Shown: positions 1-64,000 of the stretch, one piece after another
Layout: each line of letters begins with the position of its first letter
Numbering within the stretch: the first letter of the stretch is position 1
NCBI GenBank assembly: GCA_022843945.1
Contig: JALHMR010000015.1
Coordinates: forward strand, 49,302 to 113,301
Source: Rhodospirillaceae bacterium
Lineage (GTDB): Bacteria > Pseudomonadota > Alphaproteobacteria > CACIAM-22H2
DNA: 64,000 nucleotides
Direction: 5' to 3'
Notes under the pieces: model-generated
What the model was told of the DNA's origin: nothing
What the model saw: the letters and a program-made list of their open reading frames with translations, nothing else
Databases searched by the model: none
Made by a program: the position numbers and the translations under genes

Positions 1-248
1 TCGAGGAGGGCGAGCCGGGGACGGCCGCCGTGGCCGTGGCCGTTCGTATCGGCGCGGGCGCCCGCGCCACCACCGTGGCGACGCTGAGCGCCGCGGGACC
101 GGTCAGCCGCTTCACGCCAGCCCAGCGCACCACCCTGGCCCGCCATCTGAAGGCGGCCGCGGACGAGTTGGCGGCCATCTGGCCGATCCGCCAGACGCTG
201 ACCACGCGCGCCGAGCCCGAAGGGGAGAGTATCAAGCATGTCGTCTAA
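1..248 (+). CDS. IclR-family transcriptional regulator, C-terminal fragment
   Basis: The reading frame is open from the window edge (codons begin at base 3) to a TAA at 246-248, so only about 81 C-terminal residues are visible. They contain a GEPG motif, a sensor-like beta strand, then GPVSRFTPAQ and a helix ending AADELAA. This is the arrangement at the end of the ligand-binding domain of IclR regulators. The gene overlaps the start of the cupin gene by 11 nt, so it is probably the first gene of the downstream uptake and catabolic unit and its likely regulator. The DNA-binding domain lies outside the window. Confidence 0.75.
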   Translation, partial: EEGEPGTAAVAVAVRIGAGARATTVATLSAAGPVSRFTPAQRTTLARHLKAAADELAAIWPIRQTLTTRAEPEGESIKHVV

Positions 249-687
249 TCCGGCCCCGCGTTACAGCGGTCCGCTGCCGCTCGCCAAAGCGCTGACGGCG
301 CTGGCGCTGAGCGAGTTCGGCAAGGCCGAATTCACCAAGGAAGGCCTGCGGGCGGATGTCGAGTATCGCGACCTCGGCCTGGCCAAGGCGACGGGTGGGC
401 GCGTTGGCGCCAAGCATATCCGCGCCATCAAGCCGTTTGACCAGGAGACCGGCTGGCACTGGCACGACATGAACGGGCACTTCGTCTACGTGCTCAGGGG
501 CTGGTTGAAGTTCCGCTTCGCCGGCCATGAAGGCGAGGTGACGGTGCGGGCCGGCGATTGCCTGTCGCAGCCAGCCGGTGTCGCGCACAATGTCATCGGG
601 CGCTCGGACGATCTCGAAGTGCTGGAGATCAACATGCCGGCCGAGTATTCGACCGTGGATATCGCGGACGCCGGGAAGAAGCCATGA
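238..687 (+). CDS. Cupin-domain protein
   Basis: A 149-residue single-domain cupin. The metal-binding motif begins with H74 and H76 (HWHD), followed by the GHFVYVLRG strand, and the second motif AGDCLSQPAGVAHNV carries the later His. Such proteins bind a metal and a small ligand and act as isomerases, dioxygenases or sensors; the substrate cannot be read from the sequence. The ATG at 238 lies inside the end of the IclR gene after GGGGAG, and the stop overlaps the next ATG (ATGA). It is therefore translationally coupled to the ABC importer and probably acts on the imported compound. Confidence 0.8.
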   Translation: MSSNPAPRYSGPLPLAKALTALALSEFGKAEFTKEGLRADVEYRDLGLAKATGGRVGAKHIRAIKPFDQETGWHWHDMNGHFVYVLRGWLKFRFAGHEGEVTVRAGDCLSQPAGVAHNVIGRSDDLEVLEINMPAEYSTVDIADAGKKP

Positions 688-1517
688 GCGCCGATATTCC
701 GCTGCAGCCTGTCGCCGCGCCGACCCTGGGCGCCGCCTTCGTTGGCTGGCTGCGCAAGCGTGGCGGGGTGCTTGCCGTCTTCCTGGCGCTGTTCCTGCTC
801 TGGGAATACGCGGTGTGGCTGTTCGGGGTGAAGGAGTACCTGCTGCCGCCGCCGTCCAAGGTGTGGACCGAGTTCATGAAGCGCTCGGATATCGTGCTGA
901 GCGGCGCCATCGTCACCACCCAGGAGATCGTCGGCGGCTACCTGCTGGCGGTGTTCGTCAGCATCCCGCTGGCGCTCGCCGTGGCCCGCTCGCGTTTCAT
1001 CGAGGAGTCCGTCTATCCGGTCGTGGTCTTCCTGCAGATCATTCCCAAGATCGCGATCGCGCCGCTGTTCATCATCTGGCTGGGTTTCGGCTTCACGCCG
1101 AAGCTGCTGATCGTCTTTCTGCTGTGCTTCTTCCCCATCGTGGTGTCGAGCGTCGCCGGGTTCAAAGCCGTGGATCCGGAAGTCATGGACTTCGCCCACA
1201 CGACGGGAGCCAGCGGCTGGCGCATGTTCTTCAAGATCCGGCTGCCCCAGGCCCTGCCGGATATCTTCACCGGCCTGAAGGTGGGTGCGGCCCTCTCGGC
1301 GACGGCCGCCGTGGTGGCCGAATTCGTCGCCGCCGATCGCGGCCTGGGCTACCTGCTGCAGCAGTACAACGGCCAGCTCGAGACGCCGATGGTCTTCGCC
1401 ATCATCGTGCTGCTCAGCCTGATCGGCCTGGTCGTCTACTACTTCGTCGAACTCGTCGAACGGCTCGTCATTCCCTGGCACGTGTCACAGCGGCCGGCCG
1501 GCGTGACGGGCATCTGA
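684..1517 (+). CDS. ABC transporter permease, SsuC/TauC/ThiX type
   Basis: A 277-residue inner-membrane permease with about six hydrophobic segments and the EAA-loop region (HTTGASGWRMFFKIRLPQA) typical of the BPD_transp_1 family used by NMT1/THI5-like importers (sulfonates, taurine, pyrimidine precursors). I chose the ATG at 684 because it overlaps the cupin stop (ATGA); an upstream extension in this frame is only a shadow of the cupin gene. It works with the binding protein and ATPase encoded next. The substrate is unknown. Confidence 0.88.
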   Translation: MSADIPLQPVAAPTLGAAFVGWLRKRGGVLAVFLALFLLWEYAVWLFGVKEYLLPPPSKVWTEFMKRSDIVLSGAIVTTQEIVGGYLLAVFVSIPLALAVARSRFIEESVYPVVVFLQIIPKIAIAPLFIIWLGFGFTPKLLIVFLLCFFPIVVSSVAGFKAVDPEVMDFAHTTGASGWRMFFKIRLPQALPDIFTGLKVGAALSATAAVVAEFVAADRGLGYLLQQYNGQLETPMVFAIIVLLSLIGLVVYYFVELVERLVIPWHVSQRPAGVTGI

Positions 1518-1548
1518 TCAACAACACAACAAGCAACGGGAGGTAACG

Positions 1549-2523
1549 ATGACAATCCGACGCAACGCACTGGCATTCGCTGCGGTCCTGGCCGCGGCCT
1601 TTGCCGCGCCCGCCATGGCTCAGGAGGCGGTATCGCTCCGCCTCAACTGGTATCTCGGCGGCCTGCATGTGCCGTATTACTACGGCAAGGACCAGGGCTA
1701 CTTCAAAGCCGAGGGCATCGATCTCACGATCAACGAGGGTCGCGGCTCGGCCAACACGGTACAGGTGGTCGCCGCCGGCTCCGACACTTTCGGCATGGCC
1801 GATTCCTCCAGCGTCATCGGCCTCGCGGCCAAAGGTGCCGAGATCAAGTCGGTCATGTCGCTGCTCAACTCGACCGGCTTCTCGGTGGTCTCGCTGGCCT
1901 CCACCGGCATCCGCACGCCCAAGGACCTCGAAGGCAAGTCGCTGGCCGTCTCGCCGGGCGATCCGCTGGGGCAGCTCTTCCTCGCGCTCGCCGCCCACAA
2001 CAAGCTCGACATGTCGAAGATCAAGTTCGTCCAGGTCGACCCGGCCGCCAAGGTGGTGGCGGTGCTGGAGAAGCGGACGGACGCACTGCTCGGCGGCGCC
2101 GACGACCAGTTCTTCCTGATCAAGTACCGCGGCCAGGAGCCGCACGCCCTGCGTTACGCCGACCACGGCGCCAACATCGTCGGCATGACCATCCTGGCCA
2201 AGCAGGACACAATCAAGGCCAAGCCCGACATGGTGCGACGCTTCGTCAAGGCGTCGGTGCGCTCGTGGGAAGAGGCGAAGAAAAACCCGGGTGCTGCGGT
2301 CGATGCGGCGTTGAAGGTCAAGTCGGACCTCAACCGGCAGTCGACCCTCGACCAGCTGATCGTCGATATCGAGCTTCTCGACTCGCCCAACTCCAAGGGC
2401 AAGATCGGCATGGGCGCGCAGAAGGACTGGGAGCAGACCATCGCGCTGCTCAAGCAGTATCGCGAGCTCGACACCAAGAACGACTGGACCGCGTTCCACA
2501 CCAACGAATTCCTGCCGAAGTGA
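1549..2523 (+). CDS. ABC transporter substrate-binding protein, NMT1/SsuA-like
   Basis: A 324-residue periplasmic binding protein. It starts with a Sec signal peptide that probably ends after AMA at about residue 24. The mature protein begins with the LRLNWYLGGLHVPYYYGKDQGYF segment typical of the NMT1/THI5 family, followed by GRGSANTVQ and the GSDTFGMADS binding-loop region. A GGGAGG ribosome site precedes the ATG at 1549. Relatives bind sulfonates, pyrimidines, riboflavin precursors or aromatic acids, so the ligand cannot be named. It lies between the cognate permease and ATPase genes. Confidence 0.88.
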   Translation: MTIRRNALAFAAVLAAAFAAPAMAQEAVSLRLNWYLGGLHVPYYYGKDQGYFKAEGIDLTINEGRGSANTVQVVAAGSDTFGMADSSSVIGLAAKGAEIKSVMSLLNSTGFSVVSLASTGIRTPKDLEGKSLAVSPGDPLGQLFLALAAHNKLDMSKIKFVQVDPAAKVVAVLEKRTDALLGGADDQFFLIKYRGQEPHALRYADHGANIVGMTILAKQDTIKAKPDMVRRFVKASVRSWEEAKKNPGAAVDAALKVKSDLNRQSTLDQLIVDIELLDSPNSKGKIGMGAQKDWEQTIALLKQYRELDTKNDWTAFHTNEFLPK

Positions 2524-3356
2524 CAGCAGCCCGTCTCAGCGAAGTACCCCGGACCGGTGTGGCGGTGACAGCCGCCACGCCGGCGCGGGCGCCGATCGAT
2601 ATCGCCGGCGTCAGCCAGATCTTCCAGCGCGCCGGGCAGGTGACCCATGCGTTGGACCGGGTCGACCTGGCCATCGCCGGCAGCGAGTTCGTCTCCATCG
2701 TCGGCCCCAGCGGCTGCGGCAAGAGCACCCTGCTCAAGATCATCGCCGGCCTGATCAGCCGCAGCAGCGGGACCGTGCGCATCGACGGGCAGGAGGTGCA
2801 GGGGCCCTATACCAATCTCGGCATCGTCTTCCAGAGCCCGGTGCTGCTCGACTGGCGCAACGTGCTCGACAACGTGCTGGTGCAGATTGAGCTGCGCGGG
2901 CTCGATCCCAAGCAGTACAAGGCGCGGGCGCTGGAGCTGCTCGGCAAGGTCGGTCTCGGCGATTTCAAGGACCGCATGCCACGCGAGCTGTCCGGCGGCA
3001 TGCGCCAGCGCGCCGCCATCGTCCGCGCGCTGATCCACGATCCGCCGCTGCTGATGATGGACGAGCCGTTCGGCGCGCTCGATGCGCTGACCCGCGAGCA
3101 GATGCGCATCGACCTGGAGAAGCTCTGGCTCGATCGCCGGCAGACGACCCTGTTCATCACCCACGGCATCTCCGAGGCGGTGGCCCTGGCGGATCGGGTG
3201 GTGGTCATGACCCCGCGTCCCGGCCGCATCGACCGCATCATTCCCATCGACTTGCCGCGGCCGCGCCACAAGGACGTGCTGGCCAGCCGCCGCTTCACCG
3301 AATACTGCGACATGATCACCGAGTGCTTCATGCGGCACGGCGTGATCAAGTACTGA
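2520..3356 (+). CDS. ABC transporter ATP-binding protein, SsuB/TauB type
   Basis: A 278-residue ATPase. The Walker A GPSGCGKST spans residues 62-70, the ABC signature LSGGMRQR begins at 157, and the Walker B is LLMMDEPF followed by the ITHGISEA switch region. This is the nucleotide-binding subunit of the importer with the two preceding genes. The GTG at 2520 overlaps the stop of the binding-protein gene (GTGA), which supports that start; in-frame GTGs at 2559 and 2565 are alternatives. The frame also extends upstream across the binding-protein gene, but that part is a shadow. Confidence 0.88.
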   Translation: MTAARLSEVPRTGVAVTAATPARAPIDIAGVSQIFQRAGQVTHALDRVDLAIAGSEFVSIVGPSGCGKSTLLKIIAGLISRSSGTVRIDGQEVQGPYTNLGIVFQSPVLLDWRNVLDNVLVQIELRGLDPKQYKARALELLGKVGLGDFKDRMPRELSGGMRQRAAIVRALIHDPPLLMMDEPFGALDALTREQMRIDLEKLWLDRRQTTLFITHGISEAVALADRVVVMTPRPGRIDRIIPIDLPRPRHKDVLASRRFTEYCDMITECFMRHGVIKY

Positions 3357-3367
3357 GGAGAGCCGCC

Positions 3368-4291
3368 TTGCTGAAGCGCCCGTACACCGGGGTGATTGCC
3401 GCGCCGTTCCTGCCCATGCACGCGGACGGCGAGATCGATTGGCCGACGCTCGAGCGTTACATGGACTGGCTGGCCGGCCAGAAGCCCGGCGGCATCGCCA
3501 TGAACATGGACGCTTCCGAGGTCATCGCGCTGACCGAGGCGGAGCAGATCGACGTGATCCGCGTCTGCCGCTCGGCCATCGCCGGGCGGGCGGCGTTTCT
3601 TTCCGGCATCGTCGCCGGCTCGACCCGGGCGGCGGCGGCCAAGGCCGAGCAATACGCCCGCGCCGGGGTCGATGGTTTCGCCATCTTCCCGCCGTTCCCG
3701 ACCTTCTCCGGGGCGCCGGTACCGGAGGAGATGATCACCCGCTATCACGGCGCCATCGCCCGGGCGGCGCGGCTGCCGATCATCTGCTTCCAGTTTCCCA
3801 AGGGCTGGGGCCCCGACTACACGCCGGAGATCCTGCGCGCCGTGGCCGAGATCCCCGAGGTGATCGCCATCAAGGAAGCCTCGTTCGATGTCGCCCAGAC
3901 CCTGTCGACCATCGAGGCGGCGAAGGGCCTGCCGAAGCCCATCGGCGTGCTGACCGGCAGCGACACCTTCATCTTTGAGGCGATGGTCATGGGGTGCACC
4001 GGCGCCCTGATCGGCTTTGCCGGCACGGCGACCGCCGAGCTGGTGGCGATGAACGACGCCGTGCAGGCCGGCGACCTGTCGAGGGCCAAGGCGATCTGGG
4101 AGAAATGGGGTCCGCTCGCCCGCTACTGCTGGCGCCTGCCGATCCGCGATTTCCGGCCGCGCATGAAGGAGGTCCTCAAGCTGCAGGGTCTGTTCCCCTC
4201 AGCGGCCTGCCGCGAGCCGCAGCTCGGCGTTTCGGACACGGAGCGAGCCGCCATCGCCGCGCTCTGCCGCCAGCACGGGCTGCTGGCATGA
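3368..4291 (+). CDS. DapA/NAL-superfamily aldolase or lyase lacking the usual catalytic Tyr
   Basis: A 307-residue TIM-barrel protein of the dihydrodipicolinate synthase/N-acetylneuraminate lyase superfamily. K169 in AIKEAS is the expected Schiff-base lysine. At the position of the conserved Tyr of the YNxP motif the protein reads FQFP (F141), so lysine biosynthesis is unlikely. Known relatives with other substrates include sugar-acid dehydratases and aldolases. I chose the TTG at 3368 because GAGGAG sits 7 nt upstream; an upstream ATG at 3323 lies inside the ATPase gene. It is probably the enzyme degrading the imported compound. Confidence 0.82.
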   Translation: MLKRPYTGVIAAPFLPMHADGEIDWPTLERYMDWLAGQKPGGIAMNMDASEVIALTEAEQIDVIRVCRSAIAGRAAFLSGIVAGSTRAAAAKAEQYARAGVDGFAIFPPFPTFSGAPVPEEMITRYHGAIARAARLPIICFQFPKGWGPDYTPEILRAVAEIPEVIAIKEASFDVAQTLSTIEAAKGLPKPIGVLTGSDTFIFEAMVMGCTGALIGFAGTATAELVAMNDAVQAGDLSRAKAIWEKWGPLARYCWRLPIRDFRPRMKEVLKLQGLFPSAACREPQLGVSDTERAAIAALCRQHGLLA

Positions 4292-4962
4292 GCCTGCTGG
4301 GTACCGGCGCGGTCGCCATCTGGCACGACATCGCGCCGGAAGGCCGCGAGGCCTTCTACGACTGGCACGGCAACGAGCACATGCCCGAGCGTCTCGGCAT
4401 CCCCGGCTTCCGGCGCGGCCGGCGCTTCGTGGCGATCGCGGCGGACCTCGAATACTTCAACCTCTACGAGGCGGAAACGGTCGACGTCCTGCGCGGCGAT
4501 GGCTATCGCGCGCGGCTCAACAACCCGACGCCGTGGACCGTGCGCACGGTCAAGCATTTCCGCTCGGTGGCGCGCTCGATCTGCCGGGTCGTGGCAAGCC
4601 ACAGCAAGGCCCAGGGCGGGCAGGTGGCCACCATCCGCTACGACGTGGCGGACAGCCAGGCGAAGGCGCATGTGTCGGACATGACCCGCGACCTGATCCC
4701 CTCCTTGAGCGCCGTGGCGGGGATCGCCGGCGTGCACCTGCTGGTCGCCGATGAAGAGGCGAGCGGCGAGCGCACGGCGGAGCAGAAGGCGCGCGGCGGC
4801 ACCAACGCCGTGCCGCGTTACGCGCTGATCGTCGAAGGCTGGGGCGACGATGCCCGCTTCATGGAGAGCGTGCGCGTCGCCGTTTCGGCCAAGACACTCG
4901 GTGTGCCGGGCTCAGTGAATGCCGGATTCTACCGCCATCAACTCACGCTGGCGAATCTCTAG
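4288..4962 (+). CDS. Conserved hypothetical protein, dimeric alpha/beta-barrel-like
   Basis: A 224-residue protein starting at an ATG that overlaps the preceding stop (ATGA). The N-terminal part (AIWHDIAPEGREAFYDWHGNEHMPERL) resembles the ferredoxin-like strand and helix of EthD/DUF4286-type dimeric alpha/beta-barrel proteins, where the Trp/His-rich motif often lines a ligand pocket. The second half looks like a related repeat. There is no signal peptide. Tight coupling to the lyase gene suggests a part in the same degradation pathway; the exact function is unknown. It converges on the next gene with overlapping stop codons. Confidence 0.6.
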   Translation: MSLLGTGAVAIWHDIAPEGREAFYDWHGNEHMPERLGIPGFRRGRRFVAIAADLEYFNLYEAETVDVLRGDGYRARLNNPTPWTVRTVKHFRSVARSICRVVASHSKAQGGQVATIRYDVADSQAKAHVSDMTRDLIPSLSAVAGIAGVHLLVADEEASGERTAEQKARGGTNAVPRYALIVEGWGDDARFMESVRVAVSAKTLGVPGSVNAGFYRHQLTLANL

Positions 4963-5339
4963 CGCGGTTTGCAGCCGGCCGTCGTCTCGTTGACGATGGT
5001 GCAGATAAGACCACCGGAGATCATGAAGGTGTCGGCCTGGCCTCGGGTATCGCGGCGCGCCTGGATGCCGTTCGAGAACTTGATCCAGCCGGCGGCCGTC
5101 ATCTTGCCCTCGATGCCATTGCTGAATACCAGGCGTCCGTCGCTGGTGCCGGTGAAAGTCACGTCCTCGTTCTTTTTCACCTGCTTCAGGATCATGCCGA
5201 ACTGCTTGTCCTCGACCGCAGTTATGCCGTTCGTGCAGGCCACGGACTTCTTGTCCGCCTTCAGCGTGCATTCCATCGGCGCGGCGTTGCCGCCGACGAT
5301 CATCGCGTACATCAGGACTTCGAGCGGGGCGAGAGGCAT
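4959..5339 (-). CDS. Hypothetical protein, function unknown
   Basis: A 126-residue protein with no recognised family. It has four Cys (CTLKADKK, ACTNG, LICTIV, GCKPR) and repeated short beta-like stretches such as VTFTGTSDGRLVFSNG and WIKFSNGIQ, suggesting an all-beta fold, possibly disulfide-bonded. The N-terminus is weakly hydrophobic and not a clear signal peptide. The ATG at 5339 is used; one at 5312 is an alternative. An AT-rich stretch upstream (5385-5440) is a plausible promoter area. It stands alone, convergent with the previous operon. Confidence 0.55.
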   Translation of the reverse strand: MPLAPLEVLMYAMIVGGNAAPMECTLKADKKSVACTNGITAVEDKQFGMILKQVKKNEDVTFTGTSDGRLVFSNGIEGKMTAAGWIKFSNGIQARRDTRGQADTFMISGGLICTIVNETTAGCKPR

Positions 5340-5483
5340 GGGGCGCTCCGTAACCAGATCAGCGTCGGGACCGCCGAGGCCGACGCTTAATGATCGCTGA
5401 ATCCTGGTTAACGAAGCGTTAGTGATTATTAAAACTTATGCCGGTTTGCCGAGTGAGGTTGCGCTGCAACGTGGGGTAGCGCG

Positions 5484-6614
5484 CTAAGTCTGTACAGGCG
5501 GGGAGGCGCCTGGGCCCTTGTCGTGCCTGGTGACCCAGCGGAAGAGCGGCAGGGCCGACATGATGACGAAGCCCAGCCGCAGCGCGTGATGGCCCGCGAC
5601 GAAGGCCGCATCGACGTGCAGGCCGAGCGCGATCAGGCTCATCTCGGCCAGGCCGCCGGGGGCGAAGGCCAGCACCACCGCTTCGTTGGGAAAGCCGGTG
5701 ATCCGGGAGAGCACGAAGGCGAAGAGCACCATCATCGCCAGCATGAACACGGCGATGATCGCGGCATGGCCGACCACGGCGCGCAGCTTCCACAGCGAGG
5801 CGCCGACGAAGCGCGTGCCGACCATCGACCCGAGCACGATCTGGGCGGCAGCCACCAGAAGGAAGGGTGGTGAGGACTTGGTGATATCGAGCAAATGGAA
5901 CGCCGCGCTGAACAGCATCGGGCCGATGAGCAGGGCGGCCGGGATACGCAGGCGCCGGGCGATAAAGGCGCCAGCCACGGCGCAGAAGATCAGCAGCGCG
6001 TAGTCGACCGGCCTCACCTCGAGCAGGCCGATGCGGGCCACCGGCGTCATGGTGCCGATGTCGGTGGTGAAGCGGTACCAGAACGGGATGGCGAAGACGA
6101 CGATCAGCACGCGCGTGGCGTGGATCAGCGGCAGGATGTGCATGTTGCCGCCCTGGCGCTCGGCGATCAGCACCATCTCCATGAAACCGCCGGGCATCGA
6201 GCTGAAATAGGCGGTGGGCGCGTCGTAGCCGGCGACATGGCGAAACCAGAGATAGGCGCCGCCACCGCAGACCAGCACCCAGACCATGATGCCGATCAAC
6301 GTCACCGGCCAGCCGATCATGGCGGCGATGACGTCGGGCGTGAATGAGCTGCCGAGCAGCACGCCGATCACCGGCGTGGTGCCGTTGCGCAACGGGCGCG
6401 GCACGCGCACGCTCGCCCCACAGAGCGCCAGGATGGTCACCGCCGACATCGAGCCCAGCATCCAGGGCAGGGGCAAGCGCAACCAGTCGAACAAGGCGCC
6501 GCCCAGCGTGCCCACGCCCAGGGCCAGGAGGATGGGTAGCGCGCGCCGCCACCAGGGCGGCTGCGGCAAGGGCGGAGCGGGGGACGGTTCGAGCCGGGGC
6601 TCGTCGCGCGCCAT
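5484..6614 (-). CDS. AbrB-family membrane protein (putative transporter)
   Basis: A 376-residue polytopic membrane protein with two similar halves of about five helices each, both containing the family pattern (PWMLGSM and SSMPGGFMEM in the first half, LLIGPML and FAPGGLAEMSLIALGLHVD in the second). This matches the AbrB/YgaA family, often misnamed ammonia monooxygenase, of unproven transport function. I chose MARDEP at 6614 because the upstream neighbour's stop is at 6623; the longer frame starting at 6698 lies inside that neighbour. It is the last gene of a reverse-strand group of hydrolases and may import or export their substrate or product. Confidence 0.8.
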   Translation of the reverse strand: MARDEPRLEPSPAPPLPQPPWWRRALPILLALGVGTLGGALFDWLRLPLPWMLGSMSAVTILALCGASVRVPRPLRNGTTPVIGVLLGSSFTPDVIAAMIGWPVTLIGIMVWVLVCGGGAYLWFRHVAGYDAPTAYFSSMPGGFMEMVLIAERQGGNMHILPLIHATRVLIVVFAIPFWYRFTTDIGTMTPVARIGLLEVRPVDYALLIFCAVAGAFIARRLRIPAALLIGPMLFSAAFHLLDITKSSPPFLLVAAAQIVLGSMVGTRFVGASLWKLRAVVGHAAIIAVFMLAMMVLFAFVLSRITGFPNEAVVLAFAPGGLAEMSLIALGLHVDAAFVAGHHALRLGFVIMSALPLFRWVTRHDKGPGASPPVQT

Positions 6615-6622
6615 CGGCGCGC

Positions 6623-7576
6623 CTAGCGCACGTAGCGGCCGAGGCGCACCGCGGTCTGGCCGCGGGTCAGGCGCCGCGACGGCATGATGAGGACACAATC
6701 GTCGTACGGCGTCGGCACCGGCTTGGCGCCGTCATGGCCGAGGATGGTGCCCTTCTTCGAGATGACCTCCAGCCCGCGATAGTCCTGGGCGAAGGTGAAG
6801 CGGTCAGCGGTGATGGTCACCGCGTCGGTCACCTCGATGGTCTGCTGCCGGGGCAGCTGGGCCGGCATCCGGTACTTGGCGAGCACGGCGGCATCGAGCG
6901 TGCCGACGGCGACGAGGAAGCGCAGCAGCGCCTCCTTGGCGACCGTCTCGCTGGCCTTCTCCCAGTGCTGGCCGCATTCCACCAGCAGGGCGTTCTTCGG
7001 GCTGGCCGCATCGCCGAAGCCGCCATAGTCGCGCATGCGCCTGCCGGCCGCATGGCCCTCGTCGCTGACGATGGTCGGCGGTACGCCGATCTCCTTGGCG
7101 AAGCGCCGGCCTTTTTCCAGCGGCCCGCACATCATCAGCGGCGCGGTGACGTTCTGCATCGAGTGGATGTCGAGCAGGAAATCGGCCTGGTCGACGATCG
7201 GCCGCAGCTGACGCGCGCGCTCGAGCTCGACGCTGTGCTTGGCGCCGTCGAGCCTTTCGGGCGACCAGACGCGGTTGAAATCCTCGTCGACGAAGCGCGA
7301 GGCGCCGGGATTGTGCGGATCGAAGCGCAGGAAGGCCGCGACGTTGCAGAAGGCCAGCGTCAGCTTGCCGCGCTGGGGCCGGATCTTCTCGCGGAACAGG
7401 AAATCGACCGCCAGGGCGCCGCACAGCTCGTTGCCGTGCACCACCGCGGTCACCAGCGTGTGCGTGCCTGCCTGGCCGCTGTCGAAGGTGGTGACGTATT
7501 CCACGCCGGTATTGCCGGCGCGGTAGGCGCTGATATCGGGGGCTTTGAGCTCGACCTTATCGACCGGTTCGGACAC
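6623..7576 (-). CDS. Succinylglutamate desuccinylase/aspartoacylase-family hydrolase
   Basis: A 317-residue zinc amidohydrolase-like protein. The zinc motif is VHGNELCG, the third ligand lies in LLDIHSMQ, and the family Arg/Glu stretches (DEDFNRVW, LLVECGQHW) are present. Members cleave N-acyl amino acids such as N-acetylaspartate or N-succinylglutamate. The GTG at 7576 is preceded by GGAG nine bases upstream; the frame continues further upstream only as a shadow. It lies 20 nt after the HAD gene and 8 nt before the AbrB permease gene, so the three are probably cotranscribed with the M20 deacylase gene for acyl-amino-acid or peptide degradation. Confidence 0.82.
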   Translation of the reverse strand: MSEPVDKVELKAPDISAYRAGNTGVEYVTTFDSGQAGTHTLVTAVVHGNELCGALAVDFLFREKIRPQRGKLTLAFCNVAAFLRFDPHNPGASRFVDEDFNRVWSPERLDGAKHSVELERARQLRPIVDQADFLLDIHSMQNVTAPLMMCGPLEKGRRFAKEIGVPPTIVSDEGHAAGRRMRDYGGFGDAASPKNALLVECGQHWEKASETVAKEALLRFLVAVGTLDAAVLAKYRMPAQLPRQQTIEVTDAVTITADRFTFAQDYRGLEVISKKGTILGHDGAKPVPTPYDDCVLIMPSRRLTRGQTAVRLGRYVR

Positions 7577-7596
7577 GCGCAGGAACTCCGTGATGC

Positions 7597-8208
7597 CTAG
7601 AGGACGCCGAGCTGCCGCAGATCGGCGGACAGGCGCTCGGGCGTGGTGAAGTGGAGCGCCTGCAGGCCCGTGGCGCGGGCGGCCTCCACGTTCTTGGGTG
7701 AGTCGTCGATGAACACCGTCTCGGCCGCCTTTAATCCGTGCGTCGAGACCAGGTGGGCGAAGATGCGCGGGTCGGGCTTCTTCATCTTGATCCGGCCGGA
7801 GACCACGATGCCGCGGAAGCGCTGGAAGAAGGGAAAGCGCTTCAGAGCGTAGGGAAAGGTCTCGGCCGACCAGTTGGTCAACCCGTAGAGCGGCACCTGG
7901 CGTTCGTGCAGCGCCTCGAGAATGGCGACCGTGCCGGGGATGGAATCGGCCATCATCTCGTCGAAGCGGCTGTAGAAGGCGCGGATCAGCTCGGCCTTGT
8001 CGGGATGGCGGGCGATCGCCTCGGCCTCGGCCTCGGCGATGCTGCGGCCGGCGTCCTGGTGCTCGTTCCATTCCGGGGTGCAGACCGTGGACAGGAACGC
8101 TTCCATGCCGGCAGCGTCGCCGTTGAACAGCTTGCGGTACATGTGCCGCGGGTTCCAGTCGATGAGCACGCCGCCGAAATCGAAGACCACGGTCTTTACG
8201 TTGGGCAT
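7597..8208 (-). CDS. HAD-family hydrolase (phosphatase or haloacid dehalogenase-like)
   Basis: A 203-residue cytoplasmic HAD protein. Motif I is VVFDFGGVLIDW, motif II GLTNWSAE, motif III KKPDPRIF and motif IV FIDDSPKNVEAA, all four present and in order. The subgroup resembles YihX/epoxide-hydrolase N-terminal-like phosphatases acting on small phosphorylated metabolites. The ATG at 8208 follows the stop of the M20 gene by 2 nt, so it is cotranscribed. The substrate is unknown. Confidence 0.85.
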   Translation of the reverse strand: MPNVKTVVFDFGGVLIDWNPRHMYRKLFNGDAAGMEAFLSTVCTPEWNEHQDAGRSIAEAEAEAIARHPDKAELIRAFYSRFDEMMADSIPGTVAILEALHERQVPLYGLTNWSAETFPYALKRFPFFQRFRGIVVSGRIKMKKPDPRIFAHLVSTHGLKAAETVFIDDSPKNVEAARATGLQALHFTTPERLSADLRQLGVL

Positions 8209-8210
8209 AC

Positions 8211-9383
8211 TCAAGCGCGGGCTCCATAGCGTTCGACGAGACGCCGCAGGAACACCTCGCACAGGGCGATCTGGTCTAGGGCGACGAACTCGTTGGGCTT
8301 GTGCGCCTGGTCGATGTCGCCCGGGCCGCAGACCACGGTCGGAATGCCGGCCTCCTCGAACAGGCCGCCCTCGCAGCCGAAGGCCACCATGCCCGGCGGC
8401 GAGTTGTCGCCGGTGGCGGCACGCGCCACCTGGGCGATGTCGGCGTCGTGATCGGTGGCGAGGCCGGGAAAGCCCGAGATCTCCTCCCAGCTGAAGCCGG
8501 TATCGGGGCTGATCTTGCGCATCTCCGGCTCGAGCTCGGTCTCGGCGAAGCGCTTGACCTCGGCGAAGAGCGCGCGCGGATCCTCGCCCGGCAGGTAGCG
8601 GAACTCGAAATCGAAGGAGCAGTCCTTGGGCACGATGTTGAGCGCCGTGCCGCCGTGGATGATGCCGGTATGCACCGTGGTATGCGGGATGTCGAAGTCG
8701 CGGTCGAACGGCCCTTCCTTGGCGAAGCGCCGCGCCATGCGGCTGAGGAAGGCGACGGCCTCGGCGGCGTACTGGATCGAGTTGACGCCGCGCGGGGCCA
8801 GCGAGGAATGGCATTCGAAGCCGCGCACCCGGCCGCGGAAGCTGAGCTTGCCCTTGTGACCGCGGATCACCTTCATCGAGGTCGGCTCGCCGACCACGCA
8901 GGCGAGGGGACGCAGCTTCTGGCGGTCGAGCTCGGCCAGCAGCCGGCGCACGCCGATGCAGCCCACTTCCTCGTCATACGAGAAAGCCAGGTGGATCGGG
9001 GTCTTGAGGTTGGCCTTGGCGAATTCCGGGGCGAGGGTCAGGGCGACGGCGACGAAGCTCTTCATGTCGCAGGTGCCACGGCCGTAGAGCCGCCCGTCCT
9101 TCTCGACCACGGCGAAGGGGTCGGTGCTCCATTCCTGGCCGTCGATCGGCACCACGTCCGTATGGCCGGAAAGCACGATGCCAGGTCGGTCCTTGGGGCC
9201 GATGGTCGCGAACAGGTTGGCCTTCTTGCCGCTCTCGTCGAAAACCAGCGTCGATTCAACGCCGAGCTTCGCCAGGTAGTCACGTACGTAGTCGATCAGG
9301 GCGAGGTTCGAGAGGCGGCTCGTGGTGTCGAAGGCGACGAGGCGCCGGATCATATCGACGGAGGCGCGGCTGGGCGCTGACAT
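8211..9383 (-). CDS. argE: M20-family deacylase, acetylornithine deacetylase-like
   Basis: A 390-residue dinuclear zinc hydrolase. Metal and catalytic motifs are SGHTDVVP, GRGTCDMKSF and YDEEVGCIG, with the dimerisation domain in the middle (FRGRVRGFECHSS) and a last metal His in DQAHKPNEF. It matches ArgE-type N-acetylornithine deacetylases, but in this catabolic setting another N-acyl amino acid is equally possible. I chose MSAPSR at 9383; the frame extends to 9530 across the divergent gene's start and that extension is unlikely. It heads the reverse-strand hydrolase operon, divergent from the MlrC gene. Confidence 0.82.
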   Translation of the reverse strand: MSAPSRASVDMIRRLVAFDTTSRLSNLALIDYVRDYLAKLGVESTLVFDESGKKANLFATIGPKDRPGIVLSGHTDVVPIDGQEWSTDPFAVVEKDGRLYGRGTCDMKSFVAVALTLAPEFAKANLKTPIHLAFSYDEEVGCIGVRRLLAELDRQKLRPLACVVGEPTSMKVIRGHKGKLSFRGRVRGFECHSSLAPRGVNSIQYAAEAVAFLSRMARRFAKEGPFDRDFDIPHTTVHTGIIHGGTALNIVPKDCSFDFEFRYLPGEDPRALFAEVKRFAETELEPEMRKISPDTGFSWEEISGFPGLATDHDADIAQVARAATGDNSPPGMVAFGCEGGLFEEAGIPTVVCGPGDIDQAHKPNEFVALDQIALCEVFLRRLVERYGARA

Positions 9384-9477
9384 AAGCGGGGTTCGGTGTG
9401 GAGGTGGGGAAAAGGGATGGTTACTATGGCCCATAAACGCTTGATCTGCCAGCCCGCTATCGCATAACCGGAATGCC

Positions 9478-11019
9478 ATGAACGCAACCGACAAACGCGT
9501 CGCCATCCTCGGAATCATCCTCGAAACCAACGCCTTCGCGCCGCCCAGCAGCGAAGCCGATTTCCGTACTCTCTGCTATCTCGAAGGCGAGGCCATCGTC
9601 GCCGAGGCGCGCAAGCCCGCACCGGCCATGCCCCTCGAGGTCCCCGGCTTCATGGCCGGCATGGACCGGGGCGGGGCCTGGACCCCGGTGCCCATCGTGG
9701 TGACCGGCGCCGAACCGGGTGGCCCGATCGAGCATGGGTTTTTTACCCGCGTCATGGCCGACATGCGCGCGCGCCTGGTCGCGGCGGGCCGGCTCGATGG
9801 CGTTTATATCGTCAATCACGGGGCCATGACCTCGACGGCCGAGCACGATCCCGACGGCGCGCTCTACGCCATGGTACGCGAGGTGGTCGGCCCCGATGTG
9901 CCGGTCGTCGCCACCGTCGATCTGCACGCCAATATTTCGGAGCGCATGGTCGACAGCGTCGAGGCGCTGATCTCGTATCGGACCAATCCGCATGTCGACC
10001 AGGGCGAGCGGGGCGACGAGGCCGCCGAGGCGCTGCGCTGGCTGATGAACGGCGGCCAGGCCAAGTCGGCCTTCATCCGCCTGCCGATCACCCCGGCCAG
10101 CGTCACGCTGCTCACCGCGGCGGGTCCCTACGCCGATCTGATCGCCGAGGGACAGCGGCGCATGACCCCCGACATCCTCAACGTCTCGGTGGTCGGCGGC
10201 TTCGTCTTTTCGGACACGCCGAAGAACGGCATCGCCGTGATCGTCACCGCGCGCGGCGACCAGGCCAAGGCGCGGGCCCTGGCCCTGGATCTCGCGCGCG
10301 CCGGCTGGAAGGACCGCCCGCGCTTCGTCAAGAAGCTCACCCCGCTCGATGAGGCGGTGCGGCTGTCGGTAGCGAGCGGCAACGATCCATCTCGCCCGGC
10401 GGTGATCTTCTCCGATGCCGGCGACAACCCCGGCGGCGGCGGCCGCGGCAATACGACCTGGCTGCTGGCGGCGCTGCACAAGGCGGGCGCCAGGGGCGTG
10501 CTGGTCGGCGTATTCATCGACGAGGCGCTGGCCGCCGAAGCCCATCGGCTGGGCATCGGCGCCCGGTTCCGGGCAGTGTTTAACGAATTGGCCGAGACCG
10601 AGTTCTCGAAACGCTTCGAGGCAGATGCCCGGGTGGCGGCGTTGTCGGACGGCAAGGTCGTCGGCCGGCGCGGCATCTACGCCGGCCGATCGATCGACCT
10701 TGGTCCCGTGGCGGCGCTCGACCTCGGCGGCATCACCGTCGTGGTCGGCACGCGGCGCAAGCAATGCGCCGATCCCATCCAGTTCGAGTGTCTCGGCCTC
10801 GACATCGGCCGTGCCCGGACGGTCGTGGTCAAGTCGCGGGGCCATTTCCGGGCGGGATTTGACCAGTTTTTCAAGCCTGAGCAGGTGTACGAGGTGGACA
10901 CCGCCGGCCTGACCTCTCCGGTGCTCGAGCGTATCCCGTTCCGGCATCTGCCGCGGCCGGTCTTTCCCCTCGATGCCGGCGCCGAATGGCGCGAACCGGC
11001 GTGGGCAAAGGGCCGCTGA
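9478..11019 (+). CDS. M81-family metallopeptidase, MlrC-like
   Basis: A 513-residue protein of the MlrC (microcystinase C)/DUF1485 family. The N-terminal domain carries VNHGAM and TVDLHANIS, and the C-terminal domain carries SDAGDNPGGGGRGNTTW followed by a conserved DPIQFE region. MlrC cleaves linear peptides, including the last step of microcystin breakdown; most homologues have unknown substrates and commonly sit beside peptide ABC importers, as here. The gene is divergent from the M20 deacylase gene and upstream of the Dpp-type importer. Cytosolic: no signal peptide. Confidence 0.85.
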   Translation: MNATDKRVAILGIILETNAFAPPSSEADFRTLCYLEGEAIVAEARKPAPAMPLEVPGFMAGMDRGGAWTPVPIVVTGAEPGGPIEHGFFTRVMADMRARLVAAGRLDGVYIVNHGAMTSTAEHDPDGALYAMVREVVGPDVPVVATVDLHANISERMVDSVEALISYRTNPHVDQGERGDEAAEALRWLMNGGQAKSAFIRLPITPASVTLLTAAGPYADLIAEGQRRMTPDILNVSVVGGFVFSDTPKNGIAVIVTARGDQAKARALALDLARAGWKDRPRFVKKLTPLDEAVRLSVASGNDPSRPAVIFSDAGDNPGGGGRGNTTWLLAALHKAGARGVLVGVFIDEALAAEAHRLGIGARFRAVFNELAETEFSKRFEADARVAALSDGKVVGRRGIYAGRSIDLGPVAALDLGGITVVVGTRRKQCADPIQFECLGLDIGRARTVVVKSRGHFRAGFDQFFKPEQVYEVDTAGLTSPVLERIPFRHLPRPVFPLDAGAEWREPAWAKGR

Positions 11020-11150
11020 GGCGCCCTCGCCCGGCTTGCCAAAGAGCGGGAGTTCAGCGATCTTTGCTGAAACAACCGGGACTTAACGGTTTCCGGGCGG
11101 CTGCGGGCGGGGAATCGCGGCCGAATGACAGACAGGGGCGTGAGGAAGAC

Positions 11151-12743
11151 ATGAACCGGATGAGCTGGCGCGTGCTCGCGGGCGCTTTCGCCGCGGCGAT
11201 GATCTCGATTGCCAACCCTTTTGCGATCGGGCCCGCGGGGGCTCAGGATCTGACGATCGGCCTGGGTGCCAACGTCACCTCGATCGATCCGCACTTCCAT
11301 AACCTGTCGCCCAACAGCAATGTGGCGACCCATATCTTCGACAAGCTGATCGATCAGGACGAGCAGCAGAAGCTCGTTCCCGGTCTGGCCACCGAATGGA
11401 AGTCGCTCGACGACACGACCTGGGAATTCAAGCTGCGCCGCGGCGTGAAGTTCCACGACGGCAGCGACTTCACGGCCGACGATGTCGTGGCGACGCTCAA
11501 GCGCGTGCCGTGGGTGCCCAACAGCCCGTCCTCCTTCCGCATATACACGCAGGCGATCACGGCGCACGAGATCGTCGACCCCTTCACGATCCGCTTCAAG
11601 ACCGCGGCGCCCTATCCGCTGCTGCCGACCGACCTGTCGACCGTCTTCATCGTCTCGAAAAAGAACGAGCAGGCGCCGACCGGCGACTTCAACAACGGCA
11701 AGGCGGCGATCGGCACCGGTCCCTTCAAGTTCGTCGAGTACGTGCCCGGCGACCGTATCGTCGTGACGCGCAACGACGCCTATTGGGGCAAGAAGCCGGA
11801 ATGGGCCAAGGCGACGCTGAAGCTGATCACCAACAACTCGGCGCGGGTCGCCGCGCTGCTGGCCGGCGACGTTCAGCTCATCGAGGCCGTGCCGGCGACC
11901 GATTACGCCAAGCTCAAGACCAACGCCAACGTGGCGCTGTCGCAGATCGTCGGCAACCGGGTGATCTACCTGCATGTCGACAGCTACCGCGACCAGACGC
12001 CGTTCGCCACCGACAAGGCGGGCGCGGTGCTGCCCAACAACCCGCTCAAGGATGCGCGCGTGCGCAAGGCGCTGTCCAAGGCGATCAACCGCCCGGCGAT
12101 CAGCGAGCGGATCATGGAAGGCCTGGCCATCCCGGCCGGCGGCGTGCTCGCCGAGGGCTTCTTCGGCTCGAGCCCCAAGCTCAAGCCGGAAGCCTACGAC
12201 CCCGAGGGAGCCCGCAAGCTGCTCACCGAGGCCGGCTATCCCAACGGCTTCGGCTTGACCATCCACGGCCCCAACGACCGCTACCCGAACGACGAGAAAG
12301 TGCTGCAGGCCGTGGGCCCGATGTTCAACCGCATCGGCATCGACACCAAGGTCGTGACCCAGCCCTGGGCCACCTTCGCGTCGCAGGGCAGCGCTCCCAA
12401 CTACGCCTACAGCCTGATGCTGGTCGGCTGGGGGGCGGGGACCGGCGAGGTGTCCTCGCCGCTGCGCTCGCTGCTGATGACCGTCGGCCCGGGCCGCGGC
12501 GGCTCCAACCGCGGCCGCTACTCGAACGCCAAGGTGGACGAACTGACCAACCAGGCTCTGGCCACGGTCGACGACGCCAAGCGCGACAAGCTGCTGCAGG
12601 AGGCGACCGAGGTCGCCATGGCCGATGTCGGCCTGATCCCGCTGCACTACCAGATCAACGTCTGGGGCACGCGCAAGGGCCTCACCTACAAGCCGCGCGC
12701 CGACGAGTACACGCTGGCGATGTCGGTGTCGCGATCGAACTGA
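11151..12743 (+). CDS. Peptide ABC transporter substrate-binding protein, DppA/OppA type
   Basis: A 530-residue SBP_bac_5 family protein. The signal peptide ends near GPAGAQ (about residue 31-33). Family features include SIDPHFHNLSP, the KFHDGSDFTADDVV segment, GTGPFKFVEY and RVRKALSKAINR. It binds peptides, opines or similar compounds in the periplasm. I chose the ATG at 11151 (GAGGAAG upstream); the frame extends to 10986 inside the MlrC gene. It is the first gene of a complete importer (12820-17387). Confidence 0.9.
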   Translation: MNRMSWRVLAGAFAAAMISIANPFAIGPAGAQDLTIGLGANVTSIDPHFHNLSPNSNVATHIFDKLIDQDEQQKLVPGLATEWKSLDDTTWEFKLRRGVKFHDGSDFTADDVVATLKRVPWVPNSPSSFRIYTQAITAHEIVDPFTIRFKTAAPYPLLPTDLSTVFIVSKKNEQAPTGDFNNGKAAIGTGPFKFVEYVPGDRIVVTRNDAYWGKKPEWAKATLKLITNNSARVAALLAGDVQLIEAVPATDYAKLKTNANVALSQIVGNRVIYLHVDSYRDQTPFATDKAGAVLPNNPLKDARVRKALSKAINRPAISERIMEGLAIPAGGVLAEGFFGSSPKLKPEAYDPEGARKLLTEAGYPNGFGLTIHGPNDRYPNDEKVLQAVGPMFNRIGIDTKVVTQPWATFASQGSAPNYAYSLMLVGWGAGTGEVSSPLRSLLMTVGPGRGGSNRGRYSNAKVDELTNQALATVDDAKRDKLLQEATEVAMADVGLIPLHYQINVWGTRKGLTYKPRADEYTLAMSVSRSN

Positions 12744-12819
12744 CGGCGGCAGCGTCTAGGCCAATGCGGCCGGCCTCCCCGGGCAACGAGGGCAGGCCGG
12801 TCCGCTGCGGGAGGACGGA

Positions 12820-13797
12820 ATGACCGTCTTCATCATCCGGCGACTGATGCAGACGGCGATCGTCCTGGTCGTGATGTCGATGATCGTCTTCGTCGGGGTG
12901 TTCGCCATCGGCGATCCGACGGCCATCCTGATCTCCGCCGACTCAGACATGATCGAGCGTGAGCGCGCCATCGCGGCGCTGGGGCTCGATAAGCCGTTGT
13001 GGGAGCAGTATCTCTATTTCGTCGGCGGTGCCTTCCGCGGCGATCTCGGCAAGTCGTTCGTCTTCAACATGCCGGCCCTTCAGCTCATCCTGCAGCGCCT
13101 GCCGGCGACGCTGGAGCTGGCCTTCGCCGCCCTGGTGATCGCCATCTTCGTCGGCGTGCCGCTGGGCATGTATGCCGGCTACCGGCCGGAATCGCCGGTG
13201 TCCAAGGCGATTATGGCCGGCTCGATCCTCGGCTTCAGCCTGCCGACATTCTGGGTCGGCCTGATGATGATCATGGTCTTCGCCGTGCAGCTCGGCTGGC
13301 TGCCCTCGACCGGCCGGGGCCACACCGCCACGGTCTTCGGCGTCACCACCAGCCTTGTCACCCCGGATGGGCTGGCCCATGTCCTGCTGCCGGCGGTCAA
13401 CCTGGCGCTGCTCAAGCTGTCGCTGGTCTGCCGGCTGGCGCGCGCCGGCATGCGCGAGAACATGCTCATGGACTACGTCAAGTTCGCCCGTGCCAAGGGC
13501 CTCACGGCGCGGCGCGTGGTCATGGTCCATGTCTTCAAGAACATCCTGATTCCGCTGGTCACCGTGACCGGCCTCGAGCTCGGCAACCTGATCGCCTTCT
13601 CGGTGGTCACCGAGACGGTGTTCGCCTGGCCCGGCATGGGCAAGCTGATCATCGATTCGATCAACAACCTCGACCGGCCGGTGATCGTCGCCTACCTGCT
13701 GGTCACGGTGTCGATGTTCGTGTTCATCAACCTCGCGGTCGATATCCTCTATTCGGTGCTCGATCCGCGCGTCCGCCTGTCCGAGGCGAAGGGCTGA
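12820..13797 (+). CDS. Peptide ABC transporter permease, DppB type
   Basis: A 325-residue inner-membrane permease. The N-terminus MTVFIIRRLMQTAIVLVVMS and about six helices match DppB/GsiC, with the EAA loop around AKGLTARRVVMVHVFKN. It starts 76 nt after the binding-protein gene, preceded by GGGAGGA. It pairs with the DppC-like permease starting 2 nt after its stop. Confidence 0.9.
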   Translation: MTVFIIRRLMQTAIVLVVMSMIVFVGVFAIGDPTAILISADSDMIERERAIAALGLDKPLWEQYLYFVGGAFRGDLGKSFVFNMPALQLILQRLPATLELAFAALVIAIFVGVPLGMYAGYRPESPVSKAIMAGSILGFSLPTFWVGLMMIMVFAVQLGWLPSTGRGHTATVFGVTTSLVTPDGLAHVLLPAVNLALLKLSLVCRLARAGMRENMLMDYVKFARAKGLTARRVVMVHVFKNILIPLVTVTGLELGNLIAFSVVTETVFAWPGMGKLIIDSINNLDRPVIVAYLLVTVSMFVFINLAVDILYSVLDPRVRLSEAKG

Positions 13798-13799
13798 TC

Positions 13800-14723
13800 A
13801 TGGCGACGGTGCTGCCGCACGAAGGCGTCGAGAGCGCGCCGGTTGCGCCGGTGGAAACGCCGTGGCGGCGCTTCGCGGCCGATTTCCTGGAAAGCCCCCT
13901 GGCCGTCGCCGGTCTGGTCGTGCTGCTGCTGATCGTCGGCATCGCGCTGGTGGCGCCATTCATCTCGCCGCAGAATCCCTATGACCTGAACCAGCTCGAC
14001 ATCATGGATGGCAACCTGCCACCAGGCGCCAAGTCGGCTCCCGGCTATATCTACTGGCTCGGCTCCGACGACCAGGGCCGGGACATGCTATCCGGTATTT
14101 TCTACGGCCTGCGCATCTCGCTCGGCGTCGGCGTGAGCAGCGCCGTGCTGGCGCTGGCCATCGGCCTGACGGTCGGGCTGTTCGCGGCCTATGCCGGGGG
14201 CAAGGTCGAAGGTTTCCTGATGCGCGTCGTGGATATCCAGCTCAGCTTCCCTGCCATTCTCGTGGCGCTGATCCTGCTTGCCGTGTTGGGTGAGGGGACC
14301 TGGAAGGTGATTGCCGCGCTGGTTACCGTCCAGTGGGCCTATTACGCGCGCACGGTGCGCGGCACCGCGTTGGTCGAGCGGCGCAAGGAATACATCGAGG
14401 CGGCGCTCTGCCTCGGCCTCAGCCATCGCCGGGTGATGTTCCGTCACCTGCTGCCGAATTGCCTGCCGCCGCTGATCGTGGTCGCCACGGTCCAGGTGGC
14501 GCATGCCATCGCGCTCGAGGCCACGCTATCCTTCCTCGGCATCGGCCTGCCGATCACCTCGCCCTCGCTCGGCCTGCTCATCGCCAACGGCTTCGAATAC
14601 CTGCTCTCGGGCAAATACTGGATCAGCTTCTTCCCCGGCGTGGCCCTGCTGGTCACCATTGTCAGCATCAACCTGGTGGGCGACCAGCTGCGCGATGTGC
14701 TGAACCCGCGGCTGCAGAAATAG
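13800..14723 (+). CDS. Peptide ABC transporter permease, DppC type
   Basis: A 307-residue permease with the N-terminal oligopeptide-permease C domain (FLESPLAVAGLVVLLL), the periplasmic segment ISPQNPYDLNQLD and WLGSDDQGRDMLSG, and the EAA loop GLSHRRVMFRHLLPN. The ATG at 13800 follows the dppB stop by 2 nt, indicating coupling. It forms the translocation channel with the preceding permease. The same frame extends upstream through the dppB gene as a shadow. Confidence 0.9.
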   Translation: MATVLPHEGVESAPVAPVETPWRRFAADFLESPLAVAGLVVLLLIVGIALVAPFISPQNPYDLNQLDIMDGNLPPGAKSAPGYIYWLGSDDQGRDMLSGIFYGLRISLGVGVSSAVLALAIGLTVGLFAAYAGGKVEGFLMRVVDIQLSFPAILVALILLAVLGEGTWKVIAALVTVQWAYYARTVRGTALVERRKEYIEAALCLGLSHRRVMFRHLLPNCLPPLIVVATVQVAHAIALEATLSFLGIGLPITSPSLGLLIANGFEYLLSGKYWISFFPGVALLVTIVSINLVGDQLRDVLNPRLQK

Positions 14724-14737
14724 GGCGCGCCGGCGAG

Positions 14738-15721
14738 ATGTCCGATCCCACGCTCCTGGTCGAGGACCTGCGCACCGCCTTTTACACGAAGGCCGGCGTG
14801 ATCCGCGCCGTCGACGGTGTCAGCTTCCAGGTGGGGCGCGGCAAGATTCTCGGGCTGGTCGGGGAGTCCGGCTCCGGCAAGTCGGTGACCGGCTTTTCCA
14901 TCATGGGCCTGGTCGATCCTCCGGGCCGCATCGACGGCGGGCGCATCCTGTTCCAGGGCCGCAACATCGTCGGCCTGCCGGAGCCCGAGATGCGGGCGCT
15001 GCGCGGCTCGCGCCTGGCGATGATCTTCCAGGACCCGATGATGACCCTCAACCCGGTCCTGCGCATCGACACCCAGATGATCGAGGCGGTGAAGGCCCAT
15101 CATCCGGAGGTCAGCGACGCCGAGGCCCGGGCGCGCGCCCGCGATACGCTGGGGCAGGTCGGCATCCCGTCGCCCGACGAGCGCCTGAAATCCTATCCGC
15201 ACCAGTTTTCGGGCGGCATGCGCCAGCGCGTGGCCATCGCCACGGCGCTGCTCAACAAGCCGGACCTGATCATCGCCGACGAGCCGACCACGGCGCTCGA
15301 CGTCACCATCCAGGGCCAGATCCTGTTCGAGGTCCAGAAGCTTGCCCGCCAGACCGGGACCGCGCTGATCTGGATCACCCATGACCTGTCGGTCGTGGCC
15401 TCGCTGGCCGACGAGGTCTGCGTGATGTACGCCGGGCGCGTTGTCGAGCAGGGCAGCGTCGACGACGTCCTCGATCACCCGACGCATCCCTATACCGAGG
15501 GTCTGCTGCGTTCGGTGCCCAGCGCCAACCCGCGCGGTCAGCCCTTGCGCCAGATCCCGGGCATGACGCCCTCGCTGCTGCGCCTGCCGCCGGGCTGCGC
15601 CTTCCGCCAGCGCTGCGAGCGGGCCAGCGCCGTGTGCGCCACGGCTCCGGAAATCACGGTGCCGGTGCCGGGCCGCCGGGTGCGCTGTTTCCACCCGATC
15701 CTTGCCACGGTGCCGGCATGA
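14738..15721 (+). CDS. Peptide ABC transporter ATP-binding protein, DppD type
   Basis: A 327-residue ATPase. Walker A is GESGSGKS, the signature FSGGMRQR and the Walker B IIADEPTTALD. The C-terminal oligopeptide/dipeptide domain carries CAFRQRCERASAVC, whose Cys pattern binds an iron-sulfur cluster in characterised DppD proteins. It starts at ATG 14738 after GGCGAG. Its stop overlaps the nicotinamidase ATG (ATGA), so the next gene is translationally coupled. Confidence 0.9.
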   Translation: MSDPTLLVEDLRTAFYTKAGVIRAVDGVSFQVGRGKILGLVGESGSGKSVTGFSIMGLVDPPGRIDGGRILFQGRNIVGLPEPEMRALRGSRLAMIFQDPMMTLNPVLRIDTQMIEAVKAHHPEVSDAEARARARDTLGQVGIPSPDERLKSYPHQFSGGMRQRVAIATALLNKPDLIIADEPTTALDVTIQGQILFEVQKLARQTGTALIWITHDLSVVASLADEVCVMYAGRVVEQGSVDDVLDHPTHPYTEGLLRSVPSANPRGQPLRQIPGMTPSLLRLPPGCAFRQRCERASAVCATAPEITVPVPGRRVRCFHPILATVPA

Positions 15722-16353
15722 GCCGCGACGCCGACATCCTGTTGGTCGTCGACGTGCAGAATGATTTCTGTCCGGGCGGCGCGCTGGCCGTCGCCGGGGG
15801 CAACCAGGTCGTGCCGCTGATCAATCGCCTCAGCGGGCGCTTCGCTCATGTCGTGTTGACCCAGGACTGGCATTCGCCGAAGCATCAATCCTTCGCCTCC
15901 GTTCATCCGGGCCGCCAGCCCTTCGAGATGGCCGAACTGCCGTACGGCGCGCAGATCCTGTGGCCGGACCATTGCGTGCAGGGAACGCGCGGCGCCGAGT
16001 TCCACGCCGACCTCGATACACGGCGCGCCGAGTTGGTCGTCCGCAAAGGTTTCCGCCCGTCCATCGATTCCTACTCGGCTTTTTTCGAGAACGATCGCCG
16101 CACGCCGACCGGGCTTGGCGGGGCCTTGCGCGAGCGCGGCGTTCGCCGCCTGTTCATCGTCGGCCTGGCGACGGATTTCTGTGTGCGTTACTCGGCCGAG
16201 GACGCGCGGCGGCTGGGTTTCGACGCCGTGGTGATCGAGGATGCCTGCCGCGGGATCGACACCGGCGGCTCGATGGCGGCGACCACCGCGAGCTTCCGGC
16301 AGAACGGCGTGCGTGTCGTGACCTCGTCGGCGCTGGATCAGGAGGCGGCATGA
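15718..16353 (+). CDS. pncA: Nicotinamidase/isochorismatase-family amidase
   Basis: A 211-residue isochorismatase-fold hydrolase. The catalytic triad of nicotinamidases is visible: D12 (VVDVQNDF), K110 (VRKGF) and C155 (ATDFCVRYS). The metal ligands D50, H52 and H86 (TQDWHSP, WPDHC) are also present. The reaction is nicotinamide to nicotinate plus ammonia, feeding NAD salvage. The gene is embedded between dppD and dppF with ATGA overlaps on both sides, so it may act on an imported amide instead of, or as well as, nicotinamide. Length fits PncA. Confidence 0.85.
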   Translation: MSRDADILLVVDVQNDFCPGGALAVAGGNQVVPLINRLSGRFAHVVLTQDWHSPKHQSFASVHPGRQPFEMAELPYGAQILWPDHCVQGTRGAEFHADLDTRRAELVVRKGFRPSIDSYSAFFENDRRTPTGLGGALRERGVRRLFIVGLATDFCVRYSAEDARRLGFDAVVIEDACRGIDTGGSMAATTASFRQNGVRVVTSSALDQEAA

Positions 16354-17387
16354 GCGAGGTAGCGCGATCCCGCGATCCCGTTCCTGAGCCGGCTGCGGTC
16401 CCGCTGATCGAGCTCCGGCGGGTCAGCCGGCGTTTCTCCAAGCCGCTCGATGCGGCCGCCAAAGTCGCCAACTTTCTCGGTGCCGGCATGCGCGAGGAGG
16501 TGGTGCATGCCGTCGACACTGTCGACCTTCACGTCATGCCCGGCGAGGTCGTCGGCCTGGTCGGCGAGTCTGGCTGCGGCAAGTCGACCCTCGGCCGGAT
16601 CGCCGCCGGCATCCTGAAGCCATCGGCCGGCACCGTTCTCTTTCGCGGCAAGGACGTCACCACCATGCACGGCGCCGAGGCGCGGGCCGCCACCCTTGCC
16701 GTGCAGATGATCTTTCAGGATCCCTTCGCCTCGCTCAACCCGCGCCTGCGCGTGGCGGACATCATCGGCGAGGCGCCGCTCTATCATGGCCTGACCACGC
16801 GCGAAGAGCTCGAGCGCTACGTGGGCGAGATGATGCGCCGGGTCGGCCTCGACGCCAGTTTCCGGCGCCGCTACCCGCACCAGTTCTCGGGCGGTCAGCG
16901 CCAGCGGATCGGTATCGCCCGGGCGCTGGCCGTGCGGCCGGAATGCATCGTCTGCGACGAGGCCGTGGCGGCACTCGACGTCTCAATCCAGGCGCAGGTG
17001 CTGAACCTGTTCATGCGGCTCCGCGAGGAGCTGAATCTCACCTACCTCTTTATCAGCCACGATCTCGGCGTGGTCCGGCACCTGTCCGACCGGGTGGTCA
17101 TCATGTATCTCGGCCGGGTGGTCGAGCAGGGGCCGGCCGAAGCGCTGTTCGAGAAGCCCAACCACCCCTACACGGTGGCGCTGCTCGCCGAGATCCCGCG
17201 GCTCGACACCCGCCGCCGGCAGTTCGTGCCGATCAAGGGCGAGATTCCCTCGCCGCTGGACCCGCCCAGCGGTTGTCATTTCCACCCCCGCTGCCCGCAT
17301 GCCATGGCGCGCTGCCGCGTCGAGGCGCCGGCGCTCAAGGAGATTGCGCCTGGCCGGTATTCGGCCTGCCATCTCAACGACGGCTGA
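16350..17387 (+). CDS. Peptide ABC transporter ATP-binding protein, DppF type
   Basis: A 345-residue ATPase. Walker A is GESGCGKST, the signature FSGGQRQR and the Walker B IVCDEAVAALD, with the C-terminal oligopeptide domain (SGCHFHPRCPHAMARC). Walker B reads DEAVAALD, as in many DppF proteins. The ATG at 16350 overlaps the nicotinamidase stop. With the DppD-like ATPase it powers the importer encoded from 11151. It ends the operon 15 nt before the PPK2 gene. Confidence 0.9.
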   Translation: MSEVARSRDPVPEPAAVPLIELRRVSRRFSKPLDAAAKVANFLGAGMREEVVHAVDTVDLHVMPGEVVGLVGESGCGKSTLGRIAAGILKPSAGTVLFRGKDVTTMHGAEARAATLAVQMIFQDPFASLNPRLRVADIIGEAPLYHGLTTREELERYVGEMMRRVGLDASFRRRYPHQFSGGQRQRIGIARALAVRPECIVCDEAVAALDVSIQAQVLNLFMRLREELNLTYLFISHDLGVVRHLSDRVVIMYLGRVVEQGPAEALFEKPNHPYTVALLAEIPRLDTRRRQFVPIKGEIPSPLDPPSGCHFHPRCPHAMARCRVEAPALKEIAPGRYSACHLNDG

Positions 17388-17402
17388 AACGACGGCTCAT
17401 TC

Positions 17403-18200
17403 ATGACGAAGATCCGGCTTGATCGCCTGAAGCCGCCGACGCCCTGCGCTGACCAGGACGACTATGAGCGGCGGCTCAAGAAGCTGCAGTTCAAGATGCT
17501 GTCGATCCAGCAGGCCTACGTCCGGACAAACCGCCGGGCCGTCATCGTCTTCGAGGGCTGGGATGCCGCCGGCAAGGGCGGAACCATCAGGCGGCTCACC
17601 GAGACGCTCGACCCGCGCCTTTTCCAGGTCTGGCCGGTCGGCGCGCCCACGCCCGAGGAGCAGGGTCGGCACTGGCTCTACCGGTTCTGGATGAAGCTGC
17701 CCGCGGCCGGCACGGTGGCGATCTTCGACCGCTCCTGGTACGGGCGCGTCCTGGTCGAGCGCGTCGAGGGCATCGCGACCCGAGGCGAATGGCAGCGGGC
17801 CTTCGACGAGATCAACGAATTCGAGAAGACGCTGACCGACGACGGCGTGCGTCTGGTCAAGGTCTTCCTGCACGTGTCGGCCAGAGAGCAGCTGGAGCGC
17901 CTGGCCGAGCGGCTGGAAGATCCCTATAAGCGCTGGAAGCTCGCCGTGGCCGACCTGCGCAACTATGGGCACCGCGAGGCCTATATGCGGGCCATGCACG
18001 ATATGTTCGATCGCACCTCGACCCGGGCGGCCCCGTGGACAGCGATCCAGGCGGACAAGAAGTGGATCGCCCGCGTCGTGGCCCTGGAGGCGATCACCGG
18101 CGCGCTCGCCAAGGGTATCGATATCCGCCCGAAACGGGTCGAGCCCGGCTTGCGCCGCGAAATCGAGGCCCTGATCCGGCGCCGGAAGAAGAAGCTCTAG
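17403..18200 (+). CDS. Polyphosphate kinase 2 family protein
   Basis: A 265-residue PPK2 family kinase. The Walker A-like motif EGWDAAGKGG is at residues 51-60, Walker B IFDRSWYGR has D109 and R110, and the lid region (YKRWKLAVADL, RNYGHREAY) follows. PPK2 enzymes move phosphate between polyphosphate and nucleotides, so they may regenerate ATP or GTP from stored polyP. It starts 15 nt after the dppF gene and may be cotranscribed. It ends convergently, its stop overlapping that of the next gene by two bases. Confidence 0.88.
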   Translation: MTKIRLDRLKPPTPCADQDDYERRLKKLQFKMLSIQQAYVRTNRRAVIVFEGWDAAGKGGTIRRLTETLDPRLFQVWPVGAPTPEEQGRHWLYRFWMKLPAAGTVAIFDRSWYGRVLVERVEGIATRGEWQRAFDEINEFEKTLTDDGVRLVKVFLHVSAREQLERLAERLEDPYKRWKLAVADLRNYGHREAYMRAMHDMFDRTSTRAAPWTAIQADKKWIARVVALEAITGALAKGIDIRPKRVEPGLRREIEALIRRRKKKL

Positions 18201-19321
18201 ACCGTCCGCGTCGTGGCGATCAGCCAGTCGACGACTTCGCGCAGCGCCGCCACCCGACGCAAGCCCCGCTGCCGGGCCTCGCCATAGATGGCGAGTTGCC
18301 GATGGGCGCTGGTGCCGCGCGTCAGGATGCGGCGGGCCAGCTCGATCTCGGCCTCGCATCCGAAATGGGCGATGTCCTCGGCGACCAGGCCGAGCAGGGT
18401 GGCGAAGGCGTCGCGAAAAGGGATCAGGCGCCGCTCCCGCTCGTCGACGAAGCCTTCGTCAATGCCGTAGCGCTGCGCCCGCCACTTGTTCTCGTCGACG
18501 ATCAGGGAGGTAATCGCGGACCAGTCCGCGTGCAGGTTCGGCTGGCGCCAGAGGGCACGGCCCAGGCAGCGATAGAGGGCTGCGATAGCAATCGTATCGT
18601 CGAGGTAGGTGCAGCTGTCGGCGACGCGCAGCTCGAGGGTCGGGAAGCGCTTCGACGGACGGATCGCCCACCAGACGTAGCTGGCATCCGGGATGATGCC
18701 GGCCTGGGTCAGGGTCTCGATATAGCTCGTATAGTCCTTGCCGTCGCGCAGCAGCGGCGGCAGGCCGGTGCGCGGCAGCTCGTCGTAATGGGCCAGCCGA
18801 TAACCCATCAGCCCGGTGCGCTGCTTGTTCCAGAACGGCGACGAGGTGCTGAGCGCCAGCAGGTAGGGCAGGAACGGAGTCATGCGGCTCATCACCTCGA
18901 CCCGGCGCTCGGGATCGGGCAGCTCGAGATGGATGTGCAGGCCGCAGACCAGGTTGCGCCGGCCGATCATGCGCAGATCGTCCATCAGCAGGTCGTAGCG
19001 CGGCTTGTCAGTCTGGCGCTGCTCCGACCATTCGGCCAGCGGATGGGTGCCGGCGGCCACGATCGCCAAGCCGTGCTCCGCTGCGGCCTGGACCACGCCA
19101 CGGCGCAGCTGGGTGAGCTCCTGGCGCGCCTGCGCCAGGGTCGAGCAGACGCCGGTCGCCACCTCGATCTGCGACTGCAGCATCTCATGAGTGACGCGGT
19201 CGCCCAGGATTTCGAGGCTGCGCGCCATCATCTTCGGCGGCATGCGGCGCAGCGTATTCCTCGTTTTCGGATTGGTGACGAAGTATTCTTCCTCGACACC
19301 GATCGTGAAGTTTTCCGCCAT
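18197..19321 (-). CDS. YbdK-type carboxylate-amine ligase (GCS2 family)
   Basis: A 374-residue ATP-grasp-like ligase of the glutamate-cysteine ligase 2 family. It begins FTIGVEEEYF, the diagnostic motif of YbdK proteins, followed by CGLHIHLEL and WWAIRPSKRFPTLELRVAD. YbdK has weak glutamate-cysteine ligase activity in vitro; the physiological substrates are not settled. I chose MAENFTIG at 19321; the longer frame to 19513 overlaps the divergent gene. It lies divergent from the N-formylglutamate amidohydrolase gene. Confidence 0.85.
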   Translation of the reverse strand: MAENFTIGVEEEYFVTNPKTRNTLRRMPPKMMARSLEILGDRVTHEMLQSQIEVATGVCSTLAQARQELTQLRRGVVQAAAEHGLAIVAAGTHPLAEWSEQRQTDKPRYDLLMDDLRMIGRRNLVCGLHIHLELPDPERRVEVMSRMTPFLPYLLALSTSSPFWNKQRTGLMGYRLAHYDELPRTGLPPLLRDGKDYTSYIETLTQAGIIPDASYVWWAIRPSKRFPTLELRVADSCTYLDDTIAIAALYRCLGRALWRQPNLHADWSAITSLIVDENKWRAQRYGIDEGFVDERERRLIPFRDAFATLLGLVAEDIAHFGCEAEIELARRILTRGTSAHRQLAIYGEARQRGLRRVAALREVVDWLIATTRTV

Positions 19322-19418
19322 ATGTGCTCCGCCACAGACTTTCAGCGCCTTAGATGTGGGGGCGGCGCGGTACATCGAAGGGGAGCGATTTGGGCCTAGC
19401 CGAAAGGGATAGGCGGCG

Positions 19419-20291
19419 ATGACGGCTCCGTTAACGCCGTCGCGCGTGCTGGTGCGCCACGACCCGGTCGGCGAGCCGGCGCCGCTGGTCCTCGACAGCC
19501 CGCACAGCGGCATCGACTACCCGGCCGATTTCCGCTGCATCGTGCCGCTCTCGGTTCTGCGCATGGCCGAGGACACCCATATCGACGACGTCTTCTCGGC
19601 CGGACCGAGCCAGGGGGCGACCCTGATCGCGGCGCTGTTTCCGCGCAGCTACATCGACGTCAATCGCGAGGCCCTCGATATCGATGCGGACCTGCTGGAG
19701 GGCCCGTGGCCCGAGCCCCTGAAACCGGGCGAGAAGACGAGGCTCGGCATGGGGCTGATCCGCCGCCTGGCGCAGCCCGATATCGCCGTCTACGACCGCA
19801 AGCTGTCCATTGCCGAGGTCCAGGCTCGCATCGACCGCTATTACATGCCCTACCACGCGGAGCTCAAGGCGGCGCTCGACCGGGCCTATCAGCGCTTCGG
19901 CGGGGTCTGGCATCTCAACTGCCATTCCATGGGCTCGCAGGGCAGCGCCATGACTCCCGACGGCACCAAACGCCGGCCGGATTTCGTGCTCGGGGATCGT
20001 GACGGCACGACCTGTGGCGCGGCCTTCACCGAGACCGTCTATCGCTGGCTGAAGGGCCGCGGCCACCGGGTGACGATCAACGATCCCTACAAGGGTGTCG
20101 AGCTTGTCCGCCGCTATTCAGATCCCGCCCGGCGCCGGCACAGCCTGCAGATCGAGATCAATCGCGCTCTCTACATGGACGAGGAGACCCGCGCGCCGAA
20201 TCGCGGCTATGCGGCGCTGAAGGCCGAGATGTCGGCGCTGATCGCCCATCTTGCCGGGTGGACACGCGCGGCGCTGCATCCGTATGCTTGA
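19419..20291 (+). CDS. N-formylglutamate amidohydrolase family protein
   Basis: A 290-residue protein of the FGase family. It carries the LVLDSPHSGIDYP motif with the metal His, SYIDVNREALDID, NCHSMGS and a C-terminal LQIEINRALYMDE. In histidine breakdown the enzyme (HutG) releases formate from N-formylglutamate. There are no other hut genes here, so another N-formyl or peptide substrate is possible. Formate release would connect with the formate dehydrogenase encoded 19 kb away, but that link is speculative. Confidence 0.82.
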   Translation: MTAPLTPSRVLVRHDPVGEPAPLVLDSPHSGIDYPADFRCIVPLSVLRMAEDTHIDDVFSAGPSQGATLIAALFPRSYIDVNREALDIDADLLEGPWPEPLKPGEKTRLGMGLIRRLAQPDIAVYDRKLSIAEVQARIDRYYMPYHAELKAALDRAYQRFGGVWHLNCHSMGSQGSAMTPDGTKRRPDFVLGDRDGTTCGAAFTETVYRWLKGRGHRVTINDPYKGVELVRRYSDPARRRHSLQIEINRALYMDEETRAPNRGYAALKAEMSALIAHLAGWTRAALHPYA

Positions 20292-20447
20292 GCACGCTTG
20301 AGTGGTTTTGTCGCTGCGTAAACGCACGTGCGCGCCCTGAATTTTCCGCGATAGTGCCCCCAAAAAACCACAACCCTCGGTTACGCTTATTCGATATGTG
20401 CAATCTCTGAGAGAAGCGGCCGCGCGATCCGACAAAAGGGGGGCATC

Positions 20448-21182
20448 GTGGCGAGCAGGAGACAGCGGGCGGCTGCCGAACTCGATGCGCATGGCATCCC
20501 GTTTCTGCGCGCTCTCAACCGCGCGGTCATTCGCTTCGGCGGTCCGGCAGGCGATCCGGGGCCGGTGCTCGACGACCTGGTGACGACCTTCGGCGATCTG
20601 CTCGACACGATCTATCGCGCCTGTGCGGCAGCCGATCACCCGGACGCCGCCGCCTTCGCCAGATGGCCGGAAGAACGCAAGCTGCGTGTCCTGGCGGCCC
20701 GCTGCAGGTTGTTCTGCAGCACCTATGACGAGGTCCTGTCCATTGTGGCCGCGCGCAACCGGCTGCGGGCCCATACTGACCTGCCACCCCTGGCGTTGCG
20801 CTGGTCACGCCCGTTGAACGAGAGCACGGCTCGCGGCGGGGTGACCTATGTCGAATGGCGCCGCAGTATCCGTTACGTGCGGGAAGGCGAGCCGCTGGTC
20901 CTGGCGGGATGGGAGATGCGCGCCATCGCCCGCACGCTATGCGCGGCGGGGGACGAGCTTCTCGCCCAGGGTGTCAGGAAGATCGGGGGGCGGCGCGGAT
21001 CGCCGGCCGCACTGCCTGGCGCGGTTCGGCTGGCGCAGGACCCCGAGCGGCGCGATCAGGGGGCGAACTGCTCCTTGAGAACCCGCTCCTCGAGGTTGTT
21101 CTCGGGATCGAAGAGCAGGGTGAGGCCGATGGTGCGGTCCTCCTGCACCTCGACGCGGGCGACGTCGCGCACCTCGTTGTGA
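20448..21182 (+). CDS. Hypothetical protein with an end running into nadK
   Basis: The frame encodes 244 residues from a GTG at 20448 preceded by AGGGGGG. Residues 1 to about 200 look like a real mainly helical protein ([50 protein letters not shown]). The last ~42 residues lie antisense to the 3' end of nadK and are Arg/Ser-rich, like an accidental extension. The natural stop may have been lost. No family was recognised. AT-rich DNA upstream (20300-20400) could hold a promoter. Confidence 0.45.
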
Positions 21183-21817
21183 TCGGCGGTGGCACTCACC
21201 GGGCGCTTGTCGCGCTCCAGGATCTCGAAGGTGACCTTCGCCGTGCGCGGCAGGAGCGCGCCGCGCCAGCGATGCGGCCGGAAGGCGCTGATCGGCGTCA
21301 AGGCCAGCAGGTCGGCGCCCAGCGGGATGATCGGGCCGTGCGCCGAGAGGTTATAGGCGGTGCTGCCGGCCGGGGTGGAGACCAGCGCGCCGTCGCAGAT
21401 CATCTCCGGCAGGCGCTCGATGCCGTCGACCAGGATGCGCAGCTTGGCCGCCTGGCGCTGCTGGCGCAGCAGCGAGACCTCGTTGATGGCCAGCGCGCTG
21501 CGCTTGCCGCCGCGCGATGTGGTCACCGTCATGCGTAAGGGATGCAAGGTGACCTTCTGAGCCCGTTCGAGGCGCCGGGTCAGGCCCGCGACGCGATATT
21601 CGTTGAGCAGGAAGCCGACGCTGCCGCGATGCATGCCGAAGATCGGGATGTCACGGCCGAGGTAGCGATGCAGGGTCTGCAGCATCAGGCCGTCGCCGCC
21701 CAGCGCCACGATGATATCCGCCTTGTCCGGGCCCACCTGGCCATAGCGTTTGGCCAAGGTACGACGGGCGTCGCGGGCGGCCGGCGTCTCCGCCGCAACA
21801 AAGGCAAGTCGAATCAT
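21056..21817 (-). CDS. nadK: NAD kinase
   Basis: A 253-residue NAD+ kinase, forming NADP+ from NAD+ and ATP. The GGDG motif is in [10 protein letters not shown], the NE dipeptide in ALAINEVSL, and the active-site loop is [18 protein letters not shown]. Length suits the compact alphaproteobacterial form. It begins 36 nt downstream of the TSUP gene, so may be cotranscribed with moaA and that gene. Its 3' end overlaps the convergent hypothetical gene by 127 nt. Confidence 0.92.
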
Positions 21818-21853
21818 GGCGGGAGTATAGCGGTAGTCGGGTGCAGTGCCATC

Positions 21854-22597
21854 CTAGGCCTCGGTCAGCGCCCGGATGACCAGCGAGGAACCCGAGGCGA
21901 TCAGCATCAGGTAGAGCAGCCGCAAGAACTGCTCGCGCGACAGGCTGAGCGTGATCTTGTGCCCCAACCAGGTGCCGATCAGCATCGCCGGGGCGAAGGC
22001 CGCCGCCAGCCAGAGCAGCGAGCCGTCGGTGTAGACGCCGGCGATGAAGAAGAGGATCACCCGGGTGACGGTGGCGAAGCCGATGAGCGTGGTCACGGTC
22101 GCGCGGATCGCGTCCTTGTCGTCGACCCGGCGGCTCAGATACATGGCGTAGACCGGCCCGCCGCTGGCGAACATCGAGCTGAACATGCCGCCAAACAGGC
22201 CGAAGGGCAGGACCCAGGCCTGGTGGATCTTGTGGCGCACCGCGGGGCCGATCAGGCTGTAGAGGGCGTAGCTGAGACAGAAAAAGCCGAGGGCCAGCAT
22301 CATGTAGCGGGCTGGCAGGGTGAGCAGCAGGGCGACGCCGGCGAGGCTGCCGATGACCATCAGTGGCGCGAGGTAGGCGAGCTCGCGCTTGGCGATCTTG
22401 TCGCTTAGGCGGAATCCGCCGGTGAAGGCGGCGAACATGTCGAGCAGCGCCAGCGTCGGCACGATGTCGGCCACCGGCATGAGATGCGCGAGGATCGGTG
22501 CGGTAAGCAGGGCGGCGCCGAACCCGGCGAGGCCGAAGACGGTGTAGCCGACGATCAGGGTCGGAATCGCGACGGCGAGGGCGCCCCAGTCCAGCAC
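21854..22597 (-). CDS. TSUP/TauE-SafE-family membrane transporter
   Basis: A 247-residue membrane protein with about seven or eight hydrophobic helices and two family repeats (VFGLAGFGAALLTAPIL and GLFGGMFSSMFASGGPVYAMYL). TSUP proteins move sulfite, sulfonates or other anions across the inner membrane. The GTG at 22597 has GGGGG upstream and lies 23 nt past the moaA stop, so it is likely cotranscribed with moaA. The substrate is unknown; an oxyanion role tied to the Mo region is only a guess. Confidence 0.8.
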   Translation of the reverse strand: MLDWGALAVAIPTLIVGYTVFGLAGFGAALLTAPILAHLMPVADIVPTLALLDMFAAFTGGFRLSDKIAKRELAYLAPLMVIGSLAGVALLLTLPARYMMLALGFFCLSYALYSLIGPAVRHKIHQAWVLPFGLFGGMFSSMFASGGPVYAMYLSRRVDDKDAIRATVTTLIGFATVTRVILFFIAGVYTDGSLLWLAAAFAPAMLIGTWLGHKITLSLSREQFLRLLYLMLIASGSSLVIRALTEA

Positions 22598-22620
22598 GTG
22601 AAGGACCCCCGGGACCGGCG

Positions 22621-23643
22621 TCAGCCGCCGGTGACGCTCATGTGACGGGGGACCGCCGGGCCGGTGTGGCGGCGGTCGATGATGAAGTCGTGCCCTTTGG
22701 GCTTGCGCGCGATGGCCTCGCGGATCGCGCCGTCGAGCACGGTGTCGCTGTCGCTGGCTCGCAAGGGCGCCCGCAGGTCGGCCGCATCGTCCTGGCCCAG
22801 GCACATGTAGAGCGTGCCGGTGCAGGTCAGGCGTACCCGGTTGCAGGACTCGCAGAAGTTATGCGTCAGCGGCGTGATGAAGCCGAGACGGCCGCCGGTT
22901 TCCTTGACCGTCATGTAGCGCGCCGGACCACCGGTCCGGTAATCGCTCTCCTCGAGCGTCCACTTCTCCGACAACCGGCTGCGCACCAGCGACAGCGGCA
23001 GGTACTGGTCGAGACGGTTCGGTCCGATATCGCCCATCGGCATGACCTCGATGAAGGTCAGGTCGTGGCCTTCGTCGCCGCACCAGGCGACCATGCGGTC
23101 GAGTTCGTCGTCGTTCACCCCTTTGAGGGCGACGGCGTTGATCTTGACCGTGAGGCCCGCTTCCCTGGCGGCGCGCAGGCCATCGAGCACGACGTCGAGC
23201 TTGCCCCAGCGGGTGATGGCCGTGAATTTCGCCGGATCGAGCGTGTCGATCGAGACGTTGATCCGGCGCACGCCGGCCTCGCGCAGCTCGCCGGCATACT
23301 TGGCGAGCTGGCTGCCGTTGGTCGTCACCGTCAGCTCGTCGAGCGCGCCGCTCTTGATGTGGCGGCCGAGACCGCGGAACAAGCTCATGATATTCCGCCG
23401 CACCAGCGGCTCGCCGCCGGTCAGGCGCAGCTTGCGCACGCCGAGGCGCACGAAGGCCGAGCACAGGCGGTCGAGTTCCTCGAGCGACAGCACGTCGGCC
23501 TTGGGCAGGAAGGTCATGTCTTCCGACATGCAGTAGACGCAGCGGAAGTCGCAGCGGTCGGTGACCGATACGCGCAGGTACGAAATCCGCCGCTGGAAGG
23601 GGTCGATCAGCGGGGGAGCGGAGCTGGGTGCCGAAGCGTCCAT
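22621..23643 (-). CDS. moaA: GTP 3',8-cyclase, molybdenum cofactor biosynthesis
   Basis: A 340-residue radical SAM enzyme converting GTP to 3',8-cyclo-H2GTP with MoaC as partner, the first step of molybdopterin synthesis. The N-terminal radical SAM cluster is C-x3-C-x2-C ([11 protein letters not shown]), the C-terminal cluster motif is [14 protein letters not shown], and the chain ends in the Gly-Gly tail needed for activity (VTGG). The ModE-like palindrome at 23701-23726 lies 58 nt upstream. moaC, moaD and moaE are not in the window. Confidence 0.95.
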
Positions 23644-23700
23644 GCCTGAACCATAGCGCCCCTGCCGGGGAAAATCACCCCCTCGCGCGGTAGGGAAATA

Positions 23701-23726
23701 GCGTTATGCCCGACAGGACATAACGC
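23701..23726. promoter_or_regulatory. Predicted ModE-type operator
   Basis: A perfect inverted repeat: GCGTTATG, ten bases, CATAACGC. The core CGTTAT-n12-ATAACG is 24 nt long, the same length and end sequences as the E. coli modA operator as I recall it. ModE is the molybdate-sensing regulator. The site lies in the 128-nt gap between the divergent moaA (58 nt away) and ferredoxin-MBL gene (45 nt away), so it could control both. No modE gene is visible in this window. Confidence 0.7.
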
Positions 23727-23771
23727 CTATCCGGGGTGTGAAAGGCGACGTTCGGGCCTATATTCGAGCGT

Positions 23772-24656
23772 ATGGCCGATGCAGGACGCCGTCTCTCCGA
23801 CAACGCAGCCGGGGATTTTTTCGTCGATGCCACCTGCATCGACTGCGGAACCTGTCGCCGGGTGGCGCCGGACAGCTTCGCCGAGGGCCGGGGAGGCTCG
23901 CGCGTCCATCGCCAGCCGGACAGCGCCGGGCAGGTGGAACGCGCCCGCATGGCGCTCGTGGCCTGCCCGGTCGCCGCCATCGGCACCGAAGCTAGGCACG
24001 ACCTCCAGGACGCGCGCCGGGCGTTTCCCGAGCCGATCGAAGAAGATGTCTACTTCTGTGGGTGGGCTTCGCCGCGATCCTATGGCGCGGCGAGCTACCT
24101 GATCCGCCGACCTGCCGGCAACGTCCTCGTCGACTCGCCGCGCTTTGCCCGGCCGCTTGTCGAGCGCCTCGAAGCGCTCGGCGGTGTCTCGCTGATGGTC
24201 CTGAGCCACATCGATGACGTCGCCGACCACGAAGCGTTCGCCGCCCATTTCGGCTGCGCCCGGATCATTCACCGCGCGGATGCGCAAGGGACGCTGGCCG
24301 GGGCCGAGCGGCTGATCGACGGCAACGCGCCGGTGAGCCTCGCCGACGATCTGACGCTCATCCCGGTCCCCGGCCATACCGCAGGCTCGGTATGTCTTCT
24401 CTATCGAAACCACTTCCTGTTCACCGGCGATCATCTCGCCTGGGACACCGACCGGCGACGGCTGGAAGCCTGGCGCGACTACTGCTGGTTCGACTGGACC
24501 GCGCAGACCGCCTCGATGCGGCGGTTGCTCGACCAGCACTTCGAATGGGTGCTGCCGGGACATGGCGATGCGGTGAGCCTGCCGGCGGCAACGATGCGCG
24601 CCGCACTCGGCGACTGCGTCAGGCGTATGGAAGAGCCGGCGCGCCGCGCCGGCTGA
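23772..24656 (+). CDS. Ferredoxin-metallo-beta-lactamase fusion protein
   Basis: A 294-residue two-domain protein. Residues ~15-70 form a single [4Fe-4S] ferredoxin module: C22, C25, C28 (CIDCGTC) and C65 (ACPVAAIG). Residues 95-290 form an MBL-fold domain, but the usual HxHxDH reads HIDDVADH (H146, D148, D149, D152, H153), so one metal His is Asp; H202 (PGHTAG), D220 (TGDH) and H264 (PGHGD) are kept. Similar fusions occur in cyanobacteria and plants without an agreed function. It is divergent from moaA across the ModE-like site and convergent with the HdrA-like protein gene. Confidence 0.8.
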   Translation: MADAGRRLSDNAAGDFFVDATCIDCGTCRRVAPDSFAEGRGGSRVHRQPDSAGQVERARMALVACPVAAIGTEARHDLQDARRAFPEPIEEDVYFCGWASPRSYGAASYLIRRPAGNVLVDSPRFARPLVERLEALGGVSLMVLSHIDDVADHEAFAAHFGCARIIHRADAQGTLAGAERLIDGNAPVSLADDLTLIPVPGHTAGSVCLLYRNHFLFTGDHLAWDTDRRRLEAWRDYCWFDWTAQTASMRRLLDQHFEWVLPGHGDAVSLPAATMRAALGDCVRRMEEPARRAG

Positions 24657-24659
24657 CGT

Positions 24660-26726
24660 TCAGGAATCGAACTTGCGCGGCGGGCTGGCGGGCGGGCGCG
24701 CGGCTTCACGAACCGCCTGGGCGTCGCGCTCGCGCAGGTAATCCTCGGTCGTGCGCGGGTTCGGCCGCGCCGGGCCGGCGAAGGGATCGATGCCGCGCTC
24801 GTGTTGGATGACCAGCCGGCAGTCCTCGCACATGCGGATGCGCTCGGTGGCGCTGCCGTCCTGGAACATCCAGTGCTTGCCGGAAAGCTTCTCGATGACC
24901 TTGTCGATGGCGCCGCGCATGCCAAAGGCCTTGCCGCAGCGGATGCACTGGGCCGGCGCCTCTTCCTTGACGACGACCGGTGACTTTGCCGTTTCCGTGA
25001 GATTGAGCCGCGGCTTGAGGCCGATGACCTTCTCCGGGCAGGTCGCCTTGCACAGCCCGCACTGCACGCAGGCATCCTCGATGAAGCGCAGCATCGGCCA
25101 GTCGGGATTGTCGATCAGCGCGCCGGTCGGGCAGGCGCCGACGCAGGACAGGCAGAGCGTGCAGCCCTCGACGTTGACCTCGAGCGTGCCGAACGGCGAG
25201 CCCGGCGCCAGCGGCAGGATGTCGACCGGGGCCGGAGCCACCGAATGCAGATGCCGCAAGGCGAGCAGGGTGGTGCCGCGCTTGTTGCCGCGCGCCGTGA
25301 ACGAGCCGGCCCGGGGCGGCGTCGGCGCGGCACCGCCGTAGAGCTCGGCCTCGACGGCGTCCGGGTCGGCCTCGTCGATGACGCTGACCCGGCCGGCGCC
25401 GTAGCCCAGGCCGCTGAGCGCGGTCTCGGCGAGACCGATCTGCGTGGCCAGGCCGCCAAGCTCCTCGCGTTGGCGCGGATCGACGATCAGGCGGATCTGC
25501 GAGGCGCCGTAGGCGAGCGCCGTGGCGAAGAAATCGAAGCCGAGCTGGGTCACCGCCTGGACGCGGAACGGGATGACATTGGCCGGCAGGCCGCGGCCGT
25601 GGCGGGCGAGGGTGGAGAGCATCTCTTCGCCGTGGCCGTCATGGGCGAGCAGGACGGCAGCCGTGCCGCCGGCCTGGTTGTAGGTCGACAGGATGGTCTG
25701 CAGCCGCTCGTAGAGGAAGTCGCGCGGCGGCAGGGCATAGGTCGCCGCACCGGTCGGGCAGACCGCGGCGCAAGAGCCGCAGCCGGCGCAGACATAAGCG
25801 TCGATGGCGACATGATCGCCATTGGGCGTGATGGCGCCGGTCGGGCAGACCTCGAGGCAGCGCGTGCAGCCCGTCTTCTTGCTCCGGCTGTGGGCGCACA
25901 GGCCGGCATCGTAGGCGACGTAGGCCGGCTTCTCGAACTCGCCGGACATCTCCACCAGCTCGAACAGCGCCTTCTGCACGGCGACGGGGTCGCGCGGATC
26001 GGCCCGCAGGTAGCCGTCGCGTTTCTCGTGGGCGGTGAACAGCGGCGGGTCGCCGGTGATATCGAGGATCAGGTCGCAGGTCGACGAGGCGCCGTCACGC
26101 GGGTGCTCGAAGCGCAGCGCGCTGCGCGAGGAGGGCAGCGCGGGGGCGTAGTCGTTGACCACCACCTCGAAGGCGCCGAGATGACCCTTGGCGGCGGAGA
26201 CGGTGCCGCGGAACACCGGGACATCGGCCAGGCGCGGCGGCACGACGTCGGCGGGACGCGAGAGCAGGACCGTGCAGTCGAGCCGGTCGGTGATCTGGCG
26301 CGCGGCCTCCACGGCGACCTCGTCCTTGCCGTAGATCAGGGCGACGCCGGCCGATTTGAGGGTCAGGCTGGGCGTCGGCGGCACGTCGAGAGCGGCTTCG
26401 GCGAGAAGGGCGGCGATCTTGGGCAGGGCGCGCGCCCCCTCATCCGACCAGCCGGCATGCTCGCGGATGTTGACGAAGGTGAGATCGGTATCGAGTCCGA
26501 GCTCCGCCCGCACTTCGGCGAACAGTGGCGCTTCCTGGGTGCAGGCGACGACCACCGGCAGGCCGGCCTGCACCGCGCGCTCGAAATTGGCGAGCTGGCT
26601 GCGGCAGAGCAGCGTGTTGACGTCCATGCCGGGCTCCGCGCCGCAGGCGCGCGCCAGCGTCTTGCCGTCGATCGGCATCGTGCCGTTGCAGTCGCAGACG
26701 AGGACGGTCTTGCCGTTGATCTCCAT
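24660..26726 (-). CDS. Multi-cluster iron-sulfur protein with HdrA-like N-terminus
   Basis: A 688-residue protein. The N-terminal ~120 residues (CDCNGTM at 11-17, TLLCRSQLANFE, VACTQEAPLF, VNIREHAGW) resemble the N-terminal domain of heterodisulfide reductase subunit A. The following part looks like a decayed Rossmann domain without a GxGxxG motif. Then come paired [4Fe-4S] motifs (GCTRCLEVCP, CAGCGSCAAVCP), a spacer, another pair (GCTLCLSCVGACP, CVQCGLCKATCP) and C-terminal CxxC pairs (CIRCG, CEDC). It probably passes electrons in the formate/Mo region, but its partner is unknown. Similar genes occur beside formate dehydrogenase operons in other proteobacteria, as I recall. Confidence 0.75.
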   Translation of the reverse strand: MEINGKTVLVCDCNGTMPIDGKTLARACGAEPGMDVNTLLCRSQLANFERAVQAGLPVVVACTQEAPLFAEVRAELGLDTDLTFVNIREHAGWSDEGARALPKIAALLAEAALDVPPTPSLTLKSAGVALIYGKDEVAVEAARQITDRLDCTVLLSRPADVVPPRLADVPVFRGTVSAAKGHLGAFEVVVNDYAPALPSSRSALRFEHPRDGASSTCDLILDITGDPPLFTAHEKRDGYLRADPRDPVAVQKALFELVEMSGEFEKPAYVAYDAGLCAHSRSKKTGCTRCLEVCPTGAITPNGDHVAIDAYVCAGCGSCAAVCPTGAATYALPPRDFLYERLQTILSTYNQAGGTAAVLLAHDGHGEEMLSTLARHGRGLPANVIPFRVQAVTQLGFDFFATALAYGASQIRLIVDPRQREELGGLATQIGLAETALSGLGYGAGRVSVIDEADPDAVEAELYGGAAPTPPRAGSFTARGNKRGTTLLALRHLHSVAPAPVDILPLAPGSPFGTLEVNVEGCTLCLSCVGACPTGALIDNPDWPMLRFIEDACVQCGLCKATCPEKVIGLKPRLNLTETAKSPVVVKEEAPAQCIRCGKAFGMRGAIDKVIEKLSGKHWMFQDGSATERIRMCEDCRLVIQHERGIDPFAGPARPNPRTTEDYLRERDAQAVREAARPPASPPRKFDS

Positions 26727-26865
26727 GGCCTGACCATAGCGATGGGCGCGGCACTATTCACCCGTATTTTTGCCACGCTCGCCCCCAAGGGCGACCCAAG
26801 ACGCAGCGCGGGACGGCCGGTATACTCCGCCACCATGCGGGTGGACTATCGGCGGGTCGTGAACA

Positions 26866-28302
26866 ATGTCTAAGGCTGCTGCGGCTCTGCAGCTCGGGAT
26901 CGATCTGCACAAGCAGGGACGGGCCGACGAGGCTGCTGCGTATTACCAGGAAGCGCTGGCCGCCGAGCCCGGCAACGGACGCGCCGCCCACTACCTCGGA
27001 GTCATCGAGCTGCAGGCCGGCCGCCTCGATCGGGCGATCGAGCTGCTGGAGCGTGCCGTCGCCGCCGCTCCCGACCTGGTCGAGGCGCGCAACAATTTCG
27101 GCGTCGCCCTGCGCCAGCGCGGCCGGCTCGCGGAGGCCATTGCCGCCTTCGAGATTGCAGCGTCACGCAAGCCCGACCTCTTCGATGCTCAGAACAACCT
27201 CGCCTCCGCCCTGCTGGCCAGCGGCGAGATCGGTCATTCCTTTGCCGCGGCCGAGGCGGCGTACCGCCTCAATCCCCGGCACCCCGAGCCGCTGATCACG
27301 CTCGCCACCGTGCTGCTGATGCGGCGCGATGCGCCCGGCGCCATCGATTGGCTGGGCCGGCTGCTGGCCCTCGATCCCAACCATGCGCAAGGTCAGGCGC
27401 TGCACCGCATCGCGTTGAGCCGCATCGTCCAGCCCTGGCATTTCCCGATGATGGCCGACGGGCCGCGCAACGACGCCTACGAGGCGGCGATCCGCCGCGC
27501 CGTGACACCAGGCGCGCTGGTGCTCGATATCGGTACCGGGGCGGGGCTGCTGTCGATGATGTCGGCCCGCGCCGGGGCGCGCCAGGTCGTGACCTGCGAG
27601 ATGACCCCACCGGTCGCCGAGAAGGCGCGCCGCATCGTCGCGGCCAATGGCCTTGCCGATCGCATCACGGTGCATGGCAAGCGCTCGGACGAGCTCAAGA
27701 TCGGCGTCGAGCTGCCGGACAAAGCCGATGTGCTGGTCTCCGAGATCTTCGAAAGCGACCTGCTGGGCGAGGGCGTGCTGCCCAGCCTCGAGGACGCGCG
27801 GGCCCGCCTCGTCAAACCGGACGCCCGGATCATCCCGCAGGCCGCCTCGATCATGGTGGCGCTGGCCGGCGGCGAGGCGCTGGCGAAAATGGTGAGCATC
27901 GAGAGCGCCGCCGGTTTCGAGCTCTCGGCCTTCAACGAGTTCACGCCCGAGCGCCTGATCTTTGACGGCTCGCGCTTCGCCTTCGACTGGCTGTCGCAGC
28001 CACTGGCGGCGCTCGACTTCGATTTCCGCGAGACGCATTACCCGGCGTACGAGCGCGTGCTCTCGGCGAAGGTCACGCGCGGCGGCCTGTGCCTCGGCCT
28101 GGTGCAGTGGCTGCACGTGCAGCTCGACGAGCAGACGGAATTCGACAACAAGCCCGGCCGCCCGCCGGAGATCCCGTCGGGCTGGATGCATTCGCTCTAT
28201 ACGTTCGCCTCACCCGTGACGGTCGAGACGGGACAGACCCTGCGCTTCCTGGCTGGCCACAACCGGCACCTGCCGTACTTCCTGTTCGTCGACGTTGCCT
28301 GA
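26866..28302 (+). CDS. TPR-protein arginine methyltransferase fusion (PRMT7/9-like)
   Basis: A 478-residue protein. Residues 1 to ~170 are four to five TPR repeats (ALQLGIDLHKQGRADEAAAYY and similar). From ~210 a class I SAM-binding domain follows: VLDIGTGAGLLSMM, then the double-E loop SEIFESDLLGEGVLPS, close to PRMT7/9 sequences, and a THW-like loop (WLHVQLD). PRMTs methylate protein arginines; bacterial examples are uncommon and their targets are mostly unknown. It stands alone between the iron-sulfur protein gene (divergent) and the ABC importer (convergent). Confidence 0.8.
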   Translation: MSKAAAALQLGIDLHKQGRADEAAAYYQEALAAEPGNGRAAHYLGVIELQAGRLDRAIELLERAVAAAPDLVEARNNFGVALRQRGRLAEAIAAFEIAASRKPDLFDAQNNLASALLASGEIGHSFAAAEAAYRLNPRHPEPLITLATVLLMRRDAPGAIDWLGRLLALDPNHAQGQALHRIALSRIVQPWHFPMMADGPRNDAYEAAIRRAVTPGALVLDIGTGAGLLSMMSARAGARQVVTCEMTPPVAEKARRIVAANGLADRITVHGKRSDELKIGVELPDKADVLVSEIFESDLLGEGVLPSLEDARARLVKPDARIIPQAASIMVALAGGEALAKMVSIESAAGFELSAFNEFTPERLIFDGSRFAFDWLSQPLAALDFDFRETHYPAYERVLSAKVTRGGLCLGLVQWLHVQLDEQTEFDNKPGRPPEIPSGWMHSLYTFASPVTVETGQTLRFLAGHNRHLPYFLFVDVA

Positions 28303-28305
28303 CGG

Positions 28306-29094
28306 TTAGGGGCTGGCGGCGAAGGAGGGCAGGCAGACGCGCCGGCGCCCGGCCCCCATATCCACTTCCTGGATGCTGACCTCGACGCCGTAGGCGGCGC
28401 GCAGGTTGCCAGGCGTTACGGTCTCGGCCGGTGTGCCCAGCGCGGCGATGTGCCCGTCATGGAGGATGGCCACCCGGTCGGCGCAGAGGAAGGCGTGATC
28501 GGGATCGTGGGTCGAGAACAGGATGCCGATGCCGCTGCGCGCCAAGCCGCGGATGCGCTCGAGCACGCGTACCTGGTTGCCGAAATCGAGGCTGGCCGTC
28601 GGCTCATCCATGATCAGCAGCGGGGCCTCTTGTGCGAGGGCGCGGGCGATCAGGGCGAGCTGCCGTTCGCCGCCGCTGATCCGCGTATAGATCGCCTCGG
28701 CGAGATGGGCGATGCCGAGTGTCTCCAGCGTCTCGTGCGCCACGCGGCGATCCTTGTCGGAGGGCGCCGCGAACAGGCCGATATGCGCCGTGCGGCCCAT
28801 CAGCACCACGTCGGCGACGGTGAAGGGGAAATAGCCGCTATGGGCTTGCGGCACGTAGCCGATGCGCCGCGCCACGGTGCGGCGGGCGAGATCGCGCAGA
28901 TCGCTGCCGTCGATCCGCACCCGCCCGCCATGCGGCCTGAGCAGGCCGAGCAGGGTGCGGAACAGGGTCGTCTTGCCGCCGCCGTTGGGCCCCAGCACGC
29001 AGAGCACCTCGCCGGTTTTGAGCGCGAATGTCGCGCCGCGGCCGACGGTGCGGCCGGGATAGCCGAAAGCCAGCGTTTCGGCGGACAGCGTCAT
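28306..29094 (-). CDS. ABC transporter ATP-binding protein, FecE/MolC type
   Basis: A 262-residue ATPase of the iron-siderophore/cobalamin/molybdate importer class. Walker A is GPNGGGKTT, the signature ISGGERQLALIARALAQ and the Walker B LLIMDEPTASLD, with the FSTHDPDHA switch. It overlaps the permease gene stop by 4 nt, so the two are coupled. The substrate is discussed under the binding protein. Confidence 0.88.
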   Translation of the reverse strand: MTLSAETLAFGYPGRTVGRGATFALKTGEVLCVLGPNGGGKTTLFRTLLGLLRPHGGRVRIDGSDLRDLARRTVARRIGYVPQAHSGYFPFTVADVVLMGRTAHIGLFAAPSDKDRRVAHETLETLGIAHLAEAIYTRISGGERQLALIARALAQEAPLLIMDEPTASLDFGNQVRVLERIRGLARSGIGILFSTHDPDHAFLCADRVAILHDGHIAALGTPAETVTPGNLRAAYGVEVSIQEVDMGAGRRRVCLPSFAASP

Positions 29095-30104
29095 TGCCAG
29101 CCCCGCCGCACGGTGGCCAGCAGCCAGACGAAGAACGGCGTACCGACCAGGGCCGTCAGCACGCCGAGCGGCACCTCGATGGCGGCGACGGTGCGGGCCA
29201 GTGTGTCGACCAGCAGCATGAAGCCGCCGCCGAGCAGCGCCGAGGCCGGCAGCAGGCGGCCGAAATCGGGTCCGACCAGCAGCCGCGCGAAATGCGGGAT
29301 CAGCAATCCGACCCAGCCGATGATGCCGGCGATCGAGACGACCGAGGCGGTCATCAGCGTCGCCGCGGCGACGACCGCGGCGCGCGTCGGGCCGGTGGAG
29401 ACGCCCAGTGCCTTGGCTTCCTCATCGCCCAGCGACAGGAGGTTGATCCGCCAGCGCAGCAGGATCAGCGGCACCAGCCCGACGAGCGTCAGCGGGGCGG
29501 CGGCCGTGAGATCGGCCGGCGCAGCGCCGGCCAGGCTGCCGAGCAGCCAGAAGGTGATGGCCGGGAGCTGGTTGTAGGGATCGGCCACGTATTTGAGCAG
29601 CGCCACGCCGGCGCCGAACAGCGCGCCGATGGCGACACCGGCGAGGACGAGCACCAGGATCGGATCGTGGCCGCGCACCGCCGCAGCGACGCCGTAGACG
29701 ACGGCGACCGCGCCGAGGCCGCCAACGAAGGACAGGCCCTGAATGGCCATCACCGGCAGCGAGAGGAAGATGCCGATCACCGCACCCAGGGCGGCTCCCG
29801 AGGAGACGCCGAGGATGTCCGGCGAGACCAGCGGGTTGCGGAACAGGCCCTGATAGGCGGCACCGGCCGCCGCCAGCGCCGCCCCGACCAGGATCGCCGC
29901 TGCGATACGCGGGCCCCGGATGCGCAGCACCACGGTCTCGATGGTGTCGGAGAGGCCGTGTGTGCCGCCGGTCAGCTTGGCCCACAAGACCGCCAGCGCC
30001 TCCACCGGCGCCACGGGAAACTTGCCGATGGCGAAGGCGGCAATCACCGCCCCGGCGAGCGCGACCAGCGGCAGAAGCGTGGCGGCGATGCGGCGGCCGC
30101 TCAT
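29091..30104 (-). CDS. ABC transporter permease, FecCD/BtuC type
   Basis: A 337-residue inner-membrane permease with about ten hydrophobic helices. Family signatures include LRIPR-like VLRIRGPRIAAAILVGAALAAAG, NPLVSPDILGVSSGA and IGWVGLLIPHFARLLVG. It works with the ATPase encoded 3' and the binding protein encoded 5', separated by 12 nt. This is the BtuCD/HI1471 (MolB) architecture. Confidence 0.9.
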   Translation of the reverse strand: MSGRRIAATLLPLVALAGAVIAAFAIGKFPVAPVEALAVLWAKLTGGTHGLSDTIETVVLRIRGPRIAAAILVGAALAAAGAAYQGLFRNPLVSPDILGVSSGAALGAVIGIFLSLPVMAIQGLSFVGGLGAVAVVYGVAAAVRGHDPILVLVLAGVAIGALFGAGVALLKYVADPYNQLPAITFWLLGSLAGAAPADLTAAAPLTLVGLVPLILLRWRINLLSLGDEEAKALGVSTGPTRAAVVAAATLMTASVVSIAGIIGWVGLLIPHFARLLVGPDFGRLLPASALLGGGFMLLVDTLARTVAAIEVPLGVLTALVGTPFFVWLLATVRRGWQ

Positions 30105-30116
30105 CGCGGCCTCCGG

Positions 30117-31169
30117 TCAGCGCGCAAGGCTGGGCCCGAGCAACTGGGCGATCTGCGCGTCGGTTGGCGTGCGATGATAGAAGCGGCGATAGAACTCGCG
30201 CGTCTCGCTGGTGAGGTCGCCGGCATAGAGGTCCGGGTACAGCACCTTGGCCAGCCAATGCAAGCCGATGAGACGATTCATCGCCGGGGGAAAGTCGATC
30301 CAGCCGAAGGGCAGGCGCGGCGCGAGGTAGACGCGGCCCTCGCGCACGGCGCGGACGCCGCGCCAGTTGACGTCTTCGCGGGCGAGGCGGTGGAAGTTCT
30401 CGTCGAGGGTCACGATCGTGTCCGGGTTCCAGGCGAGAATCTGCTCTAATGACACGGTCGCGATGCCGCCGCGACCCAGCGCCTCGGCGGCGACGTTGAC
30501 CGCGCCGACGCGCTCCAGGCTCTCGACCGTGATCGAGCCGCCCAGCGCCGTATCGATGCCGCGGGGCCCACGCCCGTAATAGACGCGCGGGCGGCGGGCG
30601 GCGGGGCGCTTGGCGAGGACTTCATCGATCGTGGCGAGCGTGCCGCGCACATAGGCGGCGAGCTCGCTGGCAACCGCTGGTGCCGCGAGCAGCTCGCCCA
30701 TCCGGGTGATGGCGGTGTCCATGGCGCCGAAGGCACCGTCGATCAGCACGTAAGGCACGCCGGTCTGCTCCTGCACCCGGTCGGCGAGCGAGACGTAGGT
30801 CGGGTTGATCGTGCCGTAATCGAAGATCACATCGGGCTTCGCCGTCAGGATCACCTCGACATTGGCCGTGTTGCCGCGCCCGGTGAGCCGGCCGAGCTCC
30901 GGCAGGTCGGCATATTTCTGCGGCACGAAGTCGCGCTCCGCCGGATGGAAGGTCCGGCTCCAGCCGAGCAGCGTATCGGGAGCCAGCGCGAAGAGCAGGA
31001 TGGTGGCCGGCGGCCCGGCGGCGAAGACACGGCGCACCGTGTCGGGAACCGCGACCCGTCGTCCCGCTGAATCGACAAAAACGCGGGCCGCGCGGGCCGG
31101 CCGAATCAGCGCTGGTGCGGCGAGCACGGCACCGGCAGCAACTGCGAAACGGCGGCGACTTAGCACCAC
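30117..31169 (-). CDS. ABC transporter periplasmic binding protein, BtuF/MolA type
   Basis: A 350-residue class III binding protein. The N-terminus has a TAT-like signal (SRRRFAV, then a hydrophobic stretch ending PARAAR near residue 28). The mature chain has the family pattern VDSAGRRVAVPDTVRRVFAAGPP and two lobes joined by a long helix. Ligands of this class are siderophores, heme, cobalamin or, in MolA, molybdate/tungstate. Flanking Mo/W genes favour molybdate or tungstate; the sequence alone does not prove it. Not preceded by a visible ModE-like site; a REP element lies upstream. Confidence 0.82.
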   Translation of the reverse strand: MVLSRRRFAVAAGAVLAAPALIRPARAARVFVDSAGRRVAVPDTVRRVFAAGPPATILLFALAPDTLLGWSRTFHPAERDFVPQKYADLPELGRLTGRGNTANVEVILTAKPDVIFDYGTINPTYVSLADRVQEQTGVPYVLIDGAFGAMDTAITRMGELLAAPAVASELAAYVRGTLATIDEVLAKRPAARRPRVYYGRGPRGIDTALGGSITVESLERVGAVNVAAEALGRGGIATVSLEQILAWNPDTIVTLDENFHRLAREDVNWRGVRAVREGRVYLAPRLPFGWIDFPPAMNRLIGLHWLAKVLYPDLYAGDLTSETREFYRRFYHRTPTDAQIAQLLGPSLAR

Positions 31170-31198
31170 AAATCCGCTCCTGGGGATCTAAAACAGAT

Positions 31199-31276
31199 CG
31201 TCATGCCGGCGAAAGCCGGCATCCAGGGCCACGAGAACCGCGCTTGCCCTGGACCCCGGCTTTCGCCGGGGTGACG
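31199..31276. repeat. REP-type double-hairpin repeat
   Basis: Two perfect hairpins with tetraloops: ATGCCGGC-GAAA-GCCGGCAT (31203-31222) and CCCCGGC-TTTC-GCCGGGG (31254-31271), joined by a further inverted pair CCAGGG/CCCTGG. Ends are CGTCATG and GTGACG. A related single hairpin is at 45086-45105. This is a common dispersed intergenic repeat form in alphaproteobacteria. It sits between the binding-protein gene and the Mop gene and may act as a transcription barrier. Confidence 0.8.
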
Positions 31277-31316
31277 CCAATAGTCATCACGACGGACGGT
31301 CGTGAATGACATGGCG

Positions 31317-31520
31317 TCATTTCCCGATGATGACGTCCGAGGCCTTGATGATGGCGTAGGCCTTGTCGCCCTTCTTGAGCTTGAGGTCGGTGGCGGCCTC
31401 GTTGGTGATCGAGGCGGTGACGATGGCGCCGCCGATGTCCATCTTCACATGCGCCGTCGTGGCACCGCGCACCACCGAGGTGACCTTGCCCTTGAGGACG
31501 TTGCGTGCGCTGAGCTTCAT
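31317..31520 (-). CDS. Mop-domain molybdate/tungstate-binding protein (molbindin)
   Basis: A 67-residue protein that is exactly one Mop/TOBE domain (SARNVLKGKVTSVVRGATTAHV, ITNEAATDL, YAIIKASDVIIGK). Such molbindins assemble into hexamers that store molybdate or tungstate in the cytoplasm. It ends the operon tupB-tupC-tupA-modA-like-mop, with a 10-nt gap after the ModA-like gene. GGAGACGGAG precedes the ATG. Confidence 0.9.
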   Translation of the reverse strand: MKLSARNVLKGKVTSVVRGATTAHVKMDIGGAIVTASITNEAATDLKLKKGDKAYAIIKASDVIIGK

Positions 31521-31530
31521 CTCCGTCTCC

Positions 31531-32331
31531 TTACATGGGCAGCGCGACGGGTGTGAATCCGTGGCGCGCCAGGATCTGTTGCCCGGCGGGGGACAGAATA
31601 TACATCGCCAGCTGGCCAGCGTCCGGGCGTGCGCCCTTCAGCACGGCCATGCCGTAATCGGCACCCACCGCCAGAGCTTCGGGGATCGAGACGATCTGCA
31701 GTCCCGGGGCGTCCTTGGCCGCGAGGATGGCGTTGGTGCAGTAGGTGATGAAGAGATCGGCCTTCTTCTCGGCCATCAGCCAGCCATAGACCGTGCGCCC
31801 GGCCGGCGCCTGCGGGGAGTCGGCGGCTCCAACCAGCTTGAGCGCCTTGGCGTCGAGCGTCTTGAAGCTGCCCGGCTTGAGCTTCTCCGCCTTTTCGAAC
31901 ATCACCCACGTGTAGTCGCCCGAGGGATCGTTCTTCGGTGTCGAGCTACCGAGCCGGGTCGCCGGGTCGAGCATCCGGTCGAGCAGGGTTGCCGGGGTCA
32001 CGGAATGCCCTGGCTGGGCGAGGGCGCAGAGCTGGTTGCGGACGAACAGCGTCACCGGCCCGGCCTTGCCGGCCTTCATCAACGTCGTCGGATGCTGCAG
32101 ATCGGCGGAGGCGAAGACCTCCGCCGGCTCGCCTTTCTCGATACGCTCGCGCAGCAGGCCCGAGGCGCCGAAGGTCGCCGCGACCTTCGGCCCCTGGTCG
32201 CGGGTGAACGCCTCGCTGACCTCGGTGAGGGCGGCACGCAGGCTGCCGGCCGCATACAGCCGGACCGGCTCCTGAGCGTTCGCCAGCGCTGGCGCCATCG
32301 TCAGGGCGACGGCCAGCAGAACGCGACGCAT
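31531..32331 (-). CDS. ModA-like molybdate ABC transporter binding protein
   Basis: A 266-residue periplasmic binding protein. The signal peptide ends near ANAQ (residue ~20). Family features are LYAAGSLRAALTEV, FGASGLLRERIEKGEPAEVFASADLQHP and a late YGMAVLKGA. No modB or modC lies nearby, so it either shares the TupBC translocator or is an extra sensor or donor. I chose the ATG at 32331, 4 nt after the tupA stop. An upstream extension of the frame overlaps tupA and is rejected. Confidence 0.85.
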   Translation of the reverse strand: MRRVLLAVALTMAPALANAQEPVRLYAAGSLRAALTEVSEAFTRDQGPKVAATFGASGLLRERIEKGEPAEVFASADLQHPTTLMKAGKAGPVTLFVRNQLCALAQPGHSVTPATLLDRMLDPATRLGSSTPKNDPSGDYTWVMFEKAEKLKPGSFKTLDAKALKLVGAADSPQAPAGRTVYGWLMAEKKADLFITYCTNAILAAKDAPGLQIVSIPEALAVGADYGMAVLKGARPDAGQLAMYILSPAGQQILARHGFTPVALPM

Positions 32332-32335
32332 CGCC

Positions 32336-33172
32336 TCACGTCCCCGCCTTGCGGAAGTTGGGGAAGAAGAGGGATTCGCCGCCGATCTTGTAGTCGGCGA
32401 TGGCCTTCTGGCCTTCCGGCGAGGTGATCCAGTCGATGAAGGTCTGGCCAAGATCCTTCTTCACATGCGCGTGCTTGGCCGGGTTGACCAGCATGATGCC
32501 GTACTGGTTGAACAGGCGCTGGTCGCCCTCGACCACGATGGTCAGGTCGGCGCGGTTCTTGAAGCTCAGCCAGGTGGCGCGGTCCGCCAGGACATAGGCG
32601 TTCATGCCGGCGGCGGTGTTGAGCGTCGGGCCCATGCCCTGGCCGAGCTCGCGGTACCACGTGCCCTTGTCCTTCTCGAGGTCGATGGCGGCGACGCGCC
32701 ACAGGCGCAGCTCGGCGGCGTGCGTGCCGCTCTTGTCGCCGCGCGAGGCGAAGGGCGCCTTGGCCTCGGCGATCTTCTTGAGCGAGCCGGCGATGTCCTT
32801 CGAGCCGGCGACCTTCGCCGGATCCGACTTCGGCCCGATCAGGACGAAGTCGTTGTACATGACCTCGCGCCGCTCGGGGCTGAAGCCGTCGGCCACGAAC
32901 TTCTCCTCGGCCACCTTGTCATGCACGAACACGACATCGGCATCGCCGCGCCGGCCGGTGTCGAGCGCCTGGCCCGTGCCTTGCGCCACGACCCGCACGT
33001 CGATGCCGGTCTTGGCCTTGAAGATCGGCAGGATATGGCCGAACAGGCCCGAATCCTGGGTCGAGGTGGTCGACGAGACGACGATGAACTTGTCCTGCGC
33101 CTGCGCGGGCGACAGGGCCAGCGTTACGGCTAGCGAGGCGGCGACAAGCAAGGATCGACGGGTAAACTTCAT
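32336..33172 (-). CDS. tupA: Tungstate ABC transporter binding protein
   Basis: A 278-residue periplasmic protein. The signal ends near PAQAQD (about residue 25). The TupA signature VSSTTSTQDSGLF lies at the mature N-terminus, with GTGQALDTGRRGDADVVFVH and a late NPAKHAHVKKD segment. TupA binds tungstate with high selectivity over molybdate in characterised homologues. The ATG at 33172 overlaps the tupC stop by 4 nt. GGGAGG lies upstream. Confidence 0.9.
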   Translation of the reverse strand: MKFTRRSLLVAASLAVTLALSPAQAQDKFIVVSSTTSTQDSGLFGHILPIFKAKTGIDVRVVAQGTGQALDTGRRGDADVVFVHDKVAEEKFVADGFSPERREVMYNDFVLIGPKSDPAKVAGSKDIAGSLKKIAEAKAPFASRGDKSGTHAAELRLWRVAAIDLEKDKGTWYRELGQGMGPTLNTAAGMNAYVLADRATWLSFKNRADLTIVVEGDQRLFNQYGIMLVNPAKHAHVKKDLGQTFIDWITSPEGQKAIADYKIGGESLFFPNFRKAGT

Positions 33173-33891
33173 AGCGATTCCTCCCTTAGAAAAGCAGCGG
33201 CTTCCGGCGTGGCGGGCGCGCGGAAAAACAGGTCGGCCGGGCTGCCCTCGACGAGGCGCCCGCGGTCGAGGAACAGGATCTCGTCGGCCAGGCGGCGCGC
33301 CTGGGCGAGATTGTGGGTGGTCATGACGATCTTGGTGCCGGCCTCGTGGATGGCGCGGATGATCGCCTCGACGGCGCGCGCGGCCGCCGGATCGAGACTG
33401 GCGGTCGGCTCGTCGAGGAACAGCACCTCGGGCTGCAGCGCCCAGGCACGGGCCAGCGCCACGCGCTGCTGCTCGCCGCCCGACATCGAGCGGGCGGGGC
33501 GGTCGGCCAGGGCCAGCAGGCCGACGCGGTCGAGCATGGCCCGGGCGCGCTCGGTGCGCTCCGCCTTCGCCATGCCGGCAAGCTTGAGACCGTAGGCGAC
33601 ATTGGCCAGTGCCGAGCGGCGCAGCATGACCGGGCGCTGGAAGACCATGGCCTGGCGGCGCATCGGATCGCCGGCGAAGGCGCCGGCCCAGCGGATCGTG
33701 CCGGAGGTCGGCGCCAGCAGGCCGTGGCACAGGCGCAGGGTCAGGCTCTTGCCCGCCCCGTTGGGTCCGAGGATCACCGTGCGCGAGCCGGCGCTCAGCG
33801 TGACCGTCAGCTCGTTGACGAGCGGCGTGCCGTTGATGGCGTAGCCGACGCCATCGAGAACCAGCGGGAGGAGAGTGGCGCCGGCGTGCAT
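33169..33891 (-). CDS. tupC: Tungstate ABC transporter ATP-binding protein
   Basis: A 240-residue ATPase. Walker A is GPNGAGKS, the signature MSGGEQQRVALARA, and the Walker B LFLDEPTASLD. No C-terminal TOBE domain is present, consistent with TupC rather than ModC. The ATG at 33891 shares a base with the tupB stop (TGATG). The reading frame also runs upstream to 34218 as a shadow of tupB. Confidence 0.9.
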   Translation of the reverse strand: MHAGATLLPLVLDGVGYAINGTPLVNELTVTLSAGSRTVILGPNGAGKSLTLRLCHGLLAPTSGTIRWAGAFAGDPMRRQAMVFQRPVMLRRSALANVAYGLKLAGMAKAERTERARAMLDRVGLLALADRPARSMSGGEQQRVALARAWALQPEVLFLDEPTASLDPAAARAVEAIIRAIHEAGTKIVMTTHNLAQARRLADEILFLDRGRLVEGSPADLFFRAPATPEAAAFLREESL

Positions 33892-34595
33892 CAGCCGAGC
33901 CTCCTCTGGGCGACTTCCTTGATCGTATAGGCGGCGGCGTTCGCGGCGAGCACCAGGGTGATCAGGATCAGGCCGAGGCCCAGGGCCAGCGGCAAGTCGC
34001 CCTTGCTGGTCTCGAGCGCGATGGCGGTGGTCATGACGCGCGTGACGCCGTCGATGTTGCCGCCGACCATGATCACCGCCCCGACCTCGGCGGCGGCCCG
34101 GCCGAAGCCGGCAAGGACGACGGTCACCAGAGAAAAGCGCGTGTCCCAGAGCAGCGTCCAGACGGCGCGGCGCGGCGGCGCGCCGAGCGAGCGCAGCTGC
34201 TCCTGGTATTCCGTCCACGCATCCTCGACCACCTGGCGGGCGAGGGCGGCGACGATCGGCGTGATCAGGATCGCCTGGGCGATGATCATGGCCGGCGGCG
34301 TGAACAGCAGGCCGAGCGGGCCGAGCGGGCCGCTGCGCGACAGCAGGAGATAGACGAGCAGGCCGACCACGACCGGCGGCAGGCCCATCAGGGCGTTGAG
34401 CACCACGATCATGCCGCGCCGGCCGGGGAAGCGGCCGAGTGCCACGGCGGCGCCCAGCGGCAGGCCCAGCACCGTGGCGATGGCCACCGCGGCCAGGCTG
34501 ACCTTTACGCTGAGCGCAACGATGCCCATGAGAGCCGGGTCGAACCCGGCCACCATCCGCAACGCAGCTCCGAACGCGGCGCTCAGGTCATACAA
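33891..34595 (-). CDS. tupB: Tungstate ABC transporter permease
   Basis: A 234-residue permease with about five or six helices. It contains VGGNIDGVTRVMTTAIALETSKGDLPLAL, close to TupB/WtpB-like permeases, and the EAA-like loop SLGAPPRRAVWTLLWD. It is the first gene of the operon reading toward 31317. A symmetric candidate operator lies just upstream (34607-34643). Confidence 0.88.
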   Translation of the reverse strand: MYDLSAAFGAALRMVAGFDPALMGIVALSVKVSLAAVAIATVLGLPLGAAVALGRFPGRRGMIVVLNALMGLPPVVVGLLVYLLLSRSGPLGPLGLLFTPPAMIIAQAILITPIVAALARQVVEDAWTEYQEQLRSLGAPPRRAVWTLLWDTRFSLVTVVLAGFGRAAAEVGAVIMVGGNIDGVTRVMTTAIALETSKGDLPLALGLGLILITLVLAANAAAYTIKEVAQRRLG

Positions 34596-34606
34596 GCCCG
34601 TTTCCT

Positions 34607-34643
34607 CTGCAAATTTATGCGCCTATAGGCGTTTCTTATGCAG
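34607..34643. promoter_or_regulatory. Candidate operator upstream of tupB
   Basis: The perfect 12-nt palindrome CGCCTATAGGCG (34620-34631) sits centrally between CTGCA (34607-34611) and TGCAG (34639-34643), giving a nested symmetric site 12 nt upstream of the tupB start. It differs from the ModE-like site near moaA. A role in metal-dependent control of tup is plausible from position only. Confidence 0.4.
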
Positions 34644-34825
34644 GAGATTCGGTACCACGGAAATTACGCACTGGCACCGGAAATCGGCGTGTGGGCGCGG
34701 CCGTGGCAAAAACATGTCAGGGCGGGGATTTGTGGGCCGTTTAAGCCGACGTTAACGATTCGGGCGTATAACCAAAATTGTGAAAACGCAGTGGGCTGTC
34801 AGCCACTTACGTTAAAGGCGTCGCG

Positions 34826-34936
34826 ATGTCCTATACCCCGATCCTCGCCGCTGTTGCTGTCGCCCTGCTGATCTACGTGCCGTTGCTCGTCCGTTACGGC
34901 GAGGTTCCCGCCCTGCTGCGTCGCCGCCGCCGCTAA
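34826..34936 (+). CDS. Predicted small membrane protein, 36 aa
   Basis: A short frame from ATG 34826 to TAA 34934-34936. It encodes MSYTPILAAV, a ~20-residue hydrophobic helix (AVALLIYVPLLV), then RYGEVPALL and a run of five Arg at the C-terminus. This is a plausible single-helix inner-membrane protein with a cytoplasmic basic tail. The Shine-Dalgarno is weak (AAAGGCG). Codon usage (GCC, CTG, CTC) is like neighbouring genes. It lies in the 659-nt gap between tupB and fdhD, upstream of a large hairpin. Function unknown. Confidence 0.5.
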   Translation: MSYTPILAAVAVALLIYVPLLVRYGEVPALLRRRRR

Positions 34937-34968
34937 CGCGGCCGCTCGCGCTTTCGCTTCCGGACTCC

Positions 34969-35056
34969 GGGGGCGGGGCCAAGCAACGGCGATTTGCGTC
35001 GGCGCAGGGGTAATTTGCCGACGGAAGCGGGGCCCGCCGTTGCTTGTGCCGCCCCC
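34969..35056. repeat. Large inverted repeat / RNA hairpin
   Basis: Left arm GGGGGCGG-GGCC-AAGCAACGGCG (34969-34991) pairs with 35035-35056, giving 8 and 11 perfect pairs around a small internal loop. Inside, CGTCGGC (34997-35003) pairs with GCCGACG (35017-35023). The structure follows the 36-aa ORF and lies 199 nt before fdhD. It could be a terminator (no clear U-tract), an mRNA processing site or a structured RNA. In the rest of the gap (35057-35254) I see only AT-richer DNA compatible with an fdhD promoter. Confidence 0.6.
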
Positions 35057-35254
35057 AGTTCGTTCCTCCCAAGCTTGAGCATTGATCGAAGGCGTCTTGC
35101 GCCGTCCGTTCGCTTGGATTTTATCGGTCGTTAAAACCGCCCGGTTGCAATCGTAGTTTTGCGCAGTTCTCGCCTGCCTTCGTTTGGTTAACGTGAGGGC
35201 GGGTTTCGGGCCCCTGGCTTGCGTGTTTGAGCGGCGTGGTCGCATAGTCCGCCC

Positions 35255-36124
35255 ATGAAGGAATTCGCCGTCACGCCCAAGCCCGACGATCCGCGTCTGA
35301 CGCAACGCGTCAGCGGCCAGGACGAGACGGGCCAGCTGATCGAGACCTCGGTGGTCGTCGAGCGGCCGCTGACCCTGTTCCTCAACGGGCAGGAGATCGT
35401 CACCATGATGACGATCGGCGACTACCCCGAGTATCTGGCGGTCGGCTACCTGATCAATCAGAACATGCTGCGCGCCGATGACACGATCACCGGCATCGAT
35501 GTCGACATGGAGATCGACACCGTCGTCGTGCGCACCGAGCGCAAGACCGACTTCGAGGAGAAGCTCAAGAAGAAGACCCTGACCTCGGGCTGCGCGCAGG
35601 GCACCGTGTTCGGCGACCTGATGGAGAAGTTCGAGGAGATCGCGCTGCCCAAGGATGCGGTGCTCAGGACCTCGTGGCTCTACCGGCTGACCAAGAAGAT
35701 CAACACCGCGCCCAGCCTCTATCTCGAGGCCGGCGCCATCCACGGCTGCGTGCTGTGCGAAGAGGACCGGCCGCTGGTCTACATGGAAGACGTCGGCCGC
35801 CACAACGCCATCGACAAGATCGCCGGCTACATGTTCATGGAAGGCGTGAAGCCGGAGGGCAAGCTGTTCTATACGACCGGCCGCCTGACCTCGGAGATGG
35901 TGATCAAGACGGTGCAGATGCGCATTCCCATTCTCGTCTCGCGCTCGGGCTTCACCGCCTGGGGCGTGGAACTGGCGCGCAAGGCGAACCTCACCCTGAT
36001 CGGCCGCGCCAAGGGCAGCCGCTTCATCGTGCTCTCGGGTGCCGAGCGCATCGTCTACGACGCCGACGCGCGCACCGTGGTCGAGGAGGGGAGGCAGCGC
36101 AAAGCGAGTCTCGTCGATGACTGA
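35255..36124 (+). CDS. fdhD: Formate dehydrogenase accessory sulfurtransferase FdhD
   Basis: A 289-residue FdhD homologue. In E. coli FdhD passes sulfur from IscS to the bis-MGD cofactor of formate dehydrogenase through two loop Cys (CxxC). Here the loop reads [10 protein letters not shown]113 is present but the second Cys is Gly. Other family motifs are [31 protein letters not shown] and [13 protein letters not shown]. It is the first gene of a coupled run with mobA, DUF3305 and DUF3306, facing the fdh operon. Confidence 0.92.
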
Positions 36125-36725
36125 GCTCGTGACGGGAGTCATCCTCGCCGGCGGCCAGTCGCGGCGCATGGGCGGCGGCGACAAATGCCTGCGCGCGCTC
36201 GGCGGCCGGCCGATCCTGGCGCGCATCATCGAGCGGGCGCGGCCGCAGGTTCAGGCGCTGGTGCTCAACGCCAACGGCGACCCGGCGCGTTTCGCCTCGT
36301 TCGCTCTGCCCGTTATCGCCGATTCAGTCGAAGGCTTCGTCGGGCCGCTGGGCGGCATCCTCGCCGGGCTCGACTGGGCCGCGGCGAACGCGCCGCAGGG
36401 CCGCTGGGTCGCCAGCTTCGCCGGCGATGCGCCGTTCCTGCCCGGCGATCTGGTGGCGCGGTTTCTCGCCGCGGTGGAGCGCGAGGGCGCCGATCTCGCG
36501 GTGGCGACATCCGGCGGCCAGGCGCATCCGGTGTTCGGGCTGTGGCGCGTGGAGCTGCGCGAGGATCTGCGCCGGGCGCTGGTCGAGGAGCAGATTTACA
36601 AGGTCGATCGCTGGACGGCGCGCTATAAGCTCGCCGCGGTCGAGTTCCCGGCGACGCCGGTCGACCCGTTCTTCAATGCCAACCGGCCCGAGGATCTGGC
36701 CGAAGCGGAGAGACTGCTCGCGTGA
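36117..36725 (+). CDS. mobA: Molybdenum cofactor guanylyltransferase
   Basis: A 202-residue nucleotidyltransferase transferring GMP to molybdopterin to make the MGD needed by formate dehydrogenase. It carries the N-terminal [15 protein letters not shown] motif and a C-terminal [12 protein letters not shown] segment. Start ATG 36117 overlaps fdhD by 8 nt, and its stop overlaps the next GTG, so all four genes are coupled. Confidence 0.92.
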
Positions 36726-37231
36726 GCGACGAAACCAAGCCGGTGCTCGACAAGCACGAGACGCTGACCGTCGGCGTGATCGTCGAGCGGCGCAAGGCGA
36801 AGACCCCGTGGCAGGATTTCGTCTGGCAGCCGGTCGAGGTGGTGACGCTGGTGCCGCCGCTCGAGCCGTGGAGCGTGATGCGCGAAGAGGGCACGACGAC
36901 GCGCTTCTTCGCCGGCCGCTTCACCATGGAGCTGCATCCGCGCGAGACCGTCTCCTACAAGATGAATCTCGATTCAGACGCGCCGTCGCTCTACGTCGTG
37001 CTGCGCGAGGATTCCGGCGCGCCGCAGGGCGTGGCCCTCATTCTCGCCTCGCCGTCGCCGGCCGAGGCCGAGGCCTATATGGAAGGCGGCATGGCGACCG
37101 TCGACAAGGTGCCGATGGACGATGAGATCACCGCCTGGCTCGCGGCCTATGTCGAGACCTTCCATGTCGAGGAGCAGTTCCGCAAGCGCAAGCGCGGGCG
37201 CGACAAGCCCCGAAGCGGGAGCGTGCAGTGA
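36722..37231 (+). CDS. DUF3305-domain protein of formate dehydrogenase clusters
   Basis: A 169-residue protein matching DUF3305 ([22 protein letters not shown] at the start, [19 protein letters not shown] in the middle). It has no signal peptide and a basic C-terminus. The family is found next to fdh genes but has no settled function. The GTG at 36722 overlaps the mobA stop; the stop overlaps the next GTG. Confidence 0.82.
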
Positions 37232-37743
37232 GCGGCGAGGAGAACTTCCTGTCGCGCTGGTCGCGGCGCAAGAGCGAAGAGCAGGCCGAGCAGCCGCCCG
37301 CGAAACCCACCGAGGGCGCGGCCGAAGAGAAACACGCCGAGCAAGCCCCCGGGAAACCCGCCGAGGAAACCGAAGCGCCGCTCGACCTGTCGAAGCTGCC
37401 GTCGATCGAGAGCCTGGGGAAGGACTCCGACTACACGATGTTCATGCAGAAGGGGGTGCCCGACGACCTGCGGCTCAAGGCCATCCGCCGCATGTGGGCG
37501 ACCGACCCGTCGATCGCCGGTCCGGACCTGCTCGATATGCACGCCTGGGACTACACGGGCAATGACGGCCTCAGGCCCCTGGTCGCACCGGTCATCGAAG
37601 CGGTGGCGGCGGTGGCCAAGGAGCTGGTCGAGCGCTCGCGCGAGGCCGTGCCCGGCACGCCACCCGCCGCGGGCGAATCGCCGGAGGCCCGGACAACCGA
37701 AAGCCAGCCGCCGGACGAGCCCGCGCCACGCGGCAGGGGATAA
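37228..37743 (+). CDS. DUF3306-domain protein of formate dehydrogenase clusters
   Basis: A 171-residue protein: N-terminal NFLSRWSRRK, an acidic/Pro low-complexity stretch (residues ~18-50), a conserved core (LPSIESLGKDSDYTMFM, LRLKAIRRMWATDPS, DLLDMHAWDY), then a Pro-rich tail. This is DUF3306, normally paired with DUF3305. Role in formate dehydrogenase maturation is inferred from neighbourhood only. Confidence 0.82.
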   Translation: MSGEENFLSRWSRRKSEEQAEQPPAKPTEGAAEEKHAEQAPGKPAEETEAPLDLSKLPSIESLGKDSDYTMFMQKGVPDDLRLKAIRRMWATDPSIAGPDLLDMHAWDYTGNDGLRPLVAPVIEAVAAVAKELVERSREAVPGTPPAAGESPEARTTESQPPDEPAPRGRG

Positions 37744-37765
37744 GCGTGGGCGTCGCCGCACTGCA

Positions 37766-37795
37766 CTGTGCGTTTCTATGCAAAAAGCTGCACAG
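37766..37795. repeat. Inverted repeat CTGTGC...GCACAG
   Basis: Perfect 6-nt arms (37766-37771 and 37790-37795) with 18 nt between, just after the DUF3306 gene and ~200 nt upstream of the torD-like gene. It may be a regulator site or part of a weak terminator. Confidence 0.35.
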
Positions 37796-37826
37796 ATTAC
37801 GTATTTCGCTGTTCTTTTCAAATACT

Positions 37827-37882
37827 AAGCGCCTTGACGGGGTGCCCAAAAAATCATCTAATCATCTATAGTTAAGGCGCTT
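37827..37882. promoter_or_regulatory. Long-spaced inverted repeat upstream of the fdh operon
   Basis: The arms AAGCGCCTT (37827-37835) and AAGGCGCTT (37874-37882) are perfect 9-nt complements separated by an AT-rich 38-nt spacer containing repeated ATCATCTA units. A related GGGCGCTTTTA follows at about 37898. The position 115 nt before the torD-like start makes it a candidate promoter/operator region for the fdh operon. Confidence 0.45.
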
Positions 37883-37996
37883 TAAGGCCCGGTTTTTAGG
37901 GCGCTTTTACGACCCTCGCGGCGGCTTCTGAAAAGCCGGAAAAATGCCACGAGGGTGCCGATTGAGTGGCTCGCGTTTGGACGTTGGGAGGCGTCC

Positions 37997-38617
37997 TTGC
38001 TGCAGACACATTCGACACTCGACATCGCTGACGAAGATCAAAGCCGCGCACAGCTCTATGCGCTGCTCGGTCGTTTGCTCACCGCCGCTCCCGATACGGG
38101 TCTGCTGGCCAGGCTGACGCAGATCGGCGGCGACGACAGCGAACTCGGCCAGGCCCTCGCGGCGCTGAGTGCCGCCGCGCGCCGCATGGAGCCGAGCCGC
38201 ATCGCCGACGAATTCCAGGACGTGATGGTTGGCGTGACGCGCGGCGAGGTCGTGCCCTTCGCCTCGTACTATCTCGCCGGTTTCCTGCATTCCAAGCCGC
38301 TCGCCAATCTGCGCGGTGACATGACCAAACTTGGCATCGCGCGCCAGGAAGGCGTGCCCGAGCCCGAGGACCATATCGGCTCGCTGTGCGAGATGATGGC
38401 CGGGCTGATCACCGGCCAGTTCGACGCCGTCGCCGATCTCCACGAGCAGCGCCGCTTCTTCAATGCCCATATCGCGCCGTGGGCGCCGCGCTTCTTCGCC
38501 GATCTTGAAGCCGCCAAGTCCGCTGCCTTCTACATGCCGGTCGCCAAGCTCGGCCGGACCTTCATCGACATCGAAACCCAGGCCTTCGCCCTGATCGCCG
38601 CCGAACAGGCGGCGTGA
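37997..38617 (+). CDS. TorD/DmsD-family molybdoenzyme chaperone
   Basis: A 206-residue all-helical chaperone of the TorD superfamily. The core includes RAQLYALLGRLLTAAPD, LADEFQDVMVG-like text, PFASYYLAGFLHSKPL and PEDHIGSLCEMMAGLI, the last being the family DH motif. Such chaperones hold the apo-enzyme and its TAT signal until cofactor insertion. I chose the TTG at 37997 because GGGAGG lies 5 nt upstream; a GTG at 37955 is the alternative. It heads the fdh operon. Confidence 0.82.
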   Translation: MLQTHSTLDIADEDQSRAQLYALLGRLLTAAPDTGLLARLTQIGGDDSELGQALAALSAAARRMEPSRIADEFQDVMVGVTRGEVVPFASYYLAGFLHSKPLANLRGDMTKLGIARQEGVPEPEDHIGSLCEMMAGLITGQFDAVADLHEQRRFFNAHIAPWAPRFFADLEAAKSAAFYMPVAKLGRTFIDIETQAFALIAAEQAA

Positions 38618-38652
38618 CCGGCGGAACGCGAACTCGCCAGAGGAGACCCCAG

Positions 38653-38853
38653 ATGAGCGAACAGAAAAAAACACCTACATCGCCGACGCGGCGCGAGTTC
38701 TTCAAGACCGCCGGGCTTGGCGCGGCCGCCGGCGTGGCCGCCGGTCTCGTCTCCGAGCCCGCTCCGGCCCAGGCCGCGGAAGCGACGCCCCAGGGTCAGG
38801 GCTATCGCGAGACCGACCACGTCAAGCGCTACTACGAACTGTCGAAGTTCTAA
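38653..38853 (+). CDS. Formate dehydrogenase region TAT-signal protein
   Basis: A 66-residue protein with a twin-arginine signal (RR at 13-14, RREFFKTAGLG) and a short mature tail (GYRETDHVKRYYELSKF). It matches the small TAT-leader protein encoded next to formate dehydrogenase genes in many proteobacteria; its role is unknown. GGAG precedes ATG 38653. It lies 15 nt before fdhA. Confidence 0.85.
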   Translation: MSEQKKTPTSPTRREFFKTAGLGAAAGVAAGLVSEPAPAQAAEATPQGQGYRETDHVKRYYELSKF

Positions 38854-38868
38854 GGGGAGATCCGCATC

Positions 38869-41784
38869 ATGCTGACGCGCAAATCCAGCCATCTCTCCGG
38901 CACGCGCCTGACCAAGGCCTTCGCCGGGGTCACCGGCGGCGCCGTCGATCGCCGCACCTTTCTGCGCCGCTCGGGTCTCGCCGCCGGCGGTCTCGCCGCC
39001 GCCTCGACGCTGTCCCTCGGCACGGTCAAGAAAGCCGACGCGCAGGCGCGTCCGGCAACCGGCGAGGTCAAGCTGGTCAAGAACACCTGCACCCACTGCT
39101 CCGTGGGCTGCACGGTCACCGCCGAAGTGGTCAACGGCGTGTGGGTCGGCCAGGAGCCGACCTTCGAATCGCCGATCAACCTCGGCGCGCATTGCGCCAA
39201 GGGCGCGGCGCTGCGCGAGGTGACGCACGGTGATCGCCGCCTGAAGTACCCGATGAAGCTCCAGGGCGGCCGCTGGGTGCGCCTGAGCTGGGACCAGGCG
39301 ATCAACGAAGTCGGCGACAAGATGCTGCAGATCCGGCAAAGCTCGGGTCAGGACTCGGTCTACTGGCTGGGCTCCGCCAAGTTCACCAACGAGGGCGCCT
39401 ACTGGTTCCGCAAGTTCGCCGCCTTCTGGGGCACGAACAACGTCGACCACCAGGCCCGCATCTGCCATTCGACTACCGTCGCCGGCGTGGCCCAGACCTG
39501 GGGCTACGGCGCGATGACCAACTCCTACAACGACATCCAGAACAGCCGCTCGCTGTTCCTCATCGGCGGCAACCCCGCCGAGGCGCATCCGGTGTCGCTG
39601 ATCCACATGCTGCGCGGCAAGGAGAACAACAACGCGCCGTTCATCGTCTGCGACCCGCGCTTCACCCGCACGGCCGCGCATTCGACCGAGCACGTGCGCA
39701 TGCGTCCGGGCACCGACATCGCGCTGATCTGGGGCATCCTCTGGCACACGCTGGAGAACGGCTGGGAGGACAAGCAGTTCATCGCCCAGCGCGTCTACGG
39801 CTTCGATGACGTGCGCAAGGAAGTCGCCAAGTACACGCCGGCCGAGGTCGAGCGCATCACCGGCGTCCCCGGCGCGCAGCTCCGCCGCGTTGCCCAGACG
39901 CTGGCCAACAACCGGCCGTTCACCATCATCTGGTGCATGGGCGGTACGCAGCACACGGTCGGCTCGGCCAACGTCCGCGCCTACTGCATTCTCGGCCTGG
40001 CGCACGGCACGATCGGCACGTCGGGCGGCGGCGCCAACATCTACCGCGGCCACTGCAACGTGCAGGGCGCCACGGATATGGGTCTCGAGCCGATCACGCT
40101 CCCGGCCTATTACGGTCTCGTCGAGGCGGCATGGCGGCACTGGTCCCGCGTCTGGGACGTGCCCTACGACTACATGCAGGCGCGCTTCAAGTCGAAGGCC
40201 CTCATGGAGGCGCCCGGCATCCCTGAGTCGCGCTGGCACGACGCCGTGCTCGAGAAGAAAGAGAACGTCGAGCAGAGCGACAATCTGAAAGCCATGGTCT
40301 TCTGGGGCCACGGCGCCAACACCCAGACCCGCGGTCCTGACGCCATGAAGGCGATGGACAAGATCGACATGCTGGTCGTCATCGACCCGCATCCGATCCA
40401 GGTCGCGGCGATGTCGAACCGCCAGGACGGCATCTACCTGCTGCCCGCCTGCTCGGCGCTCGAGCAGGACGGTTCGCGTACCGCTTCCAACCGCTCGCTG
40501 CAGTGGGGTTACAAGATTGTCGAGCCGATCTTCGAATCGAAGACCGATCTCGACATCATGTACATGTTCGCCAAGAAGTTCGGCTTCGCCGACGAGATGT
40601 TCAAGAACGTCAAGGTCGACAACGGCAAGGTTCTGGCCGAGGACGTCCTGCGCGAGCTGAACAAGGGCTCACTGACCATCGGCTACTCCGGCCAGTCGCC
40701 GGAGCGTCTCAAGCTGCACATGGCGAACCAGAAGGACTTCGATCCGAAGTCCCTCAAGGCGACGTCGGGCCCCTGCGCCGGCGACACCTACGGCATGCCC
40801 TGGCCGTGCTGGGGCAAGGCCGAGCACAAGCATCCCGGCACTCACGTCCTCTACGACACCTCCAAGCCGGTCAAGGAAGGCGGCCTGAACTTCCGCGCGT
40901 TGATGGGCGCGGAATACCAGGGTGCCAACCTGCTGGCCGAGGGCTCGTACCCGGTCGGCGCCGAGATCAAGGACGGCCACGTCCAGTTCAGCTACGGGCT
41001 GCTCAAGAAGCTGGGCTGGGACAAGGACCTGACGGACGAGGAGAGAGCGACGATCGAGCGCATCGGCGGTGCCAATGCCGATGGCGTGATCTGGAGCTAC
41101 GACCTCTCGGCCGGCATCATCCGGGTCGCCATCGCCCACGGCTGCGCGCCGTTCGGCAACGGCAAGGCGCGGGCGAATGTCTGGAACTTCCCGGATCCGG
41201 TGCCGACACACCGCGAGCCGCTCTACGCGCCCAACCGTGAGCTGGTCGCCAAGTATCCGACCTATCCGGACCGCAAGGGCGGGCGCCTGCCGATCAAGTT
41301 CAAGTCGATCCAGGACATCGACTTCTCCAAGGACTACCCGATCGTCCTCACCTCCGGCCGCCTCGTCGAATACGAGGGCGGCGGCGACGAGACCCGCTCC
41401 AACAAGTGGCTCGCCGAGCTCCAGCAGGAGATGTTCATCGAGGTCAATCCGGCCGACGCGGCCGCCAAGGGCATCAAGAACTGGGACTTCGTCTGGGTCT
41501 ACAGCCCGAACAGCAAGGACGCGGTCTACGGTCAGGATCCGGCCAAGCCGGTGCGCCTGAGGGTCCGCGCCATGCTGACCGAGCGCGTCGGCAAGGGTGT
41601 CGCCTGGATGCCGTTCCACTTCGCCGGCCACTGGTTGGGCGAGGACCGGCGGCATCGCTACCCGGCGGGTGCCGACCCGATCGTGCTCGGCGAAGCGGCG
41701 AACACCGCTCTGACCTACGGATACGATCCCGTGACGCAGATGCAGGAAACCAAGACCTCGCTCTGCCGGATCGAAAAAGTCTAA
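38869..41784 (+). CDS. fdhA: Formate dehydrogenase, molybdopterin subunit (FdnG-like, Cys type)
   Basis: A 971-residue catalytic subunit that oxidises formate to CO2. A twin-Arg signal (DRRTFLRR at ~27-34) indicates TAT export. The [4Fe-4S] Cys are C74, C77, C81 and C109. C199 in ARICHSTTV replaces the selenocysteine of E. coli FdnG, so no UGA readthrough is needed. It binds bis-MGD from mobA/fdhD functions. The cofactor metal, Mo or W, cannot be read from sequence; the tungstate importer nearby makes W possible. It is followed by fdhB after 18 nt. Confidence 0.93.
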   Translation: MLTRKSSHLSGTRLTKAFAGVTGGAVDRRTFLRRSGLAAGGLAAASTLSLGTVKKADAQARPATGEVKLVKNTCTHCSVGCTVTAEVVNGVWVGQEPTFESPINLGAHCAKGAALREVTHGDRRLKYPMKLQGGRWVRLSWDQAINEVGDKMLQIRQSSGQDSVYWLGSAKFTNEGAYWFRKFAAFWGTNNVDHQARICHSTTVAGVAQTWGYGAMTNSYNDIQNSRSLFLIGGNPAEAHPVSLIHMLRGKENNNAPFIVCDPRFTRTAAHSTEHVRMRPGTDIALIWGILWHTLENGWEDKQFIAQRVYGFDDVRKEVAKYTPAEVERITGVPGAQLRRVAQTLANNRPFTIIWCMGGTQHTVGSANVRAYCILGLAHGTIGTSGGGANIYRGHCNVQGATDMGLEPITLPAYYGLVEAAWRHWSRVWDVPYDYMQARFKSKALMEAPGIPESRWHDAVLEKKENVEQSDNLKAMVFWGHGANTQTRGPDAMKAMDKIDMLVVIDPHPIQVAAMSNRQDGIYLLPACSALEQDGSRTASNRSLQWGYKIVEPIFESKTDLDIMYMFAKKFGFADEMFKNVKVDNGKVLAEDVLRELNKGSLTIGYSGQSPERLKLHMANQKDFDPKSLKATSGPCAGDTYGMPWPCWGKAEHKHPGTHVLYDTSKPVKEGGLNFRALMGAEYQGANLLAEGSYPVGAEIKDGHVQFSYGLLKKLGWDKDLTDEERATIERIGGANADGVIWSYDLSAGIIRVAIAHGCAPFGNGKARANVWNFPDPVPTHREPLYAPNRELVAKYPTYPDRKGGRLPIKFKSIQDIDFSKDYPIVLTSGRLVEYEGGGDETRSNKWLAELQQEMFIEVNPADAAAKGIKNWDFVWVYSPNSKDAVYGQDPAKPVRLRVRAMLTERVGKGVAWMPFHFAGHWLGEDRRHRYPAGADPIVLGEAANTALTYGYDPVTQMQETKTSLCRIEKV

Positions 41785-41802
41785 GGCGAAGGAGAGACAA
41801 CA

Positions 41803-42399
41803 ATGGCCAGAATGAAATTCCTCCTCGACGCCGAGCGCTGCATCGAGTGCAACGCCTGCGTCACAGCCTGCAAAAACGAGCACGAGGTTCCGTGGGGCAT
41901 CAACCGTCGCCGTGTCGTCACGCTCAATGACGGCAAGCCCGGCGAGCGCTCGATCTCCATGGCCTGCATGCACTGCACCGACGCGCCGTGCATGGCGGTC
42001 TGCCCGGTCGACTGCTTCTACAAGACGGCCGACGGCGTGGTCCTGCACTCCAAGGACCTGTGCATCGGCTGCGGCTACTGCTTCTACGCCTGCCCGTTCG
42101 GCGCGCCGCAGTATCCACAGGCCGGCAACTTCGGCAGCCGCGGCAAGATGGACAAGTGCACCTTCTGCAACGGCGGTCCGGAAGCCGACAACACGCCGGC
42201 CGAGTACGCCAAGTACGGCCGCAACCGCATCGCCGAGGGCAAGCTGCCGCTCTGCGCGGAAATGTGCGCCACCAAGGCTCTGCTCGGCGGCGACGGCGAC
42301 GTCATCGCCGGCATCTACCGCGAGCGTACCGCCACGCGCGGCTACGGTTCGGGCGCCTGGGGTTGGAGCACGGCTTACGGCCAGCCGCCGCGTTCGTAA
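41803..42399 (+). CDS. fdhB: Formate dehydrogenase, iron-sulfur subunit
   Basis: A 198-residue electron-transfer subunit with four [4Fe-4S] groups of Cys: C13/16/19/23, C55/58/63/67, C87/90/93/97 and C119/122/151/155. It relays electrons from the catalytic subunit to the cytochrome b subunit. Unlike E. coli FdnH (about 294 residues), it lacks the C-terminal membrane helix. GGAGAGAC precedes ATG 41803. An intrinsic-terminator-like hairpin follows the gene. Confidence 0.93.
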   Translation: MARMKFLLDAERCIECNACVTACKNEHEVPWGINRRRVVTLNDGKPGERSISMACMHCTDAPCMAVCPVDCFYKTADGVVLHSKDLCIGCGYCFYACPFGAPQYPQAGNFGSRGKMDKCTFCNGGPEADNTPAEYAKYGRNRIAEGKLPLCAEMCATKALLGGDGDVIAGIYRERTATRGYGSGAWGWSTAYGQPPRS

Positions 42400-42415
42400 C
42401 ACGGCGACACGGATG

Positions 42416-42442
42416 GGGCGGCGGGACGACCGCCGCCCTTTT
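42416..42442 (+). terminator. Terminator-like hairpin inside the fdh operon
   Basis: GGGCGGCGG (42416-42424), loop GACGA, CCGCCGCCC (42430-42438), then TTTT. It is a strong intrinsic terminator form between fdhB and the 67-residue membrane protein gene; partial readthrough would lower expression of the following genes. No clear promoter is seen before 42519. Confidence 0.6.
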
Positions 42443-42518
42443 CGGTTCGACGCGAGGATAGAAGAAGCCCGGCGCCCACGACCGGGCATGGGTACACGGG
42501 ACGAAGGGGAGATTTAAA

Positions 42519-42722
42519 ATGGAGAGCGCTATGGGGAGCCGGTGGGTCGGCTGGTTGATCATCGTTCTGTTCGCCGTGACCGCGGTCGCCATGTCGATCC
42601 AGGGGCAGGGCATGCGTGAAGGCAAGAGCGGCAGTTACCTCGGCCGCTCCGTCACGGACGGCACGCCGCCGGCGGATGCGCAGCGCGCGCTGGGTTCGCG
42701 CGTCGGCGCGCAGCGGTACTGA
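42519..42722 (+). CDS. Small membrane protein in the fdh operon, 67 aa
   Basis: A single N-terminal hydrophobic helix (WVGWLIIVLFAVTAVAM) followed by a polar Gly/Ser-rich tail (SGSYLGRSVTDG, ALGSRVGAQRY). AAGGGGAG precedes ATG 42519. It lies between fdhB and the cytochrome b subunit gene, 26 nt from the latter. Because FdhB here lacks a membrane helix, this protein could help hold the complex on the membrane. That is inference; no family is recognised. Confidence 0.65.
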   Translation: MESAMGSRWVGWLIIVLFAVTAVAMSIQGQGMREGKSGSYLGRSVTDGTPPADAQRALGSRVGAQRY

Positions 42723-42748
42723 GCAAAGATTTAGGGGAAGGACTGATC

Positions 42749-43765
42749 ATGACGTTGACCTCCACAGGTTCGTGGCTGGGCCGCGCGCTGCGCGCCTTCG
42801 CCGTTGTGGGTATTCTCGCCATCGGCAGCAGCGTGGCCCTGGCGCAGGCCCCGGCCCCGCTGTCGGGCGACAACAACCCGACCGCCCGGCCGATGGCCGG
42901 CCATACCAACCCGTCCGAAGCCGACATGCTGCGCGCCCTGCAGGGCGTGCAAGGCCAGGTCACCATCCCCGACCGCAAGGCCGGCACGCTGGTGCAGCCG
43001 CAGGGCCGCACCTGGCGCGAGACCATGGCCGGCACGATCCGCGCCTGGGGCGCCTGGCTGGTCTTCGGCATGATCGCCCTGGTCACGCTGTTCTACCTGA
43101 TGCGCGGCTCGGTCATGATCGACGGCGGCCGCTCGGGCCGGACGATCACGCGCTTCACCGAATTCGAGCGCTTCAACCACTGGATGACGGCGAGCGCCTT
43201 CATCACCCTGGCCCTGACCGGCCTCAACGTGACCTACGGCCGCTACCTGCTGCTGCCGCTGCTCGGGCCGGAGGCCTTCTCCACCTGGTCGGCCTTCGCC
43301 AAGCTGCTCCACAACTTCGTCGCCTTCCCGTTCATCCTCGGCATCGTGCTGATGTGCGTGAACTGGATCGCCTACAACTTCCCCAACCGCTACGACTGGA
43401 ACTGGATCATGCAGGGCGGCGGGATCTTCACGAAGGGCGTGCATCCGCCGGCCAAGAAGTTCAACTTCGGCCAAAAGGTCGTGTTCTGGTCGGTAATGAT
43501 CTTCGGCGGCATCATCGCCGTCTCGGGCATCATGCTGCTTTTCCCGTTCTGGTTCGGCACGCTGGAGACGGTGCAGCTCATGGCGGTGCTGCATTCGATC
43601 TTCGCCCTGATCCTGACGGCCGTGATCATCGGTCACATCTACATCGGCACGCTCGGCATGGAAGGGGCGTGGGATGCGATGTACACCGGCGAGGTCGACG
43701 AGCGCTGGGCCAAGGAGCATCACAGCGTCTGGGCGGCCGAGGCGAAGGCCGGCGGCGACGACTGA
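42749..43765 (+). CDS. fdhC: Formate dehydrogenase, cytochrome b556 (gamma) subunit
   Basis: A 338-residue membrane subunit. It begins with a signal-like helix (SSVALAQAP), a periplasmic segment, then four to five helices. Candidate heme His lie in FERFNHWMTAS, LLHNFVAFPF and GHIYIGTLG. It passes electrons from FdhB to quinone. It is longer at the N-terminus than E. coli FdnI (~217 residues), as is usual in alphaproteobacterial forms. Last gene of the operon. Confidence 0.9.
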   Translation: MTLTSTGSWLGRALRAFAVVGILAIGSSVALAQAPAPLSGDNNPTARPMAGHTNPSEADMLRALQGVQGQVTIPDRKAGTLVQPQGRTWRETMAGTIRAWGAWLVFGMIALVTLFYLMRGSVMIDGGRSGRTITRFTEFERFNHWMTASAFITLALTGLNVTYGRYLLLPLLGPEAFSTWSAFAKLLHNFVAFPFILGIVLMCVNWIAYNFPNRYDWNWIMQGGGIFTKGVHPPAKKFNFGQKVVFWSVMIFGGIIAVSGIMLLFPFWFGTLETVQLMAVLHSIFALILTAVIIGHIYIGTLGMEGAWDAMYTGEVDERWAKEHHSVWAAEAKAGGDD

Positions 43766-43777
43766 TCGCAGCAATTC

Positions 43778-43819
43778 CCCCGCGCGCGTAGCCGCCACAC
43801 CAACCCTACGCGCGCGGGG
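43778..43819 (+). terminator. Hairpin after the fdh operon
   Basis: A perfect 14-bp inverted repeat, CCCCGCGCGCGTAG (43778-43791) and CTACGCGCGCGGGG (43806-43819), 12 nt past the fdhC stop. There is no U-tract, so it is a likely but not classic terminator or 3' mRNA stabiliser. Confidence 0.55.
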
Positions 43820-43843
43820 ACCCAGTTCGGATCCAGGCGTATA

Positions 43844-44815
43844 ATGGATCGTATGTATTCCAGTCTCAGACCCGCCTCGGCGGGTCTTTTGTTCTGCCTG
43901 GCCGCAACGGCGCCGCTTGCCGCGCAGGCCGAGATGGTCGGGCATGGCGGCATCGTCAACACCATCGCCGTCTCGCCCGATGGCACGCGCGTGCTGTCGG
44001 GCAGCTGGGATTACACGGTCCGCCTCTGGAACCTGGCGACGCAGAAGGAATTGCAGGTGCTCAACGAGCATCGCGCCAGCGTCAACGGCGTGGCCTTCCT
44101 GCCGGACGGAAAACAGGTCATCTCGGCGAGCTGGGATTCGACGCTCATCCTGTGGAGCCTCGCCGACGGTGCCGTCGTGCGGACCTACAAGGGCCACGCC
44201 AACAACGTCTCGAGCGTGGCGCTCACCCGCGACGGCAAGACCGCCGCCTCGGGTGGCTGGGACCGCACGGTGCGCGTCTGGGATATCGGTACGGGCCAGG
44301 AGATCCGCAAGCTCGAAGGCCATCAGGCCAATGTCATGGCGGTGGCCTTTCTGCCGGACGGCAGGCTGCTTTCCGGCAGCTACGACCATTCCCTGAAGCT
44401 CTGGGACCTCGAGAAGGGCGAGGAGATCGCCCATCTCACCGGCCATAACAACAGCATCAACGGCATCGCCGTGTCGGCGGACGGCAAGCGCGCGCTGTCG
44501 GCCAGCACCGACGGGACAGTGCGCATCTGGGACCTGGCGACGCGCAGCGAAACCGGCGTGCTCGAAGGCCATGCGGGATTCGTCACCACCGTCGCCCTCT
44601 CGCCGGACGGCAGGCTGGCCCTGTCGGGCGGCGGGGATCGCGCCGTACGGCTGTGGGATGTGGAGGCGCAGAAGGAGATCAAGGCATTCATCGGCCACAA
44701 ACGGCCGGTGTGGACCGTAGCCTTCGCGCGTGACGGCAAGCGCGCGCTGTCCGGCGGTCACGACGAAGTCATCAAGGTCTGGGATATCGAGAGCGGCAAC
44801 GAGATCGCGCCGTAA
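43844..44815 (+). CDS. Exported seven-repeat WD40 protein
   Basis: A 323-residue protein with a Sec signal peptide (LLFCLAATAPLAAQAE, cleaved near residue 28-30). The rest is seven WD40 repeats in a row, each ~42 residues (SPDGTRVLSGSWDYTVRLW and six others), enough for one closed beta-propeller with no further domain. Cleavage leaves a propeller-only periplasmic protein, probably a binding scaffold. It follows the fdh operon on the same strand after a hairpin, so may be separately expressed. Partner unknown. Confidence 0.82.
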   Translation: MDRMYSSLRPASAGLLFCLAATAPLAAQAEMVGHGGIVNTIAVSPDGTRVLSGSWDYTVRLWNLATQKELQVLNEHRASVNGVAFLPDGKQVISASWDSTLILWSLADGAVVRTYKGHANNVSSVALTRDGKTAASGGWDRTVRVWDIGTGQEIRKLEGHQANVMAVAFLPDGRLLSGSYDHSLKLWDLEKGEEIAHLTGHNNSINGIAVSADGKRALSASTDGTVRIWDLATRSETGVLEGHAGFVTTVALSPDGRLALSGGGDRAVRLWDVEAQKEIKAFIGHKRPVWTVAFARDGKRALSGGHDEVIKVWDIESGNEIAP

Positions 44816-44833
44816 CGCAGCAGGATGGGATCG

Positions 44834-45043
44834 TCACCCCTTCATCTGCTTTTCGCGTGCAATAGCGGATTCGACGTCATCGAAGACATCGAAGTGCACC
44901 AGTGTTTTCACGCCATATTTCTTTGTGAATCCGTCAGCCAATCCCTGCTTGTGCTCACCGATACGCCGAACCAGATCGGTGGTGACGCCGATGTAAAGGG
45001 TGCCATTCGGTCGACTGGCAAGGATGTAGACGTAGGCGGCCAT
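44834..45043 (-). pseudogene. GIY-YIG nuclease-domain gene, 3'-truncated
   Basis: The frame encodes 69 residues: YVYILASRPNGTLYIGVTTDL (GIY-YIG strand pair with catalytic Arg in LVRRIGEHK) and AIAREKQMKG, then TGA. Complete proteins of this common small family continue after the REK motif with a Trp/Arg-rich helix for about 20-25 residues. Here the sequence beyond is the end of the WD40 gene, so the last helix is lost. It may still be partly active, but looks like a degraded gene. A REP hairpin lies just upstream. Confidence 0.7.
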
Positions 45044-45085
45044 GCCATATCGTCTCTCCAGTCGTTATGCGGGCTCAGAAGATGG

Positions 45086-45105
45086 ATGCCGGCTTTCGCC
45101 GGCAT
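45086..45105. repeat. REP hairpin, single copy
   Basis: ATGCCGGC-TTTC-GCCGGCAT, the inverted-orientation counterpart of the first hairpin at 31203-31222, ending in the same GGCATGACG edge. It lies between the truncated GIY-YIG gene and the terminator of the 45-aa gene. Confidence 0.75.
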
Positions 45106-45122
45106 GACGACTGGGGGAAAAC

Positions 45123-45150
45123 GAAAGGCGCGGCCAAAGCCGCGCCTTTC
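45123..45150 (-). terminator. Intrinsic terminator of the 45-aa peptide gene
   Basis: A perfect 12-bp stem (GAAAGGCGCGGC / GCCGCGCCTTTC) with loop CAAA. On the minus strand it is followed by GTTTTCC, 42 nt past the stop of the small gene. Confidence 0.75.
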
Positions 45151-45191
45151 TGCTGTCAGCTCCGACCGGAGGCCGGAGAACTCGTCCGGAT

Positions 45192-45329
45192 TTACGAGCC
45201 CGGGTTGATGCGCACGCTCGACGGCACCGTGTAGCGCTCGGTCGCCGACTGCTGCAGCGTGGCGAGGCCGTAACTGGCAACGACCGCGAGGACGATCGTG
45301 GCCGCGATGCCGAGAATGATGCTTTTCAT
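45192..45329 (-). CDS. Small membrane protein, 45 aa
   Basis: ATG at 45329 to TAA at 45192-45194 encodes MKSIILGIAATIVLAVVASYG, an N-terminal helix, then LATLQQSATERYTVPSSVRINPGS. A strong GGGAGG lies 6 nt upstream and a perfect terminator follows, so this is a complete small transcription unit. The helix could be an uncleaved anchor or signal sequence (no clear cleavage site), leaving a ~24-residue periplasmic tail. Function unknown. Confidence 0.75.
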   Translation of the reverse strand: MKSIILGIAATIVLAVVASYGLATLQQSATERYTVPSSVRINPGS

Positions 45330-45454
45330 AGGTGCCTCCCAGTACCCCCACCGGTCGCGTTCGCCGCGCCGCTGGTTAACCCTCGTAGGATACCCGAAGA
45401 GAGCCGAAATTCAAGCGCTTAAAGCACCTGTGGAAGACCCGAAAGGGCCCGGAA

Positions 45455-45835
45455 TCACGGCGTTTTGGTCGCCGATTTCAGGTAGGCGATCAGGTCCTCG
45501 CGGTCCTCATCGAGCGACAGGCCGCCATACATCTTGGTGCCCGGCACGAAGCCTTCCGAGTCCTTGAGATAGGCGTCGAGGGTCTGGTCGGTCCAGATGA
45601 TGCCGGAGGCCTTGAGCGCGTCCGAATAGCGGAAATCGGCAACGCTGCCGGCCACCCGGCCGAACAACCCGTGCAGCCGCGGACCGACGCGATTGCGGCC
45701 ATTCGCTTCGAGCGTGTGGCAGCTCACGCATTTGCGATAGACCTGTTCGCCGCGCGCGGCGTCGGCGGCCCAGGCCGGTGAGGTGAGGGCGCTCAGCACA
45801 CACAGGGCAATCGCAGCGCCCGTCCGTCGACTCAA
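45455..45835 (-). CDS. Periplasmic class I cytochrome c
   Basis: A 126-residue mono-heme cytochrome c. The signal peptide ends at SPAWA-ADA (~residue 23). The heme motif is CVSCH and the axial Met lies in PGTKMYGG; GPRLHGLFGR is the typical Pro/Gly segment of mitochondrial-type (cytochrome c2) proteins. It carries electrons to oxidases or other acceptors in the periplasm. Followed on the same strand by no close gene. Confidence 0.9.
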   Translation of the reverse strand: MSRRTGAAIALCVLSALTSPAWAADAARGEQVYRKCVSCHTLEANGRNRVGPRLHGLFGRVAGSVADFRYSDALKASGIIWTDQTLDAYLKDSEGFVPGTKMYGGLSLDEDREDLIAYLKSATKTP

Positions 45836-45868
45836 GATCGTTCTCCGTTCGCTCCGGGAGCGGCCTTC

Positions 45869-46945
45869 TCAGGGGGCCGTACGCCGGCCGGTCCGGCGCA
45901 GGGTCTCGGCCAGTTCCGTCTCACCGATCATTTCCGCCGCGGCGGCCGCGGTCCAGCCGTCGCGCGCCTCGATATTTACATCGGCTCCGGCGGCAATCAA
46001 TCGTCCGACCAGGGTCGCCAGTCCGCGGTTGGCGGCCAGCATCAGCGCCGTATGGCCTTCCGGATCGCTCACCGCATTGACCTCCGCCCGGGCGGCCAGC
46101 AGAAGCTCGACGCTGGCCCGGTCGTCGCGCTTGACCGCATGCATCAGCGCCGTCTCGCCGCGCTCGCGGCCATTGGGATCGATGCCGGCTTCCAGCACCG
46201 CCGCAACCGTATCGCTGTCGCCGCGCGCGATGGCGCGAATCAGCGGCGTGCGGCCGTCGCCGGCCACGGCATCGGCGCGCGCTCCGGCGCGGGCGAGACG
46301 CCGGACCACGGCGGCATGGCCCTGTTCGGCGGCGAGCAGCAGGGCCGTGCTGCCATCGGGGCGCCGCGCCTGGATATCGGCGCCGGCGTCGAGGAGAAGC
46401 TGAACCACCGCGTCGCCGCCGCCGGCCGCCGCCTGCATCAGCACCGTGGTTCCGTCATGGGAAGCGGCCCGGCTGTCGGCGCCGCGCGCCATCAGCTCGA
46501 CAACGAGCTCGGCGCTGGCCGCGCGCGCCGCCAGCATCAGGGCCGTGACGCCGGTGCGCGTTTCTCCGCCACCCGCCGGCGCGCCGCGCTCGAGCAGGGT
46601 CACGGCGATATCGAAATGACCGCGACGGGCGGCGAGGGTGAGGGCATCGGCGCCGTAGCGTTCCTCGCGCAGCGCGATGTCCGCGCCCCCCGCCAGCAGC
46701 TGGCGCACGACCAGCGCGTGGCCGTTGAGGGTCGCGCTCATCAGGGCGGTGAGGCCGTTGGCGCCGCGGGCATCGGGATTGGCGCCCCGGCCCAGCAGCT
46801 GTTCCACGGCGCCCAGCTCGCCGGCGCCGGCTGAATCCACGAGCCAGCGGTCGAGCGCCGCCTGCGGCGCCGGGGTGGTGGTCGGCTGGGCCGCCGCGAG
46901 GGGCGATATAAATATAATGAATACAATTACATAGCGGGATAACAT
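45869..46945 (-). CDS. Exported ankyrin-repeat protein
   Basis: A 358-residue protein. After a hydrophobic signal (YVIVFIIFISPLAAAQ) it has about nine ankyrin repeats (GANGLTALMSATLNGHALVVRQLLAGGADI and others) running nearly to the end. Ankyrin stacks bind other proteins; partner unknown. I chose the ATG at 46945; the frame extends to 47077 across the divergent chpT gene start. AT-rich DNA at 46905-46945 forms the signal region. It is 33 nt upstream of the cytochrome c gene on the same strand. Confidence 0.82.
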   Translation of the reverse strand: MLSRYVIVFIIFISPLAAAQPTTTPAPQAALDRWLVDSAGAGELGAVEQLLGRGANPDARGANGLTALMSATLNGHALVVRQLLAGGADIALREERYGADALTLAARRGHFDIAVTLLERGAPAGGGETRTGVTALMLAARAASAELVVELMARGADSRAASHDGTTVLMQAAAGGGDAVVQLLLDAGADIQARRPDGSTALLLAAEQGHAAVVRRLARAGARADAVAGDGRTPLIRAIARGDSDTVAAVLEAGIDPNGRERGETALMHAVKRDDRASVELLLAARAEVNAVSDPEGHTALMLAANRGLATLVGRLIAAGADVNIEARDGWTAAAAAEMIGETELAETLRRTGRRTAP

Positions 46946-47037
46946 AGGGCGTTTTCCGGCGCGTCGCGCTACCTCTGCAAGCAGCTTGAAAATACCGCCA
47001 ACACGGGCGAGGCTCCGCCCGATCACAAGGGGGAAGT

Positions 47038-47685
47038 ATGCCTCAGGACCTGGAACTCGCCGAACTGATGGCGGCACGCCTGTGCCATGACCTGGTCGGA
47101 CCGATTGGCGCGGTGTCGAACGGCGTCGAGCTGCTTGGCGACGGCGGCCCGCCGGATCCCGAGGTCAACGCGCTCATTGCCCAGTCGGCGCGCCAGGCCT
47201 CGCGGCGGCTGCAATGGTTCCGCATCGCCTTCGGCACCGCGAACGTGCTTCCGGCCTCGGGAATCCTCGCCGAAACCAGGCGCCTGGCGAGCGGTCTCTA
47301 CGAGGAGGGGCGGGTGACGCTCGATTGGCCGTCTCCCGATGCGGAGGCCGAGGCGGCCGCTTCGCGCCTGGCCGCCAAGATCATTCTCAACCTGGCCTTG
47401 CTGGCGCTCGAGGTCCTGCCGCGCGGCGGATCCGTCCAGGCCCGGCTGGTCGGCAGTGGCGGCGCGCTGAGCGTCCAGATGACCGCCACGGGCAGCGGGG
47501 CGCGCATTCCCGACGATATCCAGGTGGCGCTGAAGCCGGGGGCGAGCAGCGCCGAGCTGACGCCGAAATCGATCCCGGCCTTCCTGGCGGTGCGCGTCGC
47601 GGAGGCCATCGGCACGCGGATCAACCAGTCGGCATCGGTCGATCGCGTCGAATTTTCAATCAACGTGCCGACCGCCGCGGCGTAG
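47038..47685 (+). CDS. chpT: Histidine phosphotransferase, ChpT-like
   Basis: A 215-residue protein with the ChpT pattern ARLCHDLVGPIGAVSNGVELL; H17 is the expected phospho-accepting His. The C-terminal half is a degenerate ATPase-like fold. In Caulobacter ChpT passes phosphate from CckA to CtrA and CpdR. ctrA itself lies 10 kb downstream, and the che genes start right after. Preceded by GGGGGAAG. Confidence 0.85.
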   Translation: MPQDLELAELMAARLCHDLVGPIGAVSNGVELLGDGGPPDPEVNALIAQSARQASRRLQWFRIAFGTANVLPASGILAETRRLASGLYEEGRVTLDWPSPDAEAEAAASRLAAKIILNLALLALEVLPRGGSVQARLVGSGGALSVQMTATGSGARIPDDIQVALKPGASSAELTPKSIPAFLAVRVAEAIGTRINQSASVDRVEFSINVPTAAA

Positions 47686-47866
47686 CCACGGCCGCTCATT
47701 GGAGCGGATTTTAGGCATTTTATTGCGATATTCCACAGGGATAGGCGTTTGCCCTTTTACGCCTCCTTAAGCTTCCTCTGTCAGCTTTGCGGCATCGAAC
47801 CAGTAGCGGGAGGAGCGGGTCGTCGGCCCGTAACTGCTGCGCAAAGCAAGGCAAAGGGACCGCGAG

Positions 47867-50500
47867 ATGGACGACCTCCTGCGCGAATTTCTCACCGAAA
47901 CCTCCGAGAGCCTGGCGCTCCTGGATCTCGAGCTCGTGAGGCTCGAACAAAATCCCAACGATCCAGCACTGCTCGGAAACATTTTCCGCATCGTCCACAC
48001 GATCAAGGGAACCTGCGGGTTCCTCGGCCTGCCGCGGCTCGAAGCCGTGGCGCATGCCTCCGAAAACGTGCTCGGCAAGGTGCGCGACGGCGAACTCGTC
48101 GTCACGCCGGACGCCGTCACCCTGATCCTCGAATCCCTCGACCGCATCAAGAACCTGCTCAGCGTGCTCGAGCAAACCGAGACCGAGCCCGCGGGCGAGG
48201 ACAAGGACCTGATCAAGCGGCTGAATGCCTTCGCCGAAGCCGGCAGCGTTCCGGCGCCGGTCGCCGCGCCGGCCCCGGTCCCCGCCGCCGCACCGGTCGA
48301 GGACGACATGGGCTTCACGCCCGTGCCGGCCGCCGACACCGGCAAGAACATGCAGATCGCGGCCGAGGAGCCGGTGGCCGAGCCGGTCGCCGCCGCCGCG
48401 CCCGCCGCCGCCACGAGTTTCGCCGCCGAAACCAGGGACTCGGCCGTGGCCGCGCAGAGCATCCGCGTCGGCGTTGACGTGCTCGAGAACCTGATGACCA
48501 TGGTCAGCGAGCTGGTGCTCACCCGCAACCAGCTGCTGCAGATCATGCGCTCGCAGAAGGACACCGATTTCGTCACGCCGCTGCAGCGCCTGAACCACGT
48601 CACGTCGGAGCTGCAGGAAGGCGTCATGAAGACGCGCATGCAGCCGATCGGCAACGCCTGGGCCAAGCTGCCGCGCCTGGTGCGCGACCTGAGCCACGAG
48701 CTCAACAAGAAGATCGACCTGCAGATGCTCGGTGCCGAGACCGAGCTCGACCGCCAGGTCCTTGAGCTGATCAAGGATCCGCTCACCCACCTGGTGCGCA
48801 ACTGCGCCGATCACGGTCTCGAAGTGCCGGCCGACCGCCGCGCCGCGGGCAAGGCCGAGACCGGCCGCATCACGCTCAATGCCTTCCACGAGGGCGGCCA
48901 CATCGTCATCGAGATCTCGGATGACGGGAAGGGCCTGCCGCTCGACAAGATCCGCGCCAAGGCCGTCGCCAACAAGCTGGCGAGCGAAAGCGAGGCGGCG
49001 GCGCTCAGCGACCAGCAGGTCATGCAGTTCATCTTCAAGGCCGGGTTCTCCACCGCGGCCCAGGTGACCAGCGTGTCCGGCCGCGGCGTCGGCATGGACG
49101 TGGTTCGTACGAATATCGAGAAGATCGGCGGCACCGTCGAGCTCAAGTCGCAGCTCGGCAAGGGCACGGCCTTCGTCATCAAGATCCCGCTCACCCTGGC
49201 CATCGTCTCGGCGCTCATCGTCGAGGCCTCGGGCGAGCGCTTCGCCATCCCGCAGATCAGCGTGCTCGAGCTGGTGCGCGCCGGGGCGGGCTCGGAGAGC
49301 AAGATCGAGCGCATCAACGACGCGCCGTTCCTCCGCCTGCGCAACCGCATCCTGCCGCTGGTCAGCCTGCACGACCTGCTCGGCCTCGACGCCGCCAAGA
49401 AGGCGAACTCGACCGAGACCTTCATCGTCGTCACCCAGGTCGGCAACTACACCTTCGGCATCATGGTCGACCGCGTCTTCGACACCGAGGAAATCGTGGT
49501 CAAGCCGGTGGCGCCGATCCTGCGCGATGTCGGCATGTTCGCCGGCAACACCATCCTGGGCGATGGCAGCGTCATCATGATCCTCGATCCGAACGGCATC
49601 GCCGCCGCCTCGGGCGGGGCGGCCAATGCCGAGAGCGCGCACGGCGCCGAGACCGCTTCCCAGGCCGGCCTGGACGGCGAGCGCGTCACGCTGCTCGTCT
49701 TCCGCACCGGCCAGTCGGCGCCCAAGGCGGTGCCGCTGGCCCTCATCGCCCGCCTCGAGGAGGTCGACGGCAAGTCGATCGAGTACGGCGACGGCCGGCC
49801 GGTCGTGCAGTACCGCGGCCGCCTGATGCCGCTGGTCACCATGGACAAGAGCTACGAGGCCAAGCGCGAGGGCCGCCAGCCGGTTCTCGTCTTCGCCGAC
49901 GGCGTGCGCTCGATGGGCCTGCTGGTCGACGAGATCGTCGACATCGTCGAGGAGCGCCTGAAGATCGAGCTCGCGGCCGACCGCCCGGGCTATGTCGGCA
50001 GCGCCATCGTCGCCGGCAAGTCGACCGACATCATCGATACCGGCCATTACCTGACCCAGGCCTATCCGGACTGGTTCGGCGCCATGGACCGCCACGGCGG
50101 CAACGGCGCCTCGCCGAAGGGCGACCCGGGCAAGAAGCTGCTGCTGGTCGATGACAGCCCGTTCTTCCGCAATCTGCTCGCACCCCTGCTGTCGACCGCC
50201 GGTTACGAGGTGACCACGGCCGAGAGCGCCGACCAGGCGCTGGGCCTGTGCGACGCCGGCAAGGACTTCGATGTGATCGTCAGTGATATCGAAATGCCCG
50301 GCATGGACGGCTTCGCCTTCTGCGAGGCGGTGCGCAGCAACGCCCGCTGGCAGGAGACGCCGCTGGTGGCCCTGACCTCGCGCACGGCGCCGGCGGATAT
50401 CGACCGCGGCCGGCGCGTCGGCTTCACCGACTACATTGCCAAGCTCGACCGCGAGGCGCTGCTGCGCACGCTGTCCGAGACCACCAGAGGTGCCGCATGA
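47867..50500 (+). CDS. cheA: Chemotaxis histidine kinase CheA with C-terminal receiver domain
   Basis: An 877-residue hybrid kinase. Order: Hpt domain (H44 in IVHTIKGTCGFLG), an Ala/Pro/Glu-rich linker (~120-195), dimerisation domain (VLENLMTMVSELVLTRNQLL), HATPase (N-box DPLTHLVRNCADHG, GRGVGMDVV), CheW-like domain and a C-terminal REC with D807 (VSDIEMPGMDG). I see no P2 CheY-binding domain in the linker. It phosphorylates CheY and CheB. The start codon follows GGGACCGCGAG; the last 4 nt overlap cheW. Confidence 0.92.
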   Translation: MDDLLREFLTETSESLALLDLELVRLEQNPNDPALLGNIFRIVHTIKGTCGFLGLPRLEAVAHASENVLGKVRDGELVVTPDAVTLILESLDRIKNLLSVLEQTETEPAGEDKDLIKRLNAFAEAGSVPAPVAAPAPVPAAAPVEDDMGFTPVPAADTGKNMQIAAEEPVAEPVAAAAPAAATSFAAETRDSAVAAQSIRVGVDVLENLMTMVSELVLTRNQLLQIMRSQKDTDFVTPLQRLNHVTSELQEGVMKTRMQPIGNAWAKLPRLVRDLSHELNKKIDLQMLGAETELDRQVLELIKDPLTHLVRNCADHGLEVPADRRAAGKAETGRITLNAFHEGGHIVIEISDDGKGLPLDKIRAKAVANKLASESEAAALSDQQVMQFIFKAGFSTAAQVTSVSGRGVGMDVVRTNIEKIGGTVELKSQLGKGTAFVIKIPLTLAIVSALIVEASGERFAIPQISVLELVRAGAGSESKIERINDAPFLRLRNRILPLVSLHDLLGLDAAKKANSTETFIVVTQVGNYTFGIMVDRVFDTEEIVVKPVAPILRDVGMFAGNTILGDGSVIMILDPNGIAAASGGAANAESAHGAETASQAGLDGERVTLLVFRTGQSAPKAVPLALIARLEEVDGKSIEYGDGRPVVQYRGRLMPLVTMDKSYEAKREGRQPVLVFADGVRSMGLLVDEIVDIVEERLKIELAADRPGYVGSAIVAGKSTDIIDTGHYLTQAYPDWFGAMDRHGGNGASPKGDPGKKLLLVDDSPFFRNLLAPLLSTAGYEVTTAESADQALGLCDAGKDFDVIVSDIEMPGMDGFAFCEAVRSNARWQETPLVALTSRTAPADIDRGRRVGFTDYIAKLDREALLRTLSETTRGAA

Positions 50501-50964
50501 ACGACAAGCTCACCCACGCGGCCGGCGCTGCCAGCGATTTCGTCACCATGACGATCGCCGACCAGCTGTTCGGCATCCCGGTCCTCGCCGTCCAGGACGT
50601 GCTCGGGCCGCAACGCATCACGCGCATCCCGCTCGCTCCGCGCGAGGTGGCCGGCGCCCTCAACCTGCGCGGCCGCATCGTCACGGCGATCGACGTGCGC
50701 AGCCGCCTGAACCTGCCGGCGCGCACCGCCGACAGCCAGGGCATGAGCGTCGTCGTCGACCACAAGGGCGAGCTCTACAGCCTGATCGTCGACGCGGTCG
50801 GCGAGGTGATGAGCCTGCCGGCCGACGCCTTCGAGCGCAATCCCGCCACCCTCGATCCGCGCTGGCGCGAAGTCTCGGGCGGCATCTACCGCCTGCAGGG
50901 CAAGCTCCTGGTGGTTCTCGAGGTCGAGCGCCTGCTCAACATGCGCCGCGCCGAGGCCGCTTGA
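50497..50964 (+). CDS. cheW: Chemotaxis coupling protein CheW
   Basis: A 155-residue single CheW domain (FVTMTIADQLFGIPVLAVQDVL, LAPREVAGALNLRGRIVTAIDVR). It bridges chemoreceptors and CheA. Starts with ATGA overlap to cheA; cheY follows after 62 nt. No receptor gene is in the window. Confidence 0.92.
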   Translation: MNDKLTHAAGAASDFVTMTIADQLFGIPVLAVQDVLGPQRITRIPLAPREVAGALNLRGRIVTAIDVRSRLNLPARTADSQGMSVVVDHKGELYSLIVDAVGEVMSLPADAFERNPATLDPRWREVSGGIYRLQGKLLVVLEVERLLNMRRAEAA

Positions 50965-51026
50965 GCCCCGACGGCAACCCCCTCACGAACGGAGGCGAGG
51001 CCTCAGAGCCGCTCCGGAGAACACCG

Positions 51027-51392
51027 ATGAAAAGCTGCCTGATCGTCGACGATTCCAAAGTCATCCGCATGGTTGCCCGGCGCATCCTGGAAGGGCTGCA
51101 ATTCGAGATCATGGAGGCCGCCGACGGCAAGATCGCCCTCGAGACCTGCCTGAAGACGATGCCCGACGCGATCCTGCTCGACTGGAATATGCCGGTGATG
51201 AACGGCATCGACTTTCTGCGCGCGCTGCGCGGGCTCGACGGCGGCGCCGCTCCGCGCGTGGTGTTTTGCACCACCGAAAACGACCTCGCCCATATCCAGG
51301 AGGCGATCTCGGCCGGTGCGAACGAGTACATCATGAAGCCGTTCGACAGCGACATCATCGAGGCCAAGTTCTCCCAGATCGGCCTGATCTAA
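51027..51392 (+). CDS. cheY: Chemotaxis response regulator CheY
   Basis: A 121-residue stand-alone receiver. Acidic pair at DD8-9, phospho-acceptor D52 (LLDWNMPVMNG), T in CTTEN and K in IMKPFD. It binds the flagellar switch when phosphorylated by CheA. The chosen ATG 51027 follows CGGAGAAC. The frame upstream is a shadow of cheW. Confidence 0.9.
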   Translation: MKSCLIVDDSKVIRMVARRILEGLQFEIMEAADGKIALETCLKTMPDAILLDWNMPVMNGIDFLRALRGLDGGAAPRVVFCTTENDLAHIQEAISAGANEYIMKPFDSDIIEAKFSQIGLI

Positions 51393-51411
51393 GGCCACCG
51401 GCACCATCGTC

Positions 51412-52566
51412 ATGGTTCAAGCCGCTGCCGAACCCAGCGCCACGGGCGGTGCTGCCGCCAACCCGATCCGGGTCATGGTGGTCGACGATTCGGCCGTCAT
51501 CCGCGGCCTGCTGACCCGCACCCTCGAAGCCGATCCCGACATCGCGGTCGTCGCCTCGGTCGGCAACGGCCAGATGGCGATCTCGGCCCTCGGCCGCGCC
51601 GACACCGACGTCGTCGTGCTCGATATCGAGATGCCGGTGATGGACGGGCTCACGGCGCTGCCCCAGCTGCTCAAAGCCTCGCCCGACGTGAAGATCATCG
51701 TCGCCTCGACGCTGACCCAGAAGAACGCCCAGATCAGCCTCAAGGCGCTGTCCGCCGGTGCCTCCGACTACGTGGCCAAGCCGAGCTCCTCGCAGCTCAA
51801 CGCCGCCGCCGATTTCAAGCGCGAGCTGGTCGACAAGATCAAGGCGCTGGGCCGCGCCCGGCGCGCCGCGCGCCAACGCAGCGGCGGCGCCCTCTCCAAG
51901 GCCGAGCTGCCCTTCCGCCCGGCGGCGGGCACCAAGACAATCCCGGCGGGACCCGCCCCGATCGTGCTGCGCGCGCCCTCGCGCACCGCTCCGGCGGTGA
52001 TCGCCATCGGCAGCTCCACCGGCGGCCCGCAGGCCCTGTTCAGCGTGCTGGGCGCGCTGCCGGCCAGCGTGACCCAGCCGATCCTGATCACCCAGCACAT
52101 GCCGCCGACCTTCACCACCATCCTGGCGCAGCACATCGCCCGCGTCGCCAACCGGCCGACGGCCGAGGCGGTGGACGGCGAGTCGGTCAAGGCCGGCCGC
52201 ATCTACCTGGCGCCCGGCGACTTCCACATGCGCGTCGAGGCCAGCGGCACCGACCGGGTGCTGCGCATCTCCAAGGATCCGCCGGAGAATTTCTGCCGCC
52301 CGGCCGTCGACCCCATGCTGCGCAGCCTGGCCCAGGTCTACGGACCGGCCGTGCTCACCGTGATCCTCACCGGCATGGGCTCGGACGGCGCCAAGGGCGG
52401 GCAGGCGATCGTCGCCGCCGGCGGCACGGTCGTGGCCCAGGACGAGACCACCAGCGTCGTCTGGGGCATGCCGGGAGCCGCCGCCGCGGCCGGCATCTGC
52501 AGCGCCGTGCTCTCGATCTCGGAGATCGCGCCAGCCATCGCCAAGATGGCGGGGGGGCGCGCATGA
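51412..52566 (+). CDS. cheB: Chemotaxis protein-glutamate methylesterase CheB
   Basis: A 384-residue protein: N-terminal receiver (DD at 25-26, D71 in VLDIEMPVMDG), an Ala-rich linker, then the methylesterase domain with catalytic Ser in GSSTGGPQAL, His in TQHMPPTF and Asp in GMGSDGAKGG. It removes methyl groups from receptors. It overlaps cheR by 4 nt. Confidence 0.92.
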   Translation: MVQAAAEPSATGGAAANPIRVMVVDDSAVIRGLLTRTLEADPDIAVVASVGNGQMAISALGRADTDVVVLDIEMPVMDGLTALPQLLKASPDVKIIVASTLTQKNAQISLKALSAGASDYVAKPSSSQLNAAADFKRELVDKIKALGRARRAARQRSGGALSKAELPFRPAAGTKTIPAGPAPIVLRAPSRTAPAVIAIGSSTGGPQALFSVLGALPASVTQPILITQHMPPTFTTILAQHIARVANRPTAEAVDGESVKAGRIYLAPGDFHMRVEASGTDRVLRISKDPPENFCRPAVDPMLRSLAQVYGPAVLTVILTGMGSDGAKGGQAIVAAGGTVVAQDETTSVVWGMPGAAAAAGICSAVLSISEIAPAIAKMAGGRA

Positions 52567-53423
52567 AGCCCGAAGATTTCGCCTATTTCTGCAAGCTGAT
52601 CCTGGACCGCAGCGGCCTCGTCCTCGGCCCGGACAAGAGCTACCTCATCGAAAGCCGGCTGACGCCGGTGGCGCGCCGCCACAACCTGGGCGGCCTCGAC
52701 GCCCTGGCCACGGCCCTGCGCCAGAACAAGGACGCCAAGCTGCTGCGCGACTTCACCGACGCGCTGATGACCAATGAGTCGTTCTTCTTCCGCGACACCA
52801 AGCCCTTCGACCAGTTCCGCGAGGTCGTGCTGCCACGCCTGCTGACGACGCGCGCCACCTCGAAGCGCGTCCGCATCTGGAGCGCCGCCTGCTCGACCGG
52901 CCAGGAAGCCTATTCGCTGGCCATGATCCTCAAGGAGCAGGGCGCCAAGCTCGCCGGCTGGACCTTCGAGATCGTCGGCACCGACATCTCGCACGAGGTG
53001 CTGGCCAAGGCCCAGGCCGGCGTCTACACCCAGTTCGAGGTCCAGCGCGGCCTGCCCATCCAGTTCCTGGTGAAGTACTTCAAGCAGGACGGCGACAAGT
53101 GGCAGCTGGCGCAAGAGATCCGCAACATGGTTCAGTTCCGCGAGTTCAACCTGCTGGGTGAGTTGACCGGGCTCGGCACGTTCGACGTCGTGTTCTGCCG
53201 CAACGTGCTTATCTATTTCGACCAGAAGACCAAGGGCGCCATCCTCGAGCGTATCGCCAAGGGCCTGGCGCCGGACGGCTTCCTCTATCTCGGCGGCGCC
53301 GAGACCGTGCTCGGCGTGACCGAGAAGTTCGAGCCGCTGAGCGGCCATCGCGGCATCTACGCCCTGACCAACAGCCAGTCGGCCGCCCAGCCGCCCGCTT
53401 TCGCCCGCGCCGTCGGCGCGTAA
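52563..53423 (+). CDS. cheR: Chemotaxis protein methyltransferase CheR
   Basis: A 286-residue SAM-dependent methyltransferase. It has the N-terminal helical domain (ESRLTPVARRHNLGG), MTNESFFFRD, SAACSTGQEAYSLAM (SAM site) and FCRNVLIYFD. It methylates receptor glutamates. Last gene of the che run; the arsenic cassette starts convergently 31 nt later. Confidence 0.92.
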   Translation: MKPEDFAYFCKLILDRSGLVLGPDKSYLIESRLTPVARRHNLGGLDALATALRQNKDAKLLRDFTDALMTNESFFFRDTKPFDQFREVVLPRLLTTRATSKRVRIWSAACSTGQEAYSLAMILKEQGAKLAGWTFEIVGTDISHEVLAKAQAGVYTQFEVQRGLPIQFLVKYFKQDGDKWQLAQEIRNMVQFREFNLLGELTGLGTFDVVFCRNVLIYFDQKTKGAILERIAKGLAPDGFLYLGGAETVLGVTEKFEPLSGHRGIYALTNSQSAAQPPAFARAVGA

Positions 53424-53440
53424 GCCGGGGCGGCCCCGGC
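53424..53440. terminator. Weak hairpin between convergent cheR and the flavoprotein gene
   Basis: GCCGGGG-CGG-CCCCGGC directly after the cheR stop. No U-tract on either side, so only a possible bidirectional terminator. Confidence 0.35.
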
Positions 53441-53453
53441 CGGCCGCGTCCTC

Positions 53454-54932
53454 TCAGCAGCAGGCACTGACCTTCGTCTTCACGGGAGCCGCAGGGGCGG
53501 CGCAACCGCAACCTCTGTCGCCCGCCGCTTTCGCCAGCGCATCGTCGACGCAGCAGGCATCGCTGTCCTTCGGCGCGGGGCCGCCGCAGCAGTCGTTCGC
53601 CGCCGCGACCTTGACGATGGGCTTTGCCTTCGGAGCGGGCCCGCAGCAGCTCGTCGCCGGCTCCGCCTGGCCCTTGACGCGCGGTCCGGTGACGCAGACG
53701 CCGATTTCCGGCAGTTCGAGCTCGACCCGCCGCGCCGCCTCGTGATCGCCGACGAGTGCGGCAACGATGGAACGCACCTGCTCGTACCCGGTGGCCAGGA
53801 GGAAGGTCGGCGCCCGGCCGTAGCTCTTCATGCCGGCGATGTAGAAGTTCTTCTCGGGATGCGCCAGCTCGGCGGCCCCGTGCGGGCGCACCGTCCCGCA
53901 GCTGTGCAGGTTGGGGTCGATCAGGGGCGAGAGGACCGGCGTCGTCTCCAGCCAGGGATCGAGCCCCAGGCGGATCTCCTTGAGGAAGGAGAAATCCGGC
54001 CGGAAGCCCGCGGCGACGATGATCCGGTCGACGCGCAGATCGGTTTCGTGCTCGCCGAGCAGCCCCGTCACGCGGAGCTTGCCGTCGGGCTCCCGGCGGA
54101 CGGCGCGCACGCGGAACGGCGCGACGATCTCCGCGGCACCGGTCGTCACGGCCTGGCGGGCGCTCGTGCCCAGGGCGCCACGCGCTTCGAGGGCATCGGC
54201 CTCTTCGCCGCCGAACAGCGTGCTCGTGTCGGCGCGGCGGACGGCCCAGATGACCTTCGTCCCGGTCTCCCGGCCGGCCAGGGTGACAAGATCGAGCACC
54301 GCGTTGATCGCGGAATGGCCGCTACCGACCACCATCGTGGTCCTTCCGGCATAGCGCCCGCGCTCGCGCCCCAGGACGTCGGGGATGCCATAGGCGATGG
54401 CGTCGTTCCCGGTTTCACCGGGGACGGGGTAGCCGCCGCTGCCTATCGGGTTGGGGGCAAACCACGTGCCGGACGTATCAATTACGGCACGCGCCAGCAA
54501 CTCGTATTCATCGCCCCGGGCGGGTTTCACCCGCACGGCGAACGGCTGCTCGTCACGTCCCGTGGTCTTCAGCTTGTCGAAATCCCGGCGGCCGACCGCG
54601 ACGACGGCCGCATCCAGCCGGATGTGGCTGCGCAGGGCGGGCAGGGCGGCCAGCGGCTCGAGGTAGAGCGTGGCGATCTCATTCCCGGTCGGCAGGGCCT
54701 CCATGTCCGGATGCGTCCAGCCCGCCTGCTCCAGGAGCCGGCGCGCGGCGCGGTCGACGTCATAGCGCCAGGGCGAGAAGACGCGCACGTGCCCCCACTG
54801 TCGCAGGGCATGGCCGACCGCGGAGCCGGCTTCGAGGACGACGAATTTCTCGCCGCGCTCGGCGAGATGCGCGGCGGCGGCCAGACCCACGGGGCCGGCG
54901 CCGATGATCGCCACGGGAAGCTGCGGGATCAT
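53454..54932 (-). CDS. Flavoprotein monooxygenase-like protein with Cys-rich tail (arsenic cassette)
   Basis: A 492-residue FAD/NAD(P) protein. FAD site GAGPVGLAAAAHLA, a central NAD(P) site VVGSGHSAIN and a C-terminal IVAAGFRPD place it with the flavoproteins of arsenic operons (ArsO-like). The last ~64 residues hold ten Cys as CC 429-430, CC 448-449, CC 460-461, CxC 475/477 and CC 491-492, between Ala/Pro/Lys linkers: a probable arsenite or metal-binding tail. Substrate unknown. It lies 34 nt after the PadR gene on the same strand, so both may be cotranscribed. Confidence 0.8.
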   Translation of the reverse strand: MIPQLPVAIIGAGPVGLAAAAHLAERGEKFVVLEAGSAVGHALRQWGHVRVFSPWRYDVDRAARRLLEQAGWTHPDMEALPTGNEIATLYLEPLAALPALRSHIRLDAAVVAVGRRDFDKLKTTGRDEQPFAVRVKPARGDEYELLARAVIDTSGTWFAPNPIGSGGYPVPGETGNDAIAYGIPDVLGRERGRYAGRTTMVVGSGHSAINAVLDLVTLAGRETGTKVIWAVRRADTSTLFGGEEADALEARGALGTSARQAVTTGAAEIVAPFRVRAVRREPDGKLRVTGLLGEHETDLRVDRIIVAAGFRPDFSFLKEIRLGLDPWLETTPVLSPLIDPNLHSCGTVRPHGAAELAHPEKNFYIAGMKSYGRAPTFLLATGYEQVRSIVAALVGDHEAARRVELELPEIGVCVTGPRVKGQAEPATSCCGPAPKAKPIVKVAAANDCCGGPAPKDSDACCVDDALAKAAGDRGCGCAAPAAPVKTKVSACC

Positions 54933-54966
54933 GGTCTGTCCTCTCGGAAGCTGCAGGGATGATGCA

Positions 54967-55389
54967 TTAGCAGGTGGCGCAGGCGGATTTGCGGCGACTC
55001 TTGGACGGCTTGCACGAGCCGCCCAGGCAGCCCGTCACTTCGAGCCAGGCGCTGGCGGCGACGCGGAAGGCCTCGCGGCCCTTGGCCGTCAGCTCGTAGA
55101 CCTTGCGTTCGCGGCCGTTCACATGCTCGGCCCGCGAGGTGACGTAGCCGCCGGACTCGAACTCATGCAGGACGGGATAAAGGGCGCCTTCGGTGGGCGA
55201 GCAGCAGCCTTGCGTCGTCAATTCGACGGCCTTGGCGATCTCGTAACCGTGCAGGCCCTTCTCGTTGAGCACGCAGAGGATGAAGAACTTGGACAGGCTC
55301 ATCTTGATGAGGCCGTTCCAATACGCCCGGTCGGTGTAGTCCGGCACCGGGCGGCGGACGGGCTTCATATGCATTGAGGGGCGAGGCAT
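54967..55389 (-). CDS. PadR-family regulator with vicinal Cys
   Basis: A 140-residue winged-helix regulator (KFFILCVLNEKGLHGYEIAKAVE, ALYPVLHEFESGGYV, RKVYELTAKG). C62-C63 lie in the recognition-helix region (TQGCCSPTEG), and C121, C126, C137 and C140 lie at the end, so it probably senses a thiophilic ligand such as arsenite. The ATG at 55389 is favoured because the predicted -10 ends seven bases upstream; ATGs at 55374 and 55368 are alternatives. Divergent from arsR. Confidence 0.82.
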   Translation of the reverse strand: MPRPSMHMKPVRRPVPDYTDRAYWNGLIKMSLSKFFILCVLNEKGLHGYEIAKAVELTTQGCCSPTEGALYPVLHEFESGGYVTSRAEHVNGRERKVYELTAKGREAFRVAASAWLEVTGCLGGSCKPSKSRRKSACATC

Positions 55390-55395
55390 AGGGCG

Positions 55396-55424
55396 AATTT
55401 ATGCATCGAGGGGTAAGGGGTCAA
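55396..55424 (-). promoter_or_regulatory. Predicted promoter of the padR-flavoprotein operon
   Basis: On the minus strand TTGACC (55424-55419), 17 nt, then TAAATT (55401-55396). The expected start of transcription is at or next to the ATG at 55389, so the mRNA would have almost no leader. The -35 is half of the palindrome GTCAAG-CGCAAA-CTTGAC (55420-55437). Confidence 0.5.
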
Positions 55425-55432
55425 GCGCAAAC

Positions 55433-55471
55433 TTGACTGGATTCCATATTTCTATAAGTATCAATATATGG
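55433..55471 (+). promoter_or_regulatory. Predicted arsR promoter and operator
   Basis: TTGACT at 55433-55438 with -10 candidates TATAAG (55453-55458) or AAGTAT (55456-55461; spacing 17). The inverted repeat CCATAT (55444-55449) / ATATGG (55466-55471) covers the -10 and includes the ATG at 55468. There is no Shine-Dalgarno before the ATG. ArsR bound here would block its own promoter, and translation is probably leaderless. Confidence 0.5.
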
Positions 55472-55824
55472 AGTCGATCGCCGCCGTCCGCGCGCTGGGC
55501 GCCCTGGCCCAGGACACGCGCCTTGCCATCTTCCGCCTGCTGGTCGGCGCCGGGCCGAGAGGGCTTGCGGCCGGGGAGATCGGCACCCGCCTTCGTGTGC
55601 CGGGACCGACGCTGTCCTTTCATCTCAGCCAGCTGGCGAATGCCGGACTGGTGGTGTCGGCGCGCCAGAGCCGCTCCATCGTCTATTCGGCGAATTTCGC
55701 GACCATGAACGGTCTGCTCGGCTTTCTCACCGACGATTGCTGCGGCGGCAGTCCGGCGCTCTGCCTTCCCGCGCGGCAGGCCAAAGTCGTCAGGCCGCGG
55801 CGCCGCCGGGCCGTGGCCGCCTAG
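55468..55824 (+). CDS. arsR: ArsR-family arsenic-responsive repressor
   Basis: A 118-residue winged-helix repressor (LAQDTRLAIFRLLVGAGPRGL, TLSFHLSQLANAGLV recognition helix). The sensor Cys are C91, C92 and C99 (DDCCGGSPALC) near the C-terminus, similar to the C-terminal site of A. ferrooxidans-type ArsR but with slightly different spacing. Arsenite binding releases it from DNA. The stop TAG at 55822-55824 lies inside the first bases of the repeat element starting at 55821. The basic tail VVRPRRRRAVAA may be partly new sequence. Confidence 0.88.
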   Translation: MESIAAVRALGALAQDTRLAIFRLLVGAGPRGLAAGEIGTRLRVPGPTLSFHLSQLANAGLVVSARQSRSIVYSANFATMNGLLGFLTDDCCGGSPALCLPARQAKVVRPRRRRAVAA

Positions 55825-56124
55825 AGCAATGTTCGTTTTGATCGAATCACGGCAAAGGAGCTAGGGCTGATGGTGACGCAACACTATGTCCCTCTCCGCC
55901 ACGACGGCGACGCGCTTCGCGTGCGCCAAGTGGGGGAGAGGGAAGGGGCTCGTCGCGTCAGCGACGGGAAGGGTGAGGTGGTGCTCGCCGCCAACGCCAC
56001 TCGGACCCACCTCACCCGCTCCCGGGGTCCGGGGGGCTTCGCCCCCGGGAAGAAGATGGGGCGCTCGCACCCTCTCCCCCCGCAAGCGGGCGGAGAGGGT
56101 CAACTCGATCCGATCGCGCTCTAG
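55821..56124. repeat. Palindromic MITE-like repeat with CTAGAGC ends
   Basis: About 304 bp, starting CTAGAGC (55821-55827) and ending GCTCTAG (56118-56124), perfect inverted ends. Both ends contain a GATCGA block shortly inside. Internal hairpins include ACCCTCTCC / GGAGAGGGT (56069-56100) and CCGGGGGGC-TTC-GCCCCCGG near 56030-56053. A short open frame inside (55870-56124) is repeat-derived and not a gene. It has no transposase and lies between arsR and arsC. It fills the whole gap, leaving only 8 nt before arsC. Confidence 0.65.
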
Positions 56125-56132
56125 GGGGCCTC

Positions 56133-56645
56133 ATGCCGGATCGTGTGTTCAACGTCCTGTTCCTGTGCACCGGCAATTCCGCCCGCAGCATCCTGGCCGA
56201 GAGCCTGATGAACCATCTCGGGCGCGGCCGCTTTCGCGCCTACAGCGCCGGCAGCTTCCCCAAGGGCGAGGTTCATCCTCTCTCCGTCGAGCTGCTGAGC
56301 GCCGTCGGGCTTCCCTGCGCTGACGCCCGCAGCAAGAGCTGGGACGAATTTGCCAGGCCGGGCGCGCCGGTCATGGATTTCGTCTTCACGGTTTGCGACC
56401 AGGCGGCGGGAGAGGTCTGCCCCCTCTGGCCGGGGACTCCGATCACGGCTCATTGGGGCGTTCCCGATCCCGCGGCCGTGGAGGGGACACCGGAGGCGCG
56501 CCGAAAGGCCTTCCGCGACGCCCTCCAGACGCTGCAGAACCGCATCGCCTTGCTGATCAGCCTGCCTCTCGAAGGGCTGGATCGCCTCACCGTGCAAAGC
56601 AAGGCGCGGGACATCGGCAGGCAGGACAACCCGGTGGAGGCATGA
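56133..56645 (+). CDS. arsC: Arsenate reductase, low-molecular-weight phosphatase type
   Basis: A 170-residue enzyme reducing arsenate to arsenite. The P-loop CTGNSAR (Cys at residue 12) matches the CX5R motif, the second Cys pair region lies in FVFTVCDQAAGEVCP, and the Asp loop is GVPDPAAV. It belongs to the LMW-PTP class using thioredoxin or glutathione. It overlaps aqpS by 4 nt. Expected to be cotranscribed from arsR through the repeat, or to have a promoter inside it. Confidence 0.9.
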   Translation: MPDRVFNVLFLCTGNSARSILAESLMNHLGRGRFRAYSAGSFPKGEVHPLSVELLSAVGLPCADARSKSWDEFARPGAPVMDFVFTVCDQAAGEVCPLWPGTPITAHWGVPDPAAVEGTPEARRKAFRDALQTLQNRIALLISLPLEGLDRLTVQSKARDIGRQDNPVEA

Positions 56646-57346
56646 GTCCCGAAGCGGGCGCGGCTTCCGTCGCGATGCGCCCGGTATCCGGCGAGCCATC
56701 GCCCACCTTCCTGGTCCTTTGCGAGGGCGTCGCGACAGCCTTGCTGCTGATCGCGGTGGTCGGATCGGGGATCATGGGCGAGCGCCTGAGCGGCGGTAAT
56801 GTCGCCCTGGCCTTGCTGGCCAATGCCATCGCCACCGGCGGCGCGTTGTTCGCCCTGATCCTGGTTTTCGGCCCGCAGAGCGGCGCCCATATGAATCCGC
56901 TGGTGTCGCTGTTGGCCGGATGGCGGGGCGAAATGCCCTGGCGGCGGGTCTTCGCCTATCTGCCGGCCCAGGCCGCGGGCGCGGTCATCGGCGTCTGGCT
57001 GGCGCATCTCATGTTCGAGCTGCCGATCCTGCAGGCCAGCCAGCACGCCCGCACCGGCGCCGGGCAATGGGTCGCGGAAGCGATCGCCACATTCGGCCTG
57101 CTGCTGACGATCTGGGGCAGCCGGGTCCACGGGATGCCGGTCACCGCCGCCGCCGTCGCCGCCTATATCACCGGCGCGTACTGGTTCACGGCCTCGACGT
57201 CGTTCGCCAATCCGGCGGTCACGCTGGCGCGCTCGCTGAGTGACACCTTTGCCGGGATCAGCCCGGAGCACGCGCCGGGTTTCATGCTGGCCCAGCTCGC
57301 GGGGCTGCTGATCGCGGCCCCCTTACTGTCACGTCTGGCGCGATGA
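56642..57346 (+). CDS. aqpS: Aquaglyceroporin, arsenite channel AqpS-like
   Basis: A 234-residue MIP-family channel with six helices and two half-helix motifs: NPL in GAHMNPLVSL (instead of NPA) and NPA in FANPAVTLARS. Length and context match AqpS of rhizobial ars operons, where arsenite formed by ArsC leaves the cell down its gradient. Start ATG 56642 overlaps the arsC stop. It overlaps the nudix gene by 4 nt. Confidence 0.88.
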   Translation: MSPEAGAASVAMRPVSGEPSPTFLVLCEGVATALLLIAVVGSGIMGERLSGGNVALALLANAIATGGALFALILVFGPQSGAHMNPLVSLLAGWRGEMPWRRVFAYLPAQAAGAVIGVWLAHLMFELPILQASQHARTGAGQWVAEAIATFGLLLTIWGSRVHGMPVTAAAVAAYITGAYWFTASTSFANPAVTLARSLSDTFAGISPEHAPGFMLAQLAGLLIAAPLLSRLAR

Positions 57347-57771
57347 CGCCGGTGCCGCCCTCCGACGGCCGGGCGCCGCTGTTTCCGGTCTCGATCAAGG
57401 GCGTGGTGACGGTCGGGGACAAGTTCGTCCTCCTGCTCAACGAGCGCGACGAATGGGAGTTGCCGGGCGGCAAGCTGGAGGCCGGAGAAGTCCCGGTCCG
57501 CTGCCTGGCGCGCGAGATAGAGGAGGAGCTTTCGCTCGGGGTCTCGGTCGAAGACCTGCTCGATTGCTGGCTCTATCGCATTACGCCGTCGATCGAGGTT
57601 CTTATCGTCACCTACGGGACCCGTACCCAGGGTTCGCAGAAACCGGTCCTCAGCCACGAGCATAAGCAGGTCGGGCTCTTCGGCCTTGACGAAGTGCCGC
57701 GGCTGAAAATGCCGAGAGGCTATGTTGAGTCGATCCTGCGCTGGGCGGCGCTTCCGTCACAGAGCCGCTGA
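57343..57771 (+). CDS. NUDIX hydrolase
   Basis: A 142-residue Nudix protein with the box GGKLEAGEVPVRCLAREIEEEL (GX5EX7REUXEE; consecutive residues split here only by the motif) and a hydrophobic substrate face. It hydrolyses nucleoside diphosphates linked to other groups; substrate unknown. Its ATG overlaps the aqpS stop, so it is coupled to the arsenic genes, which is unusual for this family. Confidence 0.82.
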   Translation: MTPVPPSDGRAPLFPVSIKGVVTVGDKFVLLLNERDEWELPGGKLEAGEVPVRCLAREIEEELSLGVSVEDLLDCWLYRITPSIEVLIVTYGTRTQGSQKPVLSHEHKQVGLFGLDEVPRLKMPRGYVESILRWAALPSQSR

Positions 57772-57851
57772 GCCGCCGGCTGCGCTGCTTGGCTCTCCGG
57801 TACGCGCTCTGTCTCATCGTGAATGAGGATCTCTGGCGCCGCCGCAAATGA

Positions 57852-57881
57852 AAAGGGCGGTGGCCGAAGCCACCGCCCTTT
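57852..57881. terminator. Bidirectional terminator between nudix and ctrA
   Basis: Perfect 13-bp stem AAAGGGCGGTGGC / GCCACCGCCCTTT with CGAA loop. The minus-strand copy is followed by TTCATTT, so it probably ends ctrA transcription (stop at 57911); the plus-strand side is followed by GAACTTTTAG. Confidence 0.8.
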
Positions 57882-57910
57882 GAACTTTTAGGTCCGGATT
57901 TTCTTTTGGC

Positions 57911-58633
57911 TCAGGCGTTGGCCGCCTGCTTGTCGGCGCGACCGCCGGCCTTGGCCGGGGAGGGATCACGCAGCACGTAGCCGCGGCCCCAGACGGTCTC
58001 GATGTAGTTGTCGCCCGCGCAGGCCGTCGCCAGCTTCTTGCGCAGCTTGCAGACGAAGACGTCGATGATCTTGAGCTCGGGCTCGTCCATGCCGCCGTAG
58101 AGATGGTTGAGGAACATCTCCTTGGTCAGGGTCGTGCCCTTGCGCAGGCTGAGGAGCTCGAGGATGCCGTACTCCTTGCCCGTGAGGTGCAGCGGCTGGT
58201 TGTTCGCCTCGACGGTGCGGGTATCGAGGTTCACCGTCAGCTTGCCGGTCTTGATGACCGAGTGCGAATGGCCCTTCGAGCGGCGGATGATCGCCTGGAC
58301 GCGGGCCACGAGCTCGCGCTTGTCGAACGGCTTGGTCAGGTAGTCGTCGGCGCCGAAGCCGAGGCCCTTGATCTTGTTGTCGAGCTCGGCGAGCCCGGAC
58401 AGGATCAGGATGGGCGTTTTGATGCGGGCGGCGCGCAGGCGCTTCAGCACCTCATAGCCGTCCATGTCGGGCAGCATGAGGTCGAGGATGATGATGTCGT
58501 AATCGTACAGCTTGCCGATTTCGAGACCATCCTCGCCGAGGCTGGTGGTATCGCAAATAAAGCCCTCGGACTTGAGCATCAGTTCGATGCTTTTTGCCGT
58601 TGCCGAGTCATCTTCGACCACTAGCACTCGCAT
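57911..58633 (-). CDS. ctrA: Cell-cycle master regulator CtrA
   Basis: A 240-residue OmpR-type response regulator. The receiver begins [10 protein letters not shown] and D51 ([10 protein letters not shown]) is the phospho-acceptor, at the same number as in Caulobacter; the C-terminal winged-helix ([30 protein letters not shown]) is close to CtrA. In this lineage CtrA often controls motility genes more than viability. Phosphate comes from ChpT (47038). The C-terminal extension DKQAANA lacks the AA proteolysis tag and ends NA. Confidence 0.92.
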
Positions 58634-58662
58634 TCACTCTCTCCCGGGTTATCCTGTGGATA

Positions 58663-58671
58663 TGTGGATAA
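58663..58671. promoter_or_regulatory. DnaA box upstream of ctrA
   Basis: TGTGGATAA, the exact reverse complement of the consensus TTATCCACA. A TTATCC at 58649-58654 gives a partial inverted partner. It is 30 nt upstream of the ctrA start. Confidence 0.6.
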
Positions 58672-58780
58672 CTTCTTACCCGTTTACCCTAGCACTATCG
58701 GCGGACCCGTAAAAGTCGCGGCGTCGCTCCGTATGTCTGGAGACGCTGCCGTTACCCGCGGCCCCGACTTAAGTGGGGTA

Positions 58781-58789
58781 TGTGGATAA
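58781..58789. promoter_or_regulatory. Second DnaA box in the ctrA-fliI gap
   Basis: Another perfect TGTGGATAA in the same orientation as the first, 118 bases away, in a 291-nt gap between divergent ctrA and fliI. Confidence 0.6.
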
Positions 58790-58826
58790 GGATCATCGTC
58801 CTAGGAGCCTAGCGGAGCAACCTTGC

Positions 58827-58853
58827 TTAATGGTTAACTTTACCCGACGTTAA
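58827..58853. promoter_or_regulatory. TTAA half-site cluster, candidate CtrA binding region
   Basis: TTAA at 58827-58830, TTAAC at 58834-58838 and TTAA at 58850-58853. CtrA binds TTAA-N7-TTAA or TTAAC half-sites; spacing here is 3 and 12, so only half-site binding is supported. The site lies 72-98 nt upstream of fliI. GAATC (GANTC methylation motif) is at 58920-58924, abutting the fliI ATG. Confidence 0.45.
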
Positions 58854-58924
58854 GCATAATTCGGCCATAATTTCTCACACGCGCCCCAACCCCCGACCGC
58901 CAGCCAAAAAACCCCAATAGAATC

Positions 58925-60253
58925 ATGGACGCGTCCACCCTGATCAACAGCATCGACCGGATTCCGACCTTCCGATTCTACGGCCGGGTGACCGCCATCC
59001 TGGGGATGCTGGTCGAGGTGGGCGGGGTCGAAAACCAACTTTCAGTGGGGGGCCGGGTGCAGCTCCTGGCCCGCGACGGGCGGCGAGTCTCCTGCGAGGT
59101 CGTGGGCTTCCGCGAGAACCGCGCGCTGCTCATGTCGTTCGGCGCGCTCGATGGTATCGGCGTCGGCTGCCAGGCCGAGATCGCCGACTCGGAAACCTAT
59201 TTCTATCCCCATCCCGGCTGGCTGGGCCGGGTGATCAACGCCCTGGGCGAGCCGGTCGACGGCAAGGGGCCGCTGCCCCAGGGGTCGCGACCCTACGCCC
59301 TGCGCGCGGCGCCGCCGCCGGCCCATGCCCGCCAGCGCGTGCAGGGCAAGATCGATCTCGGCATCCGCGCCATCAACACCTTCCTCACCTGCTGCCGCGG
59401 GCAGCGCATGGGCATCTTCGCCGGCTCGGGTGTCGGCAAGTCGACCGTCATGTCGATGATGGCCCGTTACACCGCCGCCGACATCTCGGTCATCGGCCTG
59501 ATCGGCGAGCGGGGCCGCGAGCTGCAGGAGTTCATCCAGGACGATCTCGGGCCGGAGGGCCTGGCGCGTAGCGTGGTCGTGGTCTCGACCTCGGACGAAT
59601 CGCCGCTGATGCGGCATCACGCCGCCTACCTGACCTTGACCGTGGCCGAGTTCTTCCGCGATCTGGACAAGGACGTGCTCTGCCTGATGGACAGCGTGAC
59701 GCGCTTTGCCATGGCCCAGCGCGAGATCGGCCTGGCCGCCGGCGAGCCGCCGGCCAGCAAGGGCTATACGCCCTCGGTTTTCGGCGAGCTGCCGCGCCTG
59801 CTGGAGCGCGCGGGGCCCGGCACGGGCAAGGGCAGCATCACCGGCTTGTTCACCGTGCTGGTGGAAGGCGACGACACCAACGAGCCGATCGCCGACGCGG
59901 TGCGCTCGATCGTCGACGGCCATATCGTGCTCGATCGGGCCATCGCCGAGCGCGGCCGCTATCCGGCGATCAATGTCCTGCGCTCGATCTCGCGAACCAT
60001 GCCGGGCTGCAACACGCCGCCGGAGAACGAGCTGGTCGGACGGGCGCGGGCCCTGATCGCCCAGTACGACGACATGGCGGAGATGATCCGCCTCGGCGCC
60101 TATCGCCGGGGCAGCGATCCGGGCGTCGACGAGGCGATCCACTACAACCCGGATATCGAGCGCTTCCTGGCCCAGGGCAAGACCGAGCGCACCGATCTCG
60201 CCACCGGCTATGGCCAGCTTGCCGAGGTCCTCGGCATGCCGCCGCCGACCTGA
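58925..60253 (+). CDS. fliI: Flagellar export ATPase FliI
   Basis: A 442-residue F1-like ATPase driving flagellar protein export. Walker [13 protein letters not shown], Walker B region [27 protein letters not shown], and a C-terminal domain with [11 protein letters not shown]. It pairs with FliJ, 13 nt downstream. Divergent from ctrA across the DnaA/TTAA region; starts at ATG 58925. Confidence 0.95.
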
Positions 60254-60266
60254 CCGGCGCTAGACC

Positions 60267-60692
60267 ATGAAGGGTCTGCCCGCCCTCATCCGGCTCCATA
60301 CCTGGCAGCTCGACGGCAAGCGCCGCGAGCTGGCCGACCTGGAGCGCGTCGAGGATGGCTTTCACGCCGAGGTGCGCAAGCTTGAGGACGACATGGTCGT
60401 CGAGCAGGCCTATGCGAAGGATTCGGAAAGCGGCGTCTTCGCCTATGGCGGCTTTGCCGCGGGCGTCATCGCGCGGCGCAAGCGGCTGGCCCAGTCGATC
60501 GCCGAGATCCGCGTGCGCATCGAGGCCAAGCGCGAGGAAGTGGCCGAGGCCTATCAGGAGCTCAAGCGCTACGAGGTCACCCAGGCCAACCGGCTGAAGC
60601 GCGAGAAGCTCGAGCAGGAACGCCTCGACCAGGCCAATCTCGACGAGGTCAGCCTCATGCAGTATCAGCGGCGCGCCGACGGCAAGGCCTAG
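60267..60692 (+). CDS. fliJ: Flagellar export protein FliJ
   Basis: A 141-residue coiled-coil protein (Lys/Glu/Arg-rich helices, RRELADLERVEDGFHAEV and RVRIEAKREEVAEAYQEL). Its position after fliI, length and coiled-coil nature identify FliJ, a central stalk of the export ATPase; sequence conservation in this family is weak. Confidence 0.85.
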   Translation: MKGLPALIRLHTWQLDGKRRELADLERVEDGFHAEVRKLEDDMVVEQAYAKDSESGVFAYGGFAAGVIARRKRLAQSIAEIRVRIEAKREEVAEAYQELKRYEVTQANRLKREKLEQERLDQANLDEVSLMQYQRRADGKA

Positions 60693-60755
60693 GACGCCCG
60701 CCCTGATCTGAACGCCGGCTTGATCTGGACGCGCCGGAACTCCAGACTGCGCCCC

Positions 60756-61361
60756 ATGGCCCAGGACATTGAAAGCATCTTCGTCACGCCGCTGATGTCG
60801 CGGCAGCTGCCGATCGCCACCCCCGACTTCCTACAGCGCCTCCGCACCTTCATCCTGGAGATGGAGCGCAGCGAACGGGGGCTGGCCGTCAGCAATGCCG
60901 GCGGCGGCTGGCATTCGAAGGGCGATTTCTTCGAGCGCAAGGTGCCGGAGGTGATGGCGCTGCGCGATGCGGTGCTTGCTGCCTCGGCCGACATGACCCG
61001 CAACATCCTGCCACCGGAGCTGCAGCGGGCGCGGATCGAGGTCGTGTTCTACGCCGGCAGCTGGGCCAACGTCTCGCGCGAGGGCGGCTACAACAAGGTC
61101 CACAACCATCCCGGCGCGGTGTGGAGCGGTGTCGTCTATATCGACATGGGCGATCCCGAGCCCGAGCCCAAGGACAATGCCTGCATCGAGTTCGTCGATC
61201 CGCGGCCGGGGAACATCCACGCCAGCAAGCTGCAGATCCGCCCGGTGGCCGGCCTGCTGCTCATGTTCCCGGCGTGGCTCTACCACTACGTAAACCCCTA
61301 CAAGGGCAAGGGCACGCGCATCTCCGTGGCCTTCAACGTCAACGTCGAGGTCCGGCCCTAG
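60756..61361 (+). CDS. Putative 2OG-Fe(II) oxygenase (TIGR02466-like)
   Basis: A 201-residue protein starting with IESIFVTPLM. Iron-binding candidates are YNKVHNHPGAVWSGVVYI (His) and a late His in WLYHYVNPYKG, with Arg in TRISVAFNVN to hold 2-oxoglutarate. This matches the phage- and alphaproteobacterial TIGR02466 oxygenase family of unknown substrate. I prefer ATG 60756 to a TTG at 60720. It converges on the next gene with overlapping stops. Confidence 0.75.
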   Translation: MAQDIESIFVTPLMSRQLPIATPDFLQRLRTFILEMERSERGLAVSNAGGGWHSKGDFFERKVPEVMALRDAVLAASADMTRNILPPELQRARIEVVFYAGSWANVSREGGYNKVHNHPGAVWSGVVYIDMGDPEPEPKDNACIEFVDPRPGNIHASKLQIRPVAGLLLMFPAWLYHYVNPYKGKGTRISVAFNVNVEVRP

Positions 61362-61909
61362 GATTTTTCCTTCGCCGCCAGTCGCGCCGCGATCTCCGGC
61401 GGCAGGGTGAGCGGGCGCTGATAGGAAATGTCGCTGCGGTCCCAGGTGCCGTACGGGATGCCCGGCCGGTCGGCGTTCCATACCGAGCCATCCGCCTTGA
61501 ACCGCCAATCAGGCGCCAAGCGACGCAGGCTGATCCGCCACTCGCCATTGCGCCGTTCGAGACGATCGATATAGCGGCCGCCGGCGACCGTCACCGTCTG
61601 GCCGTCCTTGTGGCGCAGCACCATCAGCACGTAGCTCTCAGCATGGGCCGTATCGCCGGCGATCTCGGCCGAATGATTGGTGATGTTATGCGTATGCCCG
61701 CCATAGAGCTCGCTGTGGCCGGCCTGGCTCCAGGCCGCGAATTCGCCGATGGTTCCGACGAAGGCGCTGATATTGACCACGGCGTCGTCGTGATAGGCGC
61801 CGCGCAGGATCTCGGTATCGTGGCGGTCCAGGCCACGCGCCGCGCGGATGACGCAGTCGAGGATCGCCTGCCGGTCGCTCAGGGCCTGCACGGTCGCGGC
61901 AATGTCCAT
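61358..61909 (-). CDS. SnoaL-like (NTF2-fold) protein
   Basis: A 183-residue protein of the SnoaL-4 type: QAILDCVIRAARGLDRHDTEILRGAYHDDAVV near the start, then SQAGHSELYGGHTHNITNH and a beta sheet end (GGRYIDRLERRNGEWRIS). Such folds are isomerases, dehydratases or hydroxylase partners. The start MDIAATV at 61909 follows the TctC-type gene after 11 nt, so both are likely cotranscribed and serve uptake and use of an organic acid or aromatic. Confidence 0.78.
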   Translation of the reverse strand: MDIAATVQALSDRQAILDCVIRAARGLDRHDTEILRGAYHDDAVVNISAFVGTIGEFAAWSQAGHSELYGGHTHNITNHSAEIAGDTAHAESYVLMVLRHKDGQTVTVAGGRYIDRLERRNGEWRISLRRLAPDWRFKADGSVWNADRPGIPYGTWDRSDISYQRPLTLPPEIAARLAAKEKS

Positions 61910-61920
61910 GACGCTCAGGC

Positions 61921-62904
61921 TCAGTTGTCGAGCTGGATGCCGAGGCGCTTGACGATCTCGCCCCAATAGGCGGCGTCCTTGCGGATGTAATCGTCGAAGG
62001 CGGCCGGGGTCAGCGACAGCGGCTCGGCGCCCAGCGCCGTCAGCCGCTCCAGCAGCGCCGGCAGCTTCAGCGTGCCGTCCACCACGCCGCGCAGGCGCAG
62101 GAGGATCGGCTCCGGCGTGCCGGCGGGAGCGAGGATGCCGTACCAGCCGCCCTTGGTCATCTGCGGGTAACCGAGCTCGGCGAAGGTCGGGACGTTCGGC
62201 AGGGTCGCCATGCGCTGCTCGCTGGTGGCGGCCAGCAGCCGGGTCTGGCCCGACTGGGCGAAGGGCAGGCTCGACGGGATGGAATCGAAGAACACCTGCA
62301 CGTGGTTGCCGGCCAGCGCCGTCTGCGCCGGCCCGGCGCCGGGAAAATTGACCTCGACGATCTTGAGCTCGGCGAGCGCCAGGAAACGCTCGCTGACCAG
62401 ATGGGTGAGGCCGCCGCGGCCCAAGGCCACGTAGTTGAGCACCCCTGGCCGCGCCTTGGCGTAGGCGATGAAGCCGGCCAGGTTGTCGACCGGCAGGCTG
62501 GCATTGACCGCCAGGACCATGGGCGCCACCGCCACCGGCGAGACGGCCGCAAAGCTCTCCAGGCTGTAGGGCACTTTCTTGTAGAGCACGGTGTTGGCGC
62601 CGACCGCCGTGGTGGCCAGCAGCAGCGAATAGCCGTCCGCGGGCGAACGCGCGACGTCCTCGGCGCCGATCATCGCGGCGCCGCCCGGCTTGTTGACTAC
62701 GGCGACCTGCTGGCCCAGCGCCTCGCCCATGTGCTGGGCCACCAGGCGGGCCAGCAGGTCGGTCGAGCCGCCGGCGGAGTAGGGCACCACCAGCCTGAGC
62801 GGACGGTTGGGAAAGGTCTGGGCGAGGGCGTCGGCGAGGCCCGCGGTCACAATCCCCAGCAACGCCCCGAAGATGACGGTCAGAAGTCTGGGCCCTGCTC
62901 TCAT
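61921..62904 (-). CDS. Bug/TctC-family extracytoplasmic binding protein
   Basis: A 327-residue binding protein. After a signal region (LLTVIFGALLGIVTAGLADA) come the family motifs FPNRPLRLVVPYSAGGSTDLLARLVA, VNKPGGAAMIGAEDVA and GYPQMTKGGWYGILAPAGTP. Bug proteins bind dicarboxylates, tricarboxylates, aromatic acids or amino acids for TTT transporters; tctA and tctB are absent here, as is common for orphan Bug genes. GGGAGG lies before ATG 62904. Confidence 0.88.
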   Translation of the reverse strand: MRAGPRLLTVIFGALLGIVTAGLADALAQTFPNRPLRLVVPYSAGGSTDLLARLVAQHMGEALGQQVAVVNKPGGAAMIGAEDVARSPADGYSLLLATTAVGANTVLYKKVPYSLESFAAVSPVAVAPMVLAVNASLPVDNLAGFIAYAKARPGVLNYVALGRGGLTHLVSERFLALAELKIVEVNFPGAGPAQTALAGNHVQVFFDSIPSSLPFAQSGQTRLLAATSEQRMATLPNVPTFAELGYPQMTKGGWYGILAPAGTPEPILLRLRGVVDGTLKLPALLERLTALGAEPLSLTPAAFDDYIRKDAAYWGEIVKRLGIQLDN

Positions 62905-62934
62905 CGTCTCCTCCCGCGGCTGGTTTTTGTCAGC

Positions 62935-64000
62935 TTAGATCGAAAGTCCCGGCCCCGCGCTGGTTATCTCGTCGAGCGGCGCCACCGGGAACTGCGGTGT
63001 CGCCTGGAAGAATATCTTGCCGATAAGCCCGGATGAATCGCAGGTGCGGCCGAAGACCTCGGCGATGCCGGCCTGCATGCCCGGCTCAAGCTCGACATGG
63101 CTACGCAGGATCAGGTCGATGCGCGGCTTCTGGATGAGCCCGTCGATCTGCACCTCGCCGAGCTGATCGAACTCGACCTCGACGACGAAGCGGCCCGCAT
63201 CGCGGCCCTTGCCGCCCGGCTTCTTCTTGCGGGTGTAGACGCGCATCTGCCGCAGCTCGTGCACGTCGACCAGCGGCAGGAACATCACGTTCCAGTCGCT
63301 GGCGCCGCTGTTGAGGCGGGCCATCTCGCGCAGCTCGGCATCGAGCCGGGCCAGCAGGTCGGCGCGCCCGTTGCGCTCCAGGACGGCATGCGCGGTGTCG
63401 CCGAGCAGCGCCCTGGCGTCGCGGGCGCCGCCGCTGGCCAGCTGGTTCAGGACCTGGCCGAGGAAGCGCGCCGTGCCCAGGCGCGGCAGGGAGATTTCGA
63501 GGATCTGGCGCGCCAGCGGCGGGTCGATGCTGCCCAGCGCGCCCATGGCCGCCTTGAGCGACGACCATTCGTGGCCGAGGGTGGGGAGGGAGCGGGACGC
63601 GGCCGCCTGCGAGCCCAGCGCCAGCGAGGCAACGCTCCCCGGCAAGGACCCGAACGAGACGATCTCCAGCGCCAGCGGGCTCCCGATCGGCAGAGTGCCG
63701 GTGCTCGGCGGCAGGTTGACCGCCAGGCGGCCGACCGGCGTGTCGATGATGGCCTGGCCCGCGGGCGTGCGGCCGACAAGGGTGGCCTGGACCGGAACGG
63801 TCGAGGGCGTTGCGGTGCCCGCGGTCGCGGCCAGACGGATCTGCACCTGCGTGCCGGCCGGCTGGGGTTGCAAGACGGGGGGCGGCGCGGCGCCCGGCGT
63901 CGGTCCGGGGGCTGCCTGCGAGGGAAGCGGGGCGCTGATGGTGGCCCCGGCTACGGTTGCCGGGGGCGACGCCGGCGGAGTTCCGGGCGCGGCCGCGTAG
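62935..64000 (-). CDS. Flagellar hook-length control (FliK)-like protein, C-terminal part
   Basis: The frame stays open to the window edge (codons end at 63999), so the gene is partial at its 5' end; about 355 residues are visible. The start is Ala/Pro-rich (GATISAPLPSQAAPG and further) and the C-terminal ~120 residues (GRFVVEVEFDQLGEVQIDGLIQ, RIDLILRS) resemble the globular end of alphaproteobacterial FliK-like proteins. FliK sets hook length and switches export specificity. The assignment rests on domain shape and on the nearby fliI/fliJ; it is not certain. Confidence 0.55.
   Translation of the reverse strand, partial: YAAAPGTPPASPPATVAGATISAPLPSQAAPGPTPGAAPPPVLQPQPAGTQVQIRLAATAGTATPSTVPVQATLVGRTPAGQAIIDTPVGRLAVNLPPSTGTLPIGSPLALEIVSFGSLPGSVASLALGSQAAASRSLPTLGHEWSSLKAAMGALGSIDPPLARQILEISLPRLGTARFLGQVLNQLASGGARDARALLGDTAHAVLERNGRADLLARLDAELREMARLNSGASDWNVMFLPLVDVHELRQMRVYTRKKKPGGKGRDAGRFVVEVEFDQLGEVQIDGLIQKPRIDLILRSHVELEPGMQAGIAEVFGRTCDSSGLIGKIFFQATPQFPVAPLDEITSAGPGLSI

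Follow-up and report, generated by a model that had tools for sequence, protein, structure and literature searches.

A predicted ModE operator preceding moaA in a Rhodospirillaceae genome that encodes a short ModE-family protein

In E. coli the regulator ModE ties the transcription of cofactor genes, moa included, to sufficient molybdate, as set out in PMC10845959. The E. coli ModE operators located before modA and moaA are, like the site considered here, 24-bp palindromes with CG.TAT.. arms, and the K-12 modA operator CGTTATATTGTCGCCTACATAACG has the same length and the same six bases at each end, so that the likeness to this operator claimed in the original prediction holds. ModE sites are reportedly the subject of a paper by Studholme and Pau from 2003, and a Mo-box at moaA is already a known kind of site. 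The MopA and MopB regulators of Rhodobacter capsulatus are full-length proteins. These alphaproteobacterial regulators are also molybdate-responsive and are associated with a Mo-box, PMC7294313 dealing with repression of anfA as compared to the Mo-box at moaA described below.

A predicted Mo-box in the upstream region of moaA

The window, by which we mean the whole 64-kb stretch of DNA that was analysed, carries an exact CGTTAT-N12-ATAACG at positions 23702 to 23725, its only exact-arm copy, and the flanking G and C at positions 23701 and 23726 pair as well; a symmetric palindrome of 24 nt, as had been described, is thus present. It is contained in the 128-bp gap which separates the start of moaA (position 23643, minus strand) from the start of a divergent gene specifying a ferredoxin-MBL fusion (position 23772, plus strand). 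The features of this region are as follows.

23702..23725, no strand assigned: Mo-box, predicted ModE operator CGTTATGCCCGACAGGACATAACG, with exact arms and 23.9 bits, kept before moaA
22621..23643, minus strand: moaA, GTP 3',8-cyclase of molybdenum cofactor synthesis (TIGR02666, 358.8 bits, over the cut-off)
21854..22597, minus strand: TauE/SafE (TSUP) permease gene (PF01925), 23 bp behind moaA by gene call and in the same order in G022
23772..24656, plus strand: ferredoxin-MBL fusion gene (PF13370, Fer4_13, 62.2 bits; MBL-fold domains just under the Pfam cut-offs)
24660..26726, minus strand: 4Fe-4S protein gene with Fer4-type domains, located directly before moaA in relatives (neighbour in G022 and others)

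The CGTTAT and ATAACG arms alone are not specific genome-wide, being found with up to two mismatches at 46 places in the whole genome compared to 23 for the reversed control, while 3 of 100 shuffles of the window contained at least two arm matches with up to two mismatches. A motif, CGTTATATCC-N4-GGATATAACG, was defined over arms and interior, drawing on the arms scan of the genome and on regions upstream of moaA in relatives, and the window box shows three mismatches to it. With up to three mismatches this motif was found at 24 places in 15 of the 23 family genomes, as compared to none in the 23 for the reversed control. Gene context, taken from gene calls and matches, was obtained for 21 of the 24 places, of which 14 precede modA or modB, six precede moaA and one precedes a TSUP permease gene; across the family the motif thus precedes chiefly modA and moaA. 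The ModE gene and modA are separated by it in G004 and G006, and the present genome possesses two further boxes, one before modAB and one before a second TSUP permease gene. The 24-bp palindrome is in agreement with the motif shared by ModE operators, known or predicted.

Among 385 sampled genomes of the class, the motif with up to two mismatches was found at 17 places in 15 genomes, the control yielding a single place. Fourteen of these places are outside the family and 13 of the latter had a locus to inspect. Eight of the 13 adjoin molybdenum genes: modA or modB in four cases (L174, L177, L179 and L180), modE together with modA in two (L176 and L178) and mop in one (L173), and in L170 (G168:C266:17457-17480), from another family of the class, a box with two mismatches is located between fdhD and moaDE as read by eye. 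At the other five places (L168, L169, L171, L172 and L175), likewise with two mismatches, no recognised molybdenum genes adjoin the motif; L168, L171 and L172 have aldehyde-dehydrogenase-like genes nearby, as judged by eye.

For a weight matrix, 20 boxes adjoining mod genes served as the training set, 14 from the family (one being the modA box of the present genome) and six from other genomes of the class, with no moaA or TSUP box among them. By this matrix the window box at moaA scores 23.9 bits, which is 14 bits over any other window position, the runner-up being 9.9 bits at position 19633 within reading frame 19419-20291; in 60 Markov-random windows of 64 kb the highest score was 16.1 bits, with a mean of 6.7. 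The E. coli K-12 operators of modA and moaA obtain 18.1 and 21.5 bits, respectively, under the same matrix, each being the top score in its 5.5-kb region, and both are exceeded by the window box. The possibility that the palindrome is the site of another regulator, or has arisen by chance, draws on the excess of arm matches over the control (46 against 23, at up to two mismatches) and on the recurrence of exact arms at C17:105155, but is very unlikely given that the interior of the window box fits as well as its arms (23.9 bits) and that the site is kept at the orthologous position.

The palindrome at C17:105155-105178 (G000, the present genome; L002 and L023) is a perfect one of 24 bp with exact CGTTAT and ATAACG arms, which directly precedes a transporter binding-protein-like gene and has an AT-rich interior unlike the motif.

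Further molybdenum genes are located at positions 28306 to 34595 of the window, where tungstate-type ABC genes, a modA-like gene, a stand-alone Mop gene and a FecCD-type importer are encountered; the gene order tup-like, modA-like, mop and importer binding protein recurs in four genomes of g7, a sister genus.

31317-31520: stand-alone Mop protein, 67 aa (76.5 bits)

A role for this stand-alone Mop as a partner of ModE is speculation. The weight matrix detected no box in the 28306-34595 cluster. Two arms with two mismatches at positions 34750 to 34773, approximately 155 bp upstream of the tupB reading frame as listed, were considered as a second box and rejected, since this place scores -1.7 bits by the weight matrix despite having just two arm mismatches. 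The earlier statement that tupB, the FecCD importer and the fdh genes are not preceded by a second copy is in agreement with these results, as is the proposed division of the molybdenum genes into control groups: nowhere else in the window is a box-like score reached, and by sequence the other molybdenum genes of the window therefore fall into a different control group.

Conservation of the box and probable late arrival of the ferredoxin-MBL gene

A search of the 23 family genomes identified moaA in 21 (24 matches; none in G004 and G014), and 22 of these matches were examined as loci, L044, which has no N-terminus, and L048, at the position already covered by L046, being left out. Eleven of the 22 loci carry a box of at least 18.8 bits within 200 bp of the moaA start, and in each case none of 1000 shuffles was as good; the 11 loci without a box are three of g2, that of g3, both g4 copies, that of g5, three of g6, and G016. 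When the loci are divided according to the presence of ModE, genomes with ModE contribute 15 loci, 9 of them with the box, and those in which ModE was not detected contribute 7, 2 of them with the box. No moaA box was found in the ModE-containing genomes G006, G007, G009, G010 and G016, and ModE was not found in G022 and G012 despite their moaA box, G012 being 74% complete and G022 93% complete in 670 contigs. In G022 a mere remnant of the box, with six mismatches, is located at modA. The lack of a detected ModE in G022, together with this remnant, points either to a loss in progress or to an assembly gap.

G022 is the only other genome of the same genus, and its moaA is preceded by the box at the same distance while the ferredoxin-MBL gene is absent; a single contig shows the 4Fe-4S gene, then the box, then moaA. 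Alignment of the upstream regions of G000 and G022 revealed conservation of the box, of a GGGGGTGATTT block and of GCTAT preceding the start, with patchy similarity beyond the box. The 4Fe-4S gene adjoins moaA in at least ten other family loci. As the box is present at moaA in G022, which is without the ferredoxin-MBL gene, it is ascribed to moaA, the likely owner. The central claim of the original prediction, a ModE-type operator before moaA, is supported by the matrix score, by the presence of a ModE-family gene in this genome and by conservation of the site at moaA in relatives, which were also the outcomes sought in the weight-matrix scan that had been proposed.

The protein family of the ferredoxin-MBL gene is common elsewhere, with 7978 of 8000 candidates scored passing an E value of 1e-20, and its nearest proteins (P0001 to P0003) are 92, 88 and 81% identical, but the gene is present in just one of the 23 family genomes, being absent in the other 22, and in two of the 385 sampled genomes of the class; the divergent moaA/ferredoxin-MBL pair is not kept in any sampled relative. 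For comparison, 81 other loci were assembled, consisting of the best 80 of 577 from the genome scan, which include Acidobacteria, Cyanobacteria and Rhodospirillales, and L087 of G245. Relatives of moaA, modA or modE were found at none of these 81 loci (tblastn at E up to 1e-8, within at most 4 kb on either side), and the best occurrence of the motif near them has five mismatches, at one locus. No link of the ferredoxin-MBL gene to a Mo-box or to molybdenum genes was thus observed in more than one lineage. Since the 4Fe-4S gene is joined directly to moaA in G022 and in at least ten family loci, the ferredoxin-MBL gene is probably an insertion that separated the 4Fe-4S gene from the box and is younger than the latter, an event which parsimony would place in this lineage.

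It had been proposed that the ferredoxin-MBL fusion belongs to the molybdenum regulon, a claim which finds support in position alone and not in the distribution of the gene (one of 23 family genomes, molybdenum relatives at none of 81 loci, and the box in G022 without the gene). A joint operator, whereby ModE bound at the box controls both moaA and the divergent gene and the latter thereby entered the molybdenum regulon, is on balance rather unlikely. From the centre of the box to the ferredoxin-MBL start codon there are 58.5 bp, over which an activator could act, and with nearest proteins of 92, 88 and 81% identity the gene may have become established in relatives outside the sample; however, the box at moaA appears older than the ferredoxin-MBL gene, and the 81 other loci are without a nearby moaA, modA or modE relative or a good box. 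If the gene was inserted beside a pre-existing box, any response of it to ModE would be incidental.

The ModE-family protein and its predicted action on moaA

The absence of a modE homologue had been named as an outcome that would speak against a ModE operator, and a homologue is present. The ModE-family protein of this genome matches TIGR00637 with 79 bits (E 9.9e-22), which is below the curated cut-off of 98.5, and is approximately 125 aa in length with the start codon of our choice. The reading frame ends 18 residues past the match to the DNA-binding domain, leaving no room for molybdate-binding domains, and the C-terminal molbindin domains of full-length ModE were not found; this ModE apparently consists of the DNA-binding domain only. 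Thirteen of 15 ModE gene calls in relatives are of 107 to 138 aa, another gene having been picked in the remaining two. The closest solved sequence is 2ijl, a chain of 135 aa (105.1 bits), E. coli ModE also being among the nearest. With regard to co-occurrence in the 23 family genomes, 13 contain both ModE (above 60 bits) and any match to the motif, three contain ModE only, two the box only and five neither (Fisher 0.026, with kinship ignored).

The match of the box to the sites of E. coli, and to those located before molybdate-transport genes in relatives, suggests that it is likely bound by this short-form ModE. We assign a probability of roughly 0.8 to the reading that the palindrome represents a ModE operator and that a ModE-family protein most likely controls moaA and probably the TSUP gene in the same operon. 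Two -10 hexamers are predicted, as follows.

23650..23655, minus strand: predicted -10 of moaA (TATGGT), assigned by eye within a block that G022 shares in part, approximately 7 bp from the start codon
23759..23764, plus strand: predicted -10 of the ferredoxin-MBL gene (TATATT), by eye only

A sigma-70 consensus scan of positions 23560 to 23860 found no promoter, recovering neither of the two hexamers assigned by eye. Each of the divergent starts at 23643 and 23772 is within approximately 8 bp of such a -10-like hexamer, a proximity from which leaderless transcripts are predicted, and are likely, for both moaA and the ferredoxin-MBL gene.

These predicted transcripts bear on a third explanation, in which the palindrome functions as RNA in the form of a hairpin, attenuator or riboswitch. 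Its fold of -16.8 kcal/mol has a z of -2.06, with 3 of 200 shuffles as good, and one terminator-like site at positions 23697 to 23678 adjoins the box on the moaA strand (shuffle mean 0.2). Any DNA palindrome folds, however; the same motif also precedes modA genes and adjoins modE in G004 and G006, and the palindrome would be outside the predicted leaderless transcripts. In a comparison of positions 21500 to 35500 with Rfam nothing reached a curated score, the four matches with E up to 1 all being far below it, and the Moco riboswitch model gave no match even at E up to 1. A function as RNA is therefore extremely improbable.

Returning to the ModE operator, the direction of control may differ between sister genera. 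In G000 and G022 the centre of the box is 70 and 68 bp, respectively, before the moaA start and upstream of the conserved promoter block, and it ends 19 bp short of this block, so that ModE would, judging from position, activate moaA in this genus. In nine g7 genomes the box centre is just 15 to 43 bp before the moaA start and the TATAT half overlaps the -10 assigned by eye; with the box covering the predicted -10, ModE would be expected to repress moaA there. That ModE bound at the window box is instead a repressor of moaA, or a mere insulator of two promoters, is a real if minority possibility: the modA boxes and the moaA boxes of g7 are close to the start as repression predicts, while the window box and its G022 counterpart, 70 and 68 bp before the moaA start and upstream of the promoter block, argue against it.

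The moaA transcript would probably include the TSUP permease gene located 23 bp behind moaA, the two genes probably forming one operon. The second TSUP permease gene of this genome (G000 C21:63581-64453; L004, L211) lies between transposase-like genes, with a two-mismatch box directly before its start, and a homologue in G389, where a mop gene is boxed as well, carries a box with three mismatches. On this basis the C21 permease may be regarded as a candidate molybdate-linked permease. Homologues of the C21 type were found in 8 of the 385 class genomes, and the fewest motif mismatches within 150 bp of the TSUP start, with the number of 2000 shuffles as good in brackets, were as follows: G000 2 (0), G389 3 (0), G078 4 (0), G082 5 (1), G199 7 (30), G367 8 (80), G010 9 (234) and G136 11 (1975). 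The TSUP loci of G078 and G082 adjoin arsR-like genes and their palindromes may therefore be other sites. Five further TSUP loci, from four more genomes in a phylum search of 398, had no box, the best match anywhere in the locus having 7 to 9 mismatches, and three of the five (L239, L240 and L242) are beside arsenic-type genes as judged by eye. The notion that C21-type TSUP permeases are generally controlled by ModE is thereby weakened, the other homologues being without a clear box and some located in arsenic-type loci.

A broader scheme would have a ModE reduced to its DNA-binding domain run an E. coli-type molybdenum regulon, with a switched sign on moaA (activated from -70 in this genus, repressed from the core promoter in a sister genus), a foreign ferredoxin-MBL gene as well as the TSUP genes following moaA and following a box of their own captured into it, and the TSUP proteins as candidate molybdate carriers; taken in its entirety this scheme is doubtful.

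Comparison with known systems

The present analysis provides a concrete predicted molybdenum regulon for this bacterial family, comprising moaA with its TSUP permease gene, modAB and the second TSUP permease gene. The defined operators make molybdate sensing by a ModE of the DNA-binding domain only a testable question. It also illustrates that inferring regulation from an intergenic site common to two genes can be misleading, since the operator probably predates one of the genes flanking it.

As compared to E. coli, in which ModE is 262 aa in length, the ModE of this genome is approximately 125 aa, and the centre of the moaA box is 70 bp before the start codon as opposed to 187 bp in E. coli. 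The interior of the box tends to CC-N4-GG here, unlike that of the E. coli operators. The protein 2ijl, a chain from Agrobacterium named a molybdenum-binding transcriptional repressor, is a short form like the present ModE. Single-domain ModE proteins of Desulfovibrio and Desulfotalea are likewise cut to the DNA-binding domain, and PMC545781 states the same puzzle of molybdenum sensing for that of Desulfovibrio; the site predicted there for both, CGGTCACG-N14-CGTGACCG, is unlike the E. coli-type box found here. A search of the open-licence literature, noisy in that 'ModE' matches 'mode', retrieved no prior description of a regulon of DNA-domain-only ModE in alphaproteobacteria. What is particular to the system described here is the combination of a regulator apparently reduced to its DNA-binding domain with an E. 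coli-type box, two positions of the moaA box in sister genera, and a probably late-arriving gene beside the operator.
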